64,000 nucleotides of DNA, taken from assembly GCA_025455005.1 (NCBI GenBank), contig JALONH010000005.1:62001-126000 (forward strand), given 5' to 3'. Below are positions 1 through 64,000 of the stretch, piece by piece. The position numbers were made by a program, and so were the translations under genes. Position 1 is the first letter of the stretch. Each line of letters starts with the position of its first letter. The notes under the pieces were generated by a model, which did not search any database, had not been told where the DNA came from, and worked only from the letters and a program-made list of their open reading frames with translations. This DNA comes from Cytophagaceae bacterium. Lineage in GTDB: Bacteria > Bacteroidota > Bacteroidia > Cytophagales > Cytophagaceae.

Positions 1-539
1 AATATTAGACCTCCGCCTAATACCATCATGCACAACATGGAAATATAAGAGGAGATATCAATAAAGTTTTTTATACTTGGATCTATCTGGTAATTCAATA
101 GGAAATTAATCGCTAAGGGCGACATGATGAAATATCCAAACACAACTCCTAAGAAAAACAAAAGCGAGATAAAAAAAACAATTCCCCGAATACTGGTGCG
201 CTCATTCTTATGTAAAGCAGGAGCCACAAATTGCCATAATTCATAAACGATGTAAGGGAATGCAAACACAATTCCGGCTACAACGGACGCCAATAAATGC
301 ATGGTAAACTGACCGGTCATCGTTCGACTGATTAAAGTGAACTCAAGTGTTTCAACGCAATAAGAAAAATAATCACATAGAACACGGAAAGTAATAAAGT
401 CTGACTTGGTCGGTCCAAGTAATACCACCTGGTAAATCCACTTCATTTGAGTAAAGGCGACTATTGTCATTACAATAATCGCCAATACAGATCGTATGAT
501 GTGTTTTCTTAATTCGTCCAGATGGTCCAAGAAGGACAT
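1..539 (-). CDS. tatC: Sec-independent protein translocase TatC, partial (3' end outside window)
   Basis: TatC is the polytopic membrane subunit of the twin-arginine translocase that binds Tat signal peptides. My own reading of the minus strand from the ATG at 539 gives an N-terminus with SFLDHLDELRKHI, the cytoplasmic signature of TatC. It is followed by at least four hydrophobic segments and the family motif FAFPYIVYELWQFVAPAL. The frame runs off position 1, so about 180 residues are present out of a usual 250-280. A GTG at 563 is in frame and would add eight residues. Neither tatA nor tatB is in the window. The gene lies downstream of glyA on the same strand with a gap of about 40 bases. 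Confidence 0.93.
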   Translation of the reverse strand, partial: MSFLDHLDELRKHIIRSVLAIIVMTIVAFTQMKWIYQVVLLGPTKSDFITFRVLCDYFSYCVETLEFTLISRTMTGQFTMHLLASVVAGIVFAFPYIVYELWQFVAPALHKNERTSIRGIVFFISLLFFLGVVFGYFIMSPLAINFLLNYQIDPSIKNFIDISSYISMLCMMVLGGGLI

Positions 540-583
540 ATCTTTTTTCTCACTACCCGCCACGTCTTCTTATTTAATTATTC

Positions 584-1879
584 TTATTTGTAGAGAGGGT
601 ATTCCGCCATCCATGCATTAATATCCTTACGAACAGCCTCTATTTTACTCTCGTTTATATGATTCATTAGTACAGTATCAATAGCGTCTACTATACGTTC
701 CATATCGCCCTCTACTAAGCCACGAGTAGTAATAGCGGCGGTGCCTACACGCATTCCGGAAGTAACAAATGGCGACTTATCGTCAAAGGGTACCATGTTT
801 TTATTGATGGTGATATCTGCTCGAATCAAAGCGTTTTCAGCATCTTTACCGGTTAAGCCTTTACTTCTTAAATCAATTAACATTAAATGGTTATCTGTAC
901 CACCGGAAATAATATCATATCCTTTGTTAACAAATGCAGATGCCATGACTTTTGCATTCAATTGAACTTGTTTTGCATACTGCAAGTAATTATCCGACAA
1001 GGCTTCGTGAAATGCTACTGCCTTAGCCGCAATGACGTGTTCTAATGGCCCTCCTTGAGTACCCGGGAAAACGCCCATATCTAACAAATTGGACATCATT
1101 CGAATTTCACCTTTTGGCGTTTTTAAACCATACGGGTTTTCAAAATCGTTACCCATCATAATCACCCCACCCCTTGGTCCTCTCAACGTTTTGTGGGTAG
1201 TGGTGGAAACGATATGACAATATTGCATAGGGTCGTTCAATAATTTTTTTGCAATCAAGCCTGCAGGATGTGAAATATCTGCTAACAACAAAGCGCCTAC
1301 TTGATCTGCAATCTTACGGAAACGAGCATAATCCCAATCCCTGGAATAAGCAGAAGCTCCACATATAATCAATTTCGGTTTTACACGTAGTGCCGTCTCT
1401 TCTACTTTATCCATATTAATCAAGCCGGTTTCTTTTTCAACACCATAAAAATTAGCTTGATAATATTTACCCGAAATATTTACCGGCGATCCATGCGATA
1501 AGTGCCCGCCATGGGATAAATCAAATCCTAAAATAACATCACCGGGATTTAATAAAGCCAACATGATAGCAGCGTTAGCTTGTGCACCGGAATGCGGTTG
1601 TACGTTTGCCCATGCAGCTCCAAACAATTCTTTCAAACGATCAATGGCGATTTGCTCTACTTGATCCACTACTTGACAACCTCCATAGTAACGTTTTCCC
1701 GGAAGTCCTTCTGCATACTTATTGGTCAAAACACTGCCCATCGCTTCCATCACTTGCTTAGAAGTAAAGTTTTCAGATGCAATCAATTCAATTCCTTCTT
1801 CCTGACGATGCCATTCTTGTTGAATTAAATCAAATACTTTTGCATCTCGAGCGATTGTTTTAAATGAAGCCGTTATCAT
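584..1879 (-). CDS. glyA: Serine hydroxymethyltransferase
   Basis: This PLP enzyme interconverts serine and glycine while charging tetrahydrofolate with a one-carbon unit in the cytoplasm. The 431-residue product has the normal family length. It carries the N-terminal [12 protein letters not shown] motif, the [13 protein letters not shown] loop and the PLP-binding motif [14 protein letters not shown] with the Schiff-base lysine at about residue 230. The start is an ATG at 1879. A promoter-like TAATTTTA lies on the minus strand at 1914-1921. The gene precedes tatC on the same strand; its other neighbour is an unrelated transporter. Confidence 0.97.
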
Positions 1880-2002
1880 GATTTGTTGTTAAATAGAGTT
1901 GGTTTTGAGACGGTAAAATTACGTCTTTTATAGGAGGTTTTAAAGCTTTTTTTACATTCATTATAACCTGATTTACAAGTTTTTAATTTATTGACAATGG
2001 AT

Positions 2003-2980
2003 TTATAAATACCATCTGCCCAAAGGCCACTTTGTTCTACAGGACGCTGTTTTGGGGGGCATACCTGTCCTCTTGTTTTTACTCAAAGTCCATTTATCTG
2101 TGTTGAGGTAATCACTGCTCAACATAAGTATAACGGCTAAAAGCAAAAGAGAAGCTGACAATAAAAACTCCCGACCGTAGTGTTCGTCTGTTAACCAAGT
2201 GCTTAGAACCAAGGCTACTAATGGATTAACAAAAGAGTGTGTCGCAACGGCTATTGGTGAAACGCGCACTAATAAATAATTGTAGGCCGTATAAGTTATT
2301 ATAGACCCAAATACAACTAAATAAAAGAAGATATACCAAGCGGTAAGAGGTATGTCCGATGGAGTAAACGTTTTATCATCTCCATTCCACAGAGCGATAC
2401 CACCTCCAATCATAGAAGCAAAACTCATTTGAATACCGGAAGTAACCCAAGGCGATGTTGGCAAATCGATAGATCGTGACAATACAGCTCCAATAGCTCC
2501 AAATAGAGAAGCGAACAGCAATAGTATCAAATACCAAGTGGATGTAGGTTGGTTCAGCTCTTTTTGCATGAACACAACACCTGCTATACCACATATTAAT
2601 CCTATCAACAAAAGATTGGGTATTTTTTTTCGATGAACGATCGGATGGAGCGCTGCTATGAATAAAGGTTGACAGCAAAGTAACACTGCAATTAATCCGG
2701 AACCTAAGTATTGTTGCACCCAAACGATACTTGCATTAGAAAGAATGAAGAAAAAGACTCCTATTATCATCGCATTTTTAATTTGATGTTTAGAGGGAAA
2801 GAGGTCTTTTCTAATATAAGCAATACTAAAGGCTACCAGTGCCGCAAGGAATAATCGAAGGAAAATAAATAGGAAGGGAGGAAACCATTCCATGGCATTT
2901 TTTACAACGATATAATTGGATCCCCATATAAAGTAAATACAGGAAAAATTCAGTAGGATGATGTTTTTATTTGTTTTCAT
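2003..2980 (-). CDS. EamA/DMT-superfamily transporter (YedA-like)
   Basis: This is a predicted inner-membrane metabolite exporter of the drug/metabolite transporter superfamily; the substrate is unknown. The 325-residue product has about ten hydrophobic segments in two EamA halves, with the family-typical IYFIWGSNYIVVKNA at the N-terminus and a second-half motif around TAYNYLLVRVSPIAVA. The last 20 residues or so, after LSKNKRTG, are basic, hydrophilic and not EamA-like; they start at a run of six G at 2054-2059, so a frameshift or natural tail at the very end is possible. The ATG at 2980 lies only 14 bases past a terminator hairpin that can be disrupted by an alternative hairpin, suggesting control by attenuation. 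Confidence 0.88.
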   Translation of the reverse strand: MKTNKNIILLNFSCIYFIWGSNYIVVKNAMEWFPPFLFIFLRLFLAALVAFSIAYIRKDLFPSKHQIKNAMIIGVFFFILSNASIVWVQQYLGSGLIAVLLCCQPLFIAALHPIVHRKKIPNLLLIGLICGIAGVVFMQKELNQPTSTWYLILLLFASLFGAIGAVLSRSIDLPTSPWVTSGIQMSFASMIGGGIALWNGDDKTFTPSDIPLTAWYIFFYLVVFGSIITYTAYNYLLVRVSPIAVATHSFVNPLVALVLSTWLTDEHYGREFLLSASLLLLAVILMLSSDYLNTDKWTLSKNKRTGMPPKTASCRTKWPLGRWYL

Positions 2981-2994
2981 GTCTGTCGAAAATT

Positions 2995-3022
2995 AAGAAG
3001 CCCGAATTTTTCCGGGCTTCTT
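2995..3022 (-). terminator. Leader terminator hairpin just upstream of the EamA gene
   Basis: A perfect 10-bp stem pairs 2995-3004 with 3013-3022 around an 8-base loop. On the minus strand it is followed by a moderately U-rich stretch (TTAATTTT). Only 14 bases separate it from the EamA start codon. Its transcript-proximal arm (3013-3022) is shared with a competing hairpin at 3015-3042, so the pair has terminator/antiterminator geometry. Confidence 0.6.
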
Positions 3023-3160
3023 TCAAATAAGGTTTGAAAGCCGTTTTCCCGGTAACACAAGTTGATGAATGAATGGACGAGCTTAGCCCTTTGAGCGCAG
3101 GCTGTTGGGCGTAGAGATACAGATGGTTTCATAATGGATATAGTTTAATTGTTGGAAATA
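2995..3160 (-). promoter_or_regulatory. Candidate attenuator or riboswitch-like leader of the EamA gene
   Basis: No protein-like frame is seen between the terminator at 3167-3198 and the EamA start. Reading 5' to 3' on the minus strand, the leader holds a GC-containing stretch (about 3060-3115) that can form local stems. Next comes an alternative hairpin in which 3033-3042 pairs with 3015-3017 and 3020-3027 around a 5-base loop, and then the terminator at 2995-3022. The last two share bases, so they exclude each other. I recognise no known riboswitch consensus (TPP, cobalamin, SAM-I, glycine and guanidine were considered). Function is inferred from geometry only. Confidence 0.4.
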
Positions 3161-3166
3161 CTGAAA

Positions 3167-3198
3167 ATAAAAAAGCCTCCTGATGTTCGTCAGGAGGC
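3167..3198 (-). terminator. Intrinsic terminator
   Basis: A 9-bp GC-rich stem pairs 3175-3183 with 3190-3198 around a 6-base loop. On the minus strand it is followed at once by a run of six T. It ends either the LCIB-like/uvrA transcript or the candidate small RNA. Confidence 0.85.
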
Positions 3199-3330
3199 CT
3201 CACTTAGGTAAAGGTATAGTACTACTTCTTACATAAAGTCCTGACCGGCATTTCGCAAAGTGCGACTGCTATTCTAGATGCCTTATGAAGCGAGTTGTTC
3301 AACATGTCTATTATTTGAAGTTTTATAAAA
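3167..3330 (-). ncRNA. Candidate small structured RNA, possibly SRP-RNA-like
   Basis: The minus strand has a TTGACA box at 3351-3356, then about 150 bases without a coding frame, then a strong intrinsic terminator at 3167-3198. The middle contains GGTCAGGAC, a three-pair hairpin with a short loop, then AAGTAGT. This resembles the apical domain IV of bacterial SRP RNA (GGTCAGG ... AAGCAGC). Flanking CACTT and AAGTG can pair to extend the stem. The usually invariant AGCA is AGTA here and the GGAA tetraloop is absent. It could therefore be a divergent SRP RNA, a 6S-type RNA, or just the 3' untranslated region of the LCIB-like gene. Confidence 0.33.
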
Positions 3331-3409
3331 GAGCCATTTTAATTGTATAATGTCAAGCGTTTAGTTGAAAGTTTCCATTTTAAACATAAAATGTATGCTA
3401 AGCCTGTTG

Positions 3410-4183
3410 TTACAATTCTTTAAATGCTTTCATATGTGTCATATCTACCGATTTAACCGCTTTAATATCGCTTACATTCAATACTTCAAAATTACGGATA
3501 TCGATGTAATCTTGATGATTTGGATCGGTATTGATGATAACCCCTCCTAAGAAAATAATACGCTGGCAATGAAATTCGTTCTTGGCCATTGCGACATACT
3601 TGTGTAATAGTTTATGTATGATATCATACGTCTTATCTGTAATCGCTTTTTTAGGAAATGCACTGTTTACTATATCGTGCTTGAACGGCATCAAACTTCT
3701 TTCTAATAAAATTTGCTGATAGTCCACTTCAGATGCCATAGGAACATACACTTCTTCGTCTTCTTCGGTAATCAAACGGTCTAATGCCAACATTAAAGCT
3801 CCACACGAATTGGAGTCGGCCGACTGTCCTATACGACGCATTCGACCTAATTCACCTTCTTCGTTAATTCCAATATGTGGGCCATAAAAGATAAAGGCAT
3901 CCCCACCATCCGGAATATGATGCGCATAAGCTACCATACCGGTAAAACCGGTATAAGGTAATCCACCTAAACCGCCCATTACAAACGGTCGACTTAATAC
4001 TTTACTAAAATCAGCAGAAAAGTTAGCATCATCGCTGCAGATAGATGTTGCAAAAAGAACTTTGGTTAAATCTACCTGATGTTCTTTTTGAAGTTTTGAT
4101 AAATACTTTTCTACGGCTTCGTCTCCCGCAACGGCACCGGGATAAAATTGTTGAATACGCTTTTCGATTTCCTTGAATTCCAT
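3410..4183 (-). CDS. LCIB-family protein, putative beta-type carbonic anhydrase
   Basis: The 257-residue soluble protein resembles the limiting-CO2-inducible B/C (LCIB) family, first known from algae and containing zinc carbonic anhydrases. Seen in the sequence: SICSDD around Cys49, the glycine-rich FVMGGLGGLPYTGFTG, AYAHHIPDGG around His88/89, FYGPHIGI around His103, GRMRRIGQ and SNSCGAL around Cys127. Cys49, His88 or His89 and Cys127 are my candidates for zinc ligands. The start codon is 12 bases past the uvrA stop, so it is probably cotranscribed with uvrA, an unexplained pairing. There is no signal peptide. The family assignment rests on motif memory only and activity is not shown. Confidence 0.6.
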   Translation of the reverse strand: MEFKEIEKRIQQFYPGAVAGDEAVEKYLSKLQKEHQVDLTKVLFATSICSDDANFSADFSKVLSRPFVMGGLGGLPYTGFTGMVAYAHHIPDGGDAFIFYGPHIGINEEGELGRMRRIGQSADSNSCGALMLALDRLITEEDEEVYVPMASEVDYQQILLERSLMPFKHDIVNSAFPKKAITDKTYDIIHKLLHKYVAMAKNEFHCQRIIFLGGVIINTDPNHQDYIDIRNFEVLNVSDIKAVKSVDMTHMKAFKEL

Positions 4184-4195
4184 GATATATAAAAG

Positions 4196-7021
4196 TTAAT
4201 GTACTACATGTTGTCTTAAATAATCGGCTGTATACCCTTTACCCTTTTCCATCATCTCTTCCGGTGTACCCTCAAACACAATCTTACCTCCATTTTTCCC
4301 ACCTTCTGGACCTAAATCAATTATCCAATCGGCGGACTGTATCATATCCATATTATGTTCTATTACAATAACGGAATGTCCATTACGAACAAGGGCTTGA
4401 ATAGAGTCTAATAATTTATGGATGTCGTGAAAATGTAATCCGGTTGTTGGTTCATCAAACAAAAATAAAATTGATTCATCCGCTGTTTCCGGTCCTTTGC
4501 TTAGAAAAGAGGCTAACTTCACCCGTTGTGCTTCTCCACCCGATAAGGAATTAGAAGATTGTCCTAAGGTTACATAACCCAGGCCGACATCGTGTAAAGG
4601 TTTTAATTTTTCTACTATTTTAGGCTTGTCTTCAAAAAAATGTAAGCTTTCTTCCACTGTCATTTCCAAGACATCTGTGATGGTTTTGTCTTTGTAAAGT
4701 ACCTCTAATATCTCTTGTTTAAATCGTTTTCCTTTACATCCTTCACAGGTCAAATGTACATCGGCCATAAATTGCATTTCTACTGTTATTTCACCTTCTC
4801 CTTGGCAAATTTCACATCGTCCTCCATCTATATTAAATGAAAAATGTCCTGGTTTATATCCGCGTGTTTTTGCTATTGGTTGTTCGGAATATAAGGTGCG
4901 TATCGCGTCATAGGCTTTTACATATGTAACCGGATTCGAGCGCGAAGACTTGCCTATAGGATTTTGATCAACAAATTCGACTTGGGAGATATGATGAATA
5001 TCTCCTTCAATCTTATCGTATTTTCCGGAAAACTCTCCTCCAATACCAATGATTTTTTGTAATGTAGGATAAAGAATTTTTTTCACTAATGTTGACTTAC
5101 CGGAACCGCTTACACCGGTCACGACAGTAAACGTATGCAGTGGAAACGCCACTTGAATATTTTGTAAATTATTTTCTCGTGCTCCGGAAATACGAATCTC
5201 GGCGGAATGTTTTCTTCTGCTTTTGGGAACAGGAATAGAAAGTCTACCGGTCATATAATCCGATGTAAAGGAGTCGGTAGCCGATTCCATATCCAACATG
5301 GTCCCTTGGAATACTAAATTTCCTCCATGAATACCGGCTTTAGGACCGATATCAATAATTTGATCCGCTGCGCGAATAACTTCTGCTTCATGTTCTACCA
5401 CTATTACCGTGTTACCTAAGTCTCTAAGTTGAAGTAATACTTGTATTAAACGTTGAGTATCTCTGGGATGTAGACCAATACTAGGCTCATCTAAAATATA
5501 CATGGACCCTACTAAGGCACTACCTAAAGAAGTAGCAAGTTTAATACGTTGAAACTCTCCACCGGATAAAGTGGATGTAAGACGATTAAGTGTTAAGTAT
5601 CCCAATCCTACTTGGCATAAATAGGACAGTCGGTTTTTAATTTCCGTCACCAACCGATCCGCTACTTTTTGTTCAAATGAAGATAAGGTTAGGGTATTAA
5701 AAAAAGCAGCGGCCTCTTCCAACGGCATTAAGACTATATCCGTAATAGAGGTGTTTTGAATTTTTACAAAGGAGGCATCTTTTCTTAACCGTGTACCTCT
5801 ACAATCGGGACAAACGGTGCGTCCTCTATATCGAGACAACAATACGCGATATTGAATTTTATGTGTTTGCGACTCCAAATATTCGAAAAACGCGTTAAGT
5901 CCTTGAAAATAGGAATTGCCGGACCACAATAGTTGCTTTTCTTTAATAGATAAATCTTGGTACGGTCGATGAATAGGGAAATCGAATTTTATTCCATTTT
6001 TAAACAAGGGTGTGGCCCACTCTTTCATCTTTTCCCCTTTCCAAGGTGCTATAGCTCCTTCGTAAACCGATAATGATTTATCCGGCACTACTAAGTCTTC
6101 GTCAATTCCTAAAACATGGCCAAAGCCTTCACACCGTTTACAAGCACCATAAGGGTTATTAAAACTAAATAAATTCGAACTAGGCTCTTCAAATGTTAGG
6201 GAGTCCAATTCAAATCGATCACAGAAGTCGATGGTTTCTCCGTCCGGAAAATATGCGCGCATATCCCCTTCGCCTTCTAGAAATGCGGTTTGGATAGAAT
6301 CCGATAATCGGTATAAAAATTCTTCGTCTTGTTGGACAGTATTTCTGTCTACCAATAACCAGGTATCCCCTATTGCTTTTTTAGAAGATTGTTCGACTAT
6401 TGATTCCAGTTCTACGATTTGATTTTGTTGGTAAAGGCGTGAAAATCCTTTTTGCAAAAGTACCGCACACTCTTCCGCATAGGTCCGACCGGCTTTTACT
6501 TTAAACGGTGCTACAATCATGAACCGCTGTCCGGAAGGTTGTTTCAGAATATGATCCACCACATCCGAAACCGTATGTTTTTGTACGAGTTGTCCACTAA
6601 CCGGTGAATAAGTTTTGCCGATTCGAGCGAACAATAGTTTTAGATAATCATAAATTTCCGTAGTAGTCCCAACGGTAGAGCGCGGATTTCGAGAATTTAC
6701 TTTTTGTTCGATGGCTATAGCTGGGGATACACCTTTAATATAGTCCACTTCCGGTTTTTCCATGCGTCCTAAAAATTGACGGGCGTAGGAACTTAAGCTT
6801 TCTACATACATGCGTTGACCTTCTGCAAACAGCGTATCGAAAGCTAAAGACGATTTTCCCGATCCGGAAAGACCGGTCACGACTACGAGTTTATTTCGGG
6901 GAATCGCAACACTTATATTTTTAAGGTTATGAACCCGAGCGCCCTTAATCAGTATGTATTTTTTTGGATCTAAAGAATCGATATCAAGCGAATAAGCGGT
7001 ATTTTTAATAGAAGCTTTCAT
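4196..7021 (-). CDS. uvrA: Excinuclease ABC subunit A
   Basis: UvrA is the damage-sensing ABC-type ATPase dimer that loads UvrB in nucleotide excision repair. The 941-residue product has two ATPase modules: Walker [10 protein letters not shown] near the N-terminus and GVSGSGKST in the second half, and signatures LSGGEFQR and LSGGEAQR each followed by a DEP Walker B. It carries zinc-finger cysteines ([17 protein letters not shown] with CEGCKGK) and the [16 protein letters not shown] motif. I chose the ATG at 7021; a GTG at 7027 is also in frame. A 16-base near-palindrome lies upstream at 7061-7076. The LCIB-like gene follows closely. Confidence 0.97.
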
Positions 7022-7060
7022 GAACACATCCCGAATAATCAGTCAATTTGCATTAAAAAC

Positions 7061-7076
7061 AGGTTATTAACAACCT
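7061..7076. promoter_or_regulatory. Near-palindrome upstream of uvrA
   Basis: The 16-base stretch AGGTTATTAACAACCT is symmetric at all but one mirrored pair. It lies 40-55 bases upstream of the uvrA ATG, a fitting place for a repressor operator. I do not recognise it as a known SOS box and saw no copy before the other repair genes. Confidence 0.3.
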
Positions 7077-7170
7077 TGTTCAACTTTTAGAAACCTAAGT
7101 TTTGGCAAAAGTTACCTATTGAGTGTAACCTGTATATAATGTAAACCGTTAAAAAATGGTAAGGTTCTTG

Positions 7171-7198
7171 TTGACTTTATATAAAATAAGTATCTTTA
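7171..7198 (+). promoter_or_regulatory. Candidate Bacteroidota-type promoter of the ECF sigma gene
   Basis: TTGAC at 7171-7175 and TATCTTTA at 7191-7198 resemble the Bacteroidota housekeeping elements (TTG near -33 and TAnnTTTG near -7). The sigma factor ATG follows about 95 bases later. Confidence 0.4.
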
Positions 7199-7292
7199 CT
7201 AAGATTCAATCTAAATATTCGTCTAAAACTATTATTCACTCTAACCCACACAATATGCAATAAACCTCTACGTTAACCAATTGACATAGGAT

Positions 7293-7898
7293 ATGAACAT
7301 CAGAAAAATGAATGATACTGAACTTGTTTCAGTATATATCCAAGGTAACGAAGGGGCATTTGCGGAGTTAGTTCGACGACACAAATCCAAGGTTTTCACC
7401 ACCATTTACCTTATTGTTAAAGACCGCTATGTAGCCGAAGATTTGCTGCAAGATGTCTTTATTAAAGCTGTCCATAAAATGAAAGGGGGACAGTACAACG
7501 AAGAAGGAAAGTTCTTGCCTTGGATTGTCCGCATTGCGCACAATTTGGCGATTGATTCTTTCCGTAAAAATAAGCGCTACCCTACCATTATCTTAGATGA
7601 TGGAATGAGCATCTTCAACTCGCTCTCCTTTGCTGAAGATTCAGTGGAAACACTACGAATCAAAGGGGAAAATGAAAGTTTAATTCGAGCGTTGATTCAG
7701 AAACTTCCCGATAATCAAAAGGAAGTAGTACTAATGCGACATTTCTCGGATATGAGTTTTCAAGAAATTGCAGATGCGACCGGGGTAAGTATCAATACCG
7801 CTCTCGGGCGGATGCGATATGCGCTGATCAACCTCCGAAAGGAGCTCGAGAAGGCAACCAAACCTGTTACGCATGATAAAAACTTTTACCAAAAATGA
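7293..7898 (+). CDS. RNA polymerase sigma factor, sigma-70 family, ECF type
   Basis: This 201-residue protein is a group IV (ECF) sigma factor that redirects RNA polymerase. Region 2 is seen as LVRRHKSKVFTTIYLIVKD and AEDLLQDVFIKAVHK, with FLPWIVRIAHNLAIDSFRKN after it. Region 4 is a clear helix-turn-helix with LPDNQKEVVLMRHFSDMSF, then QEIADATGVSINTALGRMRYA. The 3' end overlaps a 76-residue gene by 26 bases, so the two are translationally linked. There is no FecR-type anti-sigma gene or TonB receptor next to it. The regulon cannot be predicted from this window. Confidence 0.94.
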   Translation: MNIRKMNDTELVSVYIQGNEGAFAELVRRHKSKVFTTIYLIVKDRYVAEDLLQDVFIKAVHKMKGGQYNEEGKFLPWIVRIAHNLAIDSFRKNKRYPTIILDDGMSIFNSLSFAEDSVETLRIKGENESLIRALIQKLPDNQKEVVLMRHFSDMSFQEIADATGVSINTALGRMRYALINLRKELEKATKPVTHDKNFYQK

Positions 7899-8103
7899 TG
7901 TCTTACGATATGTTTATGGAGATGTAAGTCCCAAAGAAGCCGATGCCTTGCAGCATCTCTTAATTCATAGTAAAAAATTCTATAGAATCTATTGCCAATA
8001 CGCATCCGTTAAGCTAAACATTAAAAAAGTAGAGATGGAGCCTTCGGATAAATCCATCGAAACTATATTAAATTACTCAAAATCGTTTTCTTTGCGTAAC
8101 TAA
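7873..8103 (+). CDS. Small conserved partner of the ECF sigma factor, possible anti-sigma-like protein
   Basis: This 76-residue protein begins inside the end of the sigma factor gene in another frame. It has the pattern DVLRYVYGDVSPKEADALQHLL, then a tyrosine-rich helix, then PSDKSIETILNYSKS. I know this pattern (YG-E-S-xE, L..D, PS...IL.Y) from small proteins placed after ECF sigma genes in Bacteroidota, where it looks like the cytoplasmic part of an anti-sigma domain without a membrane anchor. No membrane segment or zinc-binding HCC motif is present. An anti-sigma role is inference from context. Confidence 0.65.
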   Translation: MIKTFTKNDVLRYVYGDVSPKEADALQHLLIHSKKFYRIYCQYASVKLNIKKVEMEPSDKSIETILNYSKSFSLRN

Positions 8104-8116
8104 TATCCTAACCGGG

Positions 8117-8773
8117 ATGACCCGCAACGAAAAGTACGACCGATTTCTATCCTATTTTCAAGAACACGCGCCGCAAGCAGAAACGGAGCTCGTATACAGT
8201 AATGCCTACGAGCTCCTGCTGGCTGTGGTCTTAAGTGCGCAATGTACCGATAAGCGTGTAAATCTAGTAACCCCCAATTTATTTCAAGCTTTCCCCAATG
8301 CTTTTGCCTTAGCTCAAGCAGACAGTGATACTATTTTCCCTTATATTCGAAGTATTTCATACCCCAATAATAAAGCGAAACATCTAGCCGGATTAGGTAG
8401 AATGTTAGTCGAAAAGTTTAATGGTACAGTGCCTTCAACGGTTGACGAATTACAACAATTACCCGGAGTAGGAAGAAAAACAGCAAACGTTATTGCATCC
8501 GTAATTTGGTCACAACCCACCATGGCGGTCGATACACATGTGTTTCGAGTATCGCACCGAATTGGTCTTGTTCCTAAATCCGCGACCACTCCACTTGCGG
8601 TAGAAAAATTTTTATTAAAATATATACCAAAAGACCTTGTTCATATTAGTCACCATTGGTTGATATTACACGGTCGATATATTTGCTTAGCCCGTCAACC
8701 AAAATGTACGGAATGTCCCCTTACAGCCATTTGCAGTAGTTATAAAAAACTTTCTAAATCGAATGAAAGATAA
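8117..8773 (+). CDS. nth: Endonuclease III
   Basis: This bifunctional DNA glycosylase/AP lyase removes oxidised pyrimidines in base excision repair. The 218-residue product has the usual length. It contains the helix-hairpin-helix LPGVGRKTANVI with the catalytic lysine, the catalytic aspartate in MAVDTHVFRVSHR, and a C-terminal iron-sulfur loop whose cysteines lie in YICLARQPKCTECPLTAIC. The next gene begins at the base after its TAA stop, so it is cotranscribed with a GT4 glycosyltransferase. A second helix-hairpin-helix glycosylase, MutY, is encoded 8 kb downstream. Confidence 0.96.
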   Translation: MTRNEKYDRFLSYFQEHAPQAETELVYSNAYELLLAVVLSAQCTDKRVNLVTPNLFQAFPNAFALAQADSDTIFPYIRSISYPNNKAKHLAGLGRMLVEKFNGTVPSTVDELQQLPGVGRKTANVIASVIWSQPTMAVDTHVFRVSHRIGLVPKSATTPLAVEKFLLKYIPKDLVHISHHWLILHGRYICLARQPKCTECPLTAICSSYKKLSKSNER

Positions 8774-9970
8774 ATGACAAAGAAACACCTCGTTTTGCTG
8801 CATCAACACTTTTCTCCACCGGACGGTTTTGGTAATAATAGGTCCCTAGAGCTCGCCACACAATGGGCCAAGGAGGGCTATCAGGTAACGGTCGTTTGTG
8901 GTGCAGGAAATTTTTCAATTAAAACATCTCAATGTTTAGTATTCGATACCATAACGGTATTGGTATTGCCGGTGGATTACCATCACTTTATGCGATTTTA
9001 CAAACGTATATGGTCGTTCCTTCGATTTGTATTTTTAGCAAATAAAAAATTAAATACCCTACCTGCCATAGATCTTTTATATGCTGTCAGCACCCCTTTG
9101 ACAGTGGGTTGGTTAGCCCTTCGTCGTTTCAAACAATATCAGACCCCCTATTTCTTTGAGATTGGAGACTTATGGCCGGATGTCCCTATTGACATGGGGA
9201 TACTTAAAAATGGATGGCTTAAAAACTATTTATATAAAATTGAAGCCAACGTGTACCAACATGCTTCAAAGATTATTTGTTTGTCTCCGGGCATTCAAGA
9301 TTATTTAATACATCATAAGAAAATTTCTGCTACTTCAATCGTAACCTCTGTAAATGGTTCTAATGTAGATGTATTTCGACCTACTGAAGAAAAAGATAAA
9401 ATTAGAAAACAATTAGGCCTTCCTCAAGATGCGTTTATTCTGTTATATGCCGGAACAATAGGTAAAGCGAATGGTATCGAACGAATTGTGGAACTCAGTT
9501 CATACCTTGCACCCTATACTTCAATTTATTTTTATTTTATAGGAGACGGAAACGATGCCGATAAGATAAAAAAGTTATTGCAAAATAAAGAGCATCCCTC
9601 TATTAAATGGATTCCACCTGTTTCCAAAAAAGAGGTGATTCCGTGGATTCAGGCCGCTGATATTGGGATAGTCAGTTATACCCATGTACCCATTTTAGGT
9701 ACCAACAGCGCCAATAAGTTTTATGATTATTTGGCTTGTGGTTTGCCCGTAATCGTGAACCTTAAAGGATGGCAAGGCGAATGGTTAAAAGAATATGATT
9801 GTGGCATAGGATCGGATGCGCCGGAGGATTTAATACCTTTTATACTCGACTTGTATCAATCCAAGGAGCACTATCATACAGCAAGCCAAAATGCCCGTCG
9901 TTTGGCGGAAGAACGGTTCCATCGACCGATGTTAGCGTCTCAATTGGCTGCTTTATTTTTTAGCAGGTAA
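8774..9970 (+). CDS. Glycosyltransferase family 4 protein (WbuB-like)
   Basis: This predicted cytoplasmic retaining GT-B glycosyltransferase has 398 residues. Seen: an N-terminal Rossmann-like half starting LVLLHQHFSPPDGFGNNR, the segment FFEIGDLWPDVPIDMG typical of WbuB-like GT4 enzymes, and a C-terminal half with LLYAGTIGKANGIERIVEL and KFYDYLACGLPVIVNL for nucleotide-sugar binding. The acceptor and sugar are unknown; a role in O-antigen or exopolysaccharide assembly is inferred. It starts immediately after nth. Its last 18 bases overlap the convergent gldB gene, with no terminator between them. Confidence 0.88.
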   Translation: MTKKHLVLLHQHFSPPDGFGNNRSLELATQWAKEGYQVTVVCGAGNFSIKTSQCLVFDTITVLVLPVDYHHFMRFYKRIWSFLRFVFLANKKLNTLPAIDLLYAVSTPLTVGWLALRRFKQYQTPYFFEIGDLWPDVPIDMGILKNGWLKNYLYKIEANVYQHASKIICLSPGIQDYLIHHKKISATSIVTSVNGSNVDVFRPTEEKDKIRKQLGLPQDAFILLYAGTIGKANGIERIVELSSYLAPYTSIYFYFIGDGNDADKIKKLLQNKEHPSIKWIPPVSKKEVIPWIQAADIGIVSYTHVPILGTNSANKFYDYLACGLPVIVNLKGWQGEWLKEYDCGIGSDAPEDLIPFILDLYQSKEHYHTASQNARRLAEERFHRPMLASQLAALFFSR

Positions 9971-11005
9971 AACCGGTTTATAACCCGATAATTTAAAAAT
10001 TTTAGAAGCATCTGTATCTTTCATTAACTGTTCTAACGTAACCTCGGGATGTGTTTGCATATATTTTCGAACAATTTGCCAACCTAACCAGCGACCAATG
10101 CGTCCCGGACACTTGTTGCTAATTTCATTTACAAAAGGGGATTCCCCTATATATTGTTCTTTGATTCGATGAGAGGTCTCGTAGAATAATTTGTGATCAA
10201 TGAAATGGCCCCAAATAATGGCCATATTTTCATCTATACCTTTTATATCCGATTGAGAGTATCCTATATTAAGAGTATCGGCAACTTGCGGGCATACTCG
10301 CTCTGTGAAATAATGCGCCTTACCATAAAAAATCATATCGGCGATGAGTGTCTCGTCTTTTTTATCTTGTTGAATAAAGGATAATGAAAGAGCCGTTGCA
10401 ATCATAGGAGGCAGGTAAGGTTTATCATATCGACGTAACATATACTCATAAATATTCGGACGAAACGTAGCCTTTGAACCCATAAACCAATCTATACATA
10501 CAAAGATAGCCGTATCGGAAACAGAAATATCCGGCTCCATGAGACCAGCATAAAGAGTATAAATAGTGGGTTGTTGGAATGATGGGAAATAATACTTTGT
10601 ATACTTTAGGATATCAGATAATTGTTTTTGTTCCTCTTCAAAATTCTTGTAATAGCGATCTATCTCCGAATAAAATTGCAATAACTCCGGATTTGTAAAC
10701 AATTGATATAACCTATTGTAATCCTCAGCAGTGGGCGTTCGCTTACCTGCGGCCAAATATTGAGCAAAAAATGCAGGGTATTGTGCGTGAACTTTTTTTA
10801 GATCTTCCGGAGAGGTTAGTTTTGAAAGTACTTGGTCTAATCGAACAATACGCGCTTTTGTTGCATTGTCTTCTACTTCCTTTATTTGAATTATTTCTTT
10901 GGATATAATATGTGTCGTCTCCGTTGTATCTGTACAGCTTATGGTAAAAAACAACGATACGACTATAATTAGCTCTTCTCTAAAATTCATATATTTTTTG
11001 TACAT
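9953..11005 (-). CDS. gldB: GldB-like gliding motility lipoprotein
   Basis: The 350-residue product has an N-terminal hydrophobic segment ending in a lipobox-like TISC, with Cys24 as the lipidation site. The remainder matches my memory of GldB: a middle part with YTLYAGLMEPDIS and CIDWFMGS, and the C-terminal CPGRIGRWLGWQIVRKYM motif. GldB is a lipoprotein needed for gliding in Flavobacterium and is widely kept in Bacteroidota, where it also associates with type IX secretion functions. An alternative ATG lies six codons in. It converges on and overlaps the GT4 gene by 18 bases. gldD and a gldE-like gene lie about 8 kb away. Confidence 0.82.
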   Translation of the reverse strand: MYKKYMNFREELIIVVSLFFTISCTDTTETTHIISKEIIQIKEVEDNATKARIVRLDQVLSKLTSPEDLKKVHAQYPAFFAQYLAAGKRTPTAEDYNRLYQLFTNPELLQFYSEIDRYYKNFEEEQKQLSDILKYTKYYFPSFQQPTIYTLYAGLMEPDISVSDTAIFVCIDWFMGSKATFRPNIYEYMLRRYDKPYLPPMIATALSLSFIQQDKKDETLIADMIFYGKAHYFTERVCPQVADTLNIGYSQSDIKGIDENMAIIWGHFIDHKLFYETSHRIKEQYIGESPFVNEISNKCPGRIGRWLGWQIVRKYMQTHPEVTLEQLMKDTDASKIFKLSGYKPVLPAKK

Positions 11006-11033
11006 TTAAACCTACTTATTTTATTACAAACTT

Positions 11034-11696
11034 ATGAAAAAATTATACATTACTTTTATTCTGGCTGTAGTTTCGATGTGCTCCATGGCTCAAGTTAAAA
11101 TAGGGTTAAGGTTAAGTCCGGCGTTTTGTATTAATAGTGTTAAAGATATTAAAAGTACGGATGGGGTTGAGTTTGAAAACAATGGTTCAAAAATGCGTTT
11201 ATCTATAGGACCATCCTTTGATTTTAAGTTAAGTGAAAATGCTGAGTTTTCATTAGGCCTTTGGTACATGAGCTATCGAGCAGGTTTAACCTCCACTACT
11301 TCCTTTTTTTCAATAGAAACTAAAGAGTCGGTTAGTCTCCAGTCATTACAAATACCGGTTACCTTTAAGGTATACACAAACGAAATTGCAACGGATCTTA
11401 AAATCTATTTTCAATTTGGCGCGCAAGTTAATTTTTCATTTTACGAAAAATTCTTAGAGAATAAATCCAGTTCTACAATCTTAGATTATGAAAAACATTA
11501 TAGTTTTTATGATGTAGCCTTATACACGGGTGCAGGAGTAACGTACGCTGTTGGTGAAACAAATGAATTATTTGCCGGTCTATATTATAATAGAGGATTT
11601 ACGAATATAATGAACAACAATGATGTTTTTAACTATAAAGATGGCATTCGATATAACATGCATCTTATAGGTTTAGAAATGGGGATACGATTCTAA
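11034..11696 (+). CDS. Outer-membrane beta-barrel protein
   Basis: This 220-residue protein begins with a signal peptide (MKKLYITFILAVVSMCSMAQ) and continues in alternating amphipathic strands rich in Tyr, Phe and Gly. Examples are FSLGLWYMSYRAGL, IYFQFGAQVNFSF, and the terminal strand HLIGLEMGIRF ending in an aromatic residue. This is the pattern of the small PorT/OMP-beta-barrel families of Bacteroidota, with about eight strands. Its role is unknown. It is divergent from gldB with 28 bases between starts, and a small A/T-rich hairpin follows it. Confidence 0.75.
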   Translation: MKKLYITFILAVVSMCSMAQVKIGLRLSPAFCINSVKDIKSTDGVEFENNGSKMRLSIGPSFDFKLSENAEFSLGLWYMSYRAGLTSTTSFFSIETKESVSLQSLQIPVTFKVYTNEIATDLKIYFQFGAQVNFSFYEKFLENKSSSTILDYEKHYSFYDVALYTGAGVTYAVGETNELFAGLYYNRGFTNIMNNNDVFNYKDGIRYNMHLIGLEMGIRF

Positions 11697-11704
11697 TCGA
11701 CGGT

Positions 11705-11723
11705 AAAAAGAGATACTCTTTTT
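11705..11723 (+). terminator. Weak intrinsic terminator
   Basis: A short 8-bp stem (AAAAAGAG with CTCTTTTT) surrounds a 3-base loop and ends in T residues. It sits nine bases after the barrel-protein stop. Confidence 0.45.
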
Positions 11724-11797
11724 AAACTGTTAAATAAAAAGACCAAGTCATGGTATTGTATTTGTCATTTAGTTGAAGTGTTTAAAAATAAAATTGT

Positions 11798-12928
11798 ATG
11801 AAAAAAATTAGTTTTGTTTTTCTTTTATTCTACTTTTTAGTTTACTCCGGATTTGGGCAGAAAGCGAATTGGGAAAAGGTAAGCATGAAATATATACAAC
11901 TTCCCCTTAAACCGGTTCGTCCTCTCGCAAAAAACTATACAATGGATATAATCTTGGATGCTGAAGGCATTCAACAGGGTATAATACAATCAAGACAAGA
12001 GTTGGTTACATCTATTACCAAGACAAATCAAATATTAGCCAGACAAGGGAAACCTCAACAAGTGATACCCGAAGACGATAGCTATTACGCACTTATTCGA
12101 GAAAGCGATGATATTAAATCTTTGATTAAATTAGAAGGATGCCAAGAAGTGAGCGCTAATTATGAATTTTCAATAGTTGTAAAAGTCGTAGGTTATAACC
12201 TGATAAACGTAACTTTAAAACAGTCTAATACAACAGTAAATGGAGTTACAACTCCTAATTATTCATATGTAGTTTCGGCAGAGTACATTGTTAGATTTGA
12301 AGTATATGATGAGTTGAATTCATTGGTTCGAAAAGAAGTTGTACAACGGACTAGTACTCCAACAACTAAAACTACCAAGACTTTCCCTACACAAATTGAA
12401 TTAGAAACGTATTGGAACACTATAGTAAATAGGACTACTTTTTTAAATCAAATGGACAACGAATTACATAATAGAGCAATACAGTCAACTAGAGAGCAAT
12501 TGAATTCGGAATTAGGATATCCAACTTTAGAACGACGAATAGAATTAGCTACGTTTGATGATACCAAGCAATACAATTATAAAGAACTTAGACAAGCTTT
12601 TTCGGATGCTTCTGTTGGTTTTAATTATATGTTAACCGATAAAAGTAAAGCTTTTGATTATCTTCGTAAAGCCGTTACCGTTTGGGAAAAAGTAGTAGCA
12701 GAGGCAAATCCGGAAAGTAAAAAAGCTAGAATTAATGGAAATATTCAGCAAGCGCTTTGGATTAATATTGCGAAAGCTTACTTCTTTTTAGAAGAATGGG
12801 ACAAGACAAATGACTATATTATTCGTTTAAAAGCAGCAGACAAATCCGGAAACGTAAAACGTAAACTAGAAGAAGTAGAAAACTTTAAAGAAGATTATGA
12901 AGCTCGAATTAAAGCAAACAAAATCTAG
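11798..12928 (+). CDS. Secreted protein of unknown function with C-terminal helical, TPR-like part
   Basis: I do not recognise this 376-residue protein. It has a signal peptide cleaved near GFGQ, so it enters the periplasm. The first 210 residues look like two mixed strand/helix units (NYTMDIILDAEGI; EFSIVVKVVGYNLINVTLKQ). The C-terminal 140 residues are helical, with AFSDASVGFNYMLTDKSKAFDYLRKAVTVWEKVV and ARINGNIQQALWINIAKAYFFLEEWDKTNDYI forming TPR-like helix pairs. The preceding barrel gene is separated by a weak terminator. A strong terminator follows it. Confidence 0.65.
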   Translation: MKKISFVFLLFYFLVYSGFGQKANWEKVSMKYIQLPLKPVRPLAKNYTMDIILDAEGIQQGIIQSRQELVTSITKTNQILARQGKPQQVIPEDDSYYALIRESDDIKSLIKLEGCQEVSANYEFSIVVKVVGYNLINVTLKQSNTTVNGVTTPNYSYVVSAEYIVRFEVYDELNSLVRKEVVQRTSTPTTKTTKTFPTQIELETYWNTIVNRTTFLNQMDNELHNRAIQSTREQLNSELGYPTLERRIELATFDDTKQYNYKELRQAFSDASVGFNYMLTDKSKAFDYLRKAVTVWEKVVAEANPESKKARINGNIQQALWINIAKAYFFLEEWDKTNDYIIRLKAADKSGNVKRKLEEVENFKEDYEARIKANKI

Positions 12929-12960
12929 TACTGTTTTTCGAGTATAAAAAACTTTAAAAT

Positions 12961-12993
12961 AAAAAAGCGACTCTAAAGTAGAGTCGCTTTTTT
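12961..12993. terminator. Bidirectional intrinsic terminator
   Basis: A 9-bp stem GCGACTCTA/TAGAGTCGC with a 3-base loop is flanked by an A run on the left and a T run on the right. It can stop transcription from both the secreted-protein gene (plus) and the RNase G gene (minus). Confidence 0.88.
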
Positions 12994-13017
12994 ATTTTTA
13001 TTATACGTAACAATATT

Positions 13018-14625
13018 TTACTCTTTCTCACTTATAAATTCTTCGGAATGAATATCAATTTGTTCCATTTCACTTTCCATATCTATGTTCTGTGAAAGTT
13101 CATTCATGAATCTAAATTCCGTCAAACCAAAAGAGGAATCTTGTTGAATGCGAACCCAACGATAATATCTCAAATACCAGCGCATACGTCTTGAGATTAG
13201 TCCTGCGGTAAAATAGGAATACAAATACGGATGTACCATCAATTTGATATTACGTTCGTTTTGCTTTGTAATAATATAGTCTAGTTTATGCTCGATTTGA
13301 TCGGCCACAGCTAAACTCGCACTAATTTTACCCGTTCCATTGCACGTTGGACATACCTCTGCCGTAATTAAATTCGTTTGTGGACGCACTCGTTCACGAG
13401 TAATTTGCATGAGTCCAAATTTTGAAAGAGGAAGAATAACGTTTTTAGAACGATCATCCTTCATTTCTAATTTCATGCGTTCATAAATAACTTTACGGTT
13501 GTCCGGATTTTTCATGTCGATAAAATCGACTACAATAATTCCGCCCATATCGCGCAATCGTAATTGACGAGCTACTTCTCTACAAGCCTCAATATTCGTA
13601 TAGAGAGCTGTTTCTTCTTGACTGCCTTCGTTATTTGATTTATTACCGGAGTTAACATCGATTACGTGAAGTGCTTCCGTGTGTTCTATGATGAGATAGC
13701 CACCACCGGATAGACTTACTGATTTTCCGAATAGTGTTTTTAATTGCTTTTCTACACCTACATGTTCAAACATTTTTGTTTTCCCTTGGTATAGCTTTAC
13801 AATTTTTTCTTTATCCGGCGCTATGTTTTTAATGTAGGAGCGAATATCATCGTATACTTCTTTTGAGTCCACGTGTATACTATCAAAACTTTCGTTGAGC
13901 ATATCACGAAGAATAGAAGATGTACGGTCTAATTCTCCAATAATTAAATCTTTAGGTCTTGCTTTTTTTAATACCGTTATACCGTCTTCCCAAGTTTTAA
14001 CTAACTGACGTAAATCCTTATCTAATTCTGCCACTTCCTTTCCGGAAGCAACAGTGCGAATGATTACACCAAAATTCTCAGGTCGAATGGAAGATATTAA
14101 TCGAACTAAGCGCTGACGCTCGTCTTTATCTGCAATCTTTTTTGATACAGATACAACATTGGAAAAAGGAACCAGTACCAAGTACCTGCCCGCAAGTGAT
14201 AATTCACAAGACAAACGGGGGCCTTTACTGGAAATTGGTTCTTTTACTACTTGTACTAAAACTTGTTGGCCTTTATCGACCACTTGAGGCATTTTGCCCT
14301 CTTTTTTAATTTCAGGTTCTAACTCAAACTTTTTTAATAAAGTAGGAGCAGAGGCGTTATTTAAAACCGTTTTAGTAAACTTAGTTAAGGATTTAACCTT
14401 AGGTCCTAAGTCGAAGTAGTGCAAAAAGGCATCTTTTTCATAACCAACATCAATGAAAGCAGCATTTAATCCGGGAACTACTTTACGTACTACTCCCAAA
14501 TAGATGTCTCCTACATTGAACTTTCTGGTTTGATCTTCAAAATGGTATTCAACTAAACGTTTATCGTTGATTAGAGCTATACGCTCCCCATCTTGACCGG
14601 AACTAATGAATAATTCGTTACTCAC
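13018..14625 (-). CDS. rng: Ribonuclease G/E family endoribonuclease
   Basis: This enzyme matures 16S rRNA and turns over mRNA. The 535-residue product contains an S1 RNA-binding domain (about 35-130: GDIYLGVVRKVVPGLNAAFIDVGYEKDAFLHY) and the catalytic core with the metal-binding aspartates in HVIDVNSG and VVDFIDMKN. It also has the zinc-link motif CPTCNGTG used for dimerisation. The length matches RNase G plus a C-terminal extension common in Bacteroidota, and there is no long RNase E scaffold. The start codon is GTG at 14625. The 29-residue basic peptide gene lies just upstream on the same strand. Confidence 0.94.
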   Translation of the reverse strand: MSNELFISSGQDGERIALINDKRLVEYHFEDQTRKFNVGDIYLGVVRKVVPGLNAAFIDVGYEKDAFLHYFDLGPKVKSLTKFTKTVLNNASAPTLLKKFELEPEIKKEGKMPQVVDKGQQVLVQVVKEPISSKGPRLSCELSLAGRYLVLVPFSNVVSVSKKIADKDERQRLVRLISSIRPENFGVIIRTVASGKEVAELDKDLRQLVKTWEDGITVLKKARPKDLIIGELDRTSSILRDMLNESFDSIHVDSKEVYDDIRSYIKNIAPDKEKIVKLYQGKTKMFEHVGVEKQLKTLFGKSVSLSGGGYLIIEHTEALHVIDVNSGNKSNNEGSQEETALYTNIEACREVARQLRLRDMGGIIVVDFIDMKNPDNRKVIYERMKLEMKDDRSKNVILPLSKFGLMQITRERVRPQTNLITAEVCPTCNGTGKISASLAVADQIEHKLDYIITKQNERNIKLMVHPYLYSYFTAGLISRRMRWYLRYYRWVRIQQDSSFGLTEFRFMNELSQNIDMESEMEQIDIHSEEFISEKE

Positions 14626-14667
14626 GTGTCAATGGCTAAGAGTGAAAATCCTGAACAAACAAGAAAT

Positions 14668-14692
14668 GCCGGCTACTACGTATAGTACCGGC
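14668..14692 (-). terminator. Hairpin between the basic peptide gene and RNase G
   Basis: A 10-pair stem with one bulged C (GCCGG and TACTA arms) closes a CGTA loop and is followed on the minus strand by ATTTCTTGTTTG. The weak U tract suggests partial termination or a processing site. Confidence 0.45.
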
Positions 14693-14725
14693 TATTCCAA
14701 AACCTTTACAGGAAAGAAATGAAGG

Positions 14726-14815
14726 TTATTTCTTTTTATGTCTGTTTTTTCTTAGGCGTTTTTTTCTCTTGTGAGTAGCCATCTTGTGTCTTTTTCTTTT
14801 TTTACCGCAAGGCAT
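14726..14815 (-). CDS. 29-residue Lys/Arg-rich basic peptide, putative ribosomal protein of Bacteroidota
   Basis: This frame, too short for ordinary gene calling, starts MPCGKKRKRHKMATHKRKK and ends in RKNRHKKK followed by TAA. Nineteen of its 29 residues are Lys, Arg or His. I recognise it as a very conserved Bacteroidota family that resembles the C-terminal segment of mitochondrial mS38/AURKAIP1. Small novel ribosomal proteins are known in this phylum, so a ribosome-bound role is likely but inferred. The gene lies between a TPR protein and RNase G, all on the minus strand. The A-rich lysine codons and conserved sequence argue strongly against chance. Confidence 0.8.
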   Translation of the reverse strand: MPCGKKRKRHKMATHKRKKRLRKNRHKKK

Positions 14816-14842
14816 AATCTTAAAGGATTAATGGTGATACAA

Positions 14843-15673
14843 TTATTTAATTTCTTTGATATAACTATCTATGATTTCCTGAAATTCAGGGTCCAGATCT
14901 AATTTTTTGGCGCGGTTCCAATATTCCAGCGCTTTTTCTTTATTGTTTAATTGTGAATAACAGTACCCTAAATAAAAGGTACCGGCAGCATGTTCCGGAT
15001 TGACCTCAGTTAACTTTTCTAAACGACCTAAGGCTTTTTGAAACTGCCCTGATTGAATCGATAAATACCCTAAATTATATAAGGCCTCTTCGTTCTCGGG
15101 ATATTCTTTTACAACGTCTTGCAACATTTTAATTCCTGTCATAGGATTATCTGTTGCGACGTAGGTTAAGGCTTTTTTAGTACGGATATTGGGATTATTT
15201 GGCGCTGTGGTTAGAGCCTTATCATACATAGACCTCGCTTTTTCGAGGTACGATACTTTATCCTGATCCGCAACAAAATCGGCCGCTTGCATCGCTGCAT
15301 CTCCGGCTTTTACCCAACGGTCGGTAGCTGGGGAAAGGATAGCAGCGCGTTCTCTATACCTAAAAACAGAGTCATATTGGTGAAAACGTCCGTAATAGTT
15401 TGCAATAGAGTCTGCAAAAATACGCTTTTTTTCTTTATCCACAACCTCGTTGTACGCCTTTGTCCAATTCAATACCTGTTCAGTCTCCGAACTGGTAGGT
15501 TGCTGGTTGTGGGAAGCCTTCATTAATGCTTTTAACGAAGCCTCCGAACCGGCTGAAGTATCCTGTTTTACAGCCACTTCTCTGTTTTTGGTTTGTACCA
15601 AAGATTTGGGCAATTGGAATAATGCAATTATTCCAACAATAGCTATTCCGATAAGAGCAACCTTTTTGAGCAT
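14843..15673 (-). CDS. Membrane-anchored TPR protein
   Basis: The 276-residue product begins with one hydrophobic segment (VALIGIAIVGIIALF) that is a membrane anchor or uncleaved signal. After a linker, residues from about 75 to the end form tetratricopeptide repeats, for example EALYNLGYLSIQSGQFQKALGRLEKL and AGTFYLGYCYSQLNNKEKALEYWNRA. TPRs mediate protein contacts, and the partner is unknown. The gene follows the HU gene across a strong terminator and is followed by the 29-residue basic peptide gene after 27 bases. Confidence 0.85.
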   Translation of the reverse strand: MLKKVALIGIAIVGIIALFQLPKSLVQTKNREVAVKQDTSAGSEASLKALMKASHNQQPTSSETEQVLNWTKAYNEVVDKEKKRIFADSIANYYGRFHQYDSVFRYRERAAILSPATDRWVKAGDAAMQAADFVADQDKVSYLEKARSMYDKALTTAPNNPNIRTKKALTYVATDNPMTGIKMLQDVVKEYPENEEALYNLGYLSIQSGQFQKALGRLEKLTEVNPEHAAGTFYLGYCYSQLNNKEKALEYWNRAKKLDLDPEFQEIIDSYIKEIK

Positions 15674-15687
15674 ATGTGTTTAGAAAA

Positions 15688-15719
15688 AAGATGAGCCTGT
15701 TCGTTAACAGGCTCATCTT
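15688..15719. terminator. Bidirectional intrinsic terminator after the HU gene
   Basis: A perfect 14-bp stem (15688-15701 with 15706-15719) around CGTT is followed by T runs on both strands. It separates the HU gene from the TPR gene. Confidence 0.88.
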
Positions 15720-15743
15720 ATCCTTTTTTTAAGCCTTGAATGA

Positions 15744-16076
15744 TTAATCAACGTCTTCGTCTACATTGCTATACTTATCCGCCATCAACTTCACTTTTGG
15801 AGAAACTTTAATTTTTTCTACAAAAACTTTTGCTGGCTTAAAGCTTGGAATATAGTGTTCGTCTATAATTATAGCTGTATTTTTTGAAATGTTACGCGCT
15901 ACTTTACGTGCACGCTTTTTATTTACAAAGCTACCGAAACCTCTTACATAGATGTTGTGGCCTTCTGACATAGAATCTTTAACTACTTTGAAGAATGCTT
16001 CTACGGCTGTAGTTACATCTGCCTTGTCGATTCCTGTTTTTTCAGCGATTTCGTTGATTACGTCTGCTTTAGTCAT
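15744..16076 (-). CDS. HU/IHF-family DNA-binding protein
   Basis: This nucleoid-associated protein bends DNA as a dimer. The 110 residues include the N-terminal helices MTKADVINEIAEKTGIDKADVTTAVEAFF, the GHNIYVRGFGSFVNKKRARK beta-arm base and an ARNISKNT-type arm tip. Compared with a 90-residue HU it carries an acidic C-terminal tail of about 20 residues (ending SNVDEDVD). A promoter-like TAAATTTG lies upstream on the same strand at 16130-16137. It is monocistronic between that promoter and the terminator at 15688-15719. Confidence 0.95.
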   Translation of the reverse strand: MTKADVINEIAEKTGIDKADVTTAVEAFFKVVKDSMSEGHNIYVRGFGSFVNKKRARKVARNISKNTAIIIDEHYIPSFKPAKVFVEKIKVSPKVKLMADKYSNVDEDVD

Positions 16077-16129
16077 GATCTTTTGTGTATTTATATGTAT
16101 TTTGTATAGCCTGATTGGAAATAGGACTG

Positions 16130-16137
16130 CAAATTTA
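16130..16137 (-). promoter_or_regulatory. Candidate -7 element of the HU gene
   Basis: TAAATTTG on the minus strand fits the Bacteroidota TAnnTTTG consensus and lies 54-61 bases upstream of the HU ATG. Confidence 0.45.
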
Positions 16138-16184
16138 GTGTAGTATTTGTTAATAAAAAATAGATTAGCACATAAAATACTACA

Positions 16185-16192
16185 TAATTTTG
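16185..16192 (+). promoter_or_regulatory. Candidate -7 element of mutY
   Basis: TAATTTTG fits TAnnTTTG and lies 44-51 bases upstream of the mutY ATG. No convincing TTG element is seen at the usual spacing. Confidence 0.35.
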
Positions 16193-16235
16193 TGTCTGAT
16201 AAGCAATTATATCTAAATAATTCAATATTCCGAAT

Positions 16236-17291
16236 ATGAAGTCTCGTTTTTTTGCTAAAAATCTAATGGCTTGGTACCAAAAAAATAAACGGGGCCTTCC
16301 CTGGAGAGACACCCGAAACCCCTATTTCATCTGGTTATCGGAAATCATTTTACAACAAACACGTGTTCAACAAGGCCTGCCTTACTATCTAAAGTTCACA
16401 CAAGCCTTTCCCAATATTCAGGCCCTAGCCCAAGCATCTGAACATGAAATATTCTCCCTTTGGCAAGGATTGGGTTACTATTCAAGAGCTCGTAACCTAC
16501 ATCATACTGCAAAAATCATTGTTCAGGACCATCATTCTGTTTTCCCTTCTACTTATGCTGAACTTCTTCAATTAAAAGGAATTGGGCCATATACCGCTGC
16601 TGCCATAGCCTCTTTTGCCTTCAAAGAAGCTGTTCCGGTAGTAGATGGTAACGTTTATCGGGTGCTGTCTCGGTTTTATGGAGATGAAACGGATATAAGT
16701 CGTCCGGCCGCTCGAGCACATTTTATGCGTTTGGCTCAAGACCTTATTCCATCAGATCAACCGGATGAATTTAATCAGGCTATTATGGAATTAGGGGCTT
16801 TAGTATGCACACCCAAACAAGCTCAATGTAGCGAATGTCCGCTGTCTATCGCTTGTTTCGCCTTTAAAAGGGATACTGTTTACTTCTACCCGATTAAATT
16901 AAAGAAAACAATAAAACAAGATCGATTCTTTAATTATATCGTTTTCCATACATCCAAACATATCTATTTAACAGAGCGTAAGGAAAAGGACATTTGGCAG
17001 AACCTTTGGGTATTCCCCGCTATTGAATCGGATAAGCTATTAAATGAAACGTCTTTTTTAAACAAATGGAAACATCCATTACTAACTAAACTCGATACCT
17101 TTTCTACAGGATGGAAACAAACTTTAAGTCATCGGCAGGTTTATGGTCAATTTGGCTTATTAAAGATATCTGAAAAGGATAAAATAAACATAGAAAATGC
17201 CTTTCCGGGTAAATGGTTTCCCAAAATGGGAATTTCTTCACTTCCTAAGCCTGTTCTAATGAATCGATTTTTGAAAGCTGTTAAATTTTAG
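16236..17291 (+). CDS. mutY: A/G-specific adenine glycosylase
   Basis: MutY removes adenine mispaired with 8-oxoguanine. The 351-residue product starts with the family motif LPWRDTRNPYFIWLSEIILQQTRV, which contains the catalytic glutamate. It continues with the helix-hairpin-helix LKGIGPYTAAAIASFAF and the catalytic aspartate in PVVDGNVYRVLSRF. The iron-sulfur cysteines are in VCTPKQAQCSECPLSIAC. The C-terminal 120 residues form the NUDIX-like 8-oxoG recognition domain (FWVFPAIE-type segment). It is divergent from the HU gene and 52 bases upstream of ssb. Confidence 0.96.
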   Translation: MKSRFFAKNLMAWYQKNKRGLPWRDTRNPYFIWLSEIILQQTRVQQGLPYYLKFTQAFPNIQALAQASEHEIFSLWQGLGYYSRARNLHHTAKIIVQDHHSVFPSTYAELLQLKGIGPYTAAAIASFAFKEAVPVVDGNVYRVLSRFYGDETDISRPAARAHFMRLAQDLIPSDQPDEFNQAIMELGALVCTPKQAQCSECPLSIACFAFKRDTVYFYPIKLKKTIKQDRFFNYIVFHTSKHIYLTERKEKDIWQNLWVFPAIESDKLLNETSFLNKWKHPLLTKLDTFSTGWKQTLSHRQVYGQFGLLKISEKDKINIENAFPGKWFPKMGISSLPKPVLMNRFLKAVKF

Positions 17292-17343
17292 GTACTTTTA
17301 GGTATTATACAATATCTTTCAACCAAGCTAAACAAGTACAATT

Positions 17344-17781
17344 ATGGCAGGAATTAACAAAGCAATTCTAGTAGGAAACCTAGGAAAAGATCCCGAAATC
17401 CGTTCTTTAAACGATGGGAGAAAAGTCGCTAACTTCCCATTAGCTACAACTGAGTCCTACAAAAACAAAAACGGAGAACGGGTTGACAACACAGAGTGGC
17501 ACAATGTCGTTTTCTACGGTCCGATTGCAGAGGTTATTGAAAAATATCTACGAAAAGGAAGCCAATTATATGTAGAAGGTAAAATTCGTACCCGCTCGTA
17601 CGATGATAAAGACGGGAACAAAAAGTACATAACTGAAATTATCGGCGACCAAATGACCATGTTAGGTGGTGGTAATAGAACTACAACAGGAGCAGAGGCC
17701 GTAGGCACTGCTGCTACAGTTGAAAACGGAACTTATGCAGCTTCCGCAGCCGGCGATGCTGCAGATGATTTACCCTTTTAA
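17344..17781 (+). CDS. ssb: Single-stranded DNA-binding protein
   Basis: SSB coats ssDNA in replication and repair. The 145 residues begin with an OB fold (INKAILVGNLGKDPEIRS, then VANFPLATTESYKNKNGE and WHNVVFYG), followed by a short low-complexity linker and the acidic tip DDLPF that recruits partner proteins. The length is at the short end of the family. It is followed by a strong terminator and then gldE- and gldD-like genes, an order typical of Bacteroidota. A TATCTTTC box at 17313-17320 is a possible -7 element. Confidence 0.96.
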   Translation: MAGINKAILVGNLGKDPEIRSLNDGRKVANFPLATTESYKNKNGERVDNTEWHNVVFYGPIAEVIEKYLRKGSQLYVEGKIRTRSYDDKDGNKKYITEIIGDQMTMLGGGNRTTTGAEAVGTAATVENGTYAASAAGDAADDLPF

Positions 17782-17864
17782 ATTGTAGACACAACGATAG
17801 ATTAGCCATTCAATTTCTTAATATTAAAAATGGAAATGAATATCGTATCCTTTATTTATAATTC

Positions 17865-17895
17865 AACCGGTATACCTTCAGTATACCGGTTTTTT
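17865..17895 (+). terminator. Intrinsic terminator after ssb
   Basis: A perfect 11-bp stem (AACCGGTATAC with GTATACCGGTT) around CTTCA is followed by TTTT. It separates ssb from the gldE-like gene. Confidence 0.88.
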
Positions 17896-17923
17896 ACCCT
17901 TTATCCCTTAATCCAATACGTGC

Positions 17924-18790
17924 ATGCCGGAAGGTAGTAAACGCTCGTCCTTATCCTCTTTCTTAAAAAAATTCTTAGGAAGTAAAGATTCTCCTGAAAC
18001 CCAAAGAGAGTATGTTGAAATGCTGGAACGTGAGTTAGAGCATTCCACCGGAAAACTTAGCACCTACGAAGAAAAACAAATCCTTCGCGGTTTAGTGAAA
18101 TTGGGGAATACCACCACAAAGCAAATCATGCGCTCGCGTATGGATATGGCAAGTATTTCCATAGACCTGAACTACGAAGACGTTCAGGATTATATTGCAA
18201 AAGCAGGATTCTCTCGATTACCTGTTTACAACGCAACCATTGATAAAATAGAAGGGGTATTGAATATTAAAGATTTATTCCCTTTTTATAAAAAAGACAA
18301 CTCCTTTCGTTGGCAAAACTTAATTCGCCCGGTAGAATTTATTCCGGAGAACAAACCTGTTGAGGATTTGCTTCGCGAATTTCAGTTAAAACATTTTCAT
18401 ATTGCGATTGTAGTAGATGAGTATGGCGGAACATCCGGACTCATCACACTCGAAGATATTTTAGAAGAAATCGTAGGTGAGATACAAGATGAACACGACG
18501 AAGAAACCAAACAATATACCCGCTTAGGTGATAATAGTTTTCTTTTTGAGGCCAAAACACCTTTAGTGGATTTTTGCAAAGCGATAGATATAGAATTTTC
18601 TGAGATTGAAGAAGTGAAAGGAGAAAGTGAATCTTTAGGCGGATTGCTTTTAGAAATTAATTTGAATATGCCTAAAACAGGTGATATCATTCGATACAAA
18701 CAGTTTTTATTTACGATTGAATCGGCTGATGTAAAGCGTATTCGCACAGTTAAAGTAGATGTATTGCAAAATGAAGAAGCCATTAGTTAA
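17924..18790 (+). CDS. gldE: GldE-like CBS/CorC-HlyC domain protein lacking the DUF21 membrane domain
   Basis: The 288-residue protein has a CBS pair (about 70-190: IMRSRMDMASISIDLNYEDV and AIVVDEYGGTSGLITLEDILEEIVGEIQDEHDEE) and a C-terminal CorC/HlyC transporter-associated domain (about 205-285). GldE of gliding bacteria usually has an additional N-terminal DUF21 domain with several membrane helices and about 430 residues. Here the frame starts at an ATG directly before the soluble part, and no membrane segment is present. The position between ssb and gldD identifies it as the gldE-locus gene. By architecture it is equally CorC/YbeX-like. It overlaps gldD by 20 bases. Confidence 0.78.
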   Translation: MPEGSKRSSLSSFLKKFLGSKDSPETQREYVEMLERELEHSTGKLSTYEEKQILRGLVKLGNTTTKQIMRSRMDMASISIDLNYEDVQDYIAKAGFSRLPVYNATIDKIEGVLNIKDLFPFYKKDNSFRWQNLIRPVEFIPENKPVEDLLREFQLKHFHIAIVVDEYGGTSGLITLEDILEEIVGEIQDEHDEETKQYTRLGDNSFLFEAKTPLVDFCKAIDIEFSEIEEVKGESESLGGLLLEINLNMPKTGDIIRYKQFLFTIESADVKRIRTVKVDVLQNEEAIS

Positions 18791-19364
18791 TAGTATTTAC
18801 TTTATTCTGTTTAGTACTATTGTTCTATATAATTGTAGTACATCGGTAGAGTTTACCCCAAAGCCCAAAGGCTATAATCATATAGAACTTCCTGTTCATG
18901 CATATACCGATCTTCAAGAAAAACATCCTTATTCGTTTGAACATTCTACTTTAGTAAAAGTACTTCCTGATACATCCTATTTAGCGGAACCCCATTGGAT
19001 TGATTTATACTATCCCAAATTTAATTCTAACATACAGATTACCTATAAGTCGATGGGCGCTCGTCAAGATGTATTGGATGAGCATGTAGTAGACGCACAC
19101 AAATTAACGTACAAACATGACGTTAAAGCTCATGCTATAGATGAAGTGGTGGTGAAAACTAAAAAAGGATATAGTGTTACTTTATTTGAATTACAAGGAG
19201 AAGTACCCAGCCCAATTCAATTTTACGTCACCGATTCGACTCGTCACTTTTTAAGAGGCGCCGTTTATTTTAAAACCGCTACAAAAAATGATTCTCTAGC
19301 TCCTGTCATTCAATATATGAAAGAAGACGTTCTCCATTTAATCGAAACACTTGATTTTGAATAA
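18771..19364 (+). CDS. gldD: GldD-like gliding motility lipoprotein
   Basis: I chose the ATG at 18771 because it starts a clean lipoprotein signal (MKKPLVNSIYFILFSTIVLY) before Cys22; an ATG four codons earlier is possible. The mature part matches GldD: PKPKGYNHIELP, SFEHSTLVKV, HWIDLYYPKFNSNIQITYKS, DAHKLTYKHDVKAHAI and TDSTRHFLRGAVYF near the C-terminus. GldD is required for gliding in Flavobacterium and its loss impairs surface secretion; the biochemical function is unknown. The gene starts within the end of the gldE-like gene, and recG follows after 20 bases. Confidence 0.85.
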   Translation: MKKPLVNSIYFILFSTIVLYNCSTSVEFTPKPKGYNHIELPVHAYTDLQEKHPYSFEHSTLVKVLPDTSYLAEPHWIDLYYPKFNSNIQITYKSMGARQDVLDEHVVDAHKLTYKHDVKAHAIDEVVVKTKKGYSVTLFELQGEVPSPIQFYVTDSTRHFLRGAVYFKTATKNDSLAPVIQYMKEDVLHLIETLDFE

Positions 19365-19384
19365 CGAATAAGATTATCGTCGTA

Positions 19385-21481
19385 ATGGCCATGTCTGATG
19401 TTCTTTCAACAAAAATTGAATTTTTAAAAGGGATAGGTCCTGCGCGAGCAGAACTTTTACAAAAGGAATTACGCATCTTTACTTATGACGACTTATTACA
19501 ACACTATCCCTTCCGTCATGAAGATAGAAGCTCCTTTTATGCCATCGCTGAAATACATGAAGAGTTACCATATATTCAAGTTAAAGGCAAAATACGGCAC
19601 CTTCAACTTGTAGGTCAAGGACCAAAAAAAAGATTAACAGCTGAACTGTATGATGCAACGGGAATAGTAGAATTAGTTTGGTTTCAAGGAATAAAATGGG
19701 TTAGTGGAACTATTCAACCCGATGTAGAATATATAGTATTTGGAAAGCCGAATGTATTTGGCAGAAAATTAAATATCGCACACCCGGAGTTAGAGCCCCT
19801 ATCAGAAAGTAAAGATATTAGAGGCTTGTTTCCAGTATATTCCGTTACGGAGAAATTAAAATCAAAACAATTAGACTCCCGTGGTATTAGCCGGTTAACC
19901 GAAAAATTAGTCCCTATTTGTATCCCCCATATCGAAGAAAATTTACCTAAACAGGTAATAGATGAGTATCACTTAATGGGTAGGTCGGAAGCGCTAAAAC
20001 AAATACATTTCCCGGATAATGTTAGTGCTCTAGACAAAGCAAAGGCGCGACTAAAATTCGAAGAACTTTTTTTCATTCATATCAAACTATTACGACAAAA
20101 AGGATTACGGCAACAGCAATTCAAGGGGTTTGTTATAAAACACATTCCGGGACTTAATACATTTTATAAACATCATCTACCATTTGATCTTACGAATGCT
20201 CAAAAGCGAGTATTGAGAGAAATCTACCTAGATGTAGGGACAGGGAAACAAATGAATCGATTGCTGCAAGGAGATGTAGGTTGCGGGAAAACAATTGTTG
20301 GCTTTTTAACGATGTTGATGGCTGTTGACAATGGTTTACAAGCTTGCCTTATGGCGCCAACAGAAATTTTAGCCGAACAACACTACCAAGGATTAAAAGA
20401 GCTTGCCGATAAAATACAATTGCCTATTGCAAAGTTAACCGGTTCGACTAAGAAAAAAGAACGTACGCTTCTTCACGAACAATTACGGGATGGGACTATG
20501 AAGATATTAATTGGCACCCATGCACTTTTAGAAGAAGAAGTGCAATTTAATCATTTAGGTATTTGTATTATAGATGAACAACACCGCTTTGGAGTAGCAC
20601 AACGGGCGCGCTTATGGCAAAAAAACAAAGATTTGCCTCCCCATGTACTAGTTATGACGGCGACACCCATTCCACGCACATTAGCCATGACGTTGTATGG
20701 GGACCTAGATATTTCTATCATAGACGAACTTCCTGCCGGTCGTAAACCCATTAAAACTTCTCATAAATACGACTCTCATCGATTAGAAGTATTTGGATTT
20801 TTAAAACAACAAATTCTATTCGGTCGTCAAGTTTACATTGTCTATCCTTTAATTGAAGAAAGTGAGAAGTTAGATTTAAAAGATTTGACCGACGGTTATG
20901 AAAGCATTCAACGTGCCTTCCCCGACATACCTATTAGTATTGTGCACGGTCGGATGAAACCTGAAGATAAAGACTTTGAAATGCTGCGCTTCGTAAGAGG
21001 AGAAACAAAGATAATGGTAGCTACAACTGTGATAGAAGTAGGAGTCAACGTACCAAACGCTTCTGTGATGGTTATAGAAAATGCAGAACGATTTGGATTA
21101 TCGCAACTCCATCAATTAAGAGGAAGGGTGGGCCGTGGAGCCGATCAATCCTATTGTATATTAATGACGGGATATAAATTGTCGAAAGATAGTTTAACCA
21201 GAATAGAAACCATGGTTAGAACCAACAATGGTTTTGAAATAGCGGATGTAGATTTACGTTTACGTGGGCCTGGAGATTTAGCAGGAACGCAACAAAGTGG
21301 TGTTTTAGATTTGCGTTTAGCCGATTTAGCTCAAGACAGTACTATTGTACAACTCAGTCGACAAGCAGCTGTTCAAATTTTAACAATCGATTCAGAGTTA
21401 CAACAAACTGAACACCGGTGTGTACATAAATTTATAGAACGAAAACGCAGCAGTCACATGGATTGGGGGCGTATTAGTTAA
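19385..21481 (+). CDS. recG: ATP-dependent DNA helicase RecG
   Basis: RecG remodels stalled replication forks and Holliday junctions. The 698-residue product has the N-terminal wedge/OB part (FLKGIGPARAELLQKELRIFTYDDLLQHYPFRHEDR), then superfamily 2 motifs: Walker A LLQGDVGCGKT, MAPTEILAEQH, the box IIDEQHRFGV, and VMTATPIPRTLAMTLYGDLDIS. The helicase C motifs include VATTVIEVGVNVPNASVM and QLRGRVGRG, and the C-terminal region has the LRLRGPGDLAGTQQSG hook. It follows gldD by 20 bases and is probably cotranscribed with it. Confidence 0.97.
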   Translation: MAMSDVLSTKIEFLKGIGPARAELLQKELRIFTYDDLLQHYPFRHEDRSSFYAIAEIHEELPYIQVKGKIRHLQLVGQGPKKRLTAELYDATGIVELVWFQGIKWVSGTIQPDVEYIVFGKPNVFGRKLNIAHPELEPLSESKDIRGLFPVYSVTEKLKSKQLDSRGISRLTEKLVPICIPHIEENLPKQVIDEYHLMGRSEALKQIHFPDNVSALDKAKARLKFEELFFIHIKLLRQKGLRQQQFKGFVIKHIPGLNTFYKHHLPFDLTNAQKRVLREIYLDVGTGKQMNRLLQGDVGCGKTIVGFLTMLMAVDNGLQACLMAPTEILAEQHYQGLKELADKIQLPIAKLTGSTKKKERTLLHEQLRDGTMKILIGTHALLEEEVQFNHLGICIIDEQHRFGVAQRARLWQKNKDLPPHVLVMTATPIPRTLAMTLYGDLDISIIDELPAGRKPIKTSHKYDSHRLEVFGFLKQQILFGRQVYIVYPLIEESEKLDLKDLTDGYESIQRAFPDIPISIVHGRMKPEDKDFEMLRFVRGETKIMVATTVIEVGVNVPNASVMVIENAERFGLSQLHQLRGRVGRGADQSYCILMTGYKLSKDSLTRIETMVRTNNGFEIADVDLRLRGPGDLAGTQQSGVLDLRLADLAQDSTIVQLSRQAAVQILTIDSELQQTEHRCVHKFIERKRSSHMDWGRIS

Positions 21482-21600
21482 ATAGATCTTTAAAAGAATT
21501 GTAATTCACCCCTTTTCTTTACGATAAATAGTACATGGGCAAAAACCATACTGGTATTGAGGCTTAAGATATTTAATTATATTTAGTAAATTCTTTTTTT

Positions 21601-22659
21601 ATGAAAACGACATCGATACTATTATCCTTTGATCCTAAAATTGAAACTGTATCCGGAAAGCCCTTTCGAGACGGTTTGTCGTCTATCGCAGTGATAGGAG
21701 AAACCATTTGGGTAACTTGTGACGAAAGTGTCAGCATTGAACGCCTTCAACTTCAAAAAAATGGTGGATATGGTGGTCATACATCTTTTCGCGTATCGGA
21801 TTATGTTTCTCTTCCTGTTTCTGAAGAATATGAAATTGATATTGAAGGTATCGATTATGATGGGAATTATTTATGGATTGTAGGATCGCATGGTCTTAAA
21901 AGAAGAAAACCTAAATCAACCGACAAACTCGATAAACAACTCCTTCGATTGGCAGAAGTAGAGAAAGATGACAATAGATATTTACTCGCTTGTATTCCGG
22001 TCGTTCCGGATAAAAAAGGTTTACCAACTTTAGTTAAAAAACATATCCTAAATGGGAGTATATTTCGTGCAGCTTGTATGCCCTTTAAAAAGGGTACCAA
22101 TAGTTTAATGAAAGCGCTTTCGAAAGACAAACACTTTAAAGACTTTTTACATATTCCGGGCAAAGACAATGGTTTTGATATAGAAGGATTGGCATCTTAT
22201 AAAAACAGATTATTCATAGGCCTTCGTGGACCTGTACTCAGAGGTTGGGCTTGTATATTAGAAGTATTTGTTACAGAAAAAAATGGAGTGTTGATTTTAG
22301 ATAAAAAAACGCCTTACCATAAATATTTTTTGGATTTACAAGGAATGGGAATACGGGAGCTGTCCTTTCAACAAGATGCCCTTTTAATACTTGCAGGACC
22401 TACTATGGATTTAGATGGAACAATATCCGTCTATAAATGGAAAAATGCACTTCAACAATCATCTGATTGCTTGATGCAGTCTAAAGATGTACAACTATTA
22501 TTTGACGTACCACACGGTAGTGGTAAAGATAGAGGTAAAGATAAAGCAGAAGGTTTAGCTATTATTGACAAATCTGTGTTTATAGTTTACGATAGTCCAA
22601 AAAATACACGACTTATAAGAAATACCTCCGTAAAAGCTGATGTTATTAAATTAGCTTAA
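21601..22659 (+). CDS. DUF3616 domain protein
   Basis: This 352-residue protein has no signal peptide and resembles DUF3616. Seen: the opening LSSIAVIGETIWVTCDE, IDIEGIDYDGNYLWIVGSHGLKRRKPK, NGFDIEGLASYKNRLFIGLRGPVLRGWA and a late DKAEGLAIIDKSVFIVYDSP. These repeated EG-ID/LA, W/F-hydrophobic-G blades suggest a beta-propeller. The function is unknown. It is monocistronic in appearance, with 119 bases upstream and an AT-rich gene-free stretch downstream. Confidence 0.8.
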   Translation: MKTTSILLSFDPKIETVSGKPFRDGLSSIAVIGETIWVTCDESVSIERLQLQKNGGYGGHTSFRVSDYVSLPVSEEYEIDIEGIDYDGNYLWIVGSHGLKRRKPKSTDKLDKQLLRLAEVEKDDNRYLLACIPVVPDKKGLPTLVKKHILNGSIFRAACMPFKKGTNSLMKALSKDKHFKDFLHIPGKDNGFDIEGLASYKNRLFIGLRGPVLRGWACILEVFVTEKNGVLILDKKTPYHKYFLDLQGMGIRELSFQQDALLILAGPTMDLDGTISVYKWKNALQQSSDCLMQSKDVQLLFDVPHGSGKDRGKDKAEGLAIIDKSVFIVYDSPKNTRLIRNTSVKADVIKLA

Positions 22660-23095
22660 AGATAATTCCATTATGGAACACATATCGATATTAACTGATT
22701 GAGATCCAATAAAATATTGATTTTGTTTATATTCTGAAATAAACCATAAGGTCAATTATATTTATACGTATAAAGAAATGTAAGTGAGAGTATAAGTGTA
22801 AATAACATGTATAGCAACTTTTAAATCATCTTTTATTTATAGTATTATCTTAATGAATAAATGAAGTATTTATAATAGTATCAAAAAGAATTTATATTTT
22901 AGTTAAATACGAAATTGTATTTAATGGACCAAGAATTAATAGAAAAGGGCTGTTTTTTCTATTATTCAATATTCACAGTATATCATTGTCACATAAATAC
23001 AAGAATTATCAAAGTATTTTCAGCAAAAGTTAGTTAAGAGTGAATTCAGTGTAAAATAGTTATACTGGACCAATCAGTTTTTATCAATACAATCA
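22660..23095. other. AT-rich intergenic stretch with nothing recognised
   Basis: This 436-base stretch between convergent genes is strongly AT-rich. I see no coding frame with family character, no tRNA-like cloverleaf, no strong terminator and no insertion-sequence end. TGGACCAA occurs twice, which may be chance. It marks the downstream edge of the sugar cassette and could be a junction of acquired DNA. Confidence 0.5.
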
Positions 23096-24532
23096 TTAAT
23101 TTTTCTTAAATACTTTATCTGTAAATAAGTCAACTACATAGGCAGTCAAAATACCTAAAAAGATAAATATTGAAGAATAAAGTCTAAATTCTGTATATCT
23201 TAATACTTGATTTAAGAATAAGAACATACAAATTATTAAAAAGATAAAAAGAAAGATTTCTTTTTCAATATTAGGACGCTGAATAACTACAAATATTAAA
23301 AATGACATTCCTAATATTAATGTTATTTGATAAGTAGCAATAGAGCTTAATTTTATTAATAGCTCTAATTTATTGTCATATATATAAGGATAAGATTTAA
23401 CAGGTATCATTGGACCTGATCTTAATAGTACAAGTTTAAATAATCGAATTCTTGAAAAAAAGTAATACTCTAAGGGCTTTTCTGTTTTGTATATACTATC
23501 TAAATAATTATAATGTTGAATTACCTGCCTTGATAAAATGTTTTTTTTATTTAAATCCTCTTCCTTTTGATACAATTGATATAGTTTTTTCCCAGTATTG
23601 ATTTCACTTATTCCTACAGAAGTAGATAACAAGTGCTCAGGAATTTTATATGTATTTGTTATATTTAGCAACCATTGACCATAAGAATTCGGTTGCCACC
23701 ATACTATATCCTCTCCAGTATTTTTAACATAATTCCATAATGCCAAGTAAGGCGTATTATTTTCTACCATACCGGAATAAGTATTTTCTTGGAAAAAAAT
23801 AATCTTTTGGGTACTAACATAGTTTCTTGTAATCCAGCTGATCTCCATAACAAAAAAAGGCAATGTGAATAGAGTTAAAATTTTAAGTGATTTTAAACGA
23901 AAATTCCAAAAAATATAAGCACTTAAAATAAAAAAATATATTATAAAAAATGGTCTTAGAAAAATGGATAGTGCTATAAATAATCCTGAATAAAATATAT
24001 ACTTATAACTTAATGATTTAAAATATTTTATAAAAAAATATATGTTTAGTATTATAAAAGAATGAGCCAAACTTTCAGTTAAAATCATAGAGTCGTACAT
24101 TCTGGTTACAAAACAAAATTGATAAATAATAAAAACTATAATTTGAAATTTAAGTTTAGGACGTATCAAATAAGCAGTTTTACTTAAATAAAAGGTTGCA
24201 ATTCCATGAAAAATTGATTGAAGGATAAGTACTAGGTTTAGTGCCCAATGTTTATCAAAAATCATCATAAGAAAGTAGATAATTATGGAATATAGAGGCA
24301 TTCTTCCAACTTCATTACCTTCATAAATGTACTTGTTTTTATTCAACAGATTTTCAGCATATCCAATATATTCTTGTGAATCACCACCAATATTATAAAA
24401 AGTAGTTAACTCAAGATTAACTTTAAAAAGATAAGAAAAGACACTAGTTAATAATAGATTTAAGGAAATTGATAAAAATAACAAAACTACAGATTGATAT
24501 CTAAGATTTATACACCTCGTAACATTAATCAT
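23096..24532 (-). CDS. Multi-spanning membrane protein, putative GT-C glycosyltransferase
   Basis: The 478-residue protein has about ten to twelve hydrophobic segments. After the first segment comes YNIGGDSQEYIGYAENLL, an acidic extracytoplasmic loop as in PMT/ArnT-type GT-C enzymes, followed by NEVGRMPLYSIIIYFL (the R-x-P-L-Y pattern of these enzymes). A large hydrophilic loop occurs at about 240-365. Such enzymes transfer sugars from polyprenyl-phosphate donors on the outer face of the membrane. Base composition is more AT-rich than the neighbouring housekeeping genes. It follows a GT2 gene of the type that makes polyprenyl-phosphate sugars, five bases away, suggesting a donor/transferase pair. 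Confidence 0.7.
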   Translation of the reverse strand: MINVTRCINLRYQSVVLLFLSISLNLLLTSVFSYLFKVNLELTTFYNIGGDSQEYIGYAENLLNKNKYIYEGNEVGRMPLYSIIIYFLMMIFDKHWALNLVLILQSIFHGIATFYLSKTAYLIRPKLKFQIIVFIIYQFCFVTRMYDSMILTESLAHSFIILNIYFFIKYFKSLSYKYIFYSGLFIALSIFLRPFFIIYFFILSAYIFWNFRLKSLKILTLFTLPFFVMEISWITRNYVSTQKIIFFQENTYSGMVENNTPYLALWNYVKNTGEDIVWWQPNSYGQWLLNITNTYKIPEHLLSTSVGISEINTGKKLYQLYQKEEDLNKKNILSRQVIQHYNYLDSIYKTEKPLEYYFFSRIRLFKLVLLRSGPMIPVKSYPYIYDNKLELLIKLSSIATYQITLILGMSFLIFVVIQRPNIEKEIFLFIFLIICMFLFLNQVLRYTEFRLYSSIFIFLGILTAYVVDLFTDKVFKKN

Positions 24533-24537
24533 AATTT

Positions 24538-25464
24538 TTATATTTTCTCTTCTACTATGTATATAGGTCTATTTCTGCTGGCATCCAAAGACCTCCAAAC
24601 GTACTCACCTAAAATACCTAGGCCAATCATTTGAAATGAAGATACAAATAAAAGGACAACCATGAGTGCTGACCATCCATTCTCATCAATATTACCGGTA
24701 ATTTTAGCAATAATTACTATTGCTGCATAAATTAATGCAGTAAAGCCCATTAAGATACCTGTTACTGAAATCGCTCGAATTGGGAAATAAGAGAAGGATA
24801 CAAAAGAGTCAACAAAAAGTTTTATTTTTTTTTGTAGTGTCCATCTTGACTTGCCCACTTTTCTTTGTTTTCTGGTATAAGGTATACATACATGTTCATA
24901 CCCCATCCACGGTAAAAGATATAAGGTATTCGTATTCTTTTCATTCATCTTTATGACTTCCAATCGTAATTGAGCATCAAACATAACATAATCAAATCCT
25001 CCGCTTGGAATAGATTTAATGGCCAATTTACGCATTAAGGAATGATAGATATTAGAAAACAATCTTTGACCGAAACTCTCCTCCCTGTCTTCTCGATTCG
25101 CCATAATTAATTTAATGCCTTTTGCCCAATAATCATACATTTTAACCATCAATTCAGGAGGGTCTTGTAAGTCTGCTGCTATAACGGTTGTAACATCTCC
25201 GGTAGCATACTGCATACCAGCGAGAATGGCGTTATAGGATCCTACATTCCCTGCTAGTTTGATAATAGTAACTTTATCCGGGTATTGAGATTTAAATTTA
25301 TTTAACTCCAACCAAGTGTTATCTCTCGACCCATCATCTACCATAACATATTCAAAACGTACGTCACTCGAAAAATGAGTTTCATTACGTATCAATTCCG
25401 CTGTAGTAATTGGAATATTTTCTTCGTTATAGTAACAAGGTATAATGATGGATAGAGTAGGCAT
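24538..25464 (-). CDS. GT2 glycosyltransferase, polyprenyl-phosphate type (GtrB/DPM1-like)
   Basis: The 308-residue protein has a GT-A catalytic domain starting LSIIIPCYYNEENIP, with VMVDDGSRDNTW and VIAADLQDPPELM (the DxD-equivalent Asp pair), and a KSRWTLQKKIKLFVDS amphipathic stretch. Two C-terminal membrane helices follow (about 230-255 and 265-290), then EYVWRSLDASRNRPIYIVEE. This architecture belongs to the family that links a sugar to undecaprenyl phosphate on the cytoplasmic side. The sugar here may be the Fuc3NAc/Qui3NAc made by the adjacent genes (inference). It lies between the aminotransferase and the GT-C-like gene. Confidence 0.88.
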   Translation of the reverse strand: MPTLSIIIPCYYNEENIPITTAELIRNETHFSSDVRFEYVMVDDGSRDNTWLELNKFKSQYPDKVTIIKLAGNVGSYNAILAGMQYATGDVTTVIAADLQDPPELMVKMYDYWAKGIKLIMANREDREESFGQRLFSNIYHSLMRKLAIKSIPSGGFDYVMFDAQLRLEVIKMNEKNTNTLYLLPWMGYEHVCIPYTRKQRKVGKSRWTLQKKIKLFVDSFVSFSYFPIRAISVTGILMGFTALIYAAIVIIAKITGNIDENGWSALMVVLLFVSSFQMIGLGILGEYVWRSLDASRNRPIYIVEEKI

Positions 25465-25498
25465 AAGTAATTGTTGATTTTAAATTCTAAAAAACAAT

Positions 25499-26602
25499 TT
25501 AACGATAAAAAGAAGTTATTACATCACACACTTCGTTTACCTGATTTTCAGTCATCCCAATAAAGAGCGGTAAACTTAATGTCGTGTTCGATATTTCTTC
25601 CGCAATGGGGAAGTCCCCTTTTTTATATTGTAGATGACGATATGCCTCTTGTAAATGTGGAGGAACAGGATAATGAATTAAGGTTCCAATCCCGCTCTTG
25701 TGTAAAGCTTGTTGTAAGGTATCTCGTTTATCAGTGCGAACCGTAAATAGATGGTATACATGTGTAGCACCAGATGCAGTAGCCGGTAAAATTAGATCGG
25801 AACAAGCGGATAATCGATCGATATACCAATTCGATAGTTGAATACGTTGCGTTGTCCAACTATTTATATAATTTAATTTAACAGATAATATAGCAGCTTG
25901 TACTTCATCTAATCTTGAATTAAATCCTATTACTTCATTATAATATTTTTTATTGGAACCATAATTTCTTAAGCTTAAACACTTCATGTACAATACTTCT
26001 GAATTTGTCGTAATACCACCTGCATCTCCTAGTGCGCCTAAATTTTTCCCAGGATAAAAGCTGGTTGCATTAATATCACCAAAGCTACCGGTTAATCTAT
26101 CCTTAAAGGAAGCGCCATGTGCCTGTGCATTATCTTCCACAATGTACAATCCGTGTTGTGAAGCGATTGCCATTATTTTATCCATTTCGCAGGCTTGACC
26201 ATACAGATGGACCGGCATAATCGCTTTGGTTTTAGGGGTTATCTTCTCCTCTATTTTATCAGGATCAATATTATAGGTACGCAGATCCGGTTCAACAAAA
26301 ACAGGTCTGGCGCCAGTATAACTAATCGCTAAAACTGTAGCAATATAGGTATTGGATGGCACTATTACTTCATCACCCCTCTTAATACCTAAGGCTAACA
26401 GCGATAAATGTAAAGCATCTAAACCATTAGCTACCCCAACAGCAAATTGTGTAGTAGAGTACTTAGCATATGCTTCTTCAAACTGTTTCACTTCATTCCC
26501 TAATACATACCATTTGCTATCCACACATTTTTCAATAGCCTGCATCATTTCAGACTTAATTTGTCGATTGGTTTCTTCGAAAGACAAAAAGGGGATATTC
26601 AT
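25499..26602 (-). CDS. fdtB: DegT/DnrJ/EryC1/StrS aminotransferase, FdtB/QdtB-like
   Basis: This PLP-dependent sugar aminotransferase most likely converts a dTDP-3-keto-6-deoxyhexose to the 3-amino sugar. The 367 residues open with NIPFLSFEETNRQIKSEM. They carry SNTYIATVLAISYTGARPVFVEPD, the VEDNAQAHGA motif and the PLP lysine at about residue 186 in TSFYPGKNLGALGDAG. Assignment as FdtB/QdtB rests on the neighbours, an acetyltransferase and a ketoisomerase, with 4-base ATGA overlap to the upstream gene. The final sugar configuration (Fuc3N or Qui3N) cannot be told from sequence. Confidence 0.85.
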   Translation of the reverse strand: MNIPFLSFEETNRQIKSEMMQAIEKCVDSKWYVLGNEVKQFEEAYAKYSTTQFAVGVANGLDALHLSLLALGIKRGDEVIVPSNTYIATVLAISYTGARPVFVEPDLRTYNIDPDKIEEKITPKTKAIMPVHLYGQACEMDKIMAIASQHGLYIVEDNAQAHGASFKDRLTGSFGDINATSFYPGKNLGALGDAGGITTNSEVLYMKCLSLRNYGSNKKYYNEVIGFNSRLDEVQAAILSVKLNYINSWTTQRIQLSNWYIDRLSACSDLILPATASGATHVYHLFTVRTDKRDTLQQALHKSGIGTLIHYPVPPHLQEAYRHLQYKKGDFPIAEEISNTTLSLPLFIGMTENQVNEVCDVITSFYR

Positions 26603-27147
26603 TTTATTGGGAGTAACTCGTTGTTAACAAAATTATATTTAGTACTATTGGTGTCCATCAAGTTTAAATCTAGTGTTGTACCTTGTTTCGTTACATAACC
26701 TTTGTGAGATGCTGGGTTGCCGTACCATAATTCAAAATCACCGGTAGACTTCGTCAGTACACTACCCGCACCTATCATAGCGTATCTTCCTATAGTTATG
26801 CCTCCTAAAATAGTTGCATTGGCACCTATAGAAGCACCTTCTTTTATATAACATCCAATATGTCTGTCCGGATATTGTTGAGACCTTGGTGTAGTATTGT
26901 TAACAAAGGTGGCATTAGGACCTATAAACACATAGTCTTCTACTTGTATGCCATCCCATAAGTAGACACCACTTTTTACTGTTACATGATTACCAAGTAC
27001 AACATCATTTTCTACGAATGTATTGTAGTTTAAATTACAATTTTCACCAATGACAGCATCTTTTAACACAACTACATGTTGCCATATTCGAGTATTCTCA
27101 CCGATTGTAGTGGAATGAACTTCAGCTGAGGGATGAATAAAAATCAT
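26599..27147 (-). CDS. fdtC: Left-handed beta-helix N-acetyltransferase, FdtC/QdtC-like
   Basis: The 182-residue protein consists mostly of hexapeptide repeats (GENTRIWQHVVVLKDAVIGE, VTVKSGVYLWDGIQVEDY, IGANATILGGITIGRYAMI) typical of trimeric acyltransferases. The FVNNTTPRS segment and NPASHKGYV end are as in sugar 3-N-acetyltransferases of dTDP-Fuc3NAc/Qui3NAc synthesis. Acetyl-CoA is the expected donor. Start and stop both overlap neighbours by 4 bases (ATGA), so the three sugar genes are translationally coupled. Confidence 0.85.
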   Translation of the reverse strand: MIFIHPSAEVHSTTIGENTRIWQHVVVLKDAVIGENCNLNYNTFVENDVVLGNHVTVKSGVYLWDGIQVEDYVFIGPNATFVNNTTPRSQQYPDRHIGCYIKEGASIGANATILGGITIGRYAMIGAGSVLTKSTGDFELWYGNPASHKGYVTKQGTTLDLNLMDTNSTKYNFVNNELLPIK

Positions 27148-27548
27148 GTAGTATAGTATTTTTTAAAATCATCATAACTTCTTATATAATCGGACTCGTT
27201 GTATTTTGTCGAGGCGAAGACTAATTGGACAGCAGTATGAGAATATTGCATGGTATGCCAACAATTAGGAGGGATGTACACACCTTCATTCGGGCTTTCC
27301 AAATTAAATACTTGAATAGTCCCATCCGGTTCTTCAGTAGTTATGATAATTCTACCTGTTACCGCAACTAATACTTGCTCTGTTTGATAATGCGCATGCC
27401 TTCCTCTTACAATACTTTCAGGTGTATAATAGGTCCAAAACACTCTATTAATAGTAAAGGGTACTTGGCTTTCCGCTTCTGTAACAGAAATATAGCCAAT
27501 GGATGATTCTCCTAATTTAGGGAATGTGATTAAATGGGGGCGCTCCAT
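27144..27548 (-). CDS. fdtA: dTDP-4-dehydro-6-deoxyglucose 3,4-ketoisomerase, FdtA/QdtA-like
   Basis: This small cupin (WxcM-like) moves the keto group from C4 to C3 of dTDP-4-keto-6-deoxyglucose. Seen: HLITFPKLGESSIGYISVTEAE, then TPESIVRGRHAHYQTEQVLV with the catalytic His pair, VYIPPNCWHTMQ and SDYIRSYDDFKKYY at the C-terminus. I chose the ATG at 27548 (134 residues); a TTG at 27569 would add seven. It heads the operon fdtA-fdtC-fdtB-GT2-GT-C. The enzymes making its substrate (RmlA, RmlB) are not in the window. Confidence 0.88.
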   Translation of the reverse strand: MERPHLITFPKLGESSIGYISVTEAESQVPFTINRVFWTYYTPESIVRGRHAHYQTEQVLVAVTGRIIITTEEPDGTIQVFNLESPNEGVYIPPNCWHTMQYSHTAVQLVFASTKYNESDYIRSYDDFKKYYTT

Positions 27549-27805
27549 AGAATGTTTTGTTATCTGCAATTTACTACATAAAAAAAGTAATTCAAACGGG
27601 AAATAAAATGATTACATCAAGTAATCGAACTCAAAAACACTTGAAGTAATTCCTTTGTATTTCAAATCAAATTGACAATATATACACTAAAATTATGTAA
27701 TATATTTTTAATAACTCAACGAATACCTGTTTATCGGAATTTGTTTATTATTTAAAGCGAAATTAAATCAATATGTAGTAGTATAATTTATTATAAACCT
27801 TTACA

Positions 27806-28177
27806 CTAAAATGGTAAATCATCGGTGCCTTCCGGCAAGCTACTTTCACTATAATCCGGGTAGTCCATCGCAGGGGAAACATTGTTTGGAACATTTTTAC
27901 CGGTAGATGACGCGCCAACCGCAACTTCTACTTTCCAAGCTTTTACATCTGTGTACCATTTACCATTGTATTCTCTACTTTCTACATCAAAGTCTATTTT
28001 AAGTTTTTGACCCACTTGCATGGGGATTTCTGCCTTGTCGCCCCACAACGAAATGCATACTTTTTTTGGATATTGACCTTCGGTCTCAACAATAATTTCT
28101 TGTTTTTTCCACGTGCCGTTTTTTCCAGTGCCGGATTGAAGGGGTAATAATTGAATTAAAGTAGCTGTAAGTTGCAT
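27806..28177 (-). CDS. DUF3127 protein with an SSB-like C-terminal tip
   Basis: The 123-residue protein contains the DUF3127 pattern: KNGTWKKQEIIVETEGQYPKK, VCISLWGDKAEI, GQKLKIDFDVESREYNGKWYTDVKAWKVE. The strand arrangement resembles an OB fold, with an aromatic-rich W-x-T-D-V-K-A-W strand. After a flexible linker it ends in DDLPF, identical to the last five residues of the SSB encoded at 17344-17781. This suggests an ssDNA-binding or SSB-paralogous protein that recruits the same partners (inference). It is divergent from the photolyase gene, 102 bases apart. Confidence 0.85.
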   Translation of the reverse strand: MQLTATLIQLLPLQSGTGKNGTWKKQEIIVETEGQYPKKVCISLWGDKAEIPMQVGQKLKIDFDVESREYNGKWYTDVKAWKVEVAVGASSTGKNVPNNVSPAMDYPDYSESSLPEGTDDLPF

Positions 28178-28279
28178 AGGTCTAAGTATCTGAATAACAA
28201 ATATCTTATATAGATGTTAAATTTAAAAGTTTGGCGAATAAATAAAAAAACATAAATTATAATTGCCTGTTATTAAGGT

Positions 28280-29692
28280 ATGTTACCTTTAATTAATGTT
28301 GTTTGGTTTAAAAAAGATCTACGTTTAGATGATCATGCTCCATTATACAATGCCATCAAAAAAAATCCCCCCCTGTTACTCTTACATCTAAATGAACCCT
28401 CTTTACTTAATGCTCCGGATTGTGATTGTAGACATTTACGATTTATAAAAGAATCCATTCAAGATATACAATCTACTTTAATTCCCTTCAACGTTCTTTT
28501 TTATTCGATTTACGGTGAGGCAGAGCAAGTTTTTACAGCACTGCTCAGACATTATAAAATACAGAGTGTATTTTCCCATCGAGAAACGGGGAATTATTTA
28601 ACCTATGAACGTGACAAGTCTATGGCGCGATTTTTTAAAAATGAAAATATAATATGGAAAGAGTTTCAACAAGGTGCTGTTTTACGCGGCTCCGAAAATC
28701 AATCCGATTGGAATCAATCTTGGAAAGAATATATGCAAGCTCCACTATATTCCATTCAACTCCATCAGATTCGTAGTGTTAAAGTACCTGAAACAATCCT
28801 CTCCTCTTTTCCATCAAAAGATTATACATCGAATGTCTCATTTCTTATGCAGCCGGGTGGAAGTAATTTTGGTCATAAATATTTATATAGTTTCCTAAGA
28901 GAACGTAGTCAGTATTATGGAAAACATATCTCAAAACCGGAAGAGAGCAGACGAAGTTGTAGTAGACTTTCACCTTATCTAACCTATGGCAACATAAGTA
29001 TCCGACAGGTTGTACAATCAACTGAAATAGCAAAAATGGAATTGGAGGATAAGCGAAATCTATCCTTTTTTCAAGAACGACTTCGTTGGCATTGTCATTT
29101 CATACAAAAACTAGAACGTAATTATACAATGGAATGGCAGAATGTAAATAATAATTTCGATTCAATTCGTCAGGATACAAATCCTGAATGGATTTATGCA
29201 TGGGAGACTGGCGCGACTGGCATCCCAATGGTAGATGCTTGTATGCGATGTTTGAATACTACAGGTTATTTAAACTTTCGTATGCGTAGTATGTTAGTCT
29301 CTTTTTTTACCCATCATTTGTTTCAACCTTGGCAGGCTGGAGCATACCATCTGGCTCGTATGTTTTTGGATTACGAACCTGGAATTCATTATTCACAATT
29401 ACAAATGCAAGCAGGAACATCTAATAACTCTACAATAAGGATATATAATCCGATAAAACAAGGAAAAGAGCATGACCCGGAAGGATATTTTATAAAGAAA
29501 TGGATTCCAGAACTAACCTTAGTGCCCTTTACTATGATTCACGAGCCTTGGTTAATGTCTCTGATGGAACAGAAGTATTACAACTGTGTAATAGGTTATG
29601 ATTACCCTAAACCAATAGTAGATATTAATCTATCAGGCAACCAAGCTAGAGATATTTTATGGAAGACTAAGAAAAAGGAAAACGGGATGTAG
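28280..29692 (+). CDS. phr: Deoxyribodipyrimidine photolyase / cryptochrome family
   Basis: This flavoprotein uses blue light to split pyrimidine dimers. The 470 residues open with VVWFKKDLRLDDHAPLYNA (antenna-binding Rossmann domain). The FAD domain includes SRLSPYLTYGNISIRQVV, FQERLRWHCHF, TGIPMVDACMRCLNTTGYLNFRMRSM and WQAGAYHLARMFLDYEPGIHYSQLQMQAG. TRP-chain and FAD contacts are in the expected order. It may be a CPD photolyase or a short cryptochrome; sequence alone does not separate them. Its stop codon lies inside the left arm of a terminator hairpin. Confidence 0.92.
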   Translation: MLPLINVVWFKKDLRLDDHAPLYNAIKKNPPLLLLHLNEPSLLNAPDCDCRHLRFIKESIQDIQSTLIPFNVLFYSIYGEAEQVFTALLRHYKIQSVFSHRETGNYLTYERDKSMARFFKNENIIWKEFQQGAVLRGSENQSDWNQSWKEYMQAPLYSIQLHQIRSVKVPETILSSFPSKDYTSNVSFLMQPGGSNFGHKYLYSFLRERSQYYGKHISKPEESRRSCSRLSPYLTYGNISIRQVVQSTEIAKMELEDKRNLSFFQERLRWHCHFIQKLERNYTMEWQNVNNNFDSIRQDTNPEWIYAWETGATGIPMVDACMRCLNTTGYLNFRMRSMLVSFFTHHLFQPWQAGAYHLARMFLDYEPGIHYSQLQMQAGTSNNSTIRIYNPIKQGKEHDPEGYFIKKWIPELTLVPFTMIHEPWLMSLMEQKYYNCVIGYDYPKPIVDINLSGNQARDILWKTKKKENGM

Positions 29693-29727
29693 TTGTAATA
29701 GGTAAACATCCACATCCCGTTTTTTTT
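29679..29727 (+). terminator. Intrinsic terminator overlapping the photolyase stop
   Basis: A 12-bp stem (AAAACGGGATGT with ACATCCCGTTTT) encloses a 21-base loop and runs into eight T. The TAG stop at 29690-29692 is at the stem top. It also ends the opposing lipoprotein transcript because of the A run on the left. Confidence 0.85.
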
Positions 29728-29736
29728 AAAATTAAA

Positions 29737-30486
29737 TTATATACTAGTTATTACTATAGGAATTGCAATAGTAGTCTCTGCATTAAACTCATCTCTTACT
29801 GTTACGTTTATTTCAGCTTGTGTGGGATCAGTTGAAGTAGCTATAGTTTGAAATGATATTGCCTTAATTATTCCGGTATTACCGGGCATTGTACTAGGAA
29901 GATTACTAAAAGATAGATTGGTTATACTACTACTGGTCGAAGTAGCTCCTACAACTGTCCATGTATCGGATTCGTCATCTATAAATAGATTATTCAATCC
30001 AATAGATTGAGAACTGTTGGGTGTATAATAATAAGTATTTAATGTTGATATTAACCTAGGTGCTGTATTATTAGTTTTTACTTGAATATTGAATGTATGT
30101 GTTATCGTTGCTCCTCGTTCATCTAATAAAGTAATTAATAATCTGCCACTACTCAATGTATTATACCTATTTATGGTTTCAAAAACTATAGTTTTATCAT
30201 TTATATCAATATTATTAATTACGGCTGTAGGTTCATCACTTTGAGCTATGACACTTCTAATGGACCAAGTATCATTTTGATCATCAATAAAATAATTGGA
30301 CAAATCGACCACTACTGATATAGAACGATCATAACTTGACGCACTCAAGGTATCTCGGTTTGGATTAACTAACCTTGGTGCTGTGTTGTTGGTAATTATT
30401 GGAACTGGATCTTCATTTTTTTTCTTACAAGAGAAAAAAAATAGCACTACAATTATGGGAGAAAGAATTGTAAAATTTGATTTCAT
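29737..30486 (-). CDS. Lipoprotein with two tandem Ig/cadherin-like repeats
   Basis: The 249-residue protein has a lipoprotein signal ending in FFFSC (Cys20) and a Lys-rich start of the mature part, the usual look of Bacteroidota lipoproteins. It contains two copies of a unit of about 100 residues. Each begins NNTAPRL and carries a YFIDDQNDTW or LFIDDESDTW motif, followed by beta strands. The DD-ND-T signature suggests calcium-binding extracellular beta-sandwich folds. The function is unknown. It follows the T9SS cargo gene by 17 bases and is probably cotranscribed with it. Confidence 0.7.
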   Translation of the reverse strand: MKSNFTILSPIIVVLFFFSCKKKNEDPVPIITNNTAPRLVNPNRDTLSASSYDRSISVVVDLSNYFIDDQNDTWSIRSVIAQSDEPTAVINNIDINDKTIVFETINRYNTLSSGRLLITLLDERGATITHTFNIQVKTNNTAPRLISTLNTYYYTPNSSQSIGLNNLFIDDESDTWTVVGATSTSSSITNLSFSNLPSTMPGNTGIIKAISFQTIATSTDPTQAEINVTVRDEFNAETTIAIPIVITSI

Positions 30487-30503
30487 TTAATTCTCAATTT
30501 AGT

Positions 30504-31259
30504 TTATTGAATAATGATTTTTTCATGAAAAATGGTGCCATCCTTTAGGTTTAAACGTAATAGATAAATACCTGTTTTTAAATTTTCAATTTTTGACATG
30601 GTCGCTGAAACCGGGTTCGAATCCAATATATCGCCAGATAAAGATTGAAGTGTATAAGATAGGACAGTGTTATTTTTATCCGACACATTTAAATTTCCAT
30701 CTATAGAAGGATTAGGATATACTGTAATGCCCTTACTCACTAGAGATGGTATTGTAGAGGTAGTTGTTGTAACGTTTATGCTAAAGTCAATAAAGGCGAT
30801 TGTTCGTCCACTTCCACTGTAAATAACAGCTATTCTTTCCGTAAAAGATCCCACCAGGTTTGGATAAACTGTAAAATCAATAGCTATAGCGGTTGTTGAA
30901 TTTGTGAAATTTTTACTACTTGAATATGAATATCCATCTATACTATTGCCATCCCGTATCATTAACCTTGAAGTGTCTCCCAATACATCTCTATCTTGAG
31001 TATTGTTATTTAATGGATAATTGACTCCATTTTCATTTTTGAGTAGAGTCACGTATTCACCGGGGCCTAAACCTGTTATCGACAAGTCAAGATAGTTAAC
31101 AATTCTTGCCGAACTTCCAGCTGTAATGTTTATCGGATTAGTAAATGGCACTCCAGAAGTATTGGGAGTTAGAGTTACTAAAACTTTAGCATTCGTTAAT
31201 ATTTGTAAACAAAACATTAGAATCGCTCCGAATAAGCTTTTTGTTTTAAAATTATTCAT
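30504..31259 (-). CDS. Secreted protein with T9SS type A sorting domain
   Basis: The 251-residue protein has an N-terminal signal segment. Its C-terminal domain of about 75 residues matches the type A sorting signal for the type IX secretion system: GITVYPNPSIDGNLNV, SYTLQSLSGDIL, LKTGIYLLRLNLKDG, and the terminal HEKIIIQ. The passenger (about 25-165) is a beta-rich domain with TSRLMIRDGNS and RTIAFIDFSINV, and has no enzyme motif I recognise. It is divergent from a two-component system gene pair. Confidence 0.85.
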   Translation of the reverse strand: MNNFKTKSLFGAILMFCLQILTNAKVLVTLTPNTSGVPFTNPINITAGSSARIVNYLDLSITGLGPGEYVTLLKNENGVNYPLNNNTQDRDVLGDTSRLMIRDGNSIDGYSYSSSKNFTNSTTAIAIDFTVYPNLVGSFTERIAVIYSGSGRTIAFIDFSINVTTTTSTIPSLVSKGITVYPNPSIDGNLNVSDKNNTVLSYTLQSLSGDILDSNPVSATMSKIENLKTGIYLLRLNLKDGTIFHEKIIIQ

Positions 31260-31342
31260 GATAAAATTTATTTTTTTATTGTAAGGTAAATTTTAAAATA
31301 AAAAGTCTAAGTTTAACCAATGCAATTCAAAATCTAATCAAA

Positions 31343-31361
31343 ACTACCTATTTTGGGTAGT
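31343..31361. promoter_or_regulatory. Inverted repeat before the histidine kinase gene
   Basis: ACTACC and GGTAGT form perfect 6-bp arms around a 7-base spacer (TATTTTG). The element lies eight bases before the kinase ATG and in the intergenic region shared with the divergent T9SS cargo gene. It is a candidate operator for the downstream LuxR-type regulator. Confidence 0.4.
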
Positions 31362-31368
31362 AGCACTT

Positions 31369-32622
31369 ATGTCTATCTGGCCTCATATATTCAAACATTA
31401 CCATGAATACAGTTTATTAGATCAACTTCGAAAGCGAATTGTGTTTATAATTGTCCTATATTATATAATTGAATTTACTATTGAATTTATCTTTGGTCAA
31501 ACAACATACCCTTTATTTTATTATGTTCTACTACTTACTATTCTAATTTGTTTGATAATACTTTATTTACTTCTTTATACTTCCTATTTAAAAACTGCCA
31601 TTTATTTATCAGCGTGGAATGACTTTTTTAATACAACAGTTTTTATTTGGTTTACAGGAGGCACTCATTCAACAGATATCTACTGGTACTTTACTTTAAT
31701 TTTAGCATTGTTACTTTTTCTTAATAAAACAGCTGGGGTGTTTTGTACTATAGGAGCTTTTCTCAATATACTACTTTTGTATTATGCAGAAAGCCAGCGT
31801 TGGTTCGACTTCCAGTATGATTATTTATCTTATGGAATAGAATTACGCTTTTTTAATACTATATCTGTGTTTGTAATGATTTTTTTTATAGGTGTATTAG
31901 TCAATAAAAAAGATATTTTAGAATTAAGTTCACAAAAACAGAAAGACGACAATATTAACTTGTTAGAGTTCGAATTAAATAAACGATTAATGGAAATGGA
32001 GCAATTAAGACAATCTATTGCACGAGACTTTCATGATACAATTGGAAATCAATTAGCCTCTATTACACATTCATCGGGAAGCTTAATTAAATCTAATTTT
32101 TCATCAGAAGATCAATTAAAAAAACTACGGCTTATTCATGATTTGAGTAGACGTATTTATGATGAAACAAAAGACTTTATCTGGTCTATACGATTTCAGT
32201 CGAATAATATTCTTGAACTTTATATTTACATAAAAGACTTCGGTGAAAAATATTTTGAACAATCAACAATTGATTTTATTTCTTCTGGAATAGATAATGA
32301 ATTTGAGGAGGTAAAGATAAGTCCTAATATCACTACCGATTTAATCCTAATATGTAAAGAAGCTTTTACTAATGCCTTAATACACTCAAAAGCAACGCAA
32401 ATAGTATTTTCCATTGAGTTGAAAGGTGATAAAGTAAAAATTGTAGTTTCTGATAACGGTATTGGATTTGAAGAAAATCAATTACACCGTATGAATGGAA
32501 TACTGAATATGAGGGAGCGTTCAAATAGAATAGATGCTACTATTCTAATACAAAGTAAATCTTCACGAGGAACAATCATAAGCATTATATTAAATGAAAA
32601 AAGTCATTATAATAGAGGATAA
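31369..32622 (+). CDS. Membrane sensor histidine kinase, HisKA_3 (NarL-type) family
   Basis: The 417-residue protein has about six membrane helices in residues 20-180 and no periplasmic sensor loop of size. A coiled linker follows (KQKDDNINLLEFELNKRLMEMEQL). The phosphoacceptor His222 lies in SIARDFHDTIGNQLASITH. The ATP-binding domain has the N box CKEAFTNALIHSKA (about 330-343), DNGIGF (362-367) and GILNMRERS. Such kinases resemble the redox or membrane-stress 7TM-type sensors paired with LuxR regulators. Its last 29 bases overlap the regulator gene. Confidence 0.92.
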   Translation: MSIWPHIFKHYHEYSLLDQLRKRIVFIIVLYYIIEFTIEFIFGQTTYPLFYYVLLLTILICLIILYLLLYTSYLKTAIYLSAWNDFFNTTVFIWFTGGTHSTDIYWYFTLILALLLFLNKTAGVFCTIGAFLNILLLYYAESQRWFDFQYDYLSYGIELRFFNTISVFVMIFFIGVLVNKKDILELSSQKQKDDNINLLEFELNKRLMEMEQLRQSIARDFHDTIGNQLASITHSSGSLIKSNFSSEDQLKKLRLIHDLSRRIYDETKDFIWSIRFQSNNILELYIYIKDFGEKYFEQSTIDFISSGIDNEFEEVKISPNITTDLILICKEAFTNALIHSKATQIVFSIELKGDKVKIVVSDNGIGFEENQLHRMNGILNMRERSNRIDATILIQSKSSRGTIISIILNEKSHYNRG

Positions 32623-33214
32623 TCTAAATATTCTACATTCCGTCAAACAGAATGTAGAATCCACAGGAGAGTATAAAGTTATCCGAATCAGTGATTCTGT
32701 TGAGTATATTTTACCTCATTTAGAGAACGATCAACCCGATTTCATCATTATGGATATCCGATTAAAAGGTTCAATAAATGGTATTGAAGGTACTTTTAAA
32801 ATAAAAAAGGTCTATCCTAACATTGATATACTTATGTTTACTGTATTTGATGACAACGAACAGGTTTTTGAAGCTTTAAGGGCTGGAGCTTGTGGTTATA
32901 TTTCTAAAAATGCTTCTGATTTGGAAATGATTCATGCCCTTCATCAAGCAGGTAATGGAGGTGCTCCTATGAGTAATAAAATAGCACGTCAAGTATTATT
33001 ATCTTTTCAGAAGAATAGAAATTCCCCACTTTCTAAAAGAGAAGACGATATTTTAAATTTTTTAGCAAAAGGGAATAGCTATAAATCAATTGCTAATACG
33101 TTATGTATTTCAAGTGATACAGTTAAATATCATATAAAAAATATCTATTTTAAACTTCAAGTTAGTTCAAAAGAAGAAGCCATTGAAAAGGCTAGGAAGG
33201 AAAACTGGATTTAG
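32594..33214 (+). CDS. Response regulator, NarL/LuxR family
   Basis: The 206-residue protein has a receiver domain with acidic E8/D9, phosphoacceptor Asp54 (FIIMDIRLKGS), Thr82 and Lys104 (GYISKNAS). A C-terminal LuxR-type helix-turn-helix follows: LSKREDDILNFLAKGNSYKSIANTL and SSDTVKYHIKNIYFKLQV. It starts inside the kinase gene and forms a translationally coupled cognate pair. Targets are unknown; the inverted repeat at 31343-31361 is a candidate site. Confidence 0.94.
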   Translation: MKKVIIIEDNLNILHSVKQNVESTGEYKVIRISDSVEYILPHLENDQPDFIIMDIRLKGSINGIEGTFKIKKVYPNIDILMFTVFDDNEQVFEALRAGACGYISKNASDLEMIHALHQAGNGGAPMSNKIARQVLLSFQKNRNSPLSKREDDILNFLAKGNSYKSIANTLCISSDTVKYHIKNIYFKLQVSSKEEAIEKARKENWI

Positions 33215-33257
33215 TTTAAACGTAATACTATTCTATAAAAACCTTTTTTTACTATTA

Positions 33258-33908
33258 TTATTCTTTTGGCTCCTTATTCATATCTTCCGTAAAATTTGGT
33301 ATAACGTCTGTTTTTTTCTCCTCCGGGAAAAACTGCTTTTGGCATATTAAAATAATAGCTACGCCAACAAATATAGAGGCATCAGCAAAATTAAAGATAG
33401 GCCACAATGGATATATCGAACCGCCAATAAACGGTATCCATTCCGGTAATTCACAGTAACAAATATCTATATAAAACATATCGATTACTCTTCCATGAAA
33501 CCAAGGCGTAGGAGCATCGGCAGTGGTTAAATCAAACCATACTCCATAAAAAATACTATCTACTAAATTCCCAATTGCGCCCCCAAGTATCAATGCTACA
33601 CACCAAAGTAGTCCGGTAGAAACTTGTTTTATAGAAGACTGTATGATATAGTATCCTATGGCAATAGACGCTATTATTCGAAATACGGTTAAGCTTAATT
33701 TTCCGTATGCGCCAAACAGCTCTATACCAAAAGCCATACCCGGATTGGTTACGTACTGAATCTTAAACCAATCACCAAACACCGCGAAGTGATTATCAAA
33801 GTATTCCGATGGGAACGTATTGTATACCCATAATTTAATGAGTTGATCGATCAATACAACCAGTAAGGTCAGCCAAAAAAATCGAATGTGATACGAGATG
33901 TTTTTCAT
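33258..33908 (-). CDS. lspA: Lipoprotein signal peptidase (signal peptidase II)
   Basis: LspA cleaves the signal peptides of prolipoproteins in the inner membrane. The 216-residue product has four membrane helices and the conserved blocks DQLIKLW, VTNPGMAFG and GGAIGNLVDSIFYG. The catalytic aspartates are at about residues 143 (HGRVIDMFY) and 176 (IFNFADASIF). It is longer than the enterobacterial enzyme because of the loop between these motifs, common in Bacteroidota. It follows ileS with a 3-base gap. Several predicted substrates are in this window (GldB, GldD, other lipoproteins). Confidence 0.95.
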   Translation of the reverse strand: MKNISYHIRFFWLTLLVVLIDQLIKLWVYNTFPSEYFDNHFAVFGDWFKIQYVTNPGMAFGIELFGAYGKLSLTVFRIIASIAIGYYIIQSSIKQVSTGLLWCVALILGGAIGNLVDSIFYGVWFDLTTADAPTPWFHGRVIDMFYIDICYCELPEWIPFIGGSIYPLWPIFNFADASIFVGVAIILICQKQFFPEEKKTDVIPNFTEDMNKEPKE

Positions 33909-33911
33909 TTT

Positions 33912-36900
33912 TTATTTTTCTATTTTCATAATCAACACTTGTTCATCCATCTCTACCTCTTTACCGTCCTGTAAGATGTCTACTAAGTCTAATGATAATG
34001 CTTGCGTTTCGGTACAGATGTATTCTTTATTCACCGCTAAAGCGGAATTAACTAACGTATCCATCTTCTGAATGGTAATTTTAATTTTATCTTGAACTTC
34101 CAACCCCATATCTTTTCGAAGATTTTGCACTCTATTCACAACATCACGTGCAATTCCTTCTTTCTTTAACTCCTCCGAAATGGTGATATCTAAGGCCACG
34201 GTGATTCCGCCTTCAGATGCTACTGCCCATCCGGGGATATCTTGAGAGCGTATTTCAACGTCTTCTATCGTTAGCGATAGTTGGGTGCCATCCGCAAGGA
34301 TAATAGGAAAAGTATTATGTTTTTCCAATATCGTAATATCCTCAGCCGTCATGGCAGCTACGGCATTGCCAATATCCTTTAATTTAGCTCCGTATTCTTT
34401 TCCTAACTTTTTGAAATTAGGCTTTATGGTTTTTACTACCACACCGGAAGTATCTTCCATGTATTCGATGGCTTTCACGTTCACTTCTGATTTAATCAAA
34501 TCTTCTACGGCCTGAATTTGTGTTTTTGTTTTCGTCTGAAGAATAGGAATTAATATGCGGGATAAGGGTTGGCGCACTTTAATCGTTTGTCCTTTACGTA
34601 TGGAATGTACTAAAGACGAGATCAATTGTGCCAAATGCATACGCTCTTCTAAGTCCGTATTGCGTGATGCTTCATCTACTTGAGGGAATTGTGTCAGGTG
34701 AACGGATAGAACGGTATGTTTTTTACTCACCTTGTTCAAATCGTTAAATAAACGCTCCATGTAAAATGGTGCGATAGGTGCTCCTAACTGTGCGATGGTT
34801 TCCAAACAAGTGTATAAAGTTTGATACGCCGCTCTCTTATCGTCGTTATACTCCCCTTTCCAGAAACGTTTTCTGTTGAGACGTACATACCAGTTACTCA
34901 AATCATCTACCACAAAATCTTGAATGGCGCGGCCGGCGCGTGTTGGTTCGTATTCATTATACGCTGCTGTTACTTCCGATACAATAGATTGTAAACGAGA
35001 CAGTATCCAACGATCACTCTCTGAACGTTGTGCCAAAGCGATGGGAACTTCTTGGAAAGAGAATCCATCTAAGTTGGCGTACAGCGCAAAAAAGTTGTAG
35101 GTATTGTGTAAGGTGCCGAACAAACGACGTTGTACTTCGGTGACGCCATCTAGGTTGAATTTCAAATTATCCCACGGTGGTGCATTTACAATCATATACC
35201 AACGCGTTGCATCAGGACCATAGGTATCAATGGTTTCAAACGGATTAATCACATTGCCCAAACGTTTCGACATTTTGTTTCCGTTTTTATCCAATACCAA
35301 TCCGTTAGCAATAACGTTTTTGAAGGCTACTTTATCGTACAAGAGTACAGCAATAGCATGCAAGGTAAAGAACCAACCTCTGGTTTGGTCAACCCCCTCT
35401 GCAATAAAATCTGCCGGATAATTATTATTAAATACGTCTTTGTTTTCAAACGGCCAATGCCATTGTGCATAAGGCATAGCACCGGAGTCAAACCACACGT
35501 CGATCAGATCGGTTTCGCGCTTCATCGGCTTGCCCGAATCGCTTACCAATATAATATTATCTACATACGGGCGGTGTAAATCTGATATATTATCAGCCGT
35601 AGGGATCCCTGCCTGTTTTGCTTTTTCTATTTCCGCTTTCAATTCCTCTAACGACCCTATACATTTCTCTTCCACACCGTCTTCTGTTCTCCAAATCGGA
35701 AGTGGAGTTCCCCAATAACGAGAACGCGAAAGATTCCAGTCTACTAAATTTTCCAACCAGTTACCAAAGCGACCTGTACCGGTAGATTCAGGCTTCCAAT
35801 TAATCGTCTTGTTTAATTCAACTAATCTTTCCTTCTTCGCTGTTGTGCGAATAAACCACGAATCCAAGGGATAGTACAAAACAGGTTTATCGGTTCTCCA
35901 ACAGTGCGGGTAGCTGTGTTCGTACTTCTCTACTTTAAATGCTTTATTGCTTTCTTTCAACTTGATCGCGATACGTTCGTCAACGCTTAGATACTTATCA
36001 CGACCTTGTTTAGTACGTTCTACTTCCTTCTCTGCTTCGGTTAAATAAGCTTCTTTCACATACTCACGAGCAAAGTCGGTTACCTCTGCCACAAACTTTC
36101 CTTGTTTGTCTACTAAAGGTAATTCGTTGCCTCGTTCATCCTTGATTACTATAGCCGGAATGCCGGCCAACTTAGCAACACGCGCATCATCCGCACCAAA
36201 CGTAGGTGCGATGTGAACGATACCCGTACCATCTTCCGTACTCACAAAATCCCCGGGTATCACACGGAAAGCCGGAGCCGCCGGAGTTACATAAGGTAAA
36301 AGTTGCTCGTAGGTGATTCCTGTTAAGTCTTTTCCTTTACATTCTTTGATAATAGAGAAAGGAATTAATTTGTCTCCCGGTTTAAATTCACTTAAGGCGA
36401 TTTCTTTAGCCTTATCAGAAAAATATTTTCCTAATAAGTCTTTTGCTAAAATGACTGCTATCGGTAGGTGTGTGTAAGGATTATAGGTCTGTACTACTAC
36501 ATACGTAATATTTTCTCCTACGGCTAAAGCGGAGTTCGAAGGAAGAGTCCAAGGTGTCGTCGTCCATGCTAAGAAGTACGTCTGATCAGCCAAAGCCGTA
36601 TCTACCCCAAACAAAGATTGTATTTTTTTCTGCCCTTCTTTACTGACTTTAAACTGTGCTACAACGGAAGTGTCTTTTACATCTTTATAACAACCCGGTT
36701 GGTTTAGTTCATGCGAACTAAGTCCTGTACCGGCCGCCGGCGAGTACGGCTGGATGGTATAGCCTTTATATAATAAATTTTTCGAATGCAGTTCTTTAAG
36801 TAGATACCAAACCGACTCGATGTAGTTATTATCAAAGGTGATGTATGGATTGTTCAAGTCCACCCAATACCCCATTTGTTCGGTTAAGTCATCCCACTGT

Positions 36901-37292
36901 GAGGTATATTTCATAACTGCTTCGCGGCATTTTTGATTATATTCCTCCACTGAAATCTTTTTACCAATATCTTCTTTCGTAATTCCCAGTTCTTTTTCTA
37001 CTTGTAATTCTACCGGTAATCCATGAGTATCCCATCCGCCTTTTCGTTTTACTTGAAATCCTTGCATCGTTTTGTAGCGGCAAAAAATATCTTTTACCGT
37101 TCGCGCCATGACGTGGTGGATACCGGGAGTACCATTCGCAGAAGGAGGGCCTTCATAAAAGGTAAAAGAAGGTTTCCCTTCTCGTGTACTTACGGATTGT
37201 TCAAAGATGTTATGGGTTTTCCAATACTGTAATATATCTTTCCCTACCTGAGCAAGCTCTAGGCTTTTATACTCGTTATACTTCACGGTCAT
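33912..37292 (-). CDS. ileS: Isoleucyl-tRNA synthetase
   Basis: This class I synthetase charges tRNA-Ile and edits valine. The 1126 residues fit the longer, eukaryote-like type found in Bacteroidota. The HIGH-equivalent motif is GTPGIHH within FTFYEGPPSANGTPG, followed by KGGWDTHGLPVELQVEKELGI. The editing domain carries AWTTTPWTLPSN and GTGIVHIAPTFGADD. The KMSKS loop is NKMSKRLGNVINP. The C-terminal anticodon part runs to the end without an obvious zinc ribbon. It overlaps the upstream transporter by 17 bases and is followed by lspA. Confidence 0.97.
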   Translation of the reverse strand: MTVKYNEYKSLELAQVGKDILQYWKTHNIFEQSVSTREGKPSFTFYEGPPSANGTPGIHHVMARTVKDIFCRYKTMQGFQVKRKGGWDTHGLPVELQVEKELGITKEDIGKKISVEEYNQKCREAVMKYTSQWDDLTEQMGYWVDLNNPYITFDNNYIESVWYLLKELHSKNLLYKGYTIQPYSPAAGTGLSSHELNQPGCYKDVKDTSVVAQFKVSKEGQKKIQSLFGVDTALADQTYFLAWTTTPWTLPSNSALAVGENITYVVVQTYNPYTHLPIAVILAKDLLGKYFSDKAKEIALSEFKPGDKLIPFSIIKECKGKDLTGITYEQLLPYVTPAAPAFRVIPGDFVSTEDGTGIVHIAPTFGADDARVAKLAGIPAIVIKDERGNELPLVDKQGKFVAEVTDFAREYVKEAYLTEAEKEVERTKQGRDKYLSVDERIAIKLKESNKAFKVEKYEHSYPHCWRTDKPVLYYPLDSWFIRTTAKKERLVELNKTINWKPESTGTGRFGNWLENLVDWNLSRSRYWGTPLPIWRTEDGVEEKCIGSLEELKAEIEKAKQAGIPTADNISDLHRPYVDNIILVSDSGKPMKRETDLIDVWFDSGAMPYAQWHWPFENKDVFNNNYPADFIAEGVDQTRGWFFTLHAIAVLLYDKVAFKNVIANGLVLDKNGNKMSKRLGNVINPFETIDTYGPDATRWYMIVNAPPWDNLKFNLDGVTEVQRRLFGTLHNTYNFFALYANLDGFSFQEVPIALAQRSESDRWILSRLQSIVSEVTAAYNEYEPTRAGRAIQDFVVDDLSNWYVRLNRKRFWKGEYNDDKRAAYQTLYTCLETIAQLGAPIAPFYMERLFNDLNKVSKKHTVLSVHLTQFPQVDEASRNTDLEERMHLAQLISSLVHSIRKGQTIKVRQPLSRILIPILQTKTKTQIQAVEDLIKSEVNVKAIEYMEDTSGVVVKTIKPNFKKLGKEYGAKLKDIGNAVAAMTAEDITILEKHNTFPIILADGTQLSLTIEDVEIRSQDIPGWAVASEGGITVALDITISEELKKEGIARDVVNRVQNLRKDMGLEVQDKIKITIQKMDTLVNSALAVNKEYICTETQALSLDLVDILQDGKEVEMDEQVLIMKIEK

Positions 37293-39705
37293 TCTCCTTA
37301 GAGTAATTGGTTCTAATTTCTAATTTTTGCAAATCAATTTCCATATCTTCCTCTTCTGTATGGAATTTTTCATGTTTATCTTTTATAATAGGATAAAGGT
37401 TTAGTTTATCTCCTTTATTAAAGGTAAGCAAAATCGAAGGAAGTAAAACTAAATTTGTAAAGATGGCAAAGAAAAGTGTGACGGAGGTTAACACACCTAA
37501 GGCGACCGTACCACCAAAATCGGAGAAGGCAAAGATTACGAATCCGCAGAACAATACGATGGATGTATAAATCATACTTACACCTTCTTCCTCTAAAGAA
37601 CGAACAACCGAAATTAAAACATTATTGTTATGCATTTTCAACTCTTGTTTGAATTTGCTTAAATAATGGATAGTGCTATCAATGGAAATTCCAAAGGCAA
37701 TACCAAAAATCAGCGCTGTACTTGGCTTCAAGGGGATGTCAAACAAGCCCATAATACCTGCTGTCATCATTATAGGAATGATATTGGGAATCAAGGATAG
37801 AACAATCATTTTCAAATCAAAGAAAACAAACATCATCATTAAGGATATCAACACTAATGCCCAGAAGAGGGATTCCGATAAATCGTCAATTAAATATTGA
37901 TTGCCTTTTAAAAACAATAAGGTGGTTCCGGTTACATGGACGGTAGCATCCGTCCCTTCAAAAATTTCATTCGCTCTAGGACGAATATTATTGTTTACCA
38001 AAACAGCCATTTTTTCGGTACCTATATCAGCTACTTTACATGTAAAGCGAACCATTTGACCGGTAGAGTCCATAAACGTCCGAAGTAATTTTTGTTCTGA
38101 GTTTTCGCCCCCTTTCATATACGCTTGCATACGACGCAAATCATCTTGTGTAGGGACATCATAAAACTCCGGCAATCCTCCATAATACGCTTGACGTGCC
38201 CCTTTTAAAATATTCATGACAGACAAAGGAGGAGAGACATTATTCAAAGAGGTTAAATACGACTCCAACTCATTTAATTTCTTTCTGTAATCCGGTCGAC
38301 GTATCCCTTGTTTTTTTCCTAAATCAACGACGATTTCTAATGGCATGACTCCTTTGAATTGCTGTTCAAAAAAGGCTAAATCTTCTTTTACATTCGAGCT
38401 TTTAGGTAAATCATCTACCATATAAGACAATACTTGAATTTGCGTCATTCCTATAACAGAGATTGTGATTAACACAATGGTAACACCATATACGACAGAA
38501 CGGTAGCGCAACACGATATATTGAATCATATTATTGACTCTACGTAGAAATCGCAAATCCAAATGTTTGAGTTGTTTATCACTAGGAGCAGGTAAATAAC
38601 ACAACATCGTAGGGATTACTATGATGCTGATAATAAAAGTCGCAAAGGAAATTAAACCGGCTACTAAACCAAATTCTTTAATAATAATGATGTTGGTAAA
38701 ATAGAGGACAATAAATCCGACTGCTGTATTCGTATTGGTCATGAATGTTAAGAAACCAATTTTCTGTACCATTCTACTGATGGCTTTTATCTTATTGCCA
38801 TGTCGACGAAATTCTTGATGATATTTATTGTACATGTAGATACAATTGGGGATACCTATCACGACGATTAGCGAAGGAAGCATTCCGGTTAGTAAGGTGA
38901 TTTTGTAACCTAATAATACAACCGTTCCCATAGTCCAGATGACCGTCACTACAATCACCAGGAAGGTAAAGAATACTGCAAAGAAACTACGGAAGAAAAA
39001 GTAAATGATTAATGACGTAATTAAGAAAGAGAGAATCAAAAACAATTTGAATTCCGCTTGAACTTCACGGACCATAATAGTACGGACATAAGGCAAGCCG
39101 GCATAATGCATTTTAACCTTTGTTTTGGATTCAAATGCTTTACAGTCTTTTAAAATATTTTCAACTAACTGTTGTCTTGAGTTGGAATTTAGTTTTTTTG
39201 CATCAATAGAGATGGCAATGAGCGCCGCATTCGTGTTCGTATTGATTAATAATCCTTCGTAAAATTTTTGATCCAACGCAACAGTCAACATTGAATCTAA
39301 TTCCATTTGAGAAGTTGGCTTTCGAGTGAACACCGGTTGAATATCGAAGCGTTGATGTGTAGTGTCTTTAACCAACATTTTCATCGTTGGCAATGCAATG
39401 GCTTCATTTACTCCTTCATGGGATTGCAGTTGCTGTGATAAATCATAGTAAGCCTGAAAGTGGTCCAATTTAAAAATATTTTTATCTTGGATACCTACCA
39501 CCATGATATTGCCGTCTTCTCCAAACATTTGGTAGAATTGTTTAAAGTAAACCATATCCGAGTCGTCTTCCGGTACTACTTTTAGGAAATCATATGTAAT
39601 TTCTATTCTAGATGCATTGTAGGCCATGTAACCGGTGATGGCTCCGGTTACAAGCAGTAACACCAAACGAAACTTAATTATAAAACTGGCTAGTTTAACC
39701 CACAT
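37276..39705 (-). CDS. RND/MMPL-superfamily transporter
   Basis: The 809-residue protein (ATG at 39705; an in-frame ATG seven codons earlier is possible) has two RND repeats. Each has one membrane helix, a large extracytoplasmic domain of about 150-200 residues, and a five-helix bundle. Seen: FRLVLLLVTGAITGYMAYNAS at the N-terminus, LPSLIVVIGIPNCIYMYNKYHQE and the second-half SIDSTIHYLSKFKQEL. This MMPL/HpnN-like group exports lipids or hydrophobic compounds; the substrate here is unknown. Its stop lies inside ileS. Confidence 0.88.
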   Translation of the reverse strand: MWVKLASFIIKFRLVLLLVTGAITGYMAYNASRIEITYDFLKVVPEDDSDMVYFKQFYQMFGEDGNIMVVGIQDKNIFKLDHFQAYYDLSQQLQSHEGVNEAIALPTMKMLVKDTTHQRFDIQPVFTRKPTSQMELDSMLTVALDQKFYEGLLINTNTNAALIAISIDAKKLNSNSRQQLVENILKDCKAFESKTKVKMHYAGLPYVRTIMVREVQAEFKLFLILSFLITSLIIYFFFRSFFAVFFTFLVIVVTVIWTMGTVVLLGYKITLLTGMLPSLIVVIGIPNCIYMYNKYHQEFRRHGNKIKAISRMVQKIGFLTFMTNTNTAVGFIVLYFTNIIIIKEFGLVAGLISFATFIISIIVIPTMLCYLPAPSDKQLKHLDLRFLRRVNNMIQYIVLRYRSVVYGVTIVLITISVIGMTQIQVLSYMVDDLPKSSNVKEDLAFFEQQFKGVMPLEIVVDLGKKQGIRRPDYRKKLNELESYLTSLNNVSPPLSVMNILKGARQAYYGGLPEFYDVPTQDDLRRMQAYMKGGENSEQKLLRTFMDSTGQMVRFTCKVADIGTEKMAVLVNNNIRPRANEIFEGTDATVHVTGTTLLFLKGNQYLIDDLSESLFWALVLISLMMMFVFFDLKMIVLSLIPNIIPIMMTAGIMGLFDIPLKPSTALIFGIAFGISIDSTIHYLSKFKQELKMHNNNVLISVVRSLEEEGVSMIYTSIVLFCGFVIFAFSDFGGTVALGVLTSVTLFFAIFTNLVLLPSILLTFNKGDKLNLYPIIKDKHEKFHTEEEDMEIDLQKLEIRTNYSKENDREV

Positions 39706-39820
39706 AAAGAATAAATAAGGCTGCAAATTTACACAAAAATGTGGATATCCCTAGGTCTTTGGGTCCTTCAAGGAGGTATATATCCAACTGAATATTAATA
39801 AATTGTAAAATTCAATACTA

Positions 39821-39846
39821 AAAAAGCCTAAGGAGTCCTTAGGCTT
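39821..39846 (-). terminator. Intrinsic terminator
   Basis: A 10-bp stem (AAGCCTAAGG with CCTTAGGCTT) with a 3-base loop runs into T residues on the minus strand. It ends the small secreted-protein transcript before the RND gene. Confidence 0.85.
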
Positions 39847-39869
39847 AGAGAAGGATTTATCCGGTCAAT

Positions 39870-40322
39870 TTATTTTGTAGCGATAACAAACAAAGCCACA
39901 TGACCTATTTTAGTTTGTTCATTGACATATTTATTTACTCTTAAATCAATGGCGTACTCACCAGAAGTTGGAGGAGTATACGTAATTACTGCCGAAGATT
40001 TTAATTCACTGTCTTCGGCTACTTTAACCCATTGGCCATTTTCTTTTTTATAAATGATCATAGTGATATCGGCAATGTTATCATCCCCTAATCCGCCAAA
40101 TACGTAAGTGAGCGTGCTGGACAAATCCATAATAGTATAGTTATCATCGAAGGCAAAATCAAATTCGGATTTTACAACTATGGCTTTATCACCATATTTT
40201 TTTTCAATTTCATGAACAAACTCTACTCCTTTTTTCATAATAGGTTCGATAGAGGTGGCGGTTTGAGCGAAGGTAATAAAGCTTGTAACGACAAAGGCTG
40301 TTGATAAAAGTATTTTTTTCAT
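39870..40322 (-). CDS. Small secreted protein of unknown function
   Basis: I chose the ATG at 40322 because MKKILLSTAFVVTSFITFAQ is a complete signal peptide. The 150-residue product then has a helix (IMKKGVEFVHEIEKKYGD) and a run of beta strands ending TPPTSGEYAIDLRVNKY and HVALFVIATK. The pattern suggests a periplasmic or exported beta-sandwich. I do not recognise a family. It is 52 bases downstream of the FabK-like gene and is followed by a terminator. Confidence 0.7.
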   Translation of the reverse strand: MKKILLSTAFVVTSFITFAQTATSIEPIMKKGVEFVHEIEKKYGDKAIVVKSEFDFAFDDNYTIMDLSSTLTYVFGGLGDDNIADITMIIYKKENGQWVKVAEDSELKSSAVITYTPPTSGEYAIDLRVNKYVNEQTKIGHVALFVIATK

Positions 40323-40374
40323 AAGAACAAAAGATTTGATAATTTTCAATTTAAATAATCTATTTGTTATTTCC

Positions 40375-41316
40375 TTAAAAGTAAGGTATACTATCTATTG
40401 TTAATCTATACTCTTGTAGTATCCGATGAATTATTTCTTCTGCTGTAGGCTCATCCTTTAACTGAGCCGCAACTTGCCCTATTTCAAGTTCTCCTTCGTC
40501 CAGATTACCTTCAAAAATACCTTTCTTTGATCTCCCTTTTCCTAATAGTGCCCGAAGTGCTTCTATCCCGACATGTTGCGTATATGCGTTTTTTATCTCA
40601 TCATAAAAATTATTTTTTAACAAACGGACTGGAGCTAATTCTTTTAAGGTTAAGACCGTGTCGCCTTCTTTTGATTGTAGAACTGCAGTTTTAAATCGCT
40701 CGTGAGCAGAAGACTCCTTTGCAACTGCAAAGGCTGAACCAATTTGAACCCCATCCGCTCCTAATGCAATAACTGCCGCCATGGCGCGTCCGCTTGCTAT
40801 ACCGCCGGCTGCAATAACCGGTATAGATACAGCTGCTTTCACTAAGGGGATTAAACAAAGAGTAGTGGTTTCCTCCTTCCCATTATGTCCGCCTGCTTCT
40901 ACTCCTTCTGCTACCACTGCATCCACCCCGGCACGAGCTGCTTTTTCTGCAAAAGCAGCACTTGACACGACATGTACTACTGTCTTACCCGCAGCTTTTA
41001 ATCGAGCAGTATACAAAGCCGGATTCCCGGCTGATGTAAAAACTATTGGGACTGGAGATGTTTCAATTACTTGAATATGTGCTTCAATATTAGAATACAA
41101 TAAAGGGACATTCACTCCATAAGGTCGGGTGGTATGGAGCTCCATTTGATTTAAATGATACAGTAAAAGTTCCGGTGTCATGGAACCTGCACCAATTAAG
41201 CCTAAACCACCGGAATTGCTAACGGCTGAAGCTAATTTCCATCCACTACACCATACCATTCCGGCTTGTATAATGGGGTATTGAATAGAGAATAAGGATG
41301 TGATACGATTACTCAT
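40375..41316 (-). CDS. Nitronate monooxygenase / FabK-like flavoprotein
   Basis: This 313-residue TIM-barrel FMN enzyme belongs to the 2-nitropropane dioxygenase family. Seen: FSIQYPIIQAGMVWCSG, NSGGLGLIGAGSM, RPYGVNVPLL, EGVEAGGHNG with the conserved His, VIAAGGIASGRAMAAVIALGADGVQIG and GSAF. The EAGGHNG segment and length suit both nitronate monooxygenase and the enoyl-ACP reductase FabK, and I cannot decide between them. A terminator at 41333-41357 separates it from the upstream rhodanese operon. Confidence 0.85.
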   Translation of the reverse strand: MSNRITSLFSIQYPIIQAGMVWCSGWKLASAVSNSGGLGLIGAGSMTPELLLYHLNQMELHTTRPYGVNVPLLYSNIEAHIQVIETSPVPIVFTSAGNPALYTARLKAAGKTVVHVVSSAAFAEKAARAGVDAVVAEGVEAGGHNGKEETTTLCLIPLVKAAVSIPVIAAGGIASGRAMAAVIALGADGVQIGSAFAVAKESSAHERFKTAVLQSKEGDTVLTLKELAPVRLLKNNFYDEIKNAYTQHVGIEALRALLGKGRSKKGIFEGNLDEGELEIGQVAAQLKDEPTAEEIIHRILQEYRLTIDSIPYF

Positions 41317-41332
41317 AGGTAAAAATAAAAAA

Positions 41333-41357
41333 TGTCTGTGATACTACACCACAGACA
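41333..41357 (-). terminator. Intrinsic terminator of the rhodanese operon
   Basis: An 8-bp stem (TGTCTGTG with CACAGACA) around a 9-base loop is followed on the minus strand by TTTTTTATTTTT. It lies 38 bases after the last rhodanese stop. Confidence 0.85.
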
Positions 41358-41394
41358 CCGAAGTAATCCTTACTTTATCTTTGTGTTTGCTTTT

Positions 41395-41715
41395 TCATCG
41401 AATCTTAGACTGCAAGGAAGTCCACCCGCCACCATTATAAACATTCGTATACCCTAGTTGTCTTAAAACAGTACGAGCGGATGCACTCCGCATACCTGAA
41501 GCGCAACATGTAATAATAATTTGTTCTTTATTTTTTATTCGCTTGGTTATTTCTCCTAATAGTTGTAAAGGTATATTCATCGATTCTTGAATATGCCCCG
41601 AAGTATATTCACCGGTAGTACGTACATCCAATACCACCGCTCCTTGTTCCATTAATGTTTTATAATTCACCGGAGAGTCAGAAGAACCCAATAGTCGTTT
41701 AATAAATTGTATCAT
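41395..41715 (-). CDS. Rhodanese-like sulfurtransferase (second of two)
   Basis: The 106-residue single-domain rhodanese has AVVLDVRTTGEYTSGHIQESMNIPLQ and the active loop CASGMRSASA with the persulfide-forming cysteine. These enzymes carry sulfane sulfur from thiosulfate or persulfides. It has an N-terminal extension of about 20 residues relative to its upstream paralogue. It is the last gene of a DUF2892-rhodanese-rhodanese operon, two bases after the previous gene. Confidence 0.92.
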   Translation of the reverse strand: MIQFIKRLLGSSDSPVNYKTLMEQGAVVLDVRTTGEYTSGHIQESMNIPLQLLGEITKRIKNKEQIIITCCASGMRSASARTVLRQLGYTNVYNGGGWTSLQSKIR

Positions 41716-41717
41716 TT

Positions 41718-41996
41718 TTATACGTTTTCTTTCATTTCATAATAAACATCTATCCAAGCACCTCCATTGTACGCTTCTATTCCTAGTTGTTGTGCGTAAG
41801 CGGTAGCTTGTGCACTTCTATTGCCACTGGCACAACAAAAGACAACAGGCTTGTTCTTTTCTCTACTAGATAAATACTCCTGAAGTTGTTGTAAGGGAAT
41901 ATTAATAGATCCTTCTACAAACCCACCGGCAAATTCCATAGGAGAGCGGACATCTATTATGTCAGCTCCATTTTTAAGGGTGTCGGTTATCCTCAT
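41718..41996 (-). CDS. Rhodanese-like sulfurtransferase (first of two)
   Basis: The 92-residue protein has GADIIDVRSPMEFAGGFVEGSINIPLQ and the catalytic loop CASGNRSAQA. It is paralogous to the next gene (same fold, similar AYNGGAW/VYNGGGW end) and probably arose by tandem duplication. It lies two bases after the DUF2892 membrane gene. Together these resemble E. coli YgaP, which fuses a rhodanese to a two-helix membrane domain, here split into parts. Confidence 0.92.
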   Translation of the reverse strand: MRITDTLKNGADIIDVRSPMEFAGGFVEGSINIPLQQLQEYLSSREKNKPVVFCCASGNRSAQATAYAQQLGIEAYNGGAWIDVYYEMKENV

Positions 41997-41998
41997 GA

Positions 41999-42202
41999 TT
42001 AGTCTTTTTTACAAGTATTAATTCCAAATGGAAGGTATAAGGGACAAAATTTCAAAAAAGAAGTGCCGGCCATTACGACTGCGCCGATTAAGGCAATAAT
42101 AGCCCAAGTGCCGGTCCAAACGCCTGCAATCACAACAATAGATAAGACAACAGCTATCATTAATCGAATCATACGATCTATAGAACCCATATTTGTTTTC
42201 AT
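41999..42202 (-). CDS. DUF2892 (YgaP-type) inner-membrane protein
   Basis: I chose the ATG at 42202, giving 67 residues that start MKTNMGSIDRMIRLMIAVV. Two membrane helices follow and the end is FLKFCPLYLPFGINTCKKD, a match to the DUF2892 membrane domain with its conserved CPLY-G-NTC pattern. An upstream TTG at 42238 is in frame but adds residues unlike the family. It heads the rhodanese operon. A CRP-like palindrome lies 63-78 bases upstream of the start. Confidence 0.85.
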   Translation of the reverse strand: MKTNMGSIDRMIRLMIAVVLSIVVIAGVWTGTWAIIALIGAVVMAGTSFLKFCPLYLPFGINTCKKD

Positions 42203-42264
42203 AGTGGTAAAGTGGTTAAGTGAAACAGTATACCACAAAAATAGTTAGTAGAAAACACGGATTC

Positions 42265-42280
42265 GGTGACAAATGTCACA
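42265..42280. promoter_or_regulatory. CRP/FNR-type operator
   Basis: On the minus strand the site reads TGTGA, six bases, TCACC, one base off the TGTGA-N6-TCACA consensus. It overlaps the stop codon of the Crp-family regulator gene (42276-42278) and sits upstream of the DUF2892-rhodanese operon. That position suggests the regulator acts on its downstream neighbours. Confidence 0.6.
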
Positions 42281-42890
42281 TAAGAATAATTTTATTTCGA
42301 AGTAGTGTTACAAGGCCGTTTTTTTCCATCTGTTTTAAAATTCTAGATATCACCTCACGAGTGGTGCCTAATTCATCCGCCAGCTGTTGATGGGTTACCA
42401 TAAGCTCTCTCTGCCCCGTTATATCTGCTTTTTTCTTTAAATGTTGAGCCAATCGATCGTCCATTTTTTGAAATGCCAGAGCGTTCACTACATTTAATAA
42501 TTCTTCAAATCGTTGATGATACAATTTAAATATGTAATCTATCCATTCCGGATAAAGCTTAATCCAATTCGAGACATCTTGAATCGGAAGTAATAAAAGG
42601 GTCGTTTCTTCCTCTGCAATGGCTTGTATTTTACTCGTGTCTTGATGCATGCCGGCTAAGAAACTCATAATACAGCTTTCTCCCGGACGGATATAATATA
42701 ACAACATTTCTTTTCCCGACTCTTCCGTTCTATAAACACCTAACAAGCCCTTTTCAATTAATGGAATAGCCTGAACGTGCATCTGTTCGCGTAATATTAC
42801 TTCTCCTGCTGCAAATTCTTTACGAATTGCACGTGCTTCAATCGCATTTTTAAAATCCACTTGATGAAAAGGAAAGAGTTCTAATGTCAT
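42276..42890 (-). CDS. Crp/Fnr-family transcriptional regulator
   Basis: The 204-residue protein has a cyclic-nucleotide-like beta-roll domain (EFAAGEVILREQMHVQAIPL, YYIRPGESCIMSFLAG), a dimerisation helix and a C-terminal helix-turn-helix (VTHQQLADELGTTREVISRIL). It lacks the N-terminal iron-sulfur cysteines of FNR. Cys73 in the beta-roll could be a redox or persulfide sensor (inference). The rhodanese operon on the same strand begins 74 bases downstream, with a CRP-type palindrome in between. Confidence 0.92.
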   Translation of the reverse strand: MTLELFPFHQVDFKNAIEARAIRKEFAAGEVILREQMHVQAIPLIEKGLLGVYRTEESGKEMLLYYIRPGESCIMSFLAGMHQDTSKIQAIAEEETTLLLLPIQDVSNWIKLYPEWIDYIFKLYHQRFEELLNVVNALAFQKMDDRLAQHLKKKADITGQRELMVTHQQLADELGTTREVISRILKQMEKNGLVTLLRNKIILM

Positions 42891-43063
42891 ACCGTATTTT
42901 TGGCAAAACCTTTGTTATATTGTAATAATGTAAAACTATGATGTTTAGTTATTAAAGTAAAACTAACCGGATTTAATTTATAATTGAAAATGGATTCTGT
43001 ATTAAACTCAACTAATATTACTGACCTAAAATCCAATTAGGCTTTTACTAAACAACAGGTATA

Positions 43064-43780
43064 ATGAAAACTCAATATACAGTATTATTCCTTTTAATGG
43101 TTATTTTTTCTGGCTGTAATCCCACGCCTCTGGAATCCACTTCAATCCTAGAACAACGCTTAGACAGTATTCAAAAAACGTTAGATAGCGTCCTACATCG
43201 ATTACCCAAGGATAGCTCATTTTTAAAACTACCTACAGATACCACATCCATTCAGCCTATCCCTCTTCTTTCAACTAAAAAAGTAGTCGAAAAAAAACAA
43301 CCTCTCCTTCCGAAAAAGAGACTTGAAAAAATAGAACCAAAAAAAACGGAACGTACTGAAGAGTTATATTATTTTACCGGTACAAAGAACCCCTCTATCC
43401 GCTTTTCTCCTTGGGTGGAGGGGCGAAGAACGATTACCCTTTACCACCCGGATGGATCTATCAGCTATACGTTGGAAGATGCCCAGCTGAGTTACTCTTC
43501 TATCTCCAGAGTCACTCGTTTTCACCCCAATGGTGCAGTGGAAACGCTACATATTGATTTAAATCCGGGAGCCAGTATGTATATGTATGATACCGATATC
43601 ACATTTGATGTACAAAATGATCCATTATGGAAACGCGATAGCCAATGGCCTTCCTCATTAGAAGATCAAATGAAAGCACCCGAGTATTGGGACAGAAGAG
43701 AACGACGGTGGAAAAAACAAGAAATCGTTTTAGAGCAACCCGTTCCTATTCCATTAACAGATTCTGTAAAGAAATTTTAA
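43064..43780 (+). CDS. Lipoprotein of unknown function
   Basis: The 238-residue protein starts with a lipoprotein signal ending IFSGC (Cys18). A low-complexity linker rich in Ser, Lys, Pro and Glu follows (about 20-105). The C-terminal half has beta-strand pairs such as RRTITLYHPDGSISYTLEDA and VTRFHPNGAVETLHIDL, an antitoxin-repeat-like or MORN-like HPDG/HPNG pattern. I do not recognise a family. Its last 35 bases overlap the convergent propeller-like gene. Confidence 0.65.
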   Translation: MKTQYTVLFLLMVIFSGCNPTPLESTSILEQRLDSIQKTLDSVLHRLPKDSSFLKLPTDTTSIQPIPLLSTKKVVEKKQPLLPKKRLEKIEPKKTERTEELYYFTGTKNPSIRFSPWVEGRRTITLYHPDGSISYTLEDAQLSYSSISRVTRFHPNGAVETLHIDLNPGASMYMYDTDITFDVQNDPLWKRDSQWPSSLEDQMKAPEYWDRRERRWKKQEIVLEQPVPIPLTDSVKKF

Positions 43781-44732
43781 ATACACCGGAAGGTGTGGAG
43801 GTGGTGGACTCCCCGGTAATAAAGACGGTATTATGCAATATCGCAATACTATGTAAAATATACCCATCCGAGTGCTCTATCGTTTTTCGACTCCAGGTGT
43901 TTCCTTTGTCTTTACTTAAATATATTACACCTCTAACACCTAAAGCAATAATCCATTTGTCATAAGATATTATTTCTGTAATTGCTTCTTGAGGAAAAGT
44001 GGTTTCAATTTTTTTCCAAGTAGTAGATTTTAATGGGCGTTGATAAACACCTTGATCGGTTGCAACAAACTGTTTGTCGGATACTCCCAGGATGCCGCGT
44101 ACTTTTAAGTCTTCCGGTAAACCCTTATTAAGGGCTATCCATTGTTTTTTCTCCCACATAAAAACGCCTCCTTCATATAACGTGGCATATAAATCTTTGC
44201 CTTGTTGTTCAATTTGAAAAATAGTTCCTTGTGCATTTTGAATAAGATCAAAAGAGTATTCCCAAGAATATTGCAAAGAATCATAAAAAGCGATCTTACG
44301 AGGCCATCCGGTTACTACTAATTGATGATTATAGGAGCACATGCTACCGTAACCGCTTTCATTCCTGCTAAACGGAGTAGAATGAACATCGGTATAGTCA
44401 GATTTATCGATATAATAAACCCCTTTATTTTGAACAGAAAAAAATACTGTATCATGATGCTCTACTATGGAACGGACAATAGATTTTTCATCCGGATTAT
44501 AATAAATAGGAAACACTTCATTACTATCTACAATACACAAATAATGATGCGTACCTAAATATATGATAGAATCTTTAAGAATAAATAAATGTAACGGATG
44601 ATGAATAGCCGGATCCGCTGAACTTGGAATTAGTTTCCATTGCAACGATTGCGCATGGATATTTGTAATCCCAATACTAAAAGCAACTACTACTCTTATT
44701 ATGCTGTTCTTAGAAAATGAATAAAACCTCAT
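43746..44732 (-). CDS. Secreted beta-propeller (BNR/YCF48-like) protein
   Basis: The 328-residue protein has an N-terminal signal segment ending near NIHAQS, and then repeated blades. Examples are DSIIYLGTHHYLCIVDS, KDLYATLYEGGVFMWEKKQWIAL, KQFVATDQGVYQRPLKSTTWKKI and ALGVRGVIYLSKDKGNTWSRK. The last is a typical BNR S-x-D-x-G-x-T-W Asp box. Such propellers bind ligands or assemble complexes. No sorting domain is seen. The function is unknown. The 3' end overlaps the opposing lipoprotein gene by 35 bases. Confidence 0.75.
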   Translation of the reverse strand: MRFYSFSKNSIIRVVVAFSIGITNIHAQSLQWKLIPSSADPAIHHPLHLFILKDSIIYLGTHHYLCIVDSNEVFPIYYNPDEKSIVRSIVEHHDTVFFSVQNKGVYYIDKSDYTDVHSTPFSRNESGYGSMCSYNHQLVVTGWPRKIAFYDSLQYSWEYSFDLIQNAQGTIFQIEQQGKDLYATLYEGGVFMWEKKQWIALNKGLPEDLKVRGILGVSDKQFVATDQGVYQRPLKSTTWKKIETTFPQEAITEIISYDKWIIALGVRGVIYLSKDKGNTWSRKTIEHSDGYILHSIAILHNTVFITGESTTSTPSGVFKISLQNLLME

Positions 44733-44786
44733 TGAATCATTACCCCTTTATTGTTGGGTGATTAACGACTAGAAAAAACTAAGGTT

Positions 44787-46304
44787 TCAATCAAGTATTA
44801 ATCTTTTGATTTCTTCCAGGACAGTCCTATCGTTGGATAATCGAGGTATTTTATGTTGCCCACCTAGCTTACCTTTGTTTTTCAACCATTTATAAAATGT
44901 ATTAGAGGGCATGATGTGAATTATAGGGGCTATTAAGGCTAAATCTTTTTGTCGTTTAGCCTGGTAATCGGAATTGAGCGCTTGTAAGGATTGATCTAGT
45001 ACTTGAACAAATCGATCCTTATCCAACGGTACTTGCACAAATTCTATTAACCATTCGTGCCCGCCTTTTTTACCCTCAGATAAGTATATAGGGGCAGCTG
45101 TATAATCTTTTATAATTGCACCGGTAGCTTCACAAGCCAAAGCAAGGGCTCTATCAGCATTATCCACCATAAGTTCTTCCCCAAATGCATTAATAAAATG
45201 TTTCGTTCTGCCTGCGATTTTAAAACGAATAGGTGATAGCGAAGTAAATTCAATCGTATCTCCAATCATGTAACGCCATAGGCCTCCACTAGTACTGATT
45301 ACCATACTATAAACTTGTCCGATTTGTATTTCTGAAATCGTATACGTTTTAGGTGATGTGGATTCGACATCTTCTATTTTAATGAATTCATAATAGATGC
45401 CGTGATCGGTAAGGAGTAATAATTCAGGAATGTTTACATCATCTTGAATTCCAAAATAGCCTTCTGAAGCATTATAACTCTCCATATACCGAACCTTTGA
45501 AGAGGGGAAATACGTTTCAAACAGCCGTCGATAAGGTACAAACGAAACACCACCATGAAAAAAGGCTTCCATATTTGGCCATAATTCCAGCATATGAGGA
45601 ACCTGATAGTCTTTCATCATTTTTTCTACCAATAGTACGGTCCAAGTAGGCACTCCTGCCAAATTCGATACATTCTGACGACCCGTTTTTTCTGCGAATA
45701 CTTTTAGTTTTTCTTCCCAATCGGACAGTACCGCATCCGATAAGGCAGGTGTGCGACTAAACTGTGCCCATGTAGGTAAGTTCGCCATGATAACTGCCGA
45801 GACATCTCCTATGTAGGAGTTTTCTTGATACGGATTTTTGGAATAACTACCCCCAATTGCCAAACTTTTACCGGCCATTATTTTGCTGTTTGGAACATTG
45901 TCAAAATAACAAGCCAATAAATCTTTCCCTCCTTTATAATGGGTTTGTGAGAGCGATTGTGAGGTTACGGGTATGTATTTACTTTGATCATTAGTAGTAC
46001 CGGAAGACTTTGAAAACCATTGACTAATGCCGGGCCATACAACATCTTTTTCTCCTTTTAAAACTCGCTCAATAGATGGGTACATCGATTCGTAGGTTTG
46101 TAGAGGAAGTTGTTCCTGAAATTGGCGTTGGTTGGTAATGTCCTTCAACTTATATGTCGTTCCCCATTCCGTTAATGCGGCTCTCGAGCACAAGTACTTC
46201 AATGTTTTTTGTTGTGCGGATTCCGGATAGTTACGATAATATTGTATGTTCGGCATTCTGGATTTCATGTATGCCTTTAGAGAAAAATTAATCCAAGACT
46301 TCAT
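44787..46304 (-). CDS. GH3-family acyl-adenylating enzyme-like protein
   Basis: The 505-residue product (ATG at 46304) resembles the GH3 superfamily of acyl-acid-amido synthetases known from plant auxin metabolism and found widely in Bacteroidota with unknown role. Seen: the ATP-binding WFSKSSGTTNDQSKYIPVT, LAGVPTWTVLLVEKMM, YNASEGYFGIQ, RYMIGDTIEFTSLSPIRFKIAGRTKHFIN and the late KKGGHEWLIEF. It starts one base after the lptB stop, so it belongs to a recJ-lptB-GH3 operon. A role in envelope lipid or sugar acylation is inference. Confidence 0.88.
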   Translation of the reverse strand: MKSWINFSLKAYMKSRMPNIQYYRNYPESAQQKTLKYLCSRAALTEWGTTYKLKDITNQRQFQEQLPLQTYESMYPSIERVLKGEKDVVWPGISQWFSKSSGTTNDQSKYIPVTSQSLSQTHYKGGKDLLACYFDNVPNSKIMAGKSLAIGGSYSKNPYQENSYIGDVSAVIMANLPTWAQFSRTPALSDAVLSDWEEKLKVFAEKTGRQNVSNLAGVPTWTVLLVEKMMKDYQVPHMLELWPNMEAFFHGGVSFVPYRRLFETYFPSSKVRYMESYNASEGYFGIQDDVNIPELLLLTDHGIYYEFIKIEDVESTSPKTYTISEIQIGQVYSMVISTSGGLWRYMIGDTIEFTSLSPIRFKIAGRTKHFINAFGEELMVDNADRALALACEATGAIIKDYTAAPIYLSEGKKGGHEWLIEFVQVPLDKDRFVQVLDQSLQALNSDYQAKRQKDLALIAPIIHIMPSNTFYKWLKNKGKLGGQHKIPRLSNDRTVLEEIKRLILD

Positions 46305-46305
46305 A

Positions 46306-47043
46306 TTACAGCAATTGTTTCTTTCGGAATTCAAAATGTTTGCCTAAGTAAACCTTACGAACGGTCTCATCGGCTGCCAATTCTTCTGCTGTTCCGGATT
46401 TCAATATTTTACCTTCAAATAATAAATACGCTCTATCCGTAATGGAAAGTGTTTCATTCACATTATGATCTGTTATCAATATGCCAATGTTTTTGGATTT
46501 TAATTTCGCCACTATAGTTTGTATTTCTTCAACTGCTATCGGATCTACGCCAGCAAAAGGTTCATCTAATAAAACAAATTTTGGGTCTACCGCTAATGCT
46601 CTTGCAATCTCTGTTCTACGACGTTCTCCACCCGACAATACTTTACCCAAATTTTTACGTACATGTGTTAAGGAGAATTCTTCCAACAACATTTCCATTT
46701 TTTCTTTTTGAGCAGGTTTTGGCAAATTCGTCATCTCCAATACAGCTAAAATATTATCTTCGACATTCAAATTTCGAAATACGGAGGCTTCTTGTGCTAA
46801 ATACCCTAAGCCTTTACGTGCCCGCTGATACATTGGTAATGCGGTAATATCATCCTCATCGGCGTAGACCATACCTTCATTCGGTTTAACAAGACCAACA
46901 ATCATATAGAAGGTGGTTGTTTTCCCGGCACCATTTGGACCTAAAAGCCCCACTATTTCGCCCTGTTCTACATGGACGGATACATTGTTTACTACGTATC
47001 TGTTTTTATATTTTTTTACTAAATTTTTAGCCCCTAAAATCAT
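46306..47043 (-). CDS. lptB: LPS export ABC transporter ATP-binding protein LptB
   Basis: LptB powers extraction of lipopolysaccharide from the inner membrane with LptFG. The 245 residues contain Walker [21 protein letters not shown], the LptB-typical [19 protein letters not shown], signature [15 protein letters not shown], and Walker [16 protein letters not shown]. The product therefore fits LptB better than LivF-type ATPases. It follows recJ by eight bases and precedes the GH3 gene by one base. Confidence 0.94.
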
Positions 47044-47051
47044 ATTCGATA

Positions 47052-48764
47052 TTACAAAACTTTCTCCGTATATCGTATATCACGGAGCATTAATTGTATC
47101 GTTTTTACCTGTTGATATTCATTTTCGGAAATCGAATAACATATGTCAACTTCATCTCCCGGTTTCCAACCAGCACCTGTAGCGAGATTAAAGCCAACTG
47201 CTTCCCATACTTGTGCGCTGTTTTGTTCTTGAAGCCAAATTTTAATATGTTTTTCTTTCATATGGCGAACCGGGCGGACTACTCGGACTGCTCGTGTTAT
47301 AAAAACAGGTTGCATATTCAAGGGCCCAAACGGTGCCATTTGTTGTACAATAGAATAAAACTTTCGATTGATATCCGAAAGCGTAATTTCAATATCTATC
47401 GTAATAGTTGGTACTAAGTTTTGTGGGGACACAGTGGATCGAACTACTGCATCAAATTTCTCTCTAAACAATTCTATGTTTTCAGAAGGCATGGTTAGGC
47501 CTGCTGCATATTTATGTCCACCGAACTGCGTCAATAAATCAGAACACTTTCCTAATGCTTCATATAAATCAAATCCAGGGATTGAACGAGCGGATCCTGC
47601 TGTTTTACCTTGAGACTGGGTTAAGACTATTGTAGGGCGATGATAGTGTTCAATACATCTGGACGCAACTATACCGATCACTCCTTTATTCCAATCTTTT
47701 TTATACACTACAGAACTAACATATGCTTTCTTTTGATTGAGTGACTCAATCATTTCTAATGCCTCTTGTGTGATGGCTTCATCCGCTCCTCTTCGTTCTT
47801 GATTATATTGATTCACTACTTCAACTAATCCATCCGCTTGCTCTCCTGCTTCTGCTAAAAGTAATTGAACGGCATACAAGGCATGATGAATTCTTCCTGC
47901 AGCATTGATACGGGGAGCAAAACCAAATACTATTTTATGGACATCGATCGGCGGTTTATACCCTATACAATCTATTAATGCTTGAATGCCGGGTCTTGGT
48001 CGTTGATTTAATTGTTGTAATCCAAAATAGGTTAAGATACGATTCTCTCCTATCATGGGTACGATATCCGCACACGTACTAATGGCTACTAAATCAAGTT
48101 GCTCCCAAAGTGCCCCTTCCGGCCATGCCATTACCGTCGTTACGGCATGAATTAATTTAAATCCAACACCACACCCACTTAACTCTTTAAAAGGGTATGG
48201 ACAATCGTATCTTTTTGGATCCAAAACAGCTACTGCTGCAGGCAATTCATCTTCTGGTAAATGATGGTCACATACTATAGTATCTATACCCAAAGAAGCG
48301 GCATATTGAATTACCTCTCCTGCTTTAATACCACAATCCAATGTAATGAGCAAAGTGGCACCCCATTCTTTAGCCGTATCTATTCCTTTTCTGGAAACGC
48401 CATACCCTTCGGTATACCGATCCGGAACATAATACTTTAATGCAGAATAAAATTGAGAAAGATACCCATATACTAAGGCTACAGAAGTAGTACCGTCAAC
48501 ATCGTAATCTCCATAGATGACAATGGTTTCCCCGTTTTTAATCGCATGTTGAATCCGTTCTACTGCCTTATCCATATCTTTCATCTGAAACGGTGAGTGT
48601 AGTAGCTCTATGTCGGGACGGAAAAATGCTTTGGCCTCATCAAAACTTGTAATACCTCGTTGAACCAGCAAGGTGGCAAGGGGTGGTTCTATGGATAATG
48701 CTAAGGAAAGGGCTTGAACCAACTCCGACGAAGGAGTATCTAAAATGGACCAACGTTTATTCAT
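47052..48764 (-). CDS. recJ: Single-stranded-DNA-specific exonuclease RecJ
   Basis: RecJ is a 5'-3' ssDNA exonuclease of the DHH family. The 570 residues include motif [20 protein letters not shown], the DHH motif [36 protein letters not shown] and the DHHA1 part [32 protein letters not shown]-terminal OB-like domain follows. The family length is normal. It is the first gene of recJ-lptB-GH3 and is divergent from the TraB fusion gene, 158 bases apart. Confidence 0.96.
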
Positions 48765-48853
48765 GAATTTGTAGCGGTTGAAAGAACAAGTAAGTTCGGG
48801 ATTTTTTTCGAAGGAAAAAAGAATACCGACAGACCTGGTCTATTGAATCTAAG

Positions 48854-48887
48854 TTGTATACTTTTTAAAAAAATTACTGTATCTTTT
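48854..48887 (+). promoter_or_regulatory. Candidate promoter of the TraB fusion gene
   Basis: TTG at 48854-48856 and TATCTTTT at 48880-48887 resemble the Bacteroidota -33 and -7 elements, 36 bases or more before the ATG at 48923. Confidence 0.35.
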
Positions 48888-48922
48888 TACTTTATTCACT
48901 TTATAGAAATAAAATACGCCTT

Positions 48923-51900
48923 ATGACTAAGTGGTTTCGTTCAATTTGTTGTCTTTTACTTTTAAGTGTTACGTTCAATTCGTATACCCAATCTCCATCT
49001 CCAAAATATAATTCCCTCTTGTGGGAAATTACAAAGACCGGTCAAAAGACTTCTTATTTATATGGCACCATGCATGTGAGTAGAAAATTAGCCTTCAACC
49101 TCTCCGATACCTTTTATTTAGCTTTACAAAAATCAGATGTGATTGCTTTAGAATTGGACCCTCAGACGTGGATGACGGAAATGCATAAAGCCGGCGATTT
49201 TTTAAGTAAAGACCCCCGTTACCAATCCAATATTGGGAATGTTTACGCAGCATTTGAATGGCAAAAAATAGAACAAGAAGTCTACGAATATGTGTTATCG
49301 AAAGGGCATAATTTTGCCAACGCATTACTGTATAGAAATTCAGACGAAACCGATTTTGAAGAGAATACCTACTTAGATATGTTTATCTATCAAGCAGCGC
49401 AAAAGTGGAACAAAAAATTGGTGGGCTTAGAAGACTATGCTTTTGTTGAAGAATGTGAATATTATGGAAAACAATCGAAACCCGGCAAATATTCCGGAGG
49501 ACATTATTCCAGTAGAGAAGAAATTGAAAAGGCTTATCGAAAAGGAGATTTAAGTGCCTTAGACTCTATCAATACTATTTTATTTGAAAGCAATTACTTT
49601 AGAGAATACATGTTGGATAAGCGGAATCGAATTATGGCTATTCGAATGGATTCTATCATGCGCTCAGGTTATAGTTTGTTTACCGGTGTAGGTGCCGCAC
49701 ACCTTCCGGGAGCGGTAGGTGTGATAGAATTACTCCGTGCGCAAGGTTATACGGTACGACCTATCAATGCTTTTCATAGTGATTTCAGCACACAAATGAG
49801 AGAACAATTGGAGAAAACATTTGCCCCCATTGACTACTCCCCTGTTGTCTCTCCTGATTCATTATTTAAAATAGATTTGCCCGGAGCATTATATGTGATT
49901 CAAAACAGGAAAAATGTTACTGAATATTTTTACCCTGAAATGAAAAATGGTACATACTATTCCATTACAAAAATTCAGACCTACGCATGGGCATTTCAAC
50001 AATCCATTGACGAACAAACGAAAATGTTCGAAAACATTTTATATGAATATATACCAGGTAAAATTTTAAACAAAAAAATCGAAAAACGAGATGGTGTCGC
50101 CATTATTCAAATCACCAATGAAACCCGTAAAGGAGATATACAACGGTATAAAATATATATACTACCCAATGAAGTACTCGTAGGTAAGATGGCCGGAACG
50201 GGTATGTTTGCTCAGGGGAAAGACGGTGAGCGTTTCATAGAAAGTTTTCATCCTATACTTCGGAAAGCGCCCTCTCTTTTACATTTGCCAAGAATAGAAG
50301 TCAATATGGGTGAAGGACAATTATCCGAGTCCTTCAGTCTAATTCCGTATACCTTTCAGAGCCAAGCTAAAATTGAACTTCAAAAAGAAAATGACCATAC
50401 TTTTCTCCTTTCTACTTCTTATGTAGATTTTGAATATATAGAAGAAGACACATTTGAACTCCAACATATTATAGAGCGTTTTGCTATAGGTATAGAAGGT
50501 GTTATCGCCTCTTCCTCCTTTACTACAATTCATCAACGCCCGTCTATATTGGCCTCTATTGAATTAAAAAATAAAAAAACTATGCTTGTACAATCCTATA
50601 TTCAAGGCCCTCATTATTTTTTAGTAGGGAGTACAAAAGCATCATCCGCGGAATTGGAAGCGATTTGCAACAGCATACGGATAAAGTATATTGATATCTC
50701 CGAAAAGGTAACCGTAAGCGATACTGCTTTTTTCTTTCAAGCGAAATCTTCTGCAGTGGTAGCTGCAGCAAATGGGAAAAAATACACTATTGCACCGGAT
50801 ATAAATAAATCACCTACTGAATCATACAATGGAACAATCATCGAAAATATATACCATGCCGATCCATCCGGTACTGAAAAAATTGAAATTTATTATAAAC
50901 AATACAATCCTTATACCAGCTTTAAGTCATTAGATGCGTATTGGAATGAAACCATAGAAAGAATAAGAAAACGAGGATTAATAGTACATCAACACGACAC
51001 CACTAATGGAAAATATCCTACATTATTGGTGGAATTGAGAGATACCAATAGTATGCGATGTATATATTGGAAATACTTTTTGGTAAAAGCATCCTTTTAC
51101 TGCTTGAGCTATAATAGTGATACCTTAATCGGACTTACTCCTTTTGCTAAAAATTATTTTGATAGCTTTACCATTACAAAAGAATTAACCAACCGAAGTT
51201 TGTTTGAGCCTCAGTTACATCAATTTTATTTTGACTTATTGCAAGGCGACAGCCTTCAATCTATTGGTGCTTATAAGTCTATACCTTCCATACTATTTAA
51301 ATCGAAAGATATAGACTCTATCGTTTACTTAATTGATAATGAATCAAAGTATCCAAAATACCTAAGAGGGTACAAAGTAAAGTATCGACTTATCGAAACC
51401 TTAGGGCGTGTCTCGGATGATAAAGTAATCGGGCATTTAGAAAAACTGTATTTACAGTATCCGGATTCTATGCAGATTCAAGCACGCGTATTACAAGCTT
51501 TGAGTTATCATAAGACCGCTACATCCTTTAAAAAGTTAAACGATTTATTATCTAAAGATAATCCCTACCTGGATTATAGTGATTTGAGTAATTTATTCCA
51601 CTCCTTTTATGACTCGTTAGAATTGTGTTCTTCCATGTTTCCGGCATTACTTGACCTCACAAGATATTCCGGCTACAAAACACAGGTGTATAAATTAATG
51701 GCCGCTCTATGGGAGAAAGGATTATTAAAAAAATCGATTTTGCAACAACATAAAAAATATTTAGTATTAGATGCCCAAGATGAAGTGAAAAGTAAGTTGG
51801 GAAGCTCTAGAAGCTCTTCTAATGGATCAGCTTATTATGATTTTAAAAAGAAATCAACTATACCCAATTATGACTTATTAGAAAGCTACATTATTTTATT

Positions 51901-52498
51901 AATGCCTTTCCAAAAGGAGTCGAATGTGCACGCTTTTTATGAACGAGTAAGACGGATTAAAGAACCCACTAGTCAACTTAGGTATTCTATTCTATTACAC
52001 AAATTAAATTACCCGATTTCAGATACTTTGTTTGCATATTACAATAAACAAGTAGCCTATCGAGCAACTCTATACAGAGGCTTAAGCTATAGTAATCGCT
52101 TATCTGAATTTGATACTCTTTACTGCTCTCCGGATAGCATGGCGAAGGCGTTATTATATCGCAATGCACTATCTAGTTTACAAAAAGACTCGATTGTTTT
52201 CTATCAGAAAGTTTATGCTGAATTACGGGGTAGTCAAAAAGGGTACGTTTATTTTTATAAAAGATATGTAAAAGATTCTCGTAAATGGTATTTGGATTAT
52301 GTAGGACTAATTCCTGAGGTCGGAGCACCCGTAAACGTATTTCCTATGAATACGTCTCGTTATAATTCCATTAAAAATCCAAGTGAGAAAGAGTTTAAAA
52401 AATCGGTTGAGTCTGTTGTAAATGAATTTAAACTCTATCAACGAGAACGTGCAAAAAATAGATATGACTATACTTATGATGATGATATGGAATTTTAA
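48923..52498 (+). CDS. Very large TraB/GumN-domain protein
   Basis: The 1191-residue protein has a signal peptide (LLLLSVTFNSYTQ) and an N-terminal TraB/GumN domain (about 28-285) with both hallmark GxxH motifs: SYLYGTMHVS and FTGVGAAHLPGAVGVIELL. Typical members stop near 300 residues. Here some 900 residues follow. The first part is beta-rich and resembles repeated units (about 300-460 and 470-620; FVSAD-like strands). The last 350 are helical and HEAT-like (IGHLEKLYLQYPDSMQIQARVLQAL). TraB proteins are proposed metalloproteases. The C-terminal part I do not recognise. A hairpin without a U tract overlaps its stop codon. Confidence 0.8.
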   Translation: MTKWFRSICCLLLLSVTFNSYTQSPSPKYNSLLWEITKTGQKTSYLYGTMHVSRKLAFNLSDTFYLALQKSDVIALELDPQTWMTEMHKAGDFLSKDPRYQSNIGNVYAAFEWQKIEQEVYEYVLSKGHNFANALLYRNSDETDFEENTYLDMFIYQAAQKWNKKLVGLEDYAFVEECEYYGKQSKPGKYSGGHYSSREEIEKAYRKGDLSALDSINTILFESNYFREYMLDKRNRIMAIRMDSIMRSGYSLFTGVGAAHLPGAVGVIELLRAQGYTVRPINAFHSDFSTQMREQLEKTFAPIDYSPVVSPDSLFKIDLPGALYVIQNRKNVTEYFYPEMKNGTYYSITKIQTYAWAFQQSIDEQTKMFENILYEYIPGKILNKKIEKRDGVAIIQITNETRKGDIQRYKIYILPNEVLVGKMAGTGMFAQGKDGERFIESFHPILRKAPSLLHLPRIEVNMGEGQLSESFSLIPYTFQSQAKIELQKENDHTFLLSTSYVDFEYIEEDTFELQHIIERFAIGIEGVIASSSFTTIHQRPSILASIELKNKKTMLVQSYIQGPHYFLVGSTKASSAELEAICNSIRIKYIDISEKVTVSDTAFFFQAKSSAVVAAANGKKYTIAPDINKSPTESYNGTIIENIYHADPSGTEKIEIYYKQYNPYTSFKSLDAYWNETIERIRKRGLIVHQHDTTNGKYPTLLVELRDTNSMRCIYWKYFLVKASFYCLSYNSDTLIGLTPFAKNYFDSFTITKELTNRSLFEPQLHQFYFDLLQGDSLQSIGAYKSIPSILFKSKDIDSIVYLIDNESKYPKYLRGYKVKYRLIETLGRVSDDKVIGHLEKLYLQYPDSMQIQARVLQALSYHKTATSFKKLNDLLSKDNPYLDYSDLSNLFHSFYDSLELCSSMFPALLDLTRYSGYKTQVYKLMAALWEKGLLKKSILQQHKKYLVLDAQDEVKSKLGSSRSSSNGSAYYDFKKKSTIPNYDLLESYIILLMPFQKESNVHAFYERVRRIKEPTSQLRYSILLHKLNYPISDTLFAYYNKQVAYRATLYRGLSYSNRLSEFDTLYCSPDSMAKALLYRNALSSLQKDSIVFYQKVYAELRGSQKGYVYFYKRYVKDSRKWYLDYVGLIPEVGAPVNVFPMNTSRYNSIKNPSEKEFKKSVESVVNEFKLYQRERAKNRYDYTYDDDMEF

Positions 52499-52643
52499 TC
52501 CTTATATGTGAAAAGTAAGGATTAAGCTATTCCAGATTATCTTTATTCAAGATTTCCTTCATTCTTAACTTAAGCAAAAAAACATGATGTTCATTTATTT
52601 AATTTTACTCTTTACCCTATTATAATGAATGGTATCTGTTTTC

Positions 52644-53852
52644 CTATTCTAAAAACAACTCATCGGAATCGTCTAACTCTAAAGCTTTAATTTCCCCCAC
52701 TGCAGAGCCCGCTATACCACGAACAGAACCATACATTGCTATCGTACTTTGAACTACCTTATCTATTTGTTTTTCTCGTTCTGCCCATAATTTCATCATT
52801 GCTTTCTTCTCCTTATCTAATGCTGCTTTCATAGAGGAAAATCCTTCTACAATCGCCTCTACTTGTTGTCTAAATTCATTGCTCGTTAAATAGGAATACA
52901 ACATATGCATTTTTTCACCTCTATTTTCTTCAGCGCTTTTTGCTTCAGAAATTTTAATCAATGCTTCTCGAATCAACGCAGATAAACCTTTGATTTCTTT
53001 AAATGTACAAACCCAAATCCCATCCTTCATTCCAAATGTAGACATATCTTTAGGCATTACCTCCGTAACCAGAACCGCAACATCTGCTTTCTGTTGTCTC
53101 ACATCTGTCTTTAATTTATCAATCCAGCTTTCACTAAATGCCTTTGTGCGTTTACTTTCATAAACTATCGTTCCACATACTACACCTACTTTATTTCGTA
53201 CTTCATGAATGACATCTGCGCCTTTAATTCCCTTGCCTACTTCTTCTATCGTATCCCATGGAAATGCTTCTCGTAATAAGTCTTCTAAAATCAACTCTTG
53301 AGCTTCCCCTTGCAACTGCATGGAACCTTGATCCAACTTGCGTTGCATCTCATCCACTTGTTTTTTCATTTGCTCCAGCTGTGTTTCCTTTTCTTTGATT
53401 TTTAGCAATGACTTTTCCTCCGCTTGTTTGCGCCAATCTTCTTCTAATAACCGTTGCCGTTCCATAAAGGCCTTTTCAAACTTTAGCTGCATTTCTTGCT
53501 CCAATTGCTGCAGCTGTTGTTGTGTTTTTAATAACTCAAACTCCTTTTGCTTCAGTAGTGTGTTTTCCTTATTCTTTATGGCTAACTCTTCTTGGAAGGC
53601 CAATAGTTGTGCTTCAAAATCGGATTTGACTTTCCGTTTTAGCACTTCTTCCACTTCTTTTTTTTCCTTTTCTAATTGTAACAGCCTTGATTTTTCTTTC
53701 TCTTCTTGTTCCTGATGTGTTTTGGCTACTAAGTCTTTAAACTTAGCATTAAACTCTTGACGAAGTTTTGCTTCTACTTCTCCGACTAAGGCTTTCTCGG
53801 CACTGAAGTGATGTCCACACTTAGGACACGTTATTTCATTAATGACTGACAT
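52644..53852 (-). CDS. DUF2130 protein, predicted PD-(D/E)XK-type nuclease with coiled coil
   Basis: The start is the ATG at 53852, giving 402 residues. The N-terminus has a half zinc-ribbon-like TCPKCGHHF. Residues about 25-185 are a long charged coiled coil. The DUF2130 domain (about 190-310) shows EEVGKGIKGADVIHEV and, two strands later, GTIVYESKRTKAFSESWIDKLK. Asp213, Glu232 and Lys234 have the D...ExK spacing of PD-(D/E)XK nucleases (inference). The remaining C-terminus is helical. No partner gene of a defence system is adjacent; it follows the SPOR gene across a terminator. Confidence 0.82.
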   Translation of the reverse strand: MSVINEITCPKCGHHFSAEKALVGEVEAKLRQEFNAKFKDLVAKTHQEQEEKEKSRLLQLEKEKKEVEEVLKRKVKSDFEAQLLAFQEELAIKNKENTLLKQKEFELLKTQQQLQQLEQEMQLKFEKAFMERQRLLEEDWRKQAEEKSLLKIKEKETQLEQMKKQVDEMQRKLDQGSMQLQGEAQELILEDLLREAFPWDTIEEVGKGIKGADVIHEVRNKVGVVCGTIVYESKRTKAFSESWIDKLKTDVRQQKADVAVLVTEVMPKDMSTFGMKDGIWVCTFKEIKGLSALIREALIKISEAKSAEENRGEKMHMLYSYLTSNEFRQQVEAIVEGFSSMKAALDKEKKAMMKLWAEREKQIDKVVQSTIAMYGSVRGIAGSAVGEIKALELDDSDELFLE

Positions 53853-53884
53853 ATTGTTAAAGATAGAGTAGAGTATGAAATAGT

Positions 53885-53909
53885 AAAGGCCGGACAAGCC
53901 GGCCTTTTT
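53885..53909. terminator. Intrinsic terminator between the SPOR and DUF2130 genes
   Basis: A 9-bp GC-rich stem (AAAGGCCGG with CCGGCCTTT) has a 5-base loop. The T run is better on the plus strand, but the genes on both sides are on the minus strand, so it most likely ends the SPOR-gene transcript less efficiently. Confidence 0.6.
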
Positions 53910-53928
53910 AAATGCTTTTTCTCCGGAT

Positions 53929-54534
53929 TTAATTTTGAACTACACCTTCTAAAGCGTCTTTTAACTCGATACGTTTACCGTCTTTATACGCTACAACCCA
54001 AGCGTCTTTTACACCCATTTCACGTAAATATTTTTTAAAATTATCTGCTTCCCAATAATCAGTAAAGGTGCCCAACGTATACTTCTTTGTGCCATCAGCG
54101 TCTACATCGCCACTGAAATTTTTATTATTATTAAAGTATTTGGTTAAGTCTTTATTTTTAAAAGCTCCAATTTGTACTTTATATACAATACCTTTGGTCG
54201 AGGTTGCTGTGCTTCCGGATGATCCGGCACTTCCACCGGTAGTAGCTTGTGGTTGGGCTTGTTGTACTTGAACCTGTTGTGCCAACTGTTGTTTTAAATT
54301 ATTGATTTCTATTTGTTTCGCTTGAAGGTCGGCTTGTAGTTTTGCGTTGTCGTTTTTTAATTTTTCAACCTCTTGACTTAAGGCTTCTTTATCTTGTACT
54401 AACTTTCTATACGTTTCTGGTGTTAACGATTTCAATCGTTTTGCCCACTCCTTTTCTTCTACTTTTGTCATTTGTGCCTGCGCAACTAAAACCACTACGC
54501 AATAAGAGATAACCATAAAAAGTATTTTTTTCAT
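53929..54534 (-). CDS. SPOR-domain protein with periplasmic coiled coil
   Basis: The 201-residue protein has a signal peptide (MKKILFMVISYCVVVLVAQAQ). A heptad-rich coiled coil (about 40-92) precedes a Gln/Gly/Ser linker and a C-terminal SPOR domain (about 113-190; VYKVQIGAFKNKDLTKYF, YTLGTFTDYWEADNFKKYLREMG, DAWVVAYKDGKRI). SPOR domains bind denuded peptidoglycan at division sites. No transmembrane anchor other than the signal is present. It is divergent from the FKBP-like gene. Confidence 0.88.
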   Translation of the reverse strand: MKKILFMVISYCVVVLVAQAQMTKVEEKEWAKRLKSLTPETYRKLVQDKEALSQEVEKLKNDNAKLQADLQAKQIEINNLKQQLAQQVQVQQAQPQATTGGSAGSSGSTATSTKGIVYKVQIGAFKNKDLTKYFNNNKNFSGDVDADGTKKYTLGTFTDYWEADNFKKYLREMGVKDAWVVAYKDGKRIELKDALEGVVQN

Positions 54535-54642
54535 ATAGTTGTGTTTAAATGATTAAGAAATATAACTGATTTTTTAGAAAAAGTAAAATTGTTATACTAT
54601 ATCTTTTTATGCGAATACTCGTATGAGTCCTTTTACTACTGT

Positions 54643-55071
54643 ATGAAAAAATGTGATCACTTTATTTTAGTTCTTTTTATGTTCCTATCCGCATTTGTAC
54701 TTAAGGCAATGGATACGGTACAGGTGTCCTCCGGAGTGAGGTATATCCTTCATAAACAAGGTGCCGGCCCGCTTTTACAAAGTAATCAACAGGTGAAAAT
54801 TCAATATAAAATTTATTTCCATAATCGTGGCGTTCCGGATAGTATCCTACCAAAGGCACCGCTCAAATGCATAATAACCGATACTAGTATTATTGCCGGA
54901 TTACGTGTTTGTTTGCCTTACTTTAACGCAGGCACACATGCCGAAATACTTATACCTCATCCTATGGCTTATGGCACTGTTGGTGTAGAAGACCCAAATC
55001 AAGAAGGCGCCTATATTATACCGCCGAATACTGATTTGCGAATGGAGATTTTCATACTGCAAGTAAAATAA
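54643..55071 (+). CDS. FKBP-type peptidyl-prolyl isomerase-like protein
   Basis: I chose the ATG at 54643 because it starts a signal peptide (KKCDHFILVLFMFLSAFVLKA); an ATG at 54589 is in frame. The 142-residue product carries a compact FKBP fold: SGVRYILHKQGAGPLLQSNQQVKIQYKIYF, IIAGLRVCLPYFNAGTHAEILIPHPMAYG and IPPNTDLRMEIFIL. The usual Trp at the pocket base is not evident, so isomerase activity may be weak. It acts outside the cytoplasm and stands alone between promoters. Confidence 0.8.
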   Translation: MKKCDHFILVLFMFLSAFVLKAMDTVQVSSGVRYILHKQGAGPLLQSNQQVKIQYKIYFHNRGVPDSILPKAPLKCIITDTSIIAGLRVCLPYFNAGTHAEILIPHPMAYGTVGVEDPNQEGAYIIPPNTDLRMEIFILQVK

Positions 55072-55212
55072 ACTTGGATTTTTAAAAGAACCTTAAGGAG
55101 TATGACTTTGTATTTCTTTGTTAAATACAAGTACATCTTTAAACATTACTTGAAATGTGCGTTTCTTATTTTCTTATTGAAATTCTACTTTTTAATATAC
55201 CAATAGCTTATG

Positions 55213-55220
55213 TACCTTTG
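55213..55220 (+). promoter_or_regulatory. Candidate -7 element of the DinB-family gene
   Basis: TACCTTTG fits TAnnTTTG exactly and lies 30-37 bases before the ATG at 55250, the spacing expected for a short leader. Confidence 0.45.
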
Positions 55221-55249
55221 TGTTACTCCACTATTTTTAACCCATTAGA

Positions 55250-55786
55250 ATGCGTAAATCTGAAATAAAAGAACTGCCTATTTTCTTTGATAGGTATATA
55301 GCCCTTGCGCCGGATATTCCTGTGCTGGATGCTCTTGAGGCTTCGAAACAACAACTCATCGATTTGCCTAGAAGTGACTATAGACTATTAGCCAACCATA
55401 GTTACGCCATACAAAAATGGACGGTGAACGAAGTTTGGCAACATATATTGGACAACGAACGAATTCAATCTTATAGAGCTTTACGTTTTGCAAGAATGGA
55501 TAATACTCCCTTGCCAGGATACGACGAGCAGCGCCTAGCTGCCAGTTCCTATGCTAACGACAGGTCGTTTGACTCTATTTTGGATGAGCTTCTATTAGTT
55601 CGAGAGTCTACTATACAACTTTACAAAAGTTTTCATCCGGCGTCTCTGCACCGAAGTGGTATGTGTTTTCAAAAAGAAATCTCCGTTCTCGCCCTAGGAT
55701 TTGTCTTGGTGGGGCATCAACTTCATCATCTACATATATTAGAAGAGAAATATTTGAAAAAGACGAGTGGATTTGTAAGAATTTAA
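55250..55786 (+). CDS. DinB-family protein
   Basis: The 178-residue protein resembles the DinB_2 four-helix-bundle family of metal-binding, thiol-dependent enzymes such as bacillithiol transferases. Seen: YAIQKWTVNEVWQHILDNERIQSYRALRFARMD, with the first metal-ligand His, and the C-terminal LALGFVLVGHQLHHLHILEEKYL with the other histidines. The exact reaction is unknown. Its stop overlaps the stop of the opposing barrel gene by 4 bases. Confidence 0.85.
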   Translation: MRKSEIKELPIFFDRYIALAPDIPVLDALEASKQQLIDLPRSDYRLLANHSYAIQKWTVNEVWQHILDNERIQSYRALRFARMDNTPLPGYDEQRLAASSYANDRSFDSILDELLLVRESTIQLYKSFHPASLHRSGMCFQKEISVLALGFVLVGHQLHHLHILEEKYLKKTSGFVRI

Positions 55787-57012
55787 AACAACTCACCTAC
55801 ATCTGCATAGAATCCACTATTGTTATTAATCCCAAAAGCAAAGTCAAGGATAATATTTGTTTGTGAATGTTTATTTAATTTGATTCGCAATCCGGCTCCA
55901 ACAGCCGGATTTACATATTTAAAACGCCCGTCGACTTCAGCGAAACTGGATGCATTCGTAAAAACGACCCCTCCTACCAACCCATTGCGTGTGATTCTGT
56001 ATCGATACTCCGCTTCTATTGTAATCATTTGCTTGGAACGGTATCGACCTTGTATAAACCCTCTTGCATTTGCGGCATAAGTATCCCATCCGTTACTTGG
56101 CAGTAACATATAGGGCGGATCTCCTTGGGTCACCGCCCAATAATACCCCCAAAAAGCTAAAATGTTTTTATGCTTTCGAGCAGGTACATAAAAGTATTTT
56201 CGAACGTCTAGTAACATCACGTGATAGGGGTTTTGATTCCCAAGCCAATCCGGATTTATTCTATACCCAACCATTGCGTAGCCCCCTTGTATTGGATTAA
56301 TAGTATTTTTTCTATCATCCCATAATAGGGCCATAGAAAAGCCTTGAGTAGAAGAACTGCTTCCGGTTCCATAAGGGTATAAGTCATATGGACTAGGACC
56401 CATTCCTTTATATCCACTTTGCTTAACGTTGAAAAAATAATCGTAGTTAATACCTATCCCACTATAAAATTTTGCATATACTTTTCTTAAAACAAACTGA
56501 TGTACTTTAAAATAACTATAGGATATCAACTCCTCATTACTCCAAGGGGTTCTACCCCCTAAACCATAGGTTGCTTGGGGGTATTTCATAAACCGCCAGT
56601 CACCAACCAGATTCCATTTGTTGTCTTTTAACCAGATATTCATTCTGATTGGTAGTATTATTTGAGATTTTGCTGTTAGTGTAAAATTCGTAGTGATGGA
56701 AGATAAGGTGGTAGTCGATTTATCTCCTGTATAGAAAGCCGCGTTGATTAAAACAAGGCCGGCAAAACCTGTTGCTGGAGTTGACCCTACTGCCGGTAAG
56801 ACAGACCAATAAATTTTTTTATTGGCATTCTCTACAGAATCTATTTTTCGTTTCTCTAAGTATTTTTTGAAAACCAATTGAGGTAAGTCAACCTGAGCAA
56901 TACTGTCCGATAAAGGAGTAGTTTGTTTTACTCGAATAGAATCATCCGCCTGCACATGTAGTGAACATACATAAAGAATAATAAAAAGAATTACAAATTT
57001 TAATTGAGCCAT
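55783..57012 (-). CDS. Omp85/BamA-type surface-antigen barrel protein without POTRA domains
   Basis: The 409-residue product (ATG at 57012) has a signal peptide and a C-terminal 16-strand-like barrel of the bacterial surface antigen (D15) family. Seen: GFAGLVLINAAFYTGD, GFSMALLWDDRKNTINPIQGGYAMVGYR, GRYRSKQMITIEAEYRYRI, NGLVGGVVFTNASSFAEVDGR and VGAGLRIKLNKHSQTNIILDFAFG. There is no POTRA region, unlike BamA or TamA, as in many Bacteroidota accessory barrels. It overlaps corA by 13 bases, suggesting cotranscription. The ligand or cargo is unknown. Confidence 0.82.
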   Translation of the reverse strand: MAQLKFVILFIILYVCSLHVQADDSIRVKQTTPLSDSIAQVDLPQLVFKKYLEKRKIDSVENANKKIYWSVLPAVGSTPATGFAGLVLINAAFYTGDKSTTTLSSITTNFTLTAKSQIILPIRMNIWLKDNKWNLVGDWRFMKYPQATYGLGGRTPWSNEELISYSYFKVHQFVLRKVYAKFYSGIGINYDYFFNVKQSGYKGMGPSPYDLYPYGTGSSSSTQGFSMALLWDDRKNTINPIQGGYAMVGYRINPDWLGNQNPYHVMLLDVRKYFYVPARKHKNILAFWGYYWAVTQGDPPYMLLPSNGWDTYAANARGFIQGRYRSKQMITIEAEYRYRITRNGLVGGVVFTNASSFAEVDGRFKYVNPAVGAGLRIKLNKHSQTNIILDFAFGINNNSGFYADVGELF

Positions 57013-58079
57013 CCTCTTCGTTTGAAATAATACAACATGCTGCCTGCTAGCGCTACACATGTTGTAACAACAAGTGGATAACCATAAGGAGATTCCAATT
57101 CCGGCATATACTTAAAATTCATACCATACAAACCTACGATAAAGGATAAAGGCATAAAAATAGTGGAGATAACCGTTAACACCTTCATTACATTGTTCAT
57201 TCGAATGCTCAAAGAGGAAAGATAAACATCCACAATGCCGGATAAAATATCGCGGAAAGATTCCAATGTTTCAATTACTTGAATGGTATGATCGTATACA
57301 TCTCTTAGATATACGGATACCTCAGCCGAAATAAGACTACACTCGTCTCGTTGTAACTTCGAAATCACTTCCCGCAATGGCCAAATCGCTTTCCGCATGT
57401 AAATCAACTCCCGACGAATCTTATATAAGTCTTTCAAATGTTGTGCGGTAGGCGAGACTAACATTTCTTGCTCTATAATCTCTAGTCGCTCACCCATCTT
57501 TTCCATTACTAAAAAATAATTGTCGACAACTGTATCTAAAAAAGAGTAAACTAAATAATCTGAACCCATTCGACGCATTCGCCCTTTATTTTGTTTCAAT
57601 CGTTCCCGATTAGGATCAAATACATCTCCGGACTTATTTAATTCTTGAAAAGTAAGAACATACCCTTTCCCAAAGACAATGCTAATTTGTTCTGAAGTTA
57701 ACACATGGTGTTTGGGTTCAAAGCTGATGGTTTTTAAAGAAAGAAACACGTGGTTCTCATAATCATCCATTTTCGCTCGTTGGTCAGCACTCGCGATATC
57801 TTCTACTAGTAAAGGGTGCAGTTGATACATATAACCTATTTTGGATAACTGTTCCGGGTGGTTTACCCCATCAATGTTATACCAATACACACCATCATGA
57901 GTAACAGCTGGACAAGTCATATGAGCAACATCATCGATGTCACTTTCAAAAAATTCTTGAGCAGAATATTGAATCAAGTGAATGGGTGCTTCTTTCGTAC
58001 GGTCGGTATGACTAAACCCATCTAAAGTACCGGGAGATATACCGGGACGTCTTCGTTTTTTTAATTTTAGAGAAGCCAT
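57000..58079 (-). CDS. corA: Magnesium/cobalt transporter CorA
   Basis: CorA forms a pentameric Mg2+ channel. The 359 residues (ATG at 58079; an in-frame TTG lies four codons upstream) have a large cytoplasmic alpha/beta domain (YWYNIDGVNHPEQLSKIG, LHPLLVEDIASADQRAKMDDYENHVFL) and the stalk helix. Two C-terminal membrane helices contain the signature YGMNFKYMPEL. It ends with a short basic tail (KRRGWLN). An Omp85-type gene overlaps its 3' end. The start region is divergent from radA. Confidence 0.95.
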   Translation of the reverse strand: MASLKLKKRRRPGISPGTLDGFSHTDRTKEAPIHLIQYSAQEFFESDIDDVAHMTCPAVTHDGVYWYNIDGVNHPEQLSKIGYMYQLHPLLVEDIASADQRAKMDDYENHVFLSLKTISFEPKHHVLTSEQISIVFGKGYVLTFQELNKSGDVFDPNRERLKQNKGRMRRMGSDYLVYSFLDTVVDNYFLVMEKMGERLEIIEQEMLVSPTAQHLKDLYKIRRELIYMRKAIWPLREVISKLQRDECSLISAEVSVYLRDVYDHTIQVIETLESFRDILSGIVDVYLSSLSIRMNNVMKVLTVISTIFMPLSFIVGLYGMNFKYMPELESPYGYPLVVTTCVALAGSMLYYFKRRGWLN

Positions 58080-58170
58080 TTCAACTTTCAAAATAAATAA
58101 AAAAATGCAGTCTTCCTCTATCCTGCTTAATTAATCAATAAAAGATGTATTTTAGATGTTTGAATCTGTT

Positions 58171-59550
58171 ATGGCTAAAGTTAAATCATCCTATTTCTGT
58201 CAAAGTTGTGGATTTCAATCTCCCAAGTGGTTGGGGCGATGTCCCAGCTGTAATGAATGGAATACATTTGTAGAAGAGCTAATTGAAAAAGAAGAGAAAG
58301 GTAGTTGGAAAAGTACCTCTACAAAAATTTCTTCTAAACCTAAGAGTATAACCGAAATTACGTATACAGAAGAGCACAGAATACTTGCAGCTGATCAAGA
58401 ATTAAACAGGGTGTTAGGTGGTGGTATCGTTCCGGGCTCCTTAGTCTTAGTGGGGGGTGAGCCGGGCATAGGAAAATCAACCTTGATGTTACAGTTAGCT
58501 TTACAATTGCCTTCCCATAAAGTACTTTATGTATCCGGTGAAGAAAGTGAGCAACAAATTCGAATGCGAGCGGAGCGATTAACCGATACGTCCAAAAATT
58601 GTTTTATCCTAACGGAAACCGGCACTCAAAATATATTCAAACAAATAGAACTATTACAGCCTCAACTTTTAATCATTGATTCTATTCAAACCCTTCATTC
58701 ATCTTTTATAGAATCTGCTGCAGGAAGTATTTCTCAAGTCCGAGAATGTACTGCCGAATTGCTCAAATATGCTAAAGAAACCGGTACTCCCGTATTTCTT
58801 ATCGGTCACATTACGAAAGAAGGTATGTTGGCCGGTCCTAAGGTTTTAGAACACATGGTGGATACGGTTTTACAATTTGAAGGGGATCGACATTTAACTT
58901 ATAGAATTTTAAGGACGACAAAAAATCGTTTTGGCTCTACTTCTGAATTAGGTATTTATGAAATGTCCGGTTACGGTCTTCGGGAAGTGACCAACCCATC
59001 CGAGATTTTATTATCGCAACGCGAAGAAAAATTAAGTGGCATTGCCATTGGTACCATGTTAGAAGGCAATAGACCTTTGTTAATTGAAATTCAATCATTG
59101 GTTTCACCTGCAACCTATGGTACCCCACAACGCTCCGCTACCGGCTTCGATAATAAACGAATGAATATGCTGTTAGCCGTATTAGAAAAACGCGGAGGTC
59201 TACGGTTAGGTGCTCAAGATGTTTTTTTAAATATTGCCGGTGGATTAAAAGTGGAAGATCCGGCTCTTGATTTAGCTGTTTGTATGAGCATTGTTTCTTC
59301 CCTGGAAGAACAAATTATTCCGGAAGATTGCTGCTTTTGTGGTGAGATAGGTTTGGGAGGCGAATTGCGTGCTGTCAATCGGATTGAACAACGCATTACA
59401 GAAGCAGAAAAATTAGGTTTTAAACATCTGTTTGTTTCAAAATTTAATAGCAAAGGCTTAGATAAAAATAAATATCAAATTCAACTCCACGCTGCCTCTA
59501 AACTAGAAGAAGTGATCGACACCTTATCTTCTATCATAACGAAAGAATGA
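58171..59550 (+). CDS. radA: DNA repair protein RadA
   Basis: RadA is a RecA-like, hexameric helicase that extends branches in recombination. The 459 residues (ATG at 58171; ATG at 58156 also in frame) start with the zinc motif CQSCGFQSPKWLGRCPSCNEW. Next are Walker A VGGEPGIGKSTLML, the RadA-specific TTKNRFGSTSELGIYEM and a C-terminal Lon-protease-like domain with LGAQDVFLNIAGGLKVEDPA. The stop and the next start overlap as ATGA, linking it to an MtfA-like gene. Confidence 0.96.
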   Translation: MAKVKSSYFCQSCGFQSPKWLGRCPSCNEWNTFVEELIEKEEKGSWKSTSTKISSKPKSITEITYTEEHRILAADQELNRVLGGGIVPGSLVLVGGEPGIGKSTLMLQLALQLPSHKVLYVSGEESEQQIRMRAERLTDTSKNCFILTETGTQNIFKQIELLQPQLLIIDSIQTLHSSFIESAAGSISQVRECTAELLKYAKETGTPVFLIGHITKEGMLAGPKVLEHMVDTVLQFEGDRHLTYRILRTTKNRFGSTSELGIYEMSGYGLREVTNPSEILLSQREEKLSGIAIGTMLEGNRPLLIEIQSLVSPATYGTPQRSATGFDNKRMNMLLAVLEKRGGLRLGAQDVFLNIAGGLKVEDPALDLAVCMSIVSSLEEQIIPEDCCFCGEIGLGGELRAVNRIEQRITEAEKLGFKHLFVSKFNSKGLDKNKYQIQLHAASKLEEVIDTLSSIITKE

Positions 59551-61319
59551 ACTTTGAACTATTTTTACAACTCGAACAACTGATTCAACGGCAATCGTTG
59601 TATTCCGAAATGGCTTCTACCGTTCAAAAAAATTGGATACAGCACGCCCGTTCGCTGTATGACGCAATAGATATAGAATGGACGAGTGGATCTACCCCCA
59701 ATAAAGAGATGGAGTTACTAATCTGTTCAGCGATGGGGCTATTTAATTGCCACTACAATACTCCTATATTTTTTAAGGAAATCGACCGCTTGCTGTTAAC
59801 TGAAACACCTTCTGTAACGATTGAAACTGTTACCAAAAACCAACTTACCCTACACCTACCGGAAACTCTCTCCACTCGATCCTCAACTGCAGTAATAGAC
59901 TTGGTCCAATGCATCGTACTTCAAATCGATATTGCTCCGGTTCTACCCAAATTTGAAACAAATATTACTGGTGCTATTCAATATATAAATGCATTGTGGT
60001 TAAAACAAAATCGAGTTAGCAAAACGGAGTTAAGGGGAAAATGGGCTGTCGCATTGGTTTCTTATTTTAATAAAAGAGACTCCTTATCCATACCACTGAC
60101 CATTCGACAAGCTATTCAATATGTATTAGAAAATAAATTATTTACCACATCGTTACACGAACCCTTTCGAGGAGAAAAAAGTTTGTACCAATTTGGAACA
60201 AAACGGTATGATTTTCTACTTTTTTTACTTTTTTGGATTTCAATTTCCTTTTTCATGGCGATAGAAGGCGCTTATTTTTTAGCGCTGTCAGTAGGTATTA
60301 TGCCCTTAATCTTATTAAGAGACGTCGTTAAACATTACTTTTCCTTTCATTTTTATCTCGACGGATTCGTTTGGAAAACGTATTATATCCGACGATTTTA
60401 TTACCCCTACAACACTATTGACTTTACATTGGTAAAAGACATTGAACAAAAAAAATACGATTTGACCAGTATCGTTCTTTATAAGAATACCGCCAAAGGG
60501 TTAGAAACAGAAACGTTTACTTGCGATTTGACGGATGAAATGAAAGGTGCTTTTGTTTACTACTATTCTAAAGCACATAAGGATAAGCTCTTCACTTCAT
60601 TTAGCAGTATCAAAACCTATACACCAAAACACAATACGCGTATTCCTATTCATAGAATATCCGATATATTAGAAGAAAAATTCAAGTATTTTAAGACATT
60701 ACCATCAGTAGAGTTAAAAAATCACTTTATACATCGTGTCAACCTGTTTATTCGATATACGGACTTTACTCCTAAACAAGGGATGGAGCTAACGGATGAA
60801 CACCTGGTATTAATAGCAGCAGTAGCCCAACAACTCGCTTTTGGTTTAAACAAAGGATACCTCTACAATTACTTTCAAGACATATTTATATACCCTAGAA
60901 GGTATACCTCAGCATCTACAGGTAAACAACATTTAGGTGAAATGAATACAAGAGGTATCATTAAACTGTCTTGGGAAGATTTTGAAAAAGGAATTAACAT
61001 AGCCGATGACAGTTATAATGTAGGCTTACATGAATTTGCACACGCGCTGGAATATATGGACTTTATTTACGAAGAGATGGATAATCATTTTGCAGATGCT
61101 TTAGAAAAAGTACTGCATTTGTCCACTCCGTATATTCACAAGAAAAAAGTGTCGACTTTGTTTCGTTCTTATGCCATTACGAATCAACATGAATTTTTAG
61201 CTGTCTCAACAGAGTATTTTTTTGAAAAACCGGAAGCTTTAAAAAAGGAAGAACCTACTATCTACGTCGCATTACAAAAATTGTACCGGCAAGACCCAAT
61301 TACTTTTTCGATCGGTTAG
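59547..61319 (+). CDS. Membrane protein with C-terminal MtfA-like zinc peptidase domain
   Basis: The 590-residue protein has an N-terminal helical region (1-215) with no match known to me, then about two membrane segments (LLFLLFWISISFFMAIEGAYFLALSVGIMPL). A PH-like patch follows, and from about 365 an MtfA (M90) domain: RVNLFIRYTDFTPKQGMELTDEHLVLIAAVAQQLAFG, YPRRYTSAS and HEFAHALEYMD. The HExxH zinc motif is at residues 495-499. MtfA of E. coli binds the Mlc repressor; the role here is unknown. Its end overlaps the TerB-like gene by 20 bases in the opposite orientation. Confidence 0.82.
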   Translation: MNFELFLQLEQLIQRQSLYSEMASTVQKNWIQHARSLYDAIDIEWTSGSTPNKEMELLICSAMGLFNCHYNTPIFFKEIDRLLLTETPSVTIETVTKNQLTLHLPETLSTRSSTAVIDLVQCIVLQIDIAPVLPKFETNITGAIQYINALWLKQNRVSKTELRGKWAVALVSYFNKRDSLSIPLTIRQAIQYVLENKLFTTSLHEPFRGEKSLYQFGTKRYDFLLFLLFWISISFFMAIEGAYFLALSVGIMPLILLRDVVKHYFSFHFYLDGFVWKTYYIRRFYYPYNTIDFTLVKDIEQKKYDLTSIVLYKNTAKGLETETFTCDLTDEMKGAFVYYYSKAHKDKLFTSFSSIKTYTPKHNTRIPIHRISDILEEKFKYFKTLPSVELKNHFIHRVNLFIRYTDFTPKQGMELTDEHLVLIAAVAQQLAFGLNKGYLYNYFQDIFIYPRRYTSASTGKQHLGEMNTRGIIKLSWEDFEKGINIADDSYNVGLHEFAHALEYMDFIYEEMDNHFADALEKVLHLSTPYIHKKKVSTLFRSYAITNQHEFLAVSTEYFFEKPEALKKEEPTIYVALQKLYRQDPITFSIG

Positions 61320-61707
61320 GATAGTCTCGATTTAATTTTAAACGGATATAGTATAATAACGCGTGTTCTTCAACAGATACTTTATTATCCGCTTTTGCAA
61401 TTTCATTTAATTCATTTACTACATATTCATAAACGTTCCATGGAATATCCACTCGAGCGCTGAGCTGTTCGATTAAATCCATCTTTTGCTGTTCGTCCAG
61501 TTGTTTAGATACCGTCTGAACTTCTGTAATAATATTTTCTTTTTCTTCCGGAGAAGAAAAAAATACGTTCACTAACAATTCATGAATATTTCGTTTAACC
61601 ACTGTCTCTTCCTCTTGATTTACTACGAAATCGGAATCTGCTAAAAAATAATACAAAAAAGAGATTAAATATTTTGCGTCCCAATGCTGGGCTATCGTTG
61701 TTGACAT
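61300..61707 (-). CDS. TerB-like protein
   Basis: The 135-residue helical protein matches the general TerB/DUF533 pattern: AKYLISFLYYFLADSDFVVNQEEE near the N-terminus and a second hit with VVNELNEIAKADNKVSVEEHALLYYIRLKL. The acidic D-x-D/E-x positions resemble metal-binding TerB sites. Other tellurite-resistance genes are absent. It converges on the MtfA-like gene and its 3' end lies inside that coding region. It may regulate or serve the membrane-peptidase neighbour (inference from position only). Confidence 0.65.
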   Translation of the reverse strand: MSTTIAQHWDAKYLISFLYYFLADSDFVVNQEEETVVKRNIHELLVNVFFSSPEEKENIITEVQTVSKQLDEQQKMDLIEQLSARVDIPWNVYEYVVNELNEIAKADNKVSVEEHALLYYIRLKLNRDYPNRSKK

Positions 61708-61785
61708 ATACTTTTTTTAACAAAAGTACATAAAATCTATCGAAGTCAAGGAAAATGTTAAGGGGACTCGTAAATTGCCGGAAGA

Positions 61786-62532
61786 ATGAAAGGATTGTTT
61801 CGAAAATATTTAGGGGTTTTATGGAATACGGCAGAGAAGCCACTTCATCAGGAAGACACCCCATTAAATCCAATAGTAGAGCCACCGGTTCAAGGACCTT
61901 CTTCCATGGTGAAAGAAGAAACCGGACCGGAAAGTTTTCTACGCTACATATCCTGTCGCATATACCCGAACGCCCACATAGAAAAATTTCCATCAGAAGA
62001 GTTTTATGTTCGTCCTTTTTTAGAAGATACTATAATTGTACTCGTATTGGATTATCCCTCCTCGATTGAACATGTATGGCGTCGTTTTACAGAAAAGTGG
62101 GCAATAGACGAGCAACTATTATTTGATAGGGCCTTACAAAATGTTCAAGAACGGTATCACCGAGTAGTACAAACTGTAGAACCCTTTAAAACGCAAGGAG
62201 TACTTACCTTACAAGGGGATGATGCGTTTAAAACCAGTGCCTTATTATATATCGAAGAGTATCCCGCCCTCACCGGCGTGCATGGTGCCCTTATCATTTT
62301 CCCCGATAAAGACCATTTAATGTCCATGCCCTTAAGCGACGACATTGCATTAGAAATTGGGATGCAATTGTTTGTTCCATTAGTAGACTCTTTGTACCAA
62401 AACTCGGAACATCGATTATCGAAACATATTTTTTGGTATTTCGATGGTGTGTTTCAAAGTATCCCTTATGTCATTGGTATAAATAGTATGAATTATGTTT
62501 TACCTTTTGACCTAGAAGATCGTATATACTAA
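61786..62532 (+). CDS. Conserved protein of unknown function
   Basis: The 248-residue protein has no signal peptide. The N-terminal 60 residues are a Pro/Glu-rich linker after a short hydrophobic helix. The remainder is an alpha/beta domain with IIVLVLDYPSSIEHVWRRFTEKW, GDDAFKTSALLYIEEYPALTGVHGALIIFPDKDHLMSMPL and a C-terminal FWYFDGVFQSIPYVI. The pattern vaguely recalls DUF1444-like proteins, but I do not assign a family. It is 21 bases upstream of the asparagine-synthetase-like gene on the same strand, suggesting an operon. Confidence 0.6.
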   Translation: MKGLFRKYLGVLWNTAEKPLHQEDTPLNPIVEPPVQGPSSMVKEETGPESFLRYISCRIYPNAHIEKFPSEEFYVRPFLEDTIIVLVLDYPSSIEHVWRRFTEKWAIDEQLLFDRALQNVQERYHRVVQTVEPFKTQGVLTLQGDDAFKTSALLYIEEYPALTGVHGALIIFPDKDHLMSMPLSDDIALEIGMQLFVPLVDSLYQNSEHRLSKHIFWYFDGVFQSIPYVIGINSMNYVLPFDLEDRIY

Positions 62533-62553
62533 GAAAGATCGTTTTTATTTTAT

Positions 62554-64000
62554 ATGTGTGGTATTGCAGGTTTTATTCACCCTCAATGGGGACAAAGCGA
62601 AATCGTTCGTATGGCGGACGCGATCGCACATCGTGGACCGGATGCCGCAGGATACTACAAAGATCCCGATTATCCTTTATTTCTATCTCATAGACGTTTA
62701 AGTATTATAGACTTGCAAGAAGCGTCTAACCAGCCGTTTCACTCGGCTTGTGGGCGGTATGTTATGGTGTTCAATGGAGAAATCTATAATTACCAAGACT
62801 TACGAAAACGTTTTCAACTGAGCACACGAACACAAAGCGATACAGAAGTTTTATTAGAACTTTTTATCCAACAAGGGCCTTCTATACTATCTAGTCTCAA
62901 TGGAATGTTTGCTTTTGTTGTTTGGGATACTAAAGATCAAAAACTATGGCTGTGTAGAGATCGATTCGGAGTAAAGCCGTTGGTATACGCAACGATGAAA
63001 GAGGGTATCGCCTTCTCTTCAGAATTAAAATCCCTTTATACGTTACCCATACCGAAAACGCTGAATACAACAGCTATAGCCGACTATCTTCTATTAGAAT
63101 ACATTCCAAAACCTAATACCATATTTAAATCCTTTAAAAAATTCCCTAATGGGCATTATGCTACATACACAGTATCTGAAGGACTTCAATTCGTTCGTTA
63201 TTACGATTTAAAAAACACCCTTCAAGATCAGCCGGAAGCCACAAAGGACGTAGAGTCTAATTCTGAAGAATTGTTGCGTTCAGCCGTATCCTTTCGTTTA
63301 ATTAGTGATGTCCCTGTTGGTGCCTTTCTAAGTGGTGGAACAGACTCTTCATTAGTCGTAAGTTATTTTCAATCATTACGACAACAGCACCCTGCGGAAA
63401 CCTTTACTATCGGATTTGATGTAGATAGTCATGATGAGCGCTATTGGGCGCGTCAGGTAGCCCAACATTTAGGTACTTCTCACCACGAATATCCGATGGG
63501 GGCTCAAGACTTAGAAACATCTCTCGCTGATTTTATTACTTTTTTTGATGAACCCTTTGCCAGTTCTTCCGCTTTAGCTACCAGCTTAGTTTGCAGACAA
63601 GCGCGCACCCGAGTGACCGTGGCACTTAGTGGTGACGGCGGCGATGAAACCTGCTTGGGATATGGGGTATACCCATTGTATTCAAAAATGCGCCAATGGT
63701 ATGCTGGGTTAGGGAAATACGGTTTTACAGCGATAGCAAAAGGCTTGTCTTATGGCAATATCAATAGTCAGCGCCTTCAACGGTACTTTCAAGCCTATGC
63801 TAAGCATCCCACGTATATGACGTTGTGGAGTCAAGATCAATACATGTTTCATGAAACAGAAATCAGTCGTTTGATCGGTGTTCCCTATAAACACGAAACT
63901 ACGCTCCACTACTGGGCGTCGTTAGAACGTTTTCAATCAACTCCTCGAACTCAAGCTGCACTAATGGATATGGAGTATTACATGGCAGATAATTTACTTT
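62554..64000 (+). CDS. asnB: Asparagine synthetase (glutamine-hydrolysing) family, partial
   Basis: My own translation from the ATG at 62554 gives 482 residues with no stop before the window end. The N-terminal Cys2 (MCGIAGFIHPQW) is the class II amidotransferase nucleophile, and RLSIIDLQEASNQPF and VFNGEIYNYQDLR follow. The synthetase domain has GAFLSGGTDSSLVVSYF, the PP-loop, and ALSGDGGDE. The length and pattern suit the O-antigen-associated asparagine synthetase family as well as true AsnB. The 3' end is outside the window. Confidence 0.94.
   Translation, partial: MCGIAGFIHPQWGQSEIVRMADAIAHRGPDAAGYYKDPDYPLFLSHRRLSIIDLQEASNQPFHSACGRYVMVFNGEIYNYQDLRKRFQLSTRTQSDTEVLLELFIQQGPSILSSLNGMFAFVVWDTKDQKLWLCRDRFGVKPLVYATMKEGIAFSSELKSLYTLPIPKTLNTTAIADYLLLEYIPKPNTIFKSFKKFPNGHYATYTVSEGLQFVRYYDLKNTLQDQPEATKDVESNSEELLRSAVSFRLISDVPVGAFLSGGTDSSLVVSYFQSLRQQHPAETFTIGFDVDSHDERYWARQVAQHLGTSHHEYPMGAQDLETSLADFITFFDEPFASSSALATSLVCRQARTRVTVALSGDGGDETCLGYGVYPLYSKMRQWYAGLGKYGFTAIAKGLSYGNINSQRLQRYFQAYAKHPTYMTLWSQDQYMFHETEISRLIGVPYKHETTLHYWASLERFQSTPRTQAALMDMEYYMADNLL

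Follow-up and report, generated by a model that had tools for sequence, protein, structure and literature searches.

A two-unit leader before an EamA transporter gene in Cytophagales resembles serial leader-peptide attenuators

Introduction

How is an orphan transporter gene controlled when a terminator-like hairpin ends just before its start codon? In the window, that is, the whole stretch of 64,000 nucleotides analysed here from a Cytophagaceae genome (G000; relatives are coded G001, G006, G009 etc.), this arrangement precedes a gene for an EamA (DMT) transporter. A first-pass annotation had described two hairpins on the minus strand that exclude each other and had proposed a riboswitch or attenuator, possibly with an unknown aptamer. 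The hairpins are indeed present. Within 3160-2981 (minus strand), GGCUUUCAAA (3042-3033) pairs with UUUGAAAG (3027-3020) and GCC (3017-3015) to form an early hairpin, the arms AAGAAGCCCG (3022-3013) and CGGGCUUCUU (3004-2995) form a 10-bp terminator, the two structures are mutually exclusive, and 14 bases separate the terminator end (2995) from the EamA ATG (2980).

These hairpins turn out to be the second half of a longer leader on the minus strand, built of two units that each combine a short ORF with an antiterminator-terminator pair. We propose that the leader comprises two ribosome-mediated transcription attenuators in series that sense valine and perhaps alanine codons, a reading to which we assign a probability of about 0.7.

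The leader and its two units

On the minus strand the order is uORF1, T1, uORF2, T2 and EamA (Table 1). The coordinates given earlier thus hold for the hairpins and fall short of the complete element, which is approximately 145 nt longer and includes a further attenuator. Terminator T1 (3201-3172), the stronger of the two, had been missed along with its antiterminator and the two leader ORFs. As a whole the leader folds better than its shuffled versions (z -2.8 to -3.8).

Table 1. Features of the EamA leader and gene (window positions)
Feature	Position	Strand	Evidence
uORF1, 27 codons, MLNNSLHKASRIAVALCEMPVRTLCKK*, putatively translated	3222..3305	-	alignment with G006 uORF1 and with leader peptides from other genera
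GTC valine codon 14 of uORF1, GCA alanine codons on both sides; proposed stall site	3264..3266	-	family codon statistics
Antiterminator 1, 5' arm GUCAGGA	3239..3245	-	pairs with UCCUGAC 3195-3189; p=0.020 by shuffling
Terminator T1, 12-bp stem, then T-rich tract	3172..3201	-	terminator scan and folding; counterpart in G006
uORF2, 51 codons, spanning T2 and sharing ATGA with the EamA start	2977..3132	-	same overlap in G006
GTC valine codon 19 of uORF2; putative sensor	3076..3078	-	V19 also GTC in G006
Antiterminator 2, CCGGG 3052-3048 with CCCGG 3016-3012, enclosing hairpin 3040-3033/3027-3020	3012..3052	-	folding, G006 comparison
Terminator T2, weak U-tract	2995..3022	-	z -4.8; conserved before EamA in G006
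EamA (DMT) transporter, 325 aa	2003..2980	-	PF00892, 4e-29

In unit 1, the segment captured by the antiterminator arm is part of the T1 5' arm. In unit 2, folding extends T2 to 12 bp with an AAAA loop (-18.8 kcal/mol), and none of 200 shuffled sequences folded as well. Its U-tract is poor (CUUCUUAAUUUU), and T2 is absent from the list produced by the terminator consensus scan. The early hairpin together with the outer helix exceeds chance to a moderate degree (z -2.4; 5 of 200 shuffles did as well). The better conserved antiterminator of this unit is the CCGGG/CCCGG outer helix around an 8-bp hairpin; taken by itself, the outer 5-bp match does not exceed chance (p=0.42 by shuffling), and antiterminator 2 is credited because the outer helix is conserved in G006.

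Bacteroidota-type promoters (TTG, 19-21 nt, TAnnTTTG, at most two mismatches) were found just upstream of uORF1 in G006, G015, G079 and G142, and the same pattern scan found none upstream of uORF1 in the window. Directly upstream of T1, TACCTTTA (3224-3208, minus strand) resembles the Bacteroidota -7 box (TAnnTTTG); a transcription start there would exclude uORF1 from the transcript.

Conservation in a close relative

A search for EamA in the genome contigs gave five loci, among them the G006 contig, whose EamA is 49% identical to that of the window and also has the T2 hairpin just upstream. Alignment of the leaders revealed two consecutive units in both genomes, with both hairpins of the first-pass annotation conserved and an identical distance between T2 and ATG. 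The neighbouring genes differ: in the window, EamA has uvrA and an LCIB-type carbonic anhydrase gene on its upstream side and glyA on its downstream side, whereas in G006 it comes after a large unrelated ORF and is directly followed by an aminotransferase gene. Since the hairpins are found in both, they travel with EamA.

The G006 counterpart of the antiterminator-1 arm, GGUUCGG, pairs with CCGGACC of its T1 (p=0.030 by shuffling), so that the arms have changed in sequence between the two genomes with the pairing kept. Across genera, too, these arms vary in sequence and remain able to pair. Antiterminator 2 has the same outer helix in both genomes, around an inner hairpin of different sequence; unit 2 is represented by these two sequences, from which column-wise covariation is not obtainable. 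The uORF2 alignment has internal gaps of 6, 6 and 9 nt, all multiples of three, as expected of a translated frame.

Predicted folds and arm matches

When a ribosome was placed upstream and the terminator 3' arm left out, folding gave the antiterminator for the window as well as for relatives (computed P values 0.84-1.00); with the arm masked, the terminator was predicted (P 0.64-1.00). Ribosome edges in these foldings are assumed values; in G006 the assumed edge of unit 1 falls one base inside the arm, giving no P, and unit 2 was folded for minimum energy only. Shuffle tests of the arm matches gave p=0.002 to 0.57 per unit and, combined over 15 related units, 1.4e-7, a value that excludes two units not recognised by the scanner. 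Among 165 other terminators in the fetched sequence, 17% had an arm match scoring at least as high as window antiterminator 2 and 11% scored 17 or more (T1 scores 18), and a single arm match is consequently weak evidence by itself. For unit 1, antiterminator and terminator are mutually exclusive in the window and relatives alike, with the arm in or beside the leader ORF; for unit 2 the same statement rests on conservation with G006.

Related leaders in Cytophagales

We scanned for units that combine a leader ORF with a terminator whose 5' arm can pair with a segment further upstream. The scan placed single units ahead of EamA in another genus of the window's family (four genomes) and in a second family (two genera), thus in three genera of the order besides those of the window and G006. 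The EamA proteins with leaders are not one clade and occupy two places on the tree; leaders have hence arisen or disappeared repeatedly, or have moved. All five genera have His at codon 7 of the EamA uORF1 (3287-3285 in the window). His-7 is also present in the uORF1 of the G009 aminotransferase gene, and sensing of valine and alanine codons leaves it unexplained.

A leader-peptide HMM run against 390 genomes of the order added a single near-identical copy, in G142, with nothing else convincing among its matches; the four weak matches among 395 genomes of the class had no terminator in the scan. In the same 390 genomes the unit-2 covariance model retrieved only its two source members and, with E=0.004, a segment of G357 that is part of a coding sequence and was taken for a chance match. 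G142, with 6% contamination, carries near-identical EamA leaders on contigs 40 (L104) and 148 (L191). Their leader peptides differ at six codons, with His-7 and the terminator loop unchanged, and the copies perhaps derive from two strains.

The same kind of leader is found on another gene. In the ilvB neighbourhood of G015 a two-unit leader precedes an aminotransferase gene. By sequence its product is related to PH0207, LysN and kynurenine/aminoadipate aminotransferases, and it is 42% identical to the enzyme of the same family encoded behind EamA in G006. Among the 12 other family genomes with a near-complete gene, a lenient five-pair scan detected units before it in ten, and for the remaining two (G009 and G012) the leader ORFs and terminators were identified by visual inspection of the sequence. 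These aminotransferase leaders consist of one or two units, some of them weak (arm match p=0.57 in G001). In a DNA pattern search for a GCN-GTC run, the units near matches all precede the aminotransferase gene. In G000 there is no aminotransferase orthologue at the threshold used, and upstream of its leu-ilv genes the scan gave no leader of this kind.

Codon usage of the leaders

Codons were counted in 17 leaders after removal of near-duplicates, using those before the antiterminator arm or, where no arm was assigned, the whole ORF. Valine (p=1.5e-11) and alanine (p=5.5e-7) codons are enriched, and isoleucine and leucine codons are not, for which reason branched-chain amino acids in general were rejected as the signal. 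GTC accounts for 33 of 58 valine codons (p=1.4e-17), although it is the rarest valine codon, making up 10.8% of valine codons in the window genes and 7-10% in relatives. For the EamA leaders alone the figure is 11 of 16 (p=6e-8), a less selected number, even if the GTC idea arose partly from these leaders.

The binomial tests treat related leaders as independent, and several leader ORFs, including the aminotransferase ORFs of G009, G012 and G007, were chosen by eye. In addition, Val/GTC was reached only after His, antibiotic stalling, branched-chain amino acids and Ala had each been weighed as the signal of these leaders, and the p values carry no correction for this. Kinship, selection by eye and the late consideration of valine mean that the p values overstate the case, and we rely on the size of the effect. 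The window alone has two GTC among three valine codons, one before the arm in each unit, with valine itself not enriched, and the valine assignment accordingly rests on the family. Our best guess from the sequences is that the sensed amino acid is valine, maybe also alanine.

Proposed mechanism

The scheme is built on sequence, conservation, predicted folds and codon bias; translation, stalling, termination and the signal are what it proposes. Transcription would start upstream of uORF1. With charged tRNA plentiful, the ribosome would pass the valine and alanine codons of uORF1 and reach the stop codon, covering the 5' arm of antiterminator 1; T1 could then form and RNA polymerase would stop. 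If valyl-tRNA for the rare GTC codon, and perhaps alanyl-tRNA too, were short, the ribosome would stall at approximately codons 12-16, and the free arm would capture the 5' half of T1, letting the polymerase continue. The decision would be repeated at uORF2, antiterminator 2 and T2. Because uORF2 of the window and of G006 lacks a stop codon ahead of T2 and overlaps with the start of EamA, ribosomes may be passed on to EamA by translational coupling. EamA would hence be made under valine or alanine limitation, in G006 along with the aminotransferase.

Two further points speak against this scheme. As uORF2 spans T2, an unstalled ribosome might itself disrupt T2. Moreover, an exporter induced by starvation is not an obvious design, and EamA would have to import, or the signal would be something else. 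One can imagine a Cytophagales regulon of leader-ORF attenuators, some of them serial, that uses a rare valine codon as sensor and ties the orphan EamA to the aminotransferase, with EamA importing valine, alanine or their 2-oxo acids and the His-7 peptide maybe adding nascent-chain stalling; this wider picture is speculative, and we regard it as possible yet unlikely in full.

Alternative explanations

The same architecture could serve a response to ribosome-targeting antibiotics or to slow translation in general, as in the bmrB leader, with EamA acting as a drug exporter. EamA proteins are frequently labelled drug/metabolite exporters, and the codon-7 His of all EamA uORF1s hints at a peptide-specific step. 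The bmrB terminator likewise lies inside a leader ORF (PMC4191407), and in the window uORF2 does contain a terminator before a putative exporter. This explanation, however, accounts neither for the rare GTC codons and the Val/Ala enrichment nor for the same leaders on the aminotransferase gene, and we consider it improbable.

It has also been considered that the hairpins are ordinary terminators of an upstream transcript or small RNA, EamA having its own promoter. T1 is a good terminator downstream of the carbonic anhydrase gene, but in G006, where an unrelated gene lies upstream, both terminators again precede EamA, with T2 equally far from the ATG. T2 is also just 14 nt from the start codon, and comparable leaders precede EamA in other genera. 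The possibility raised earlier, that the terminator merely ends an upstream RNA, is thus very unlikely.

A metabolite riboswitch, with an unknown aptamer ahead of T2 as expression platform, is scarcely credible: mutually exclusive hairpins, a long leader and the first-pass argument that EamA genes can follow riboswitches would suit it, but the leader is occupied by two short ORFs and the switch arms, no conserved fold was seen outside these arms, the isolated segment 3023-3140 shows no folding advantage over its shuffles (z 0.96), the unit-2 model matches only two known members among 390 genomes, and relatives share leader-ORF and codon content, not an aptamer-like fold. An Rfam search of the leader returned no family at threshold. 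No T-box was found at the Rfam gathering threshold or in the permissive list for 2900-3450, and the weak matches to PyrG leader, sR035 and rimP look like fits to generic terminators. Of the original proposal, the attenuator remains, backed by the conservation of both hairpins and by a family of leader-ORF attenuators.

Relation to known systems

The ilvL and ivbL leaders of E. coli are classical ilv-type leader-peptide attenuators. An attenuator of this type is also known for Corynebacterium ilvBNC (PMC11857589, PMC10272879). The leaders described here share with them a short ORF with valine-rich codons and mutually exclusive antiterminator and terminator, and differ in that Val and Ala rather than Ile/Leu are enriched, units can be serial and the genes are EamA and aminotransferase. 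In the tandem attenuators of Salmonella mgtCBR there are likewise two short ORFs per leader, each expected to control alternative stem-loops (PMC3641672); signals and genes differ, and the likeness is one of architecture. The bmrB leader of B. subtilis bmrCD is an ORF of approximately 53 codons that precedes an exporter gene and includes both antiterminator and terminator, but it has one unit, responds to antibiotics, serves an ABC transporter and ends 119 bp before the next gene with no overlap (PMC4191407). In the same phylum, the transcriptome of Flavobacterium psychrophilum strongly hinted at leader-peptide attenuation upstream of operons for amino-acid biosynthesis; the likeness lies in the general mechanism, and the passages on these operons name no EamA or tandem valine leader (PMC9723704).

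Tandem attenuators (PMC3641672), leader ORFs containing their terminator (PMC4191407) and ilv-type leaders are thus already known. The combination of rare valine codons, serial units, EamA and aminotransferase in Cytophagales was not found in the open-licence papers searched. According to attenuator theory, high sensitivity needs a particular synonymous codon (PMC1183508), which the use of the rarest valine codon fits. The leader offers a concrete, testable signal for an orphan transporter from a family that is hard to annotate, and adds serial leader-peptide attenuators, as proposed here, to a lineage with few described; the same kind of leader on the aminotransferase gene is independent evidence for the pathway context.

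The gene and its neighbourhood

The similarity of EamA to the YedA and 2A78 models is weak and under the cut-offs of those models. An LCIB/C-type beta carbonic anhydrase gene (3410-4183, minus strand; PF18599, 3.9e-49) sits between uvrA and the EamA leader. On the same strand, glyA (SHMT; 584-2003, minus strand) has its start 123 nt behind EamA, and the terminator scan lists no minus-strand terminator in this interval; glyA could be co-transcribed with EamA and so share the control exerted by the leader.
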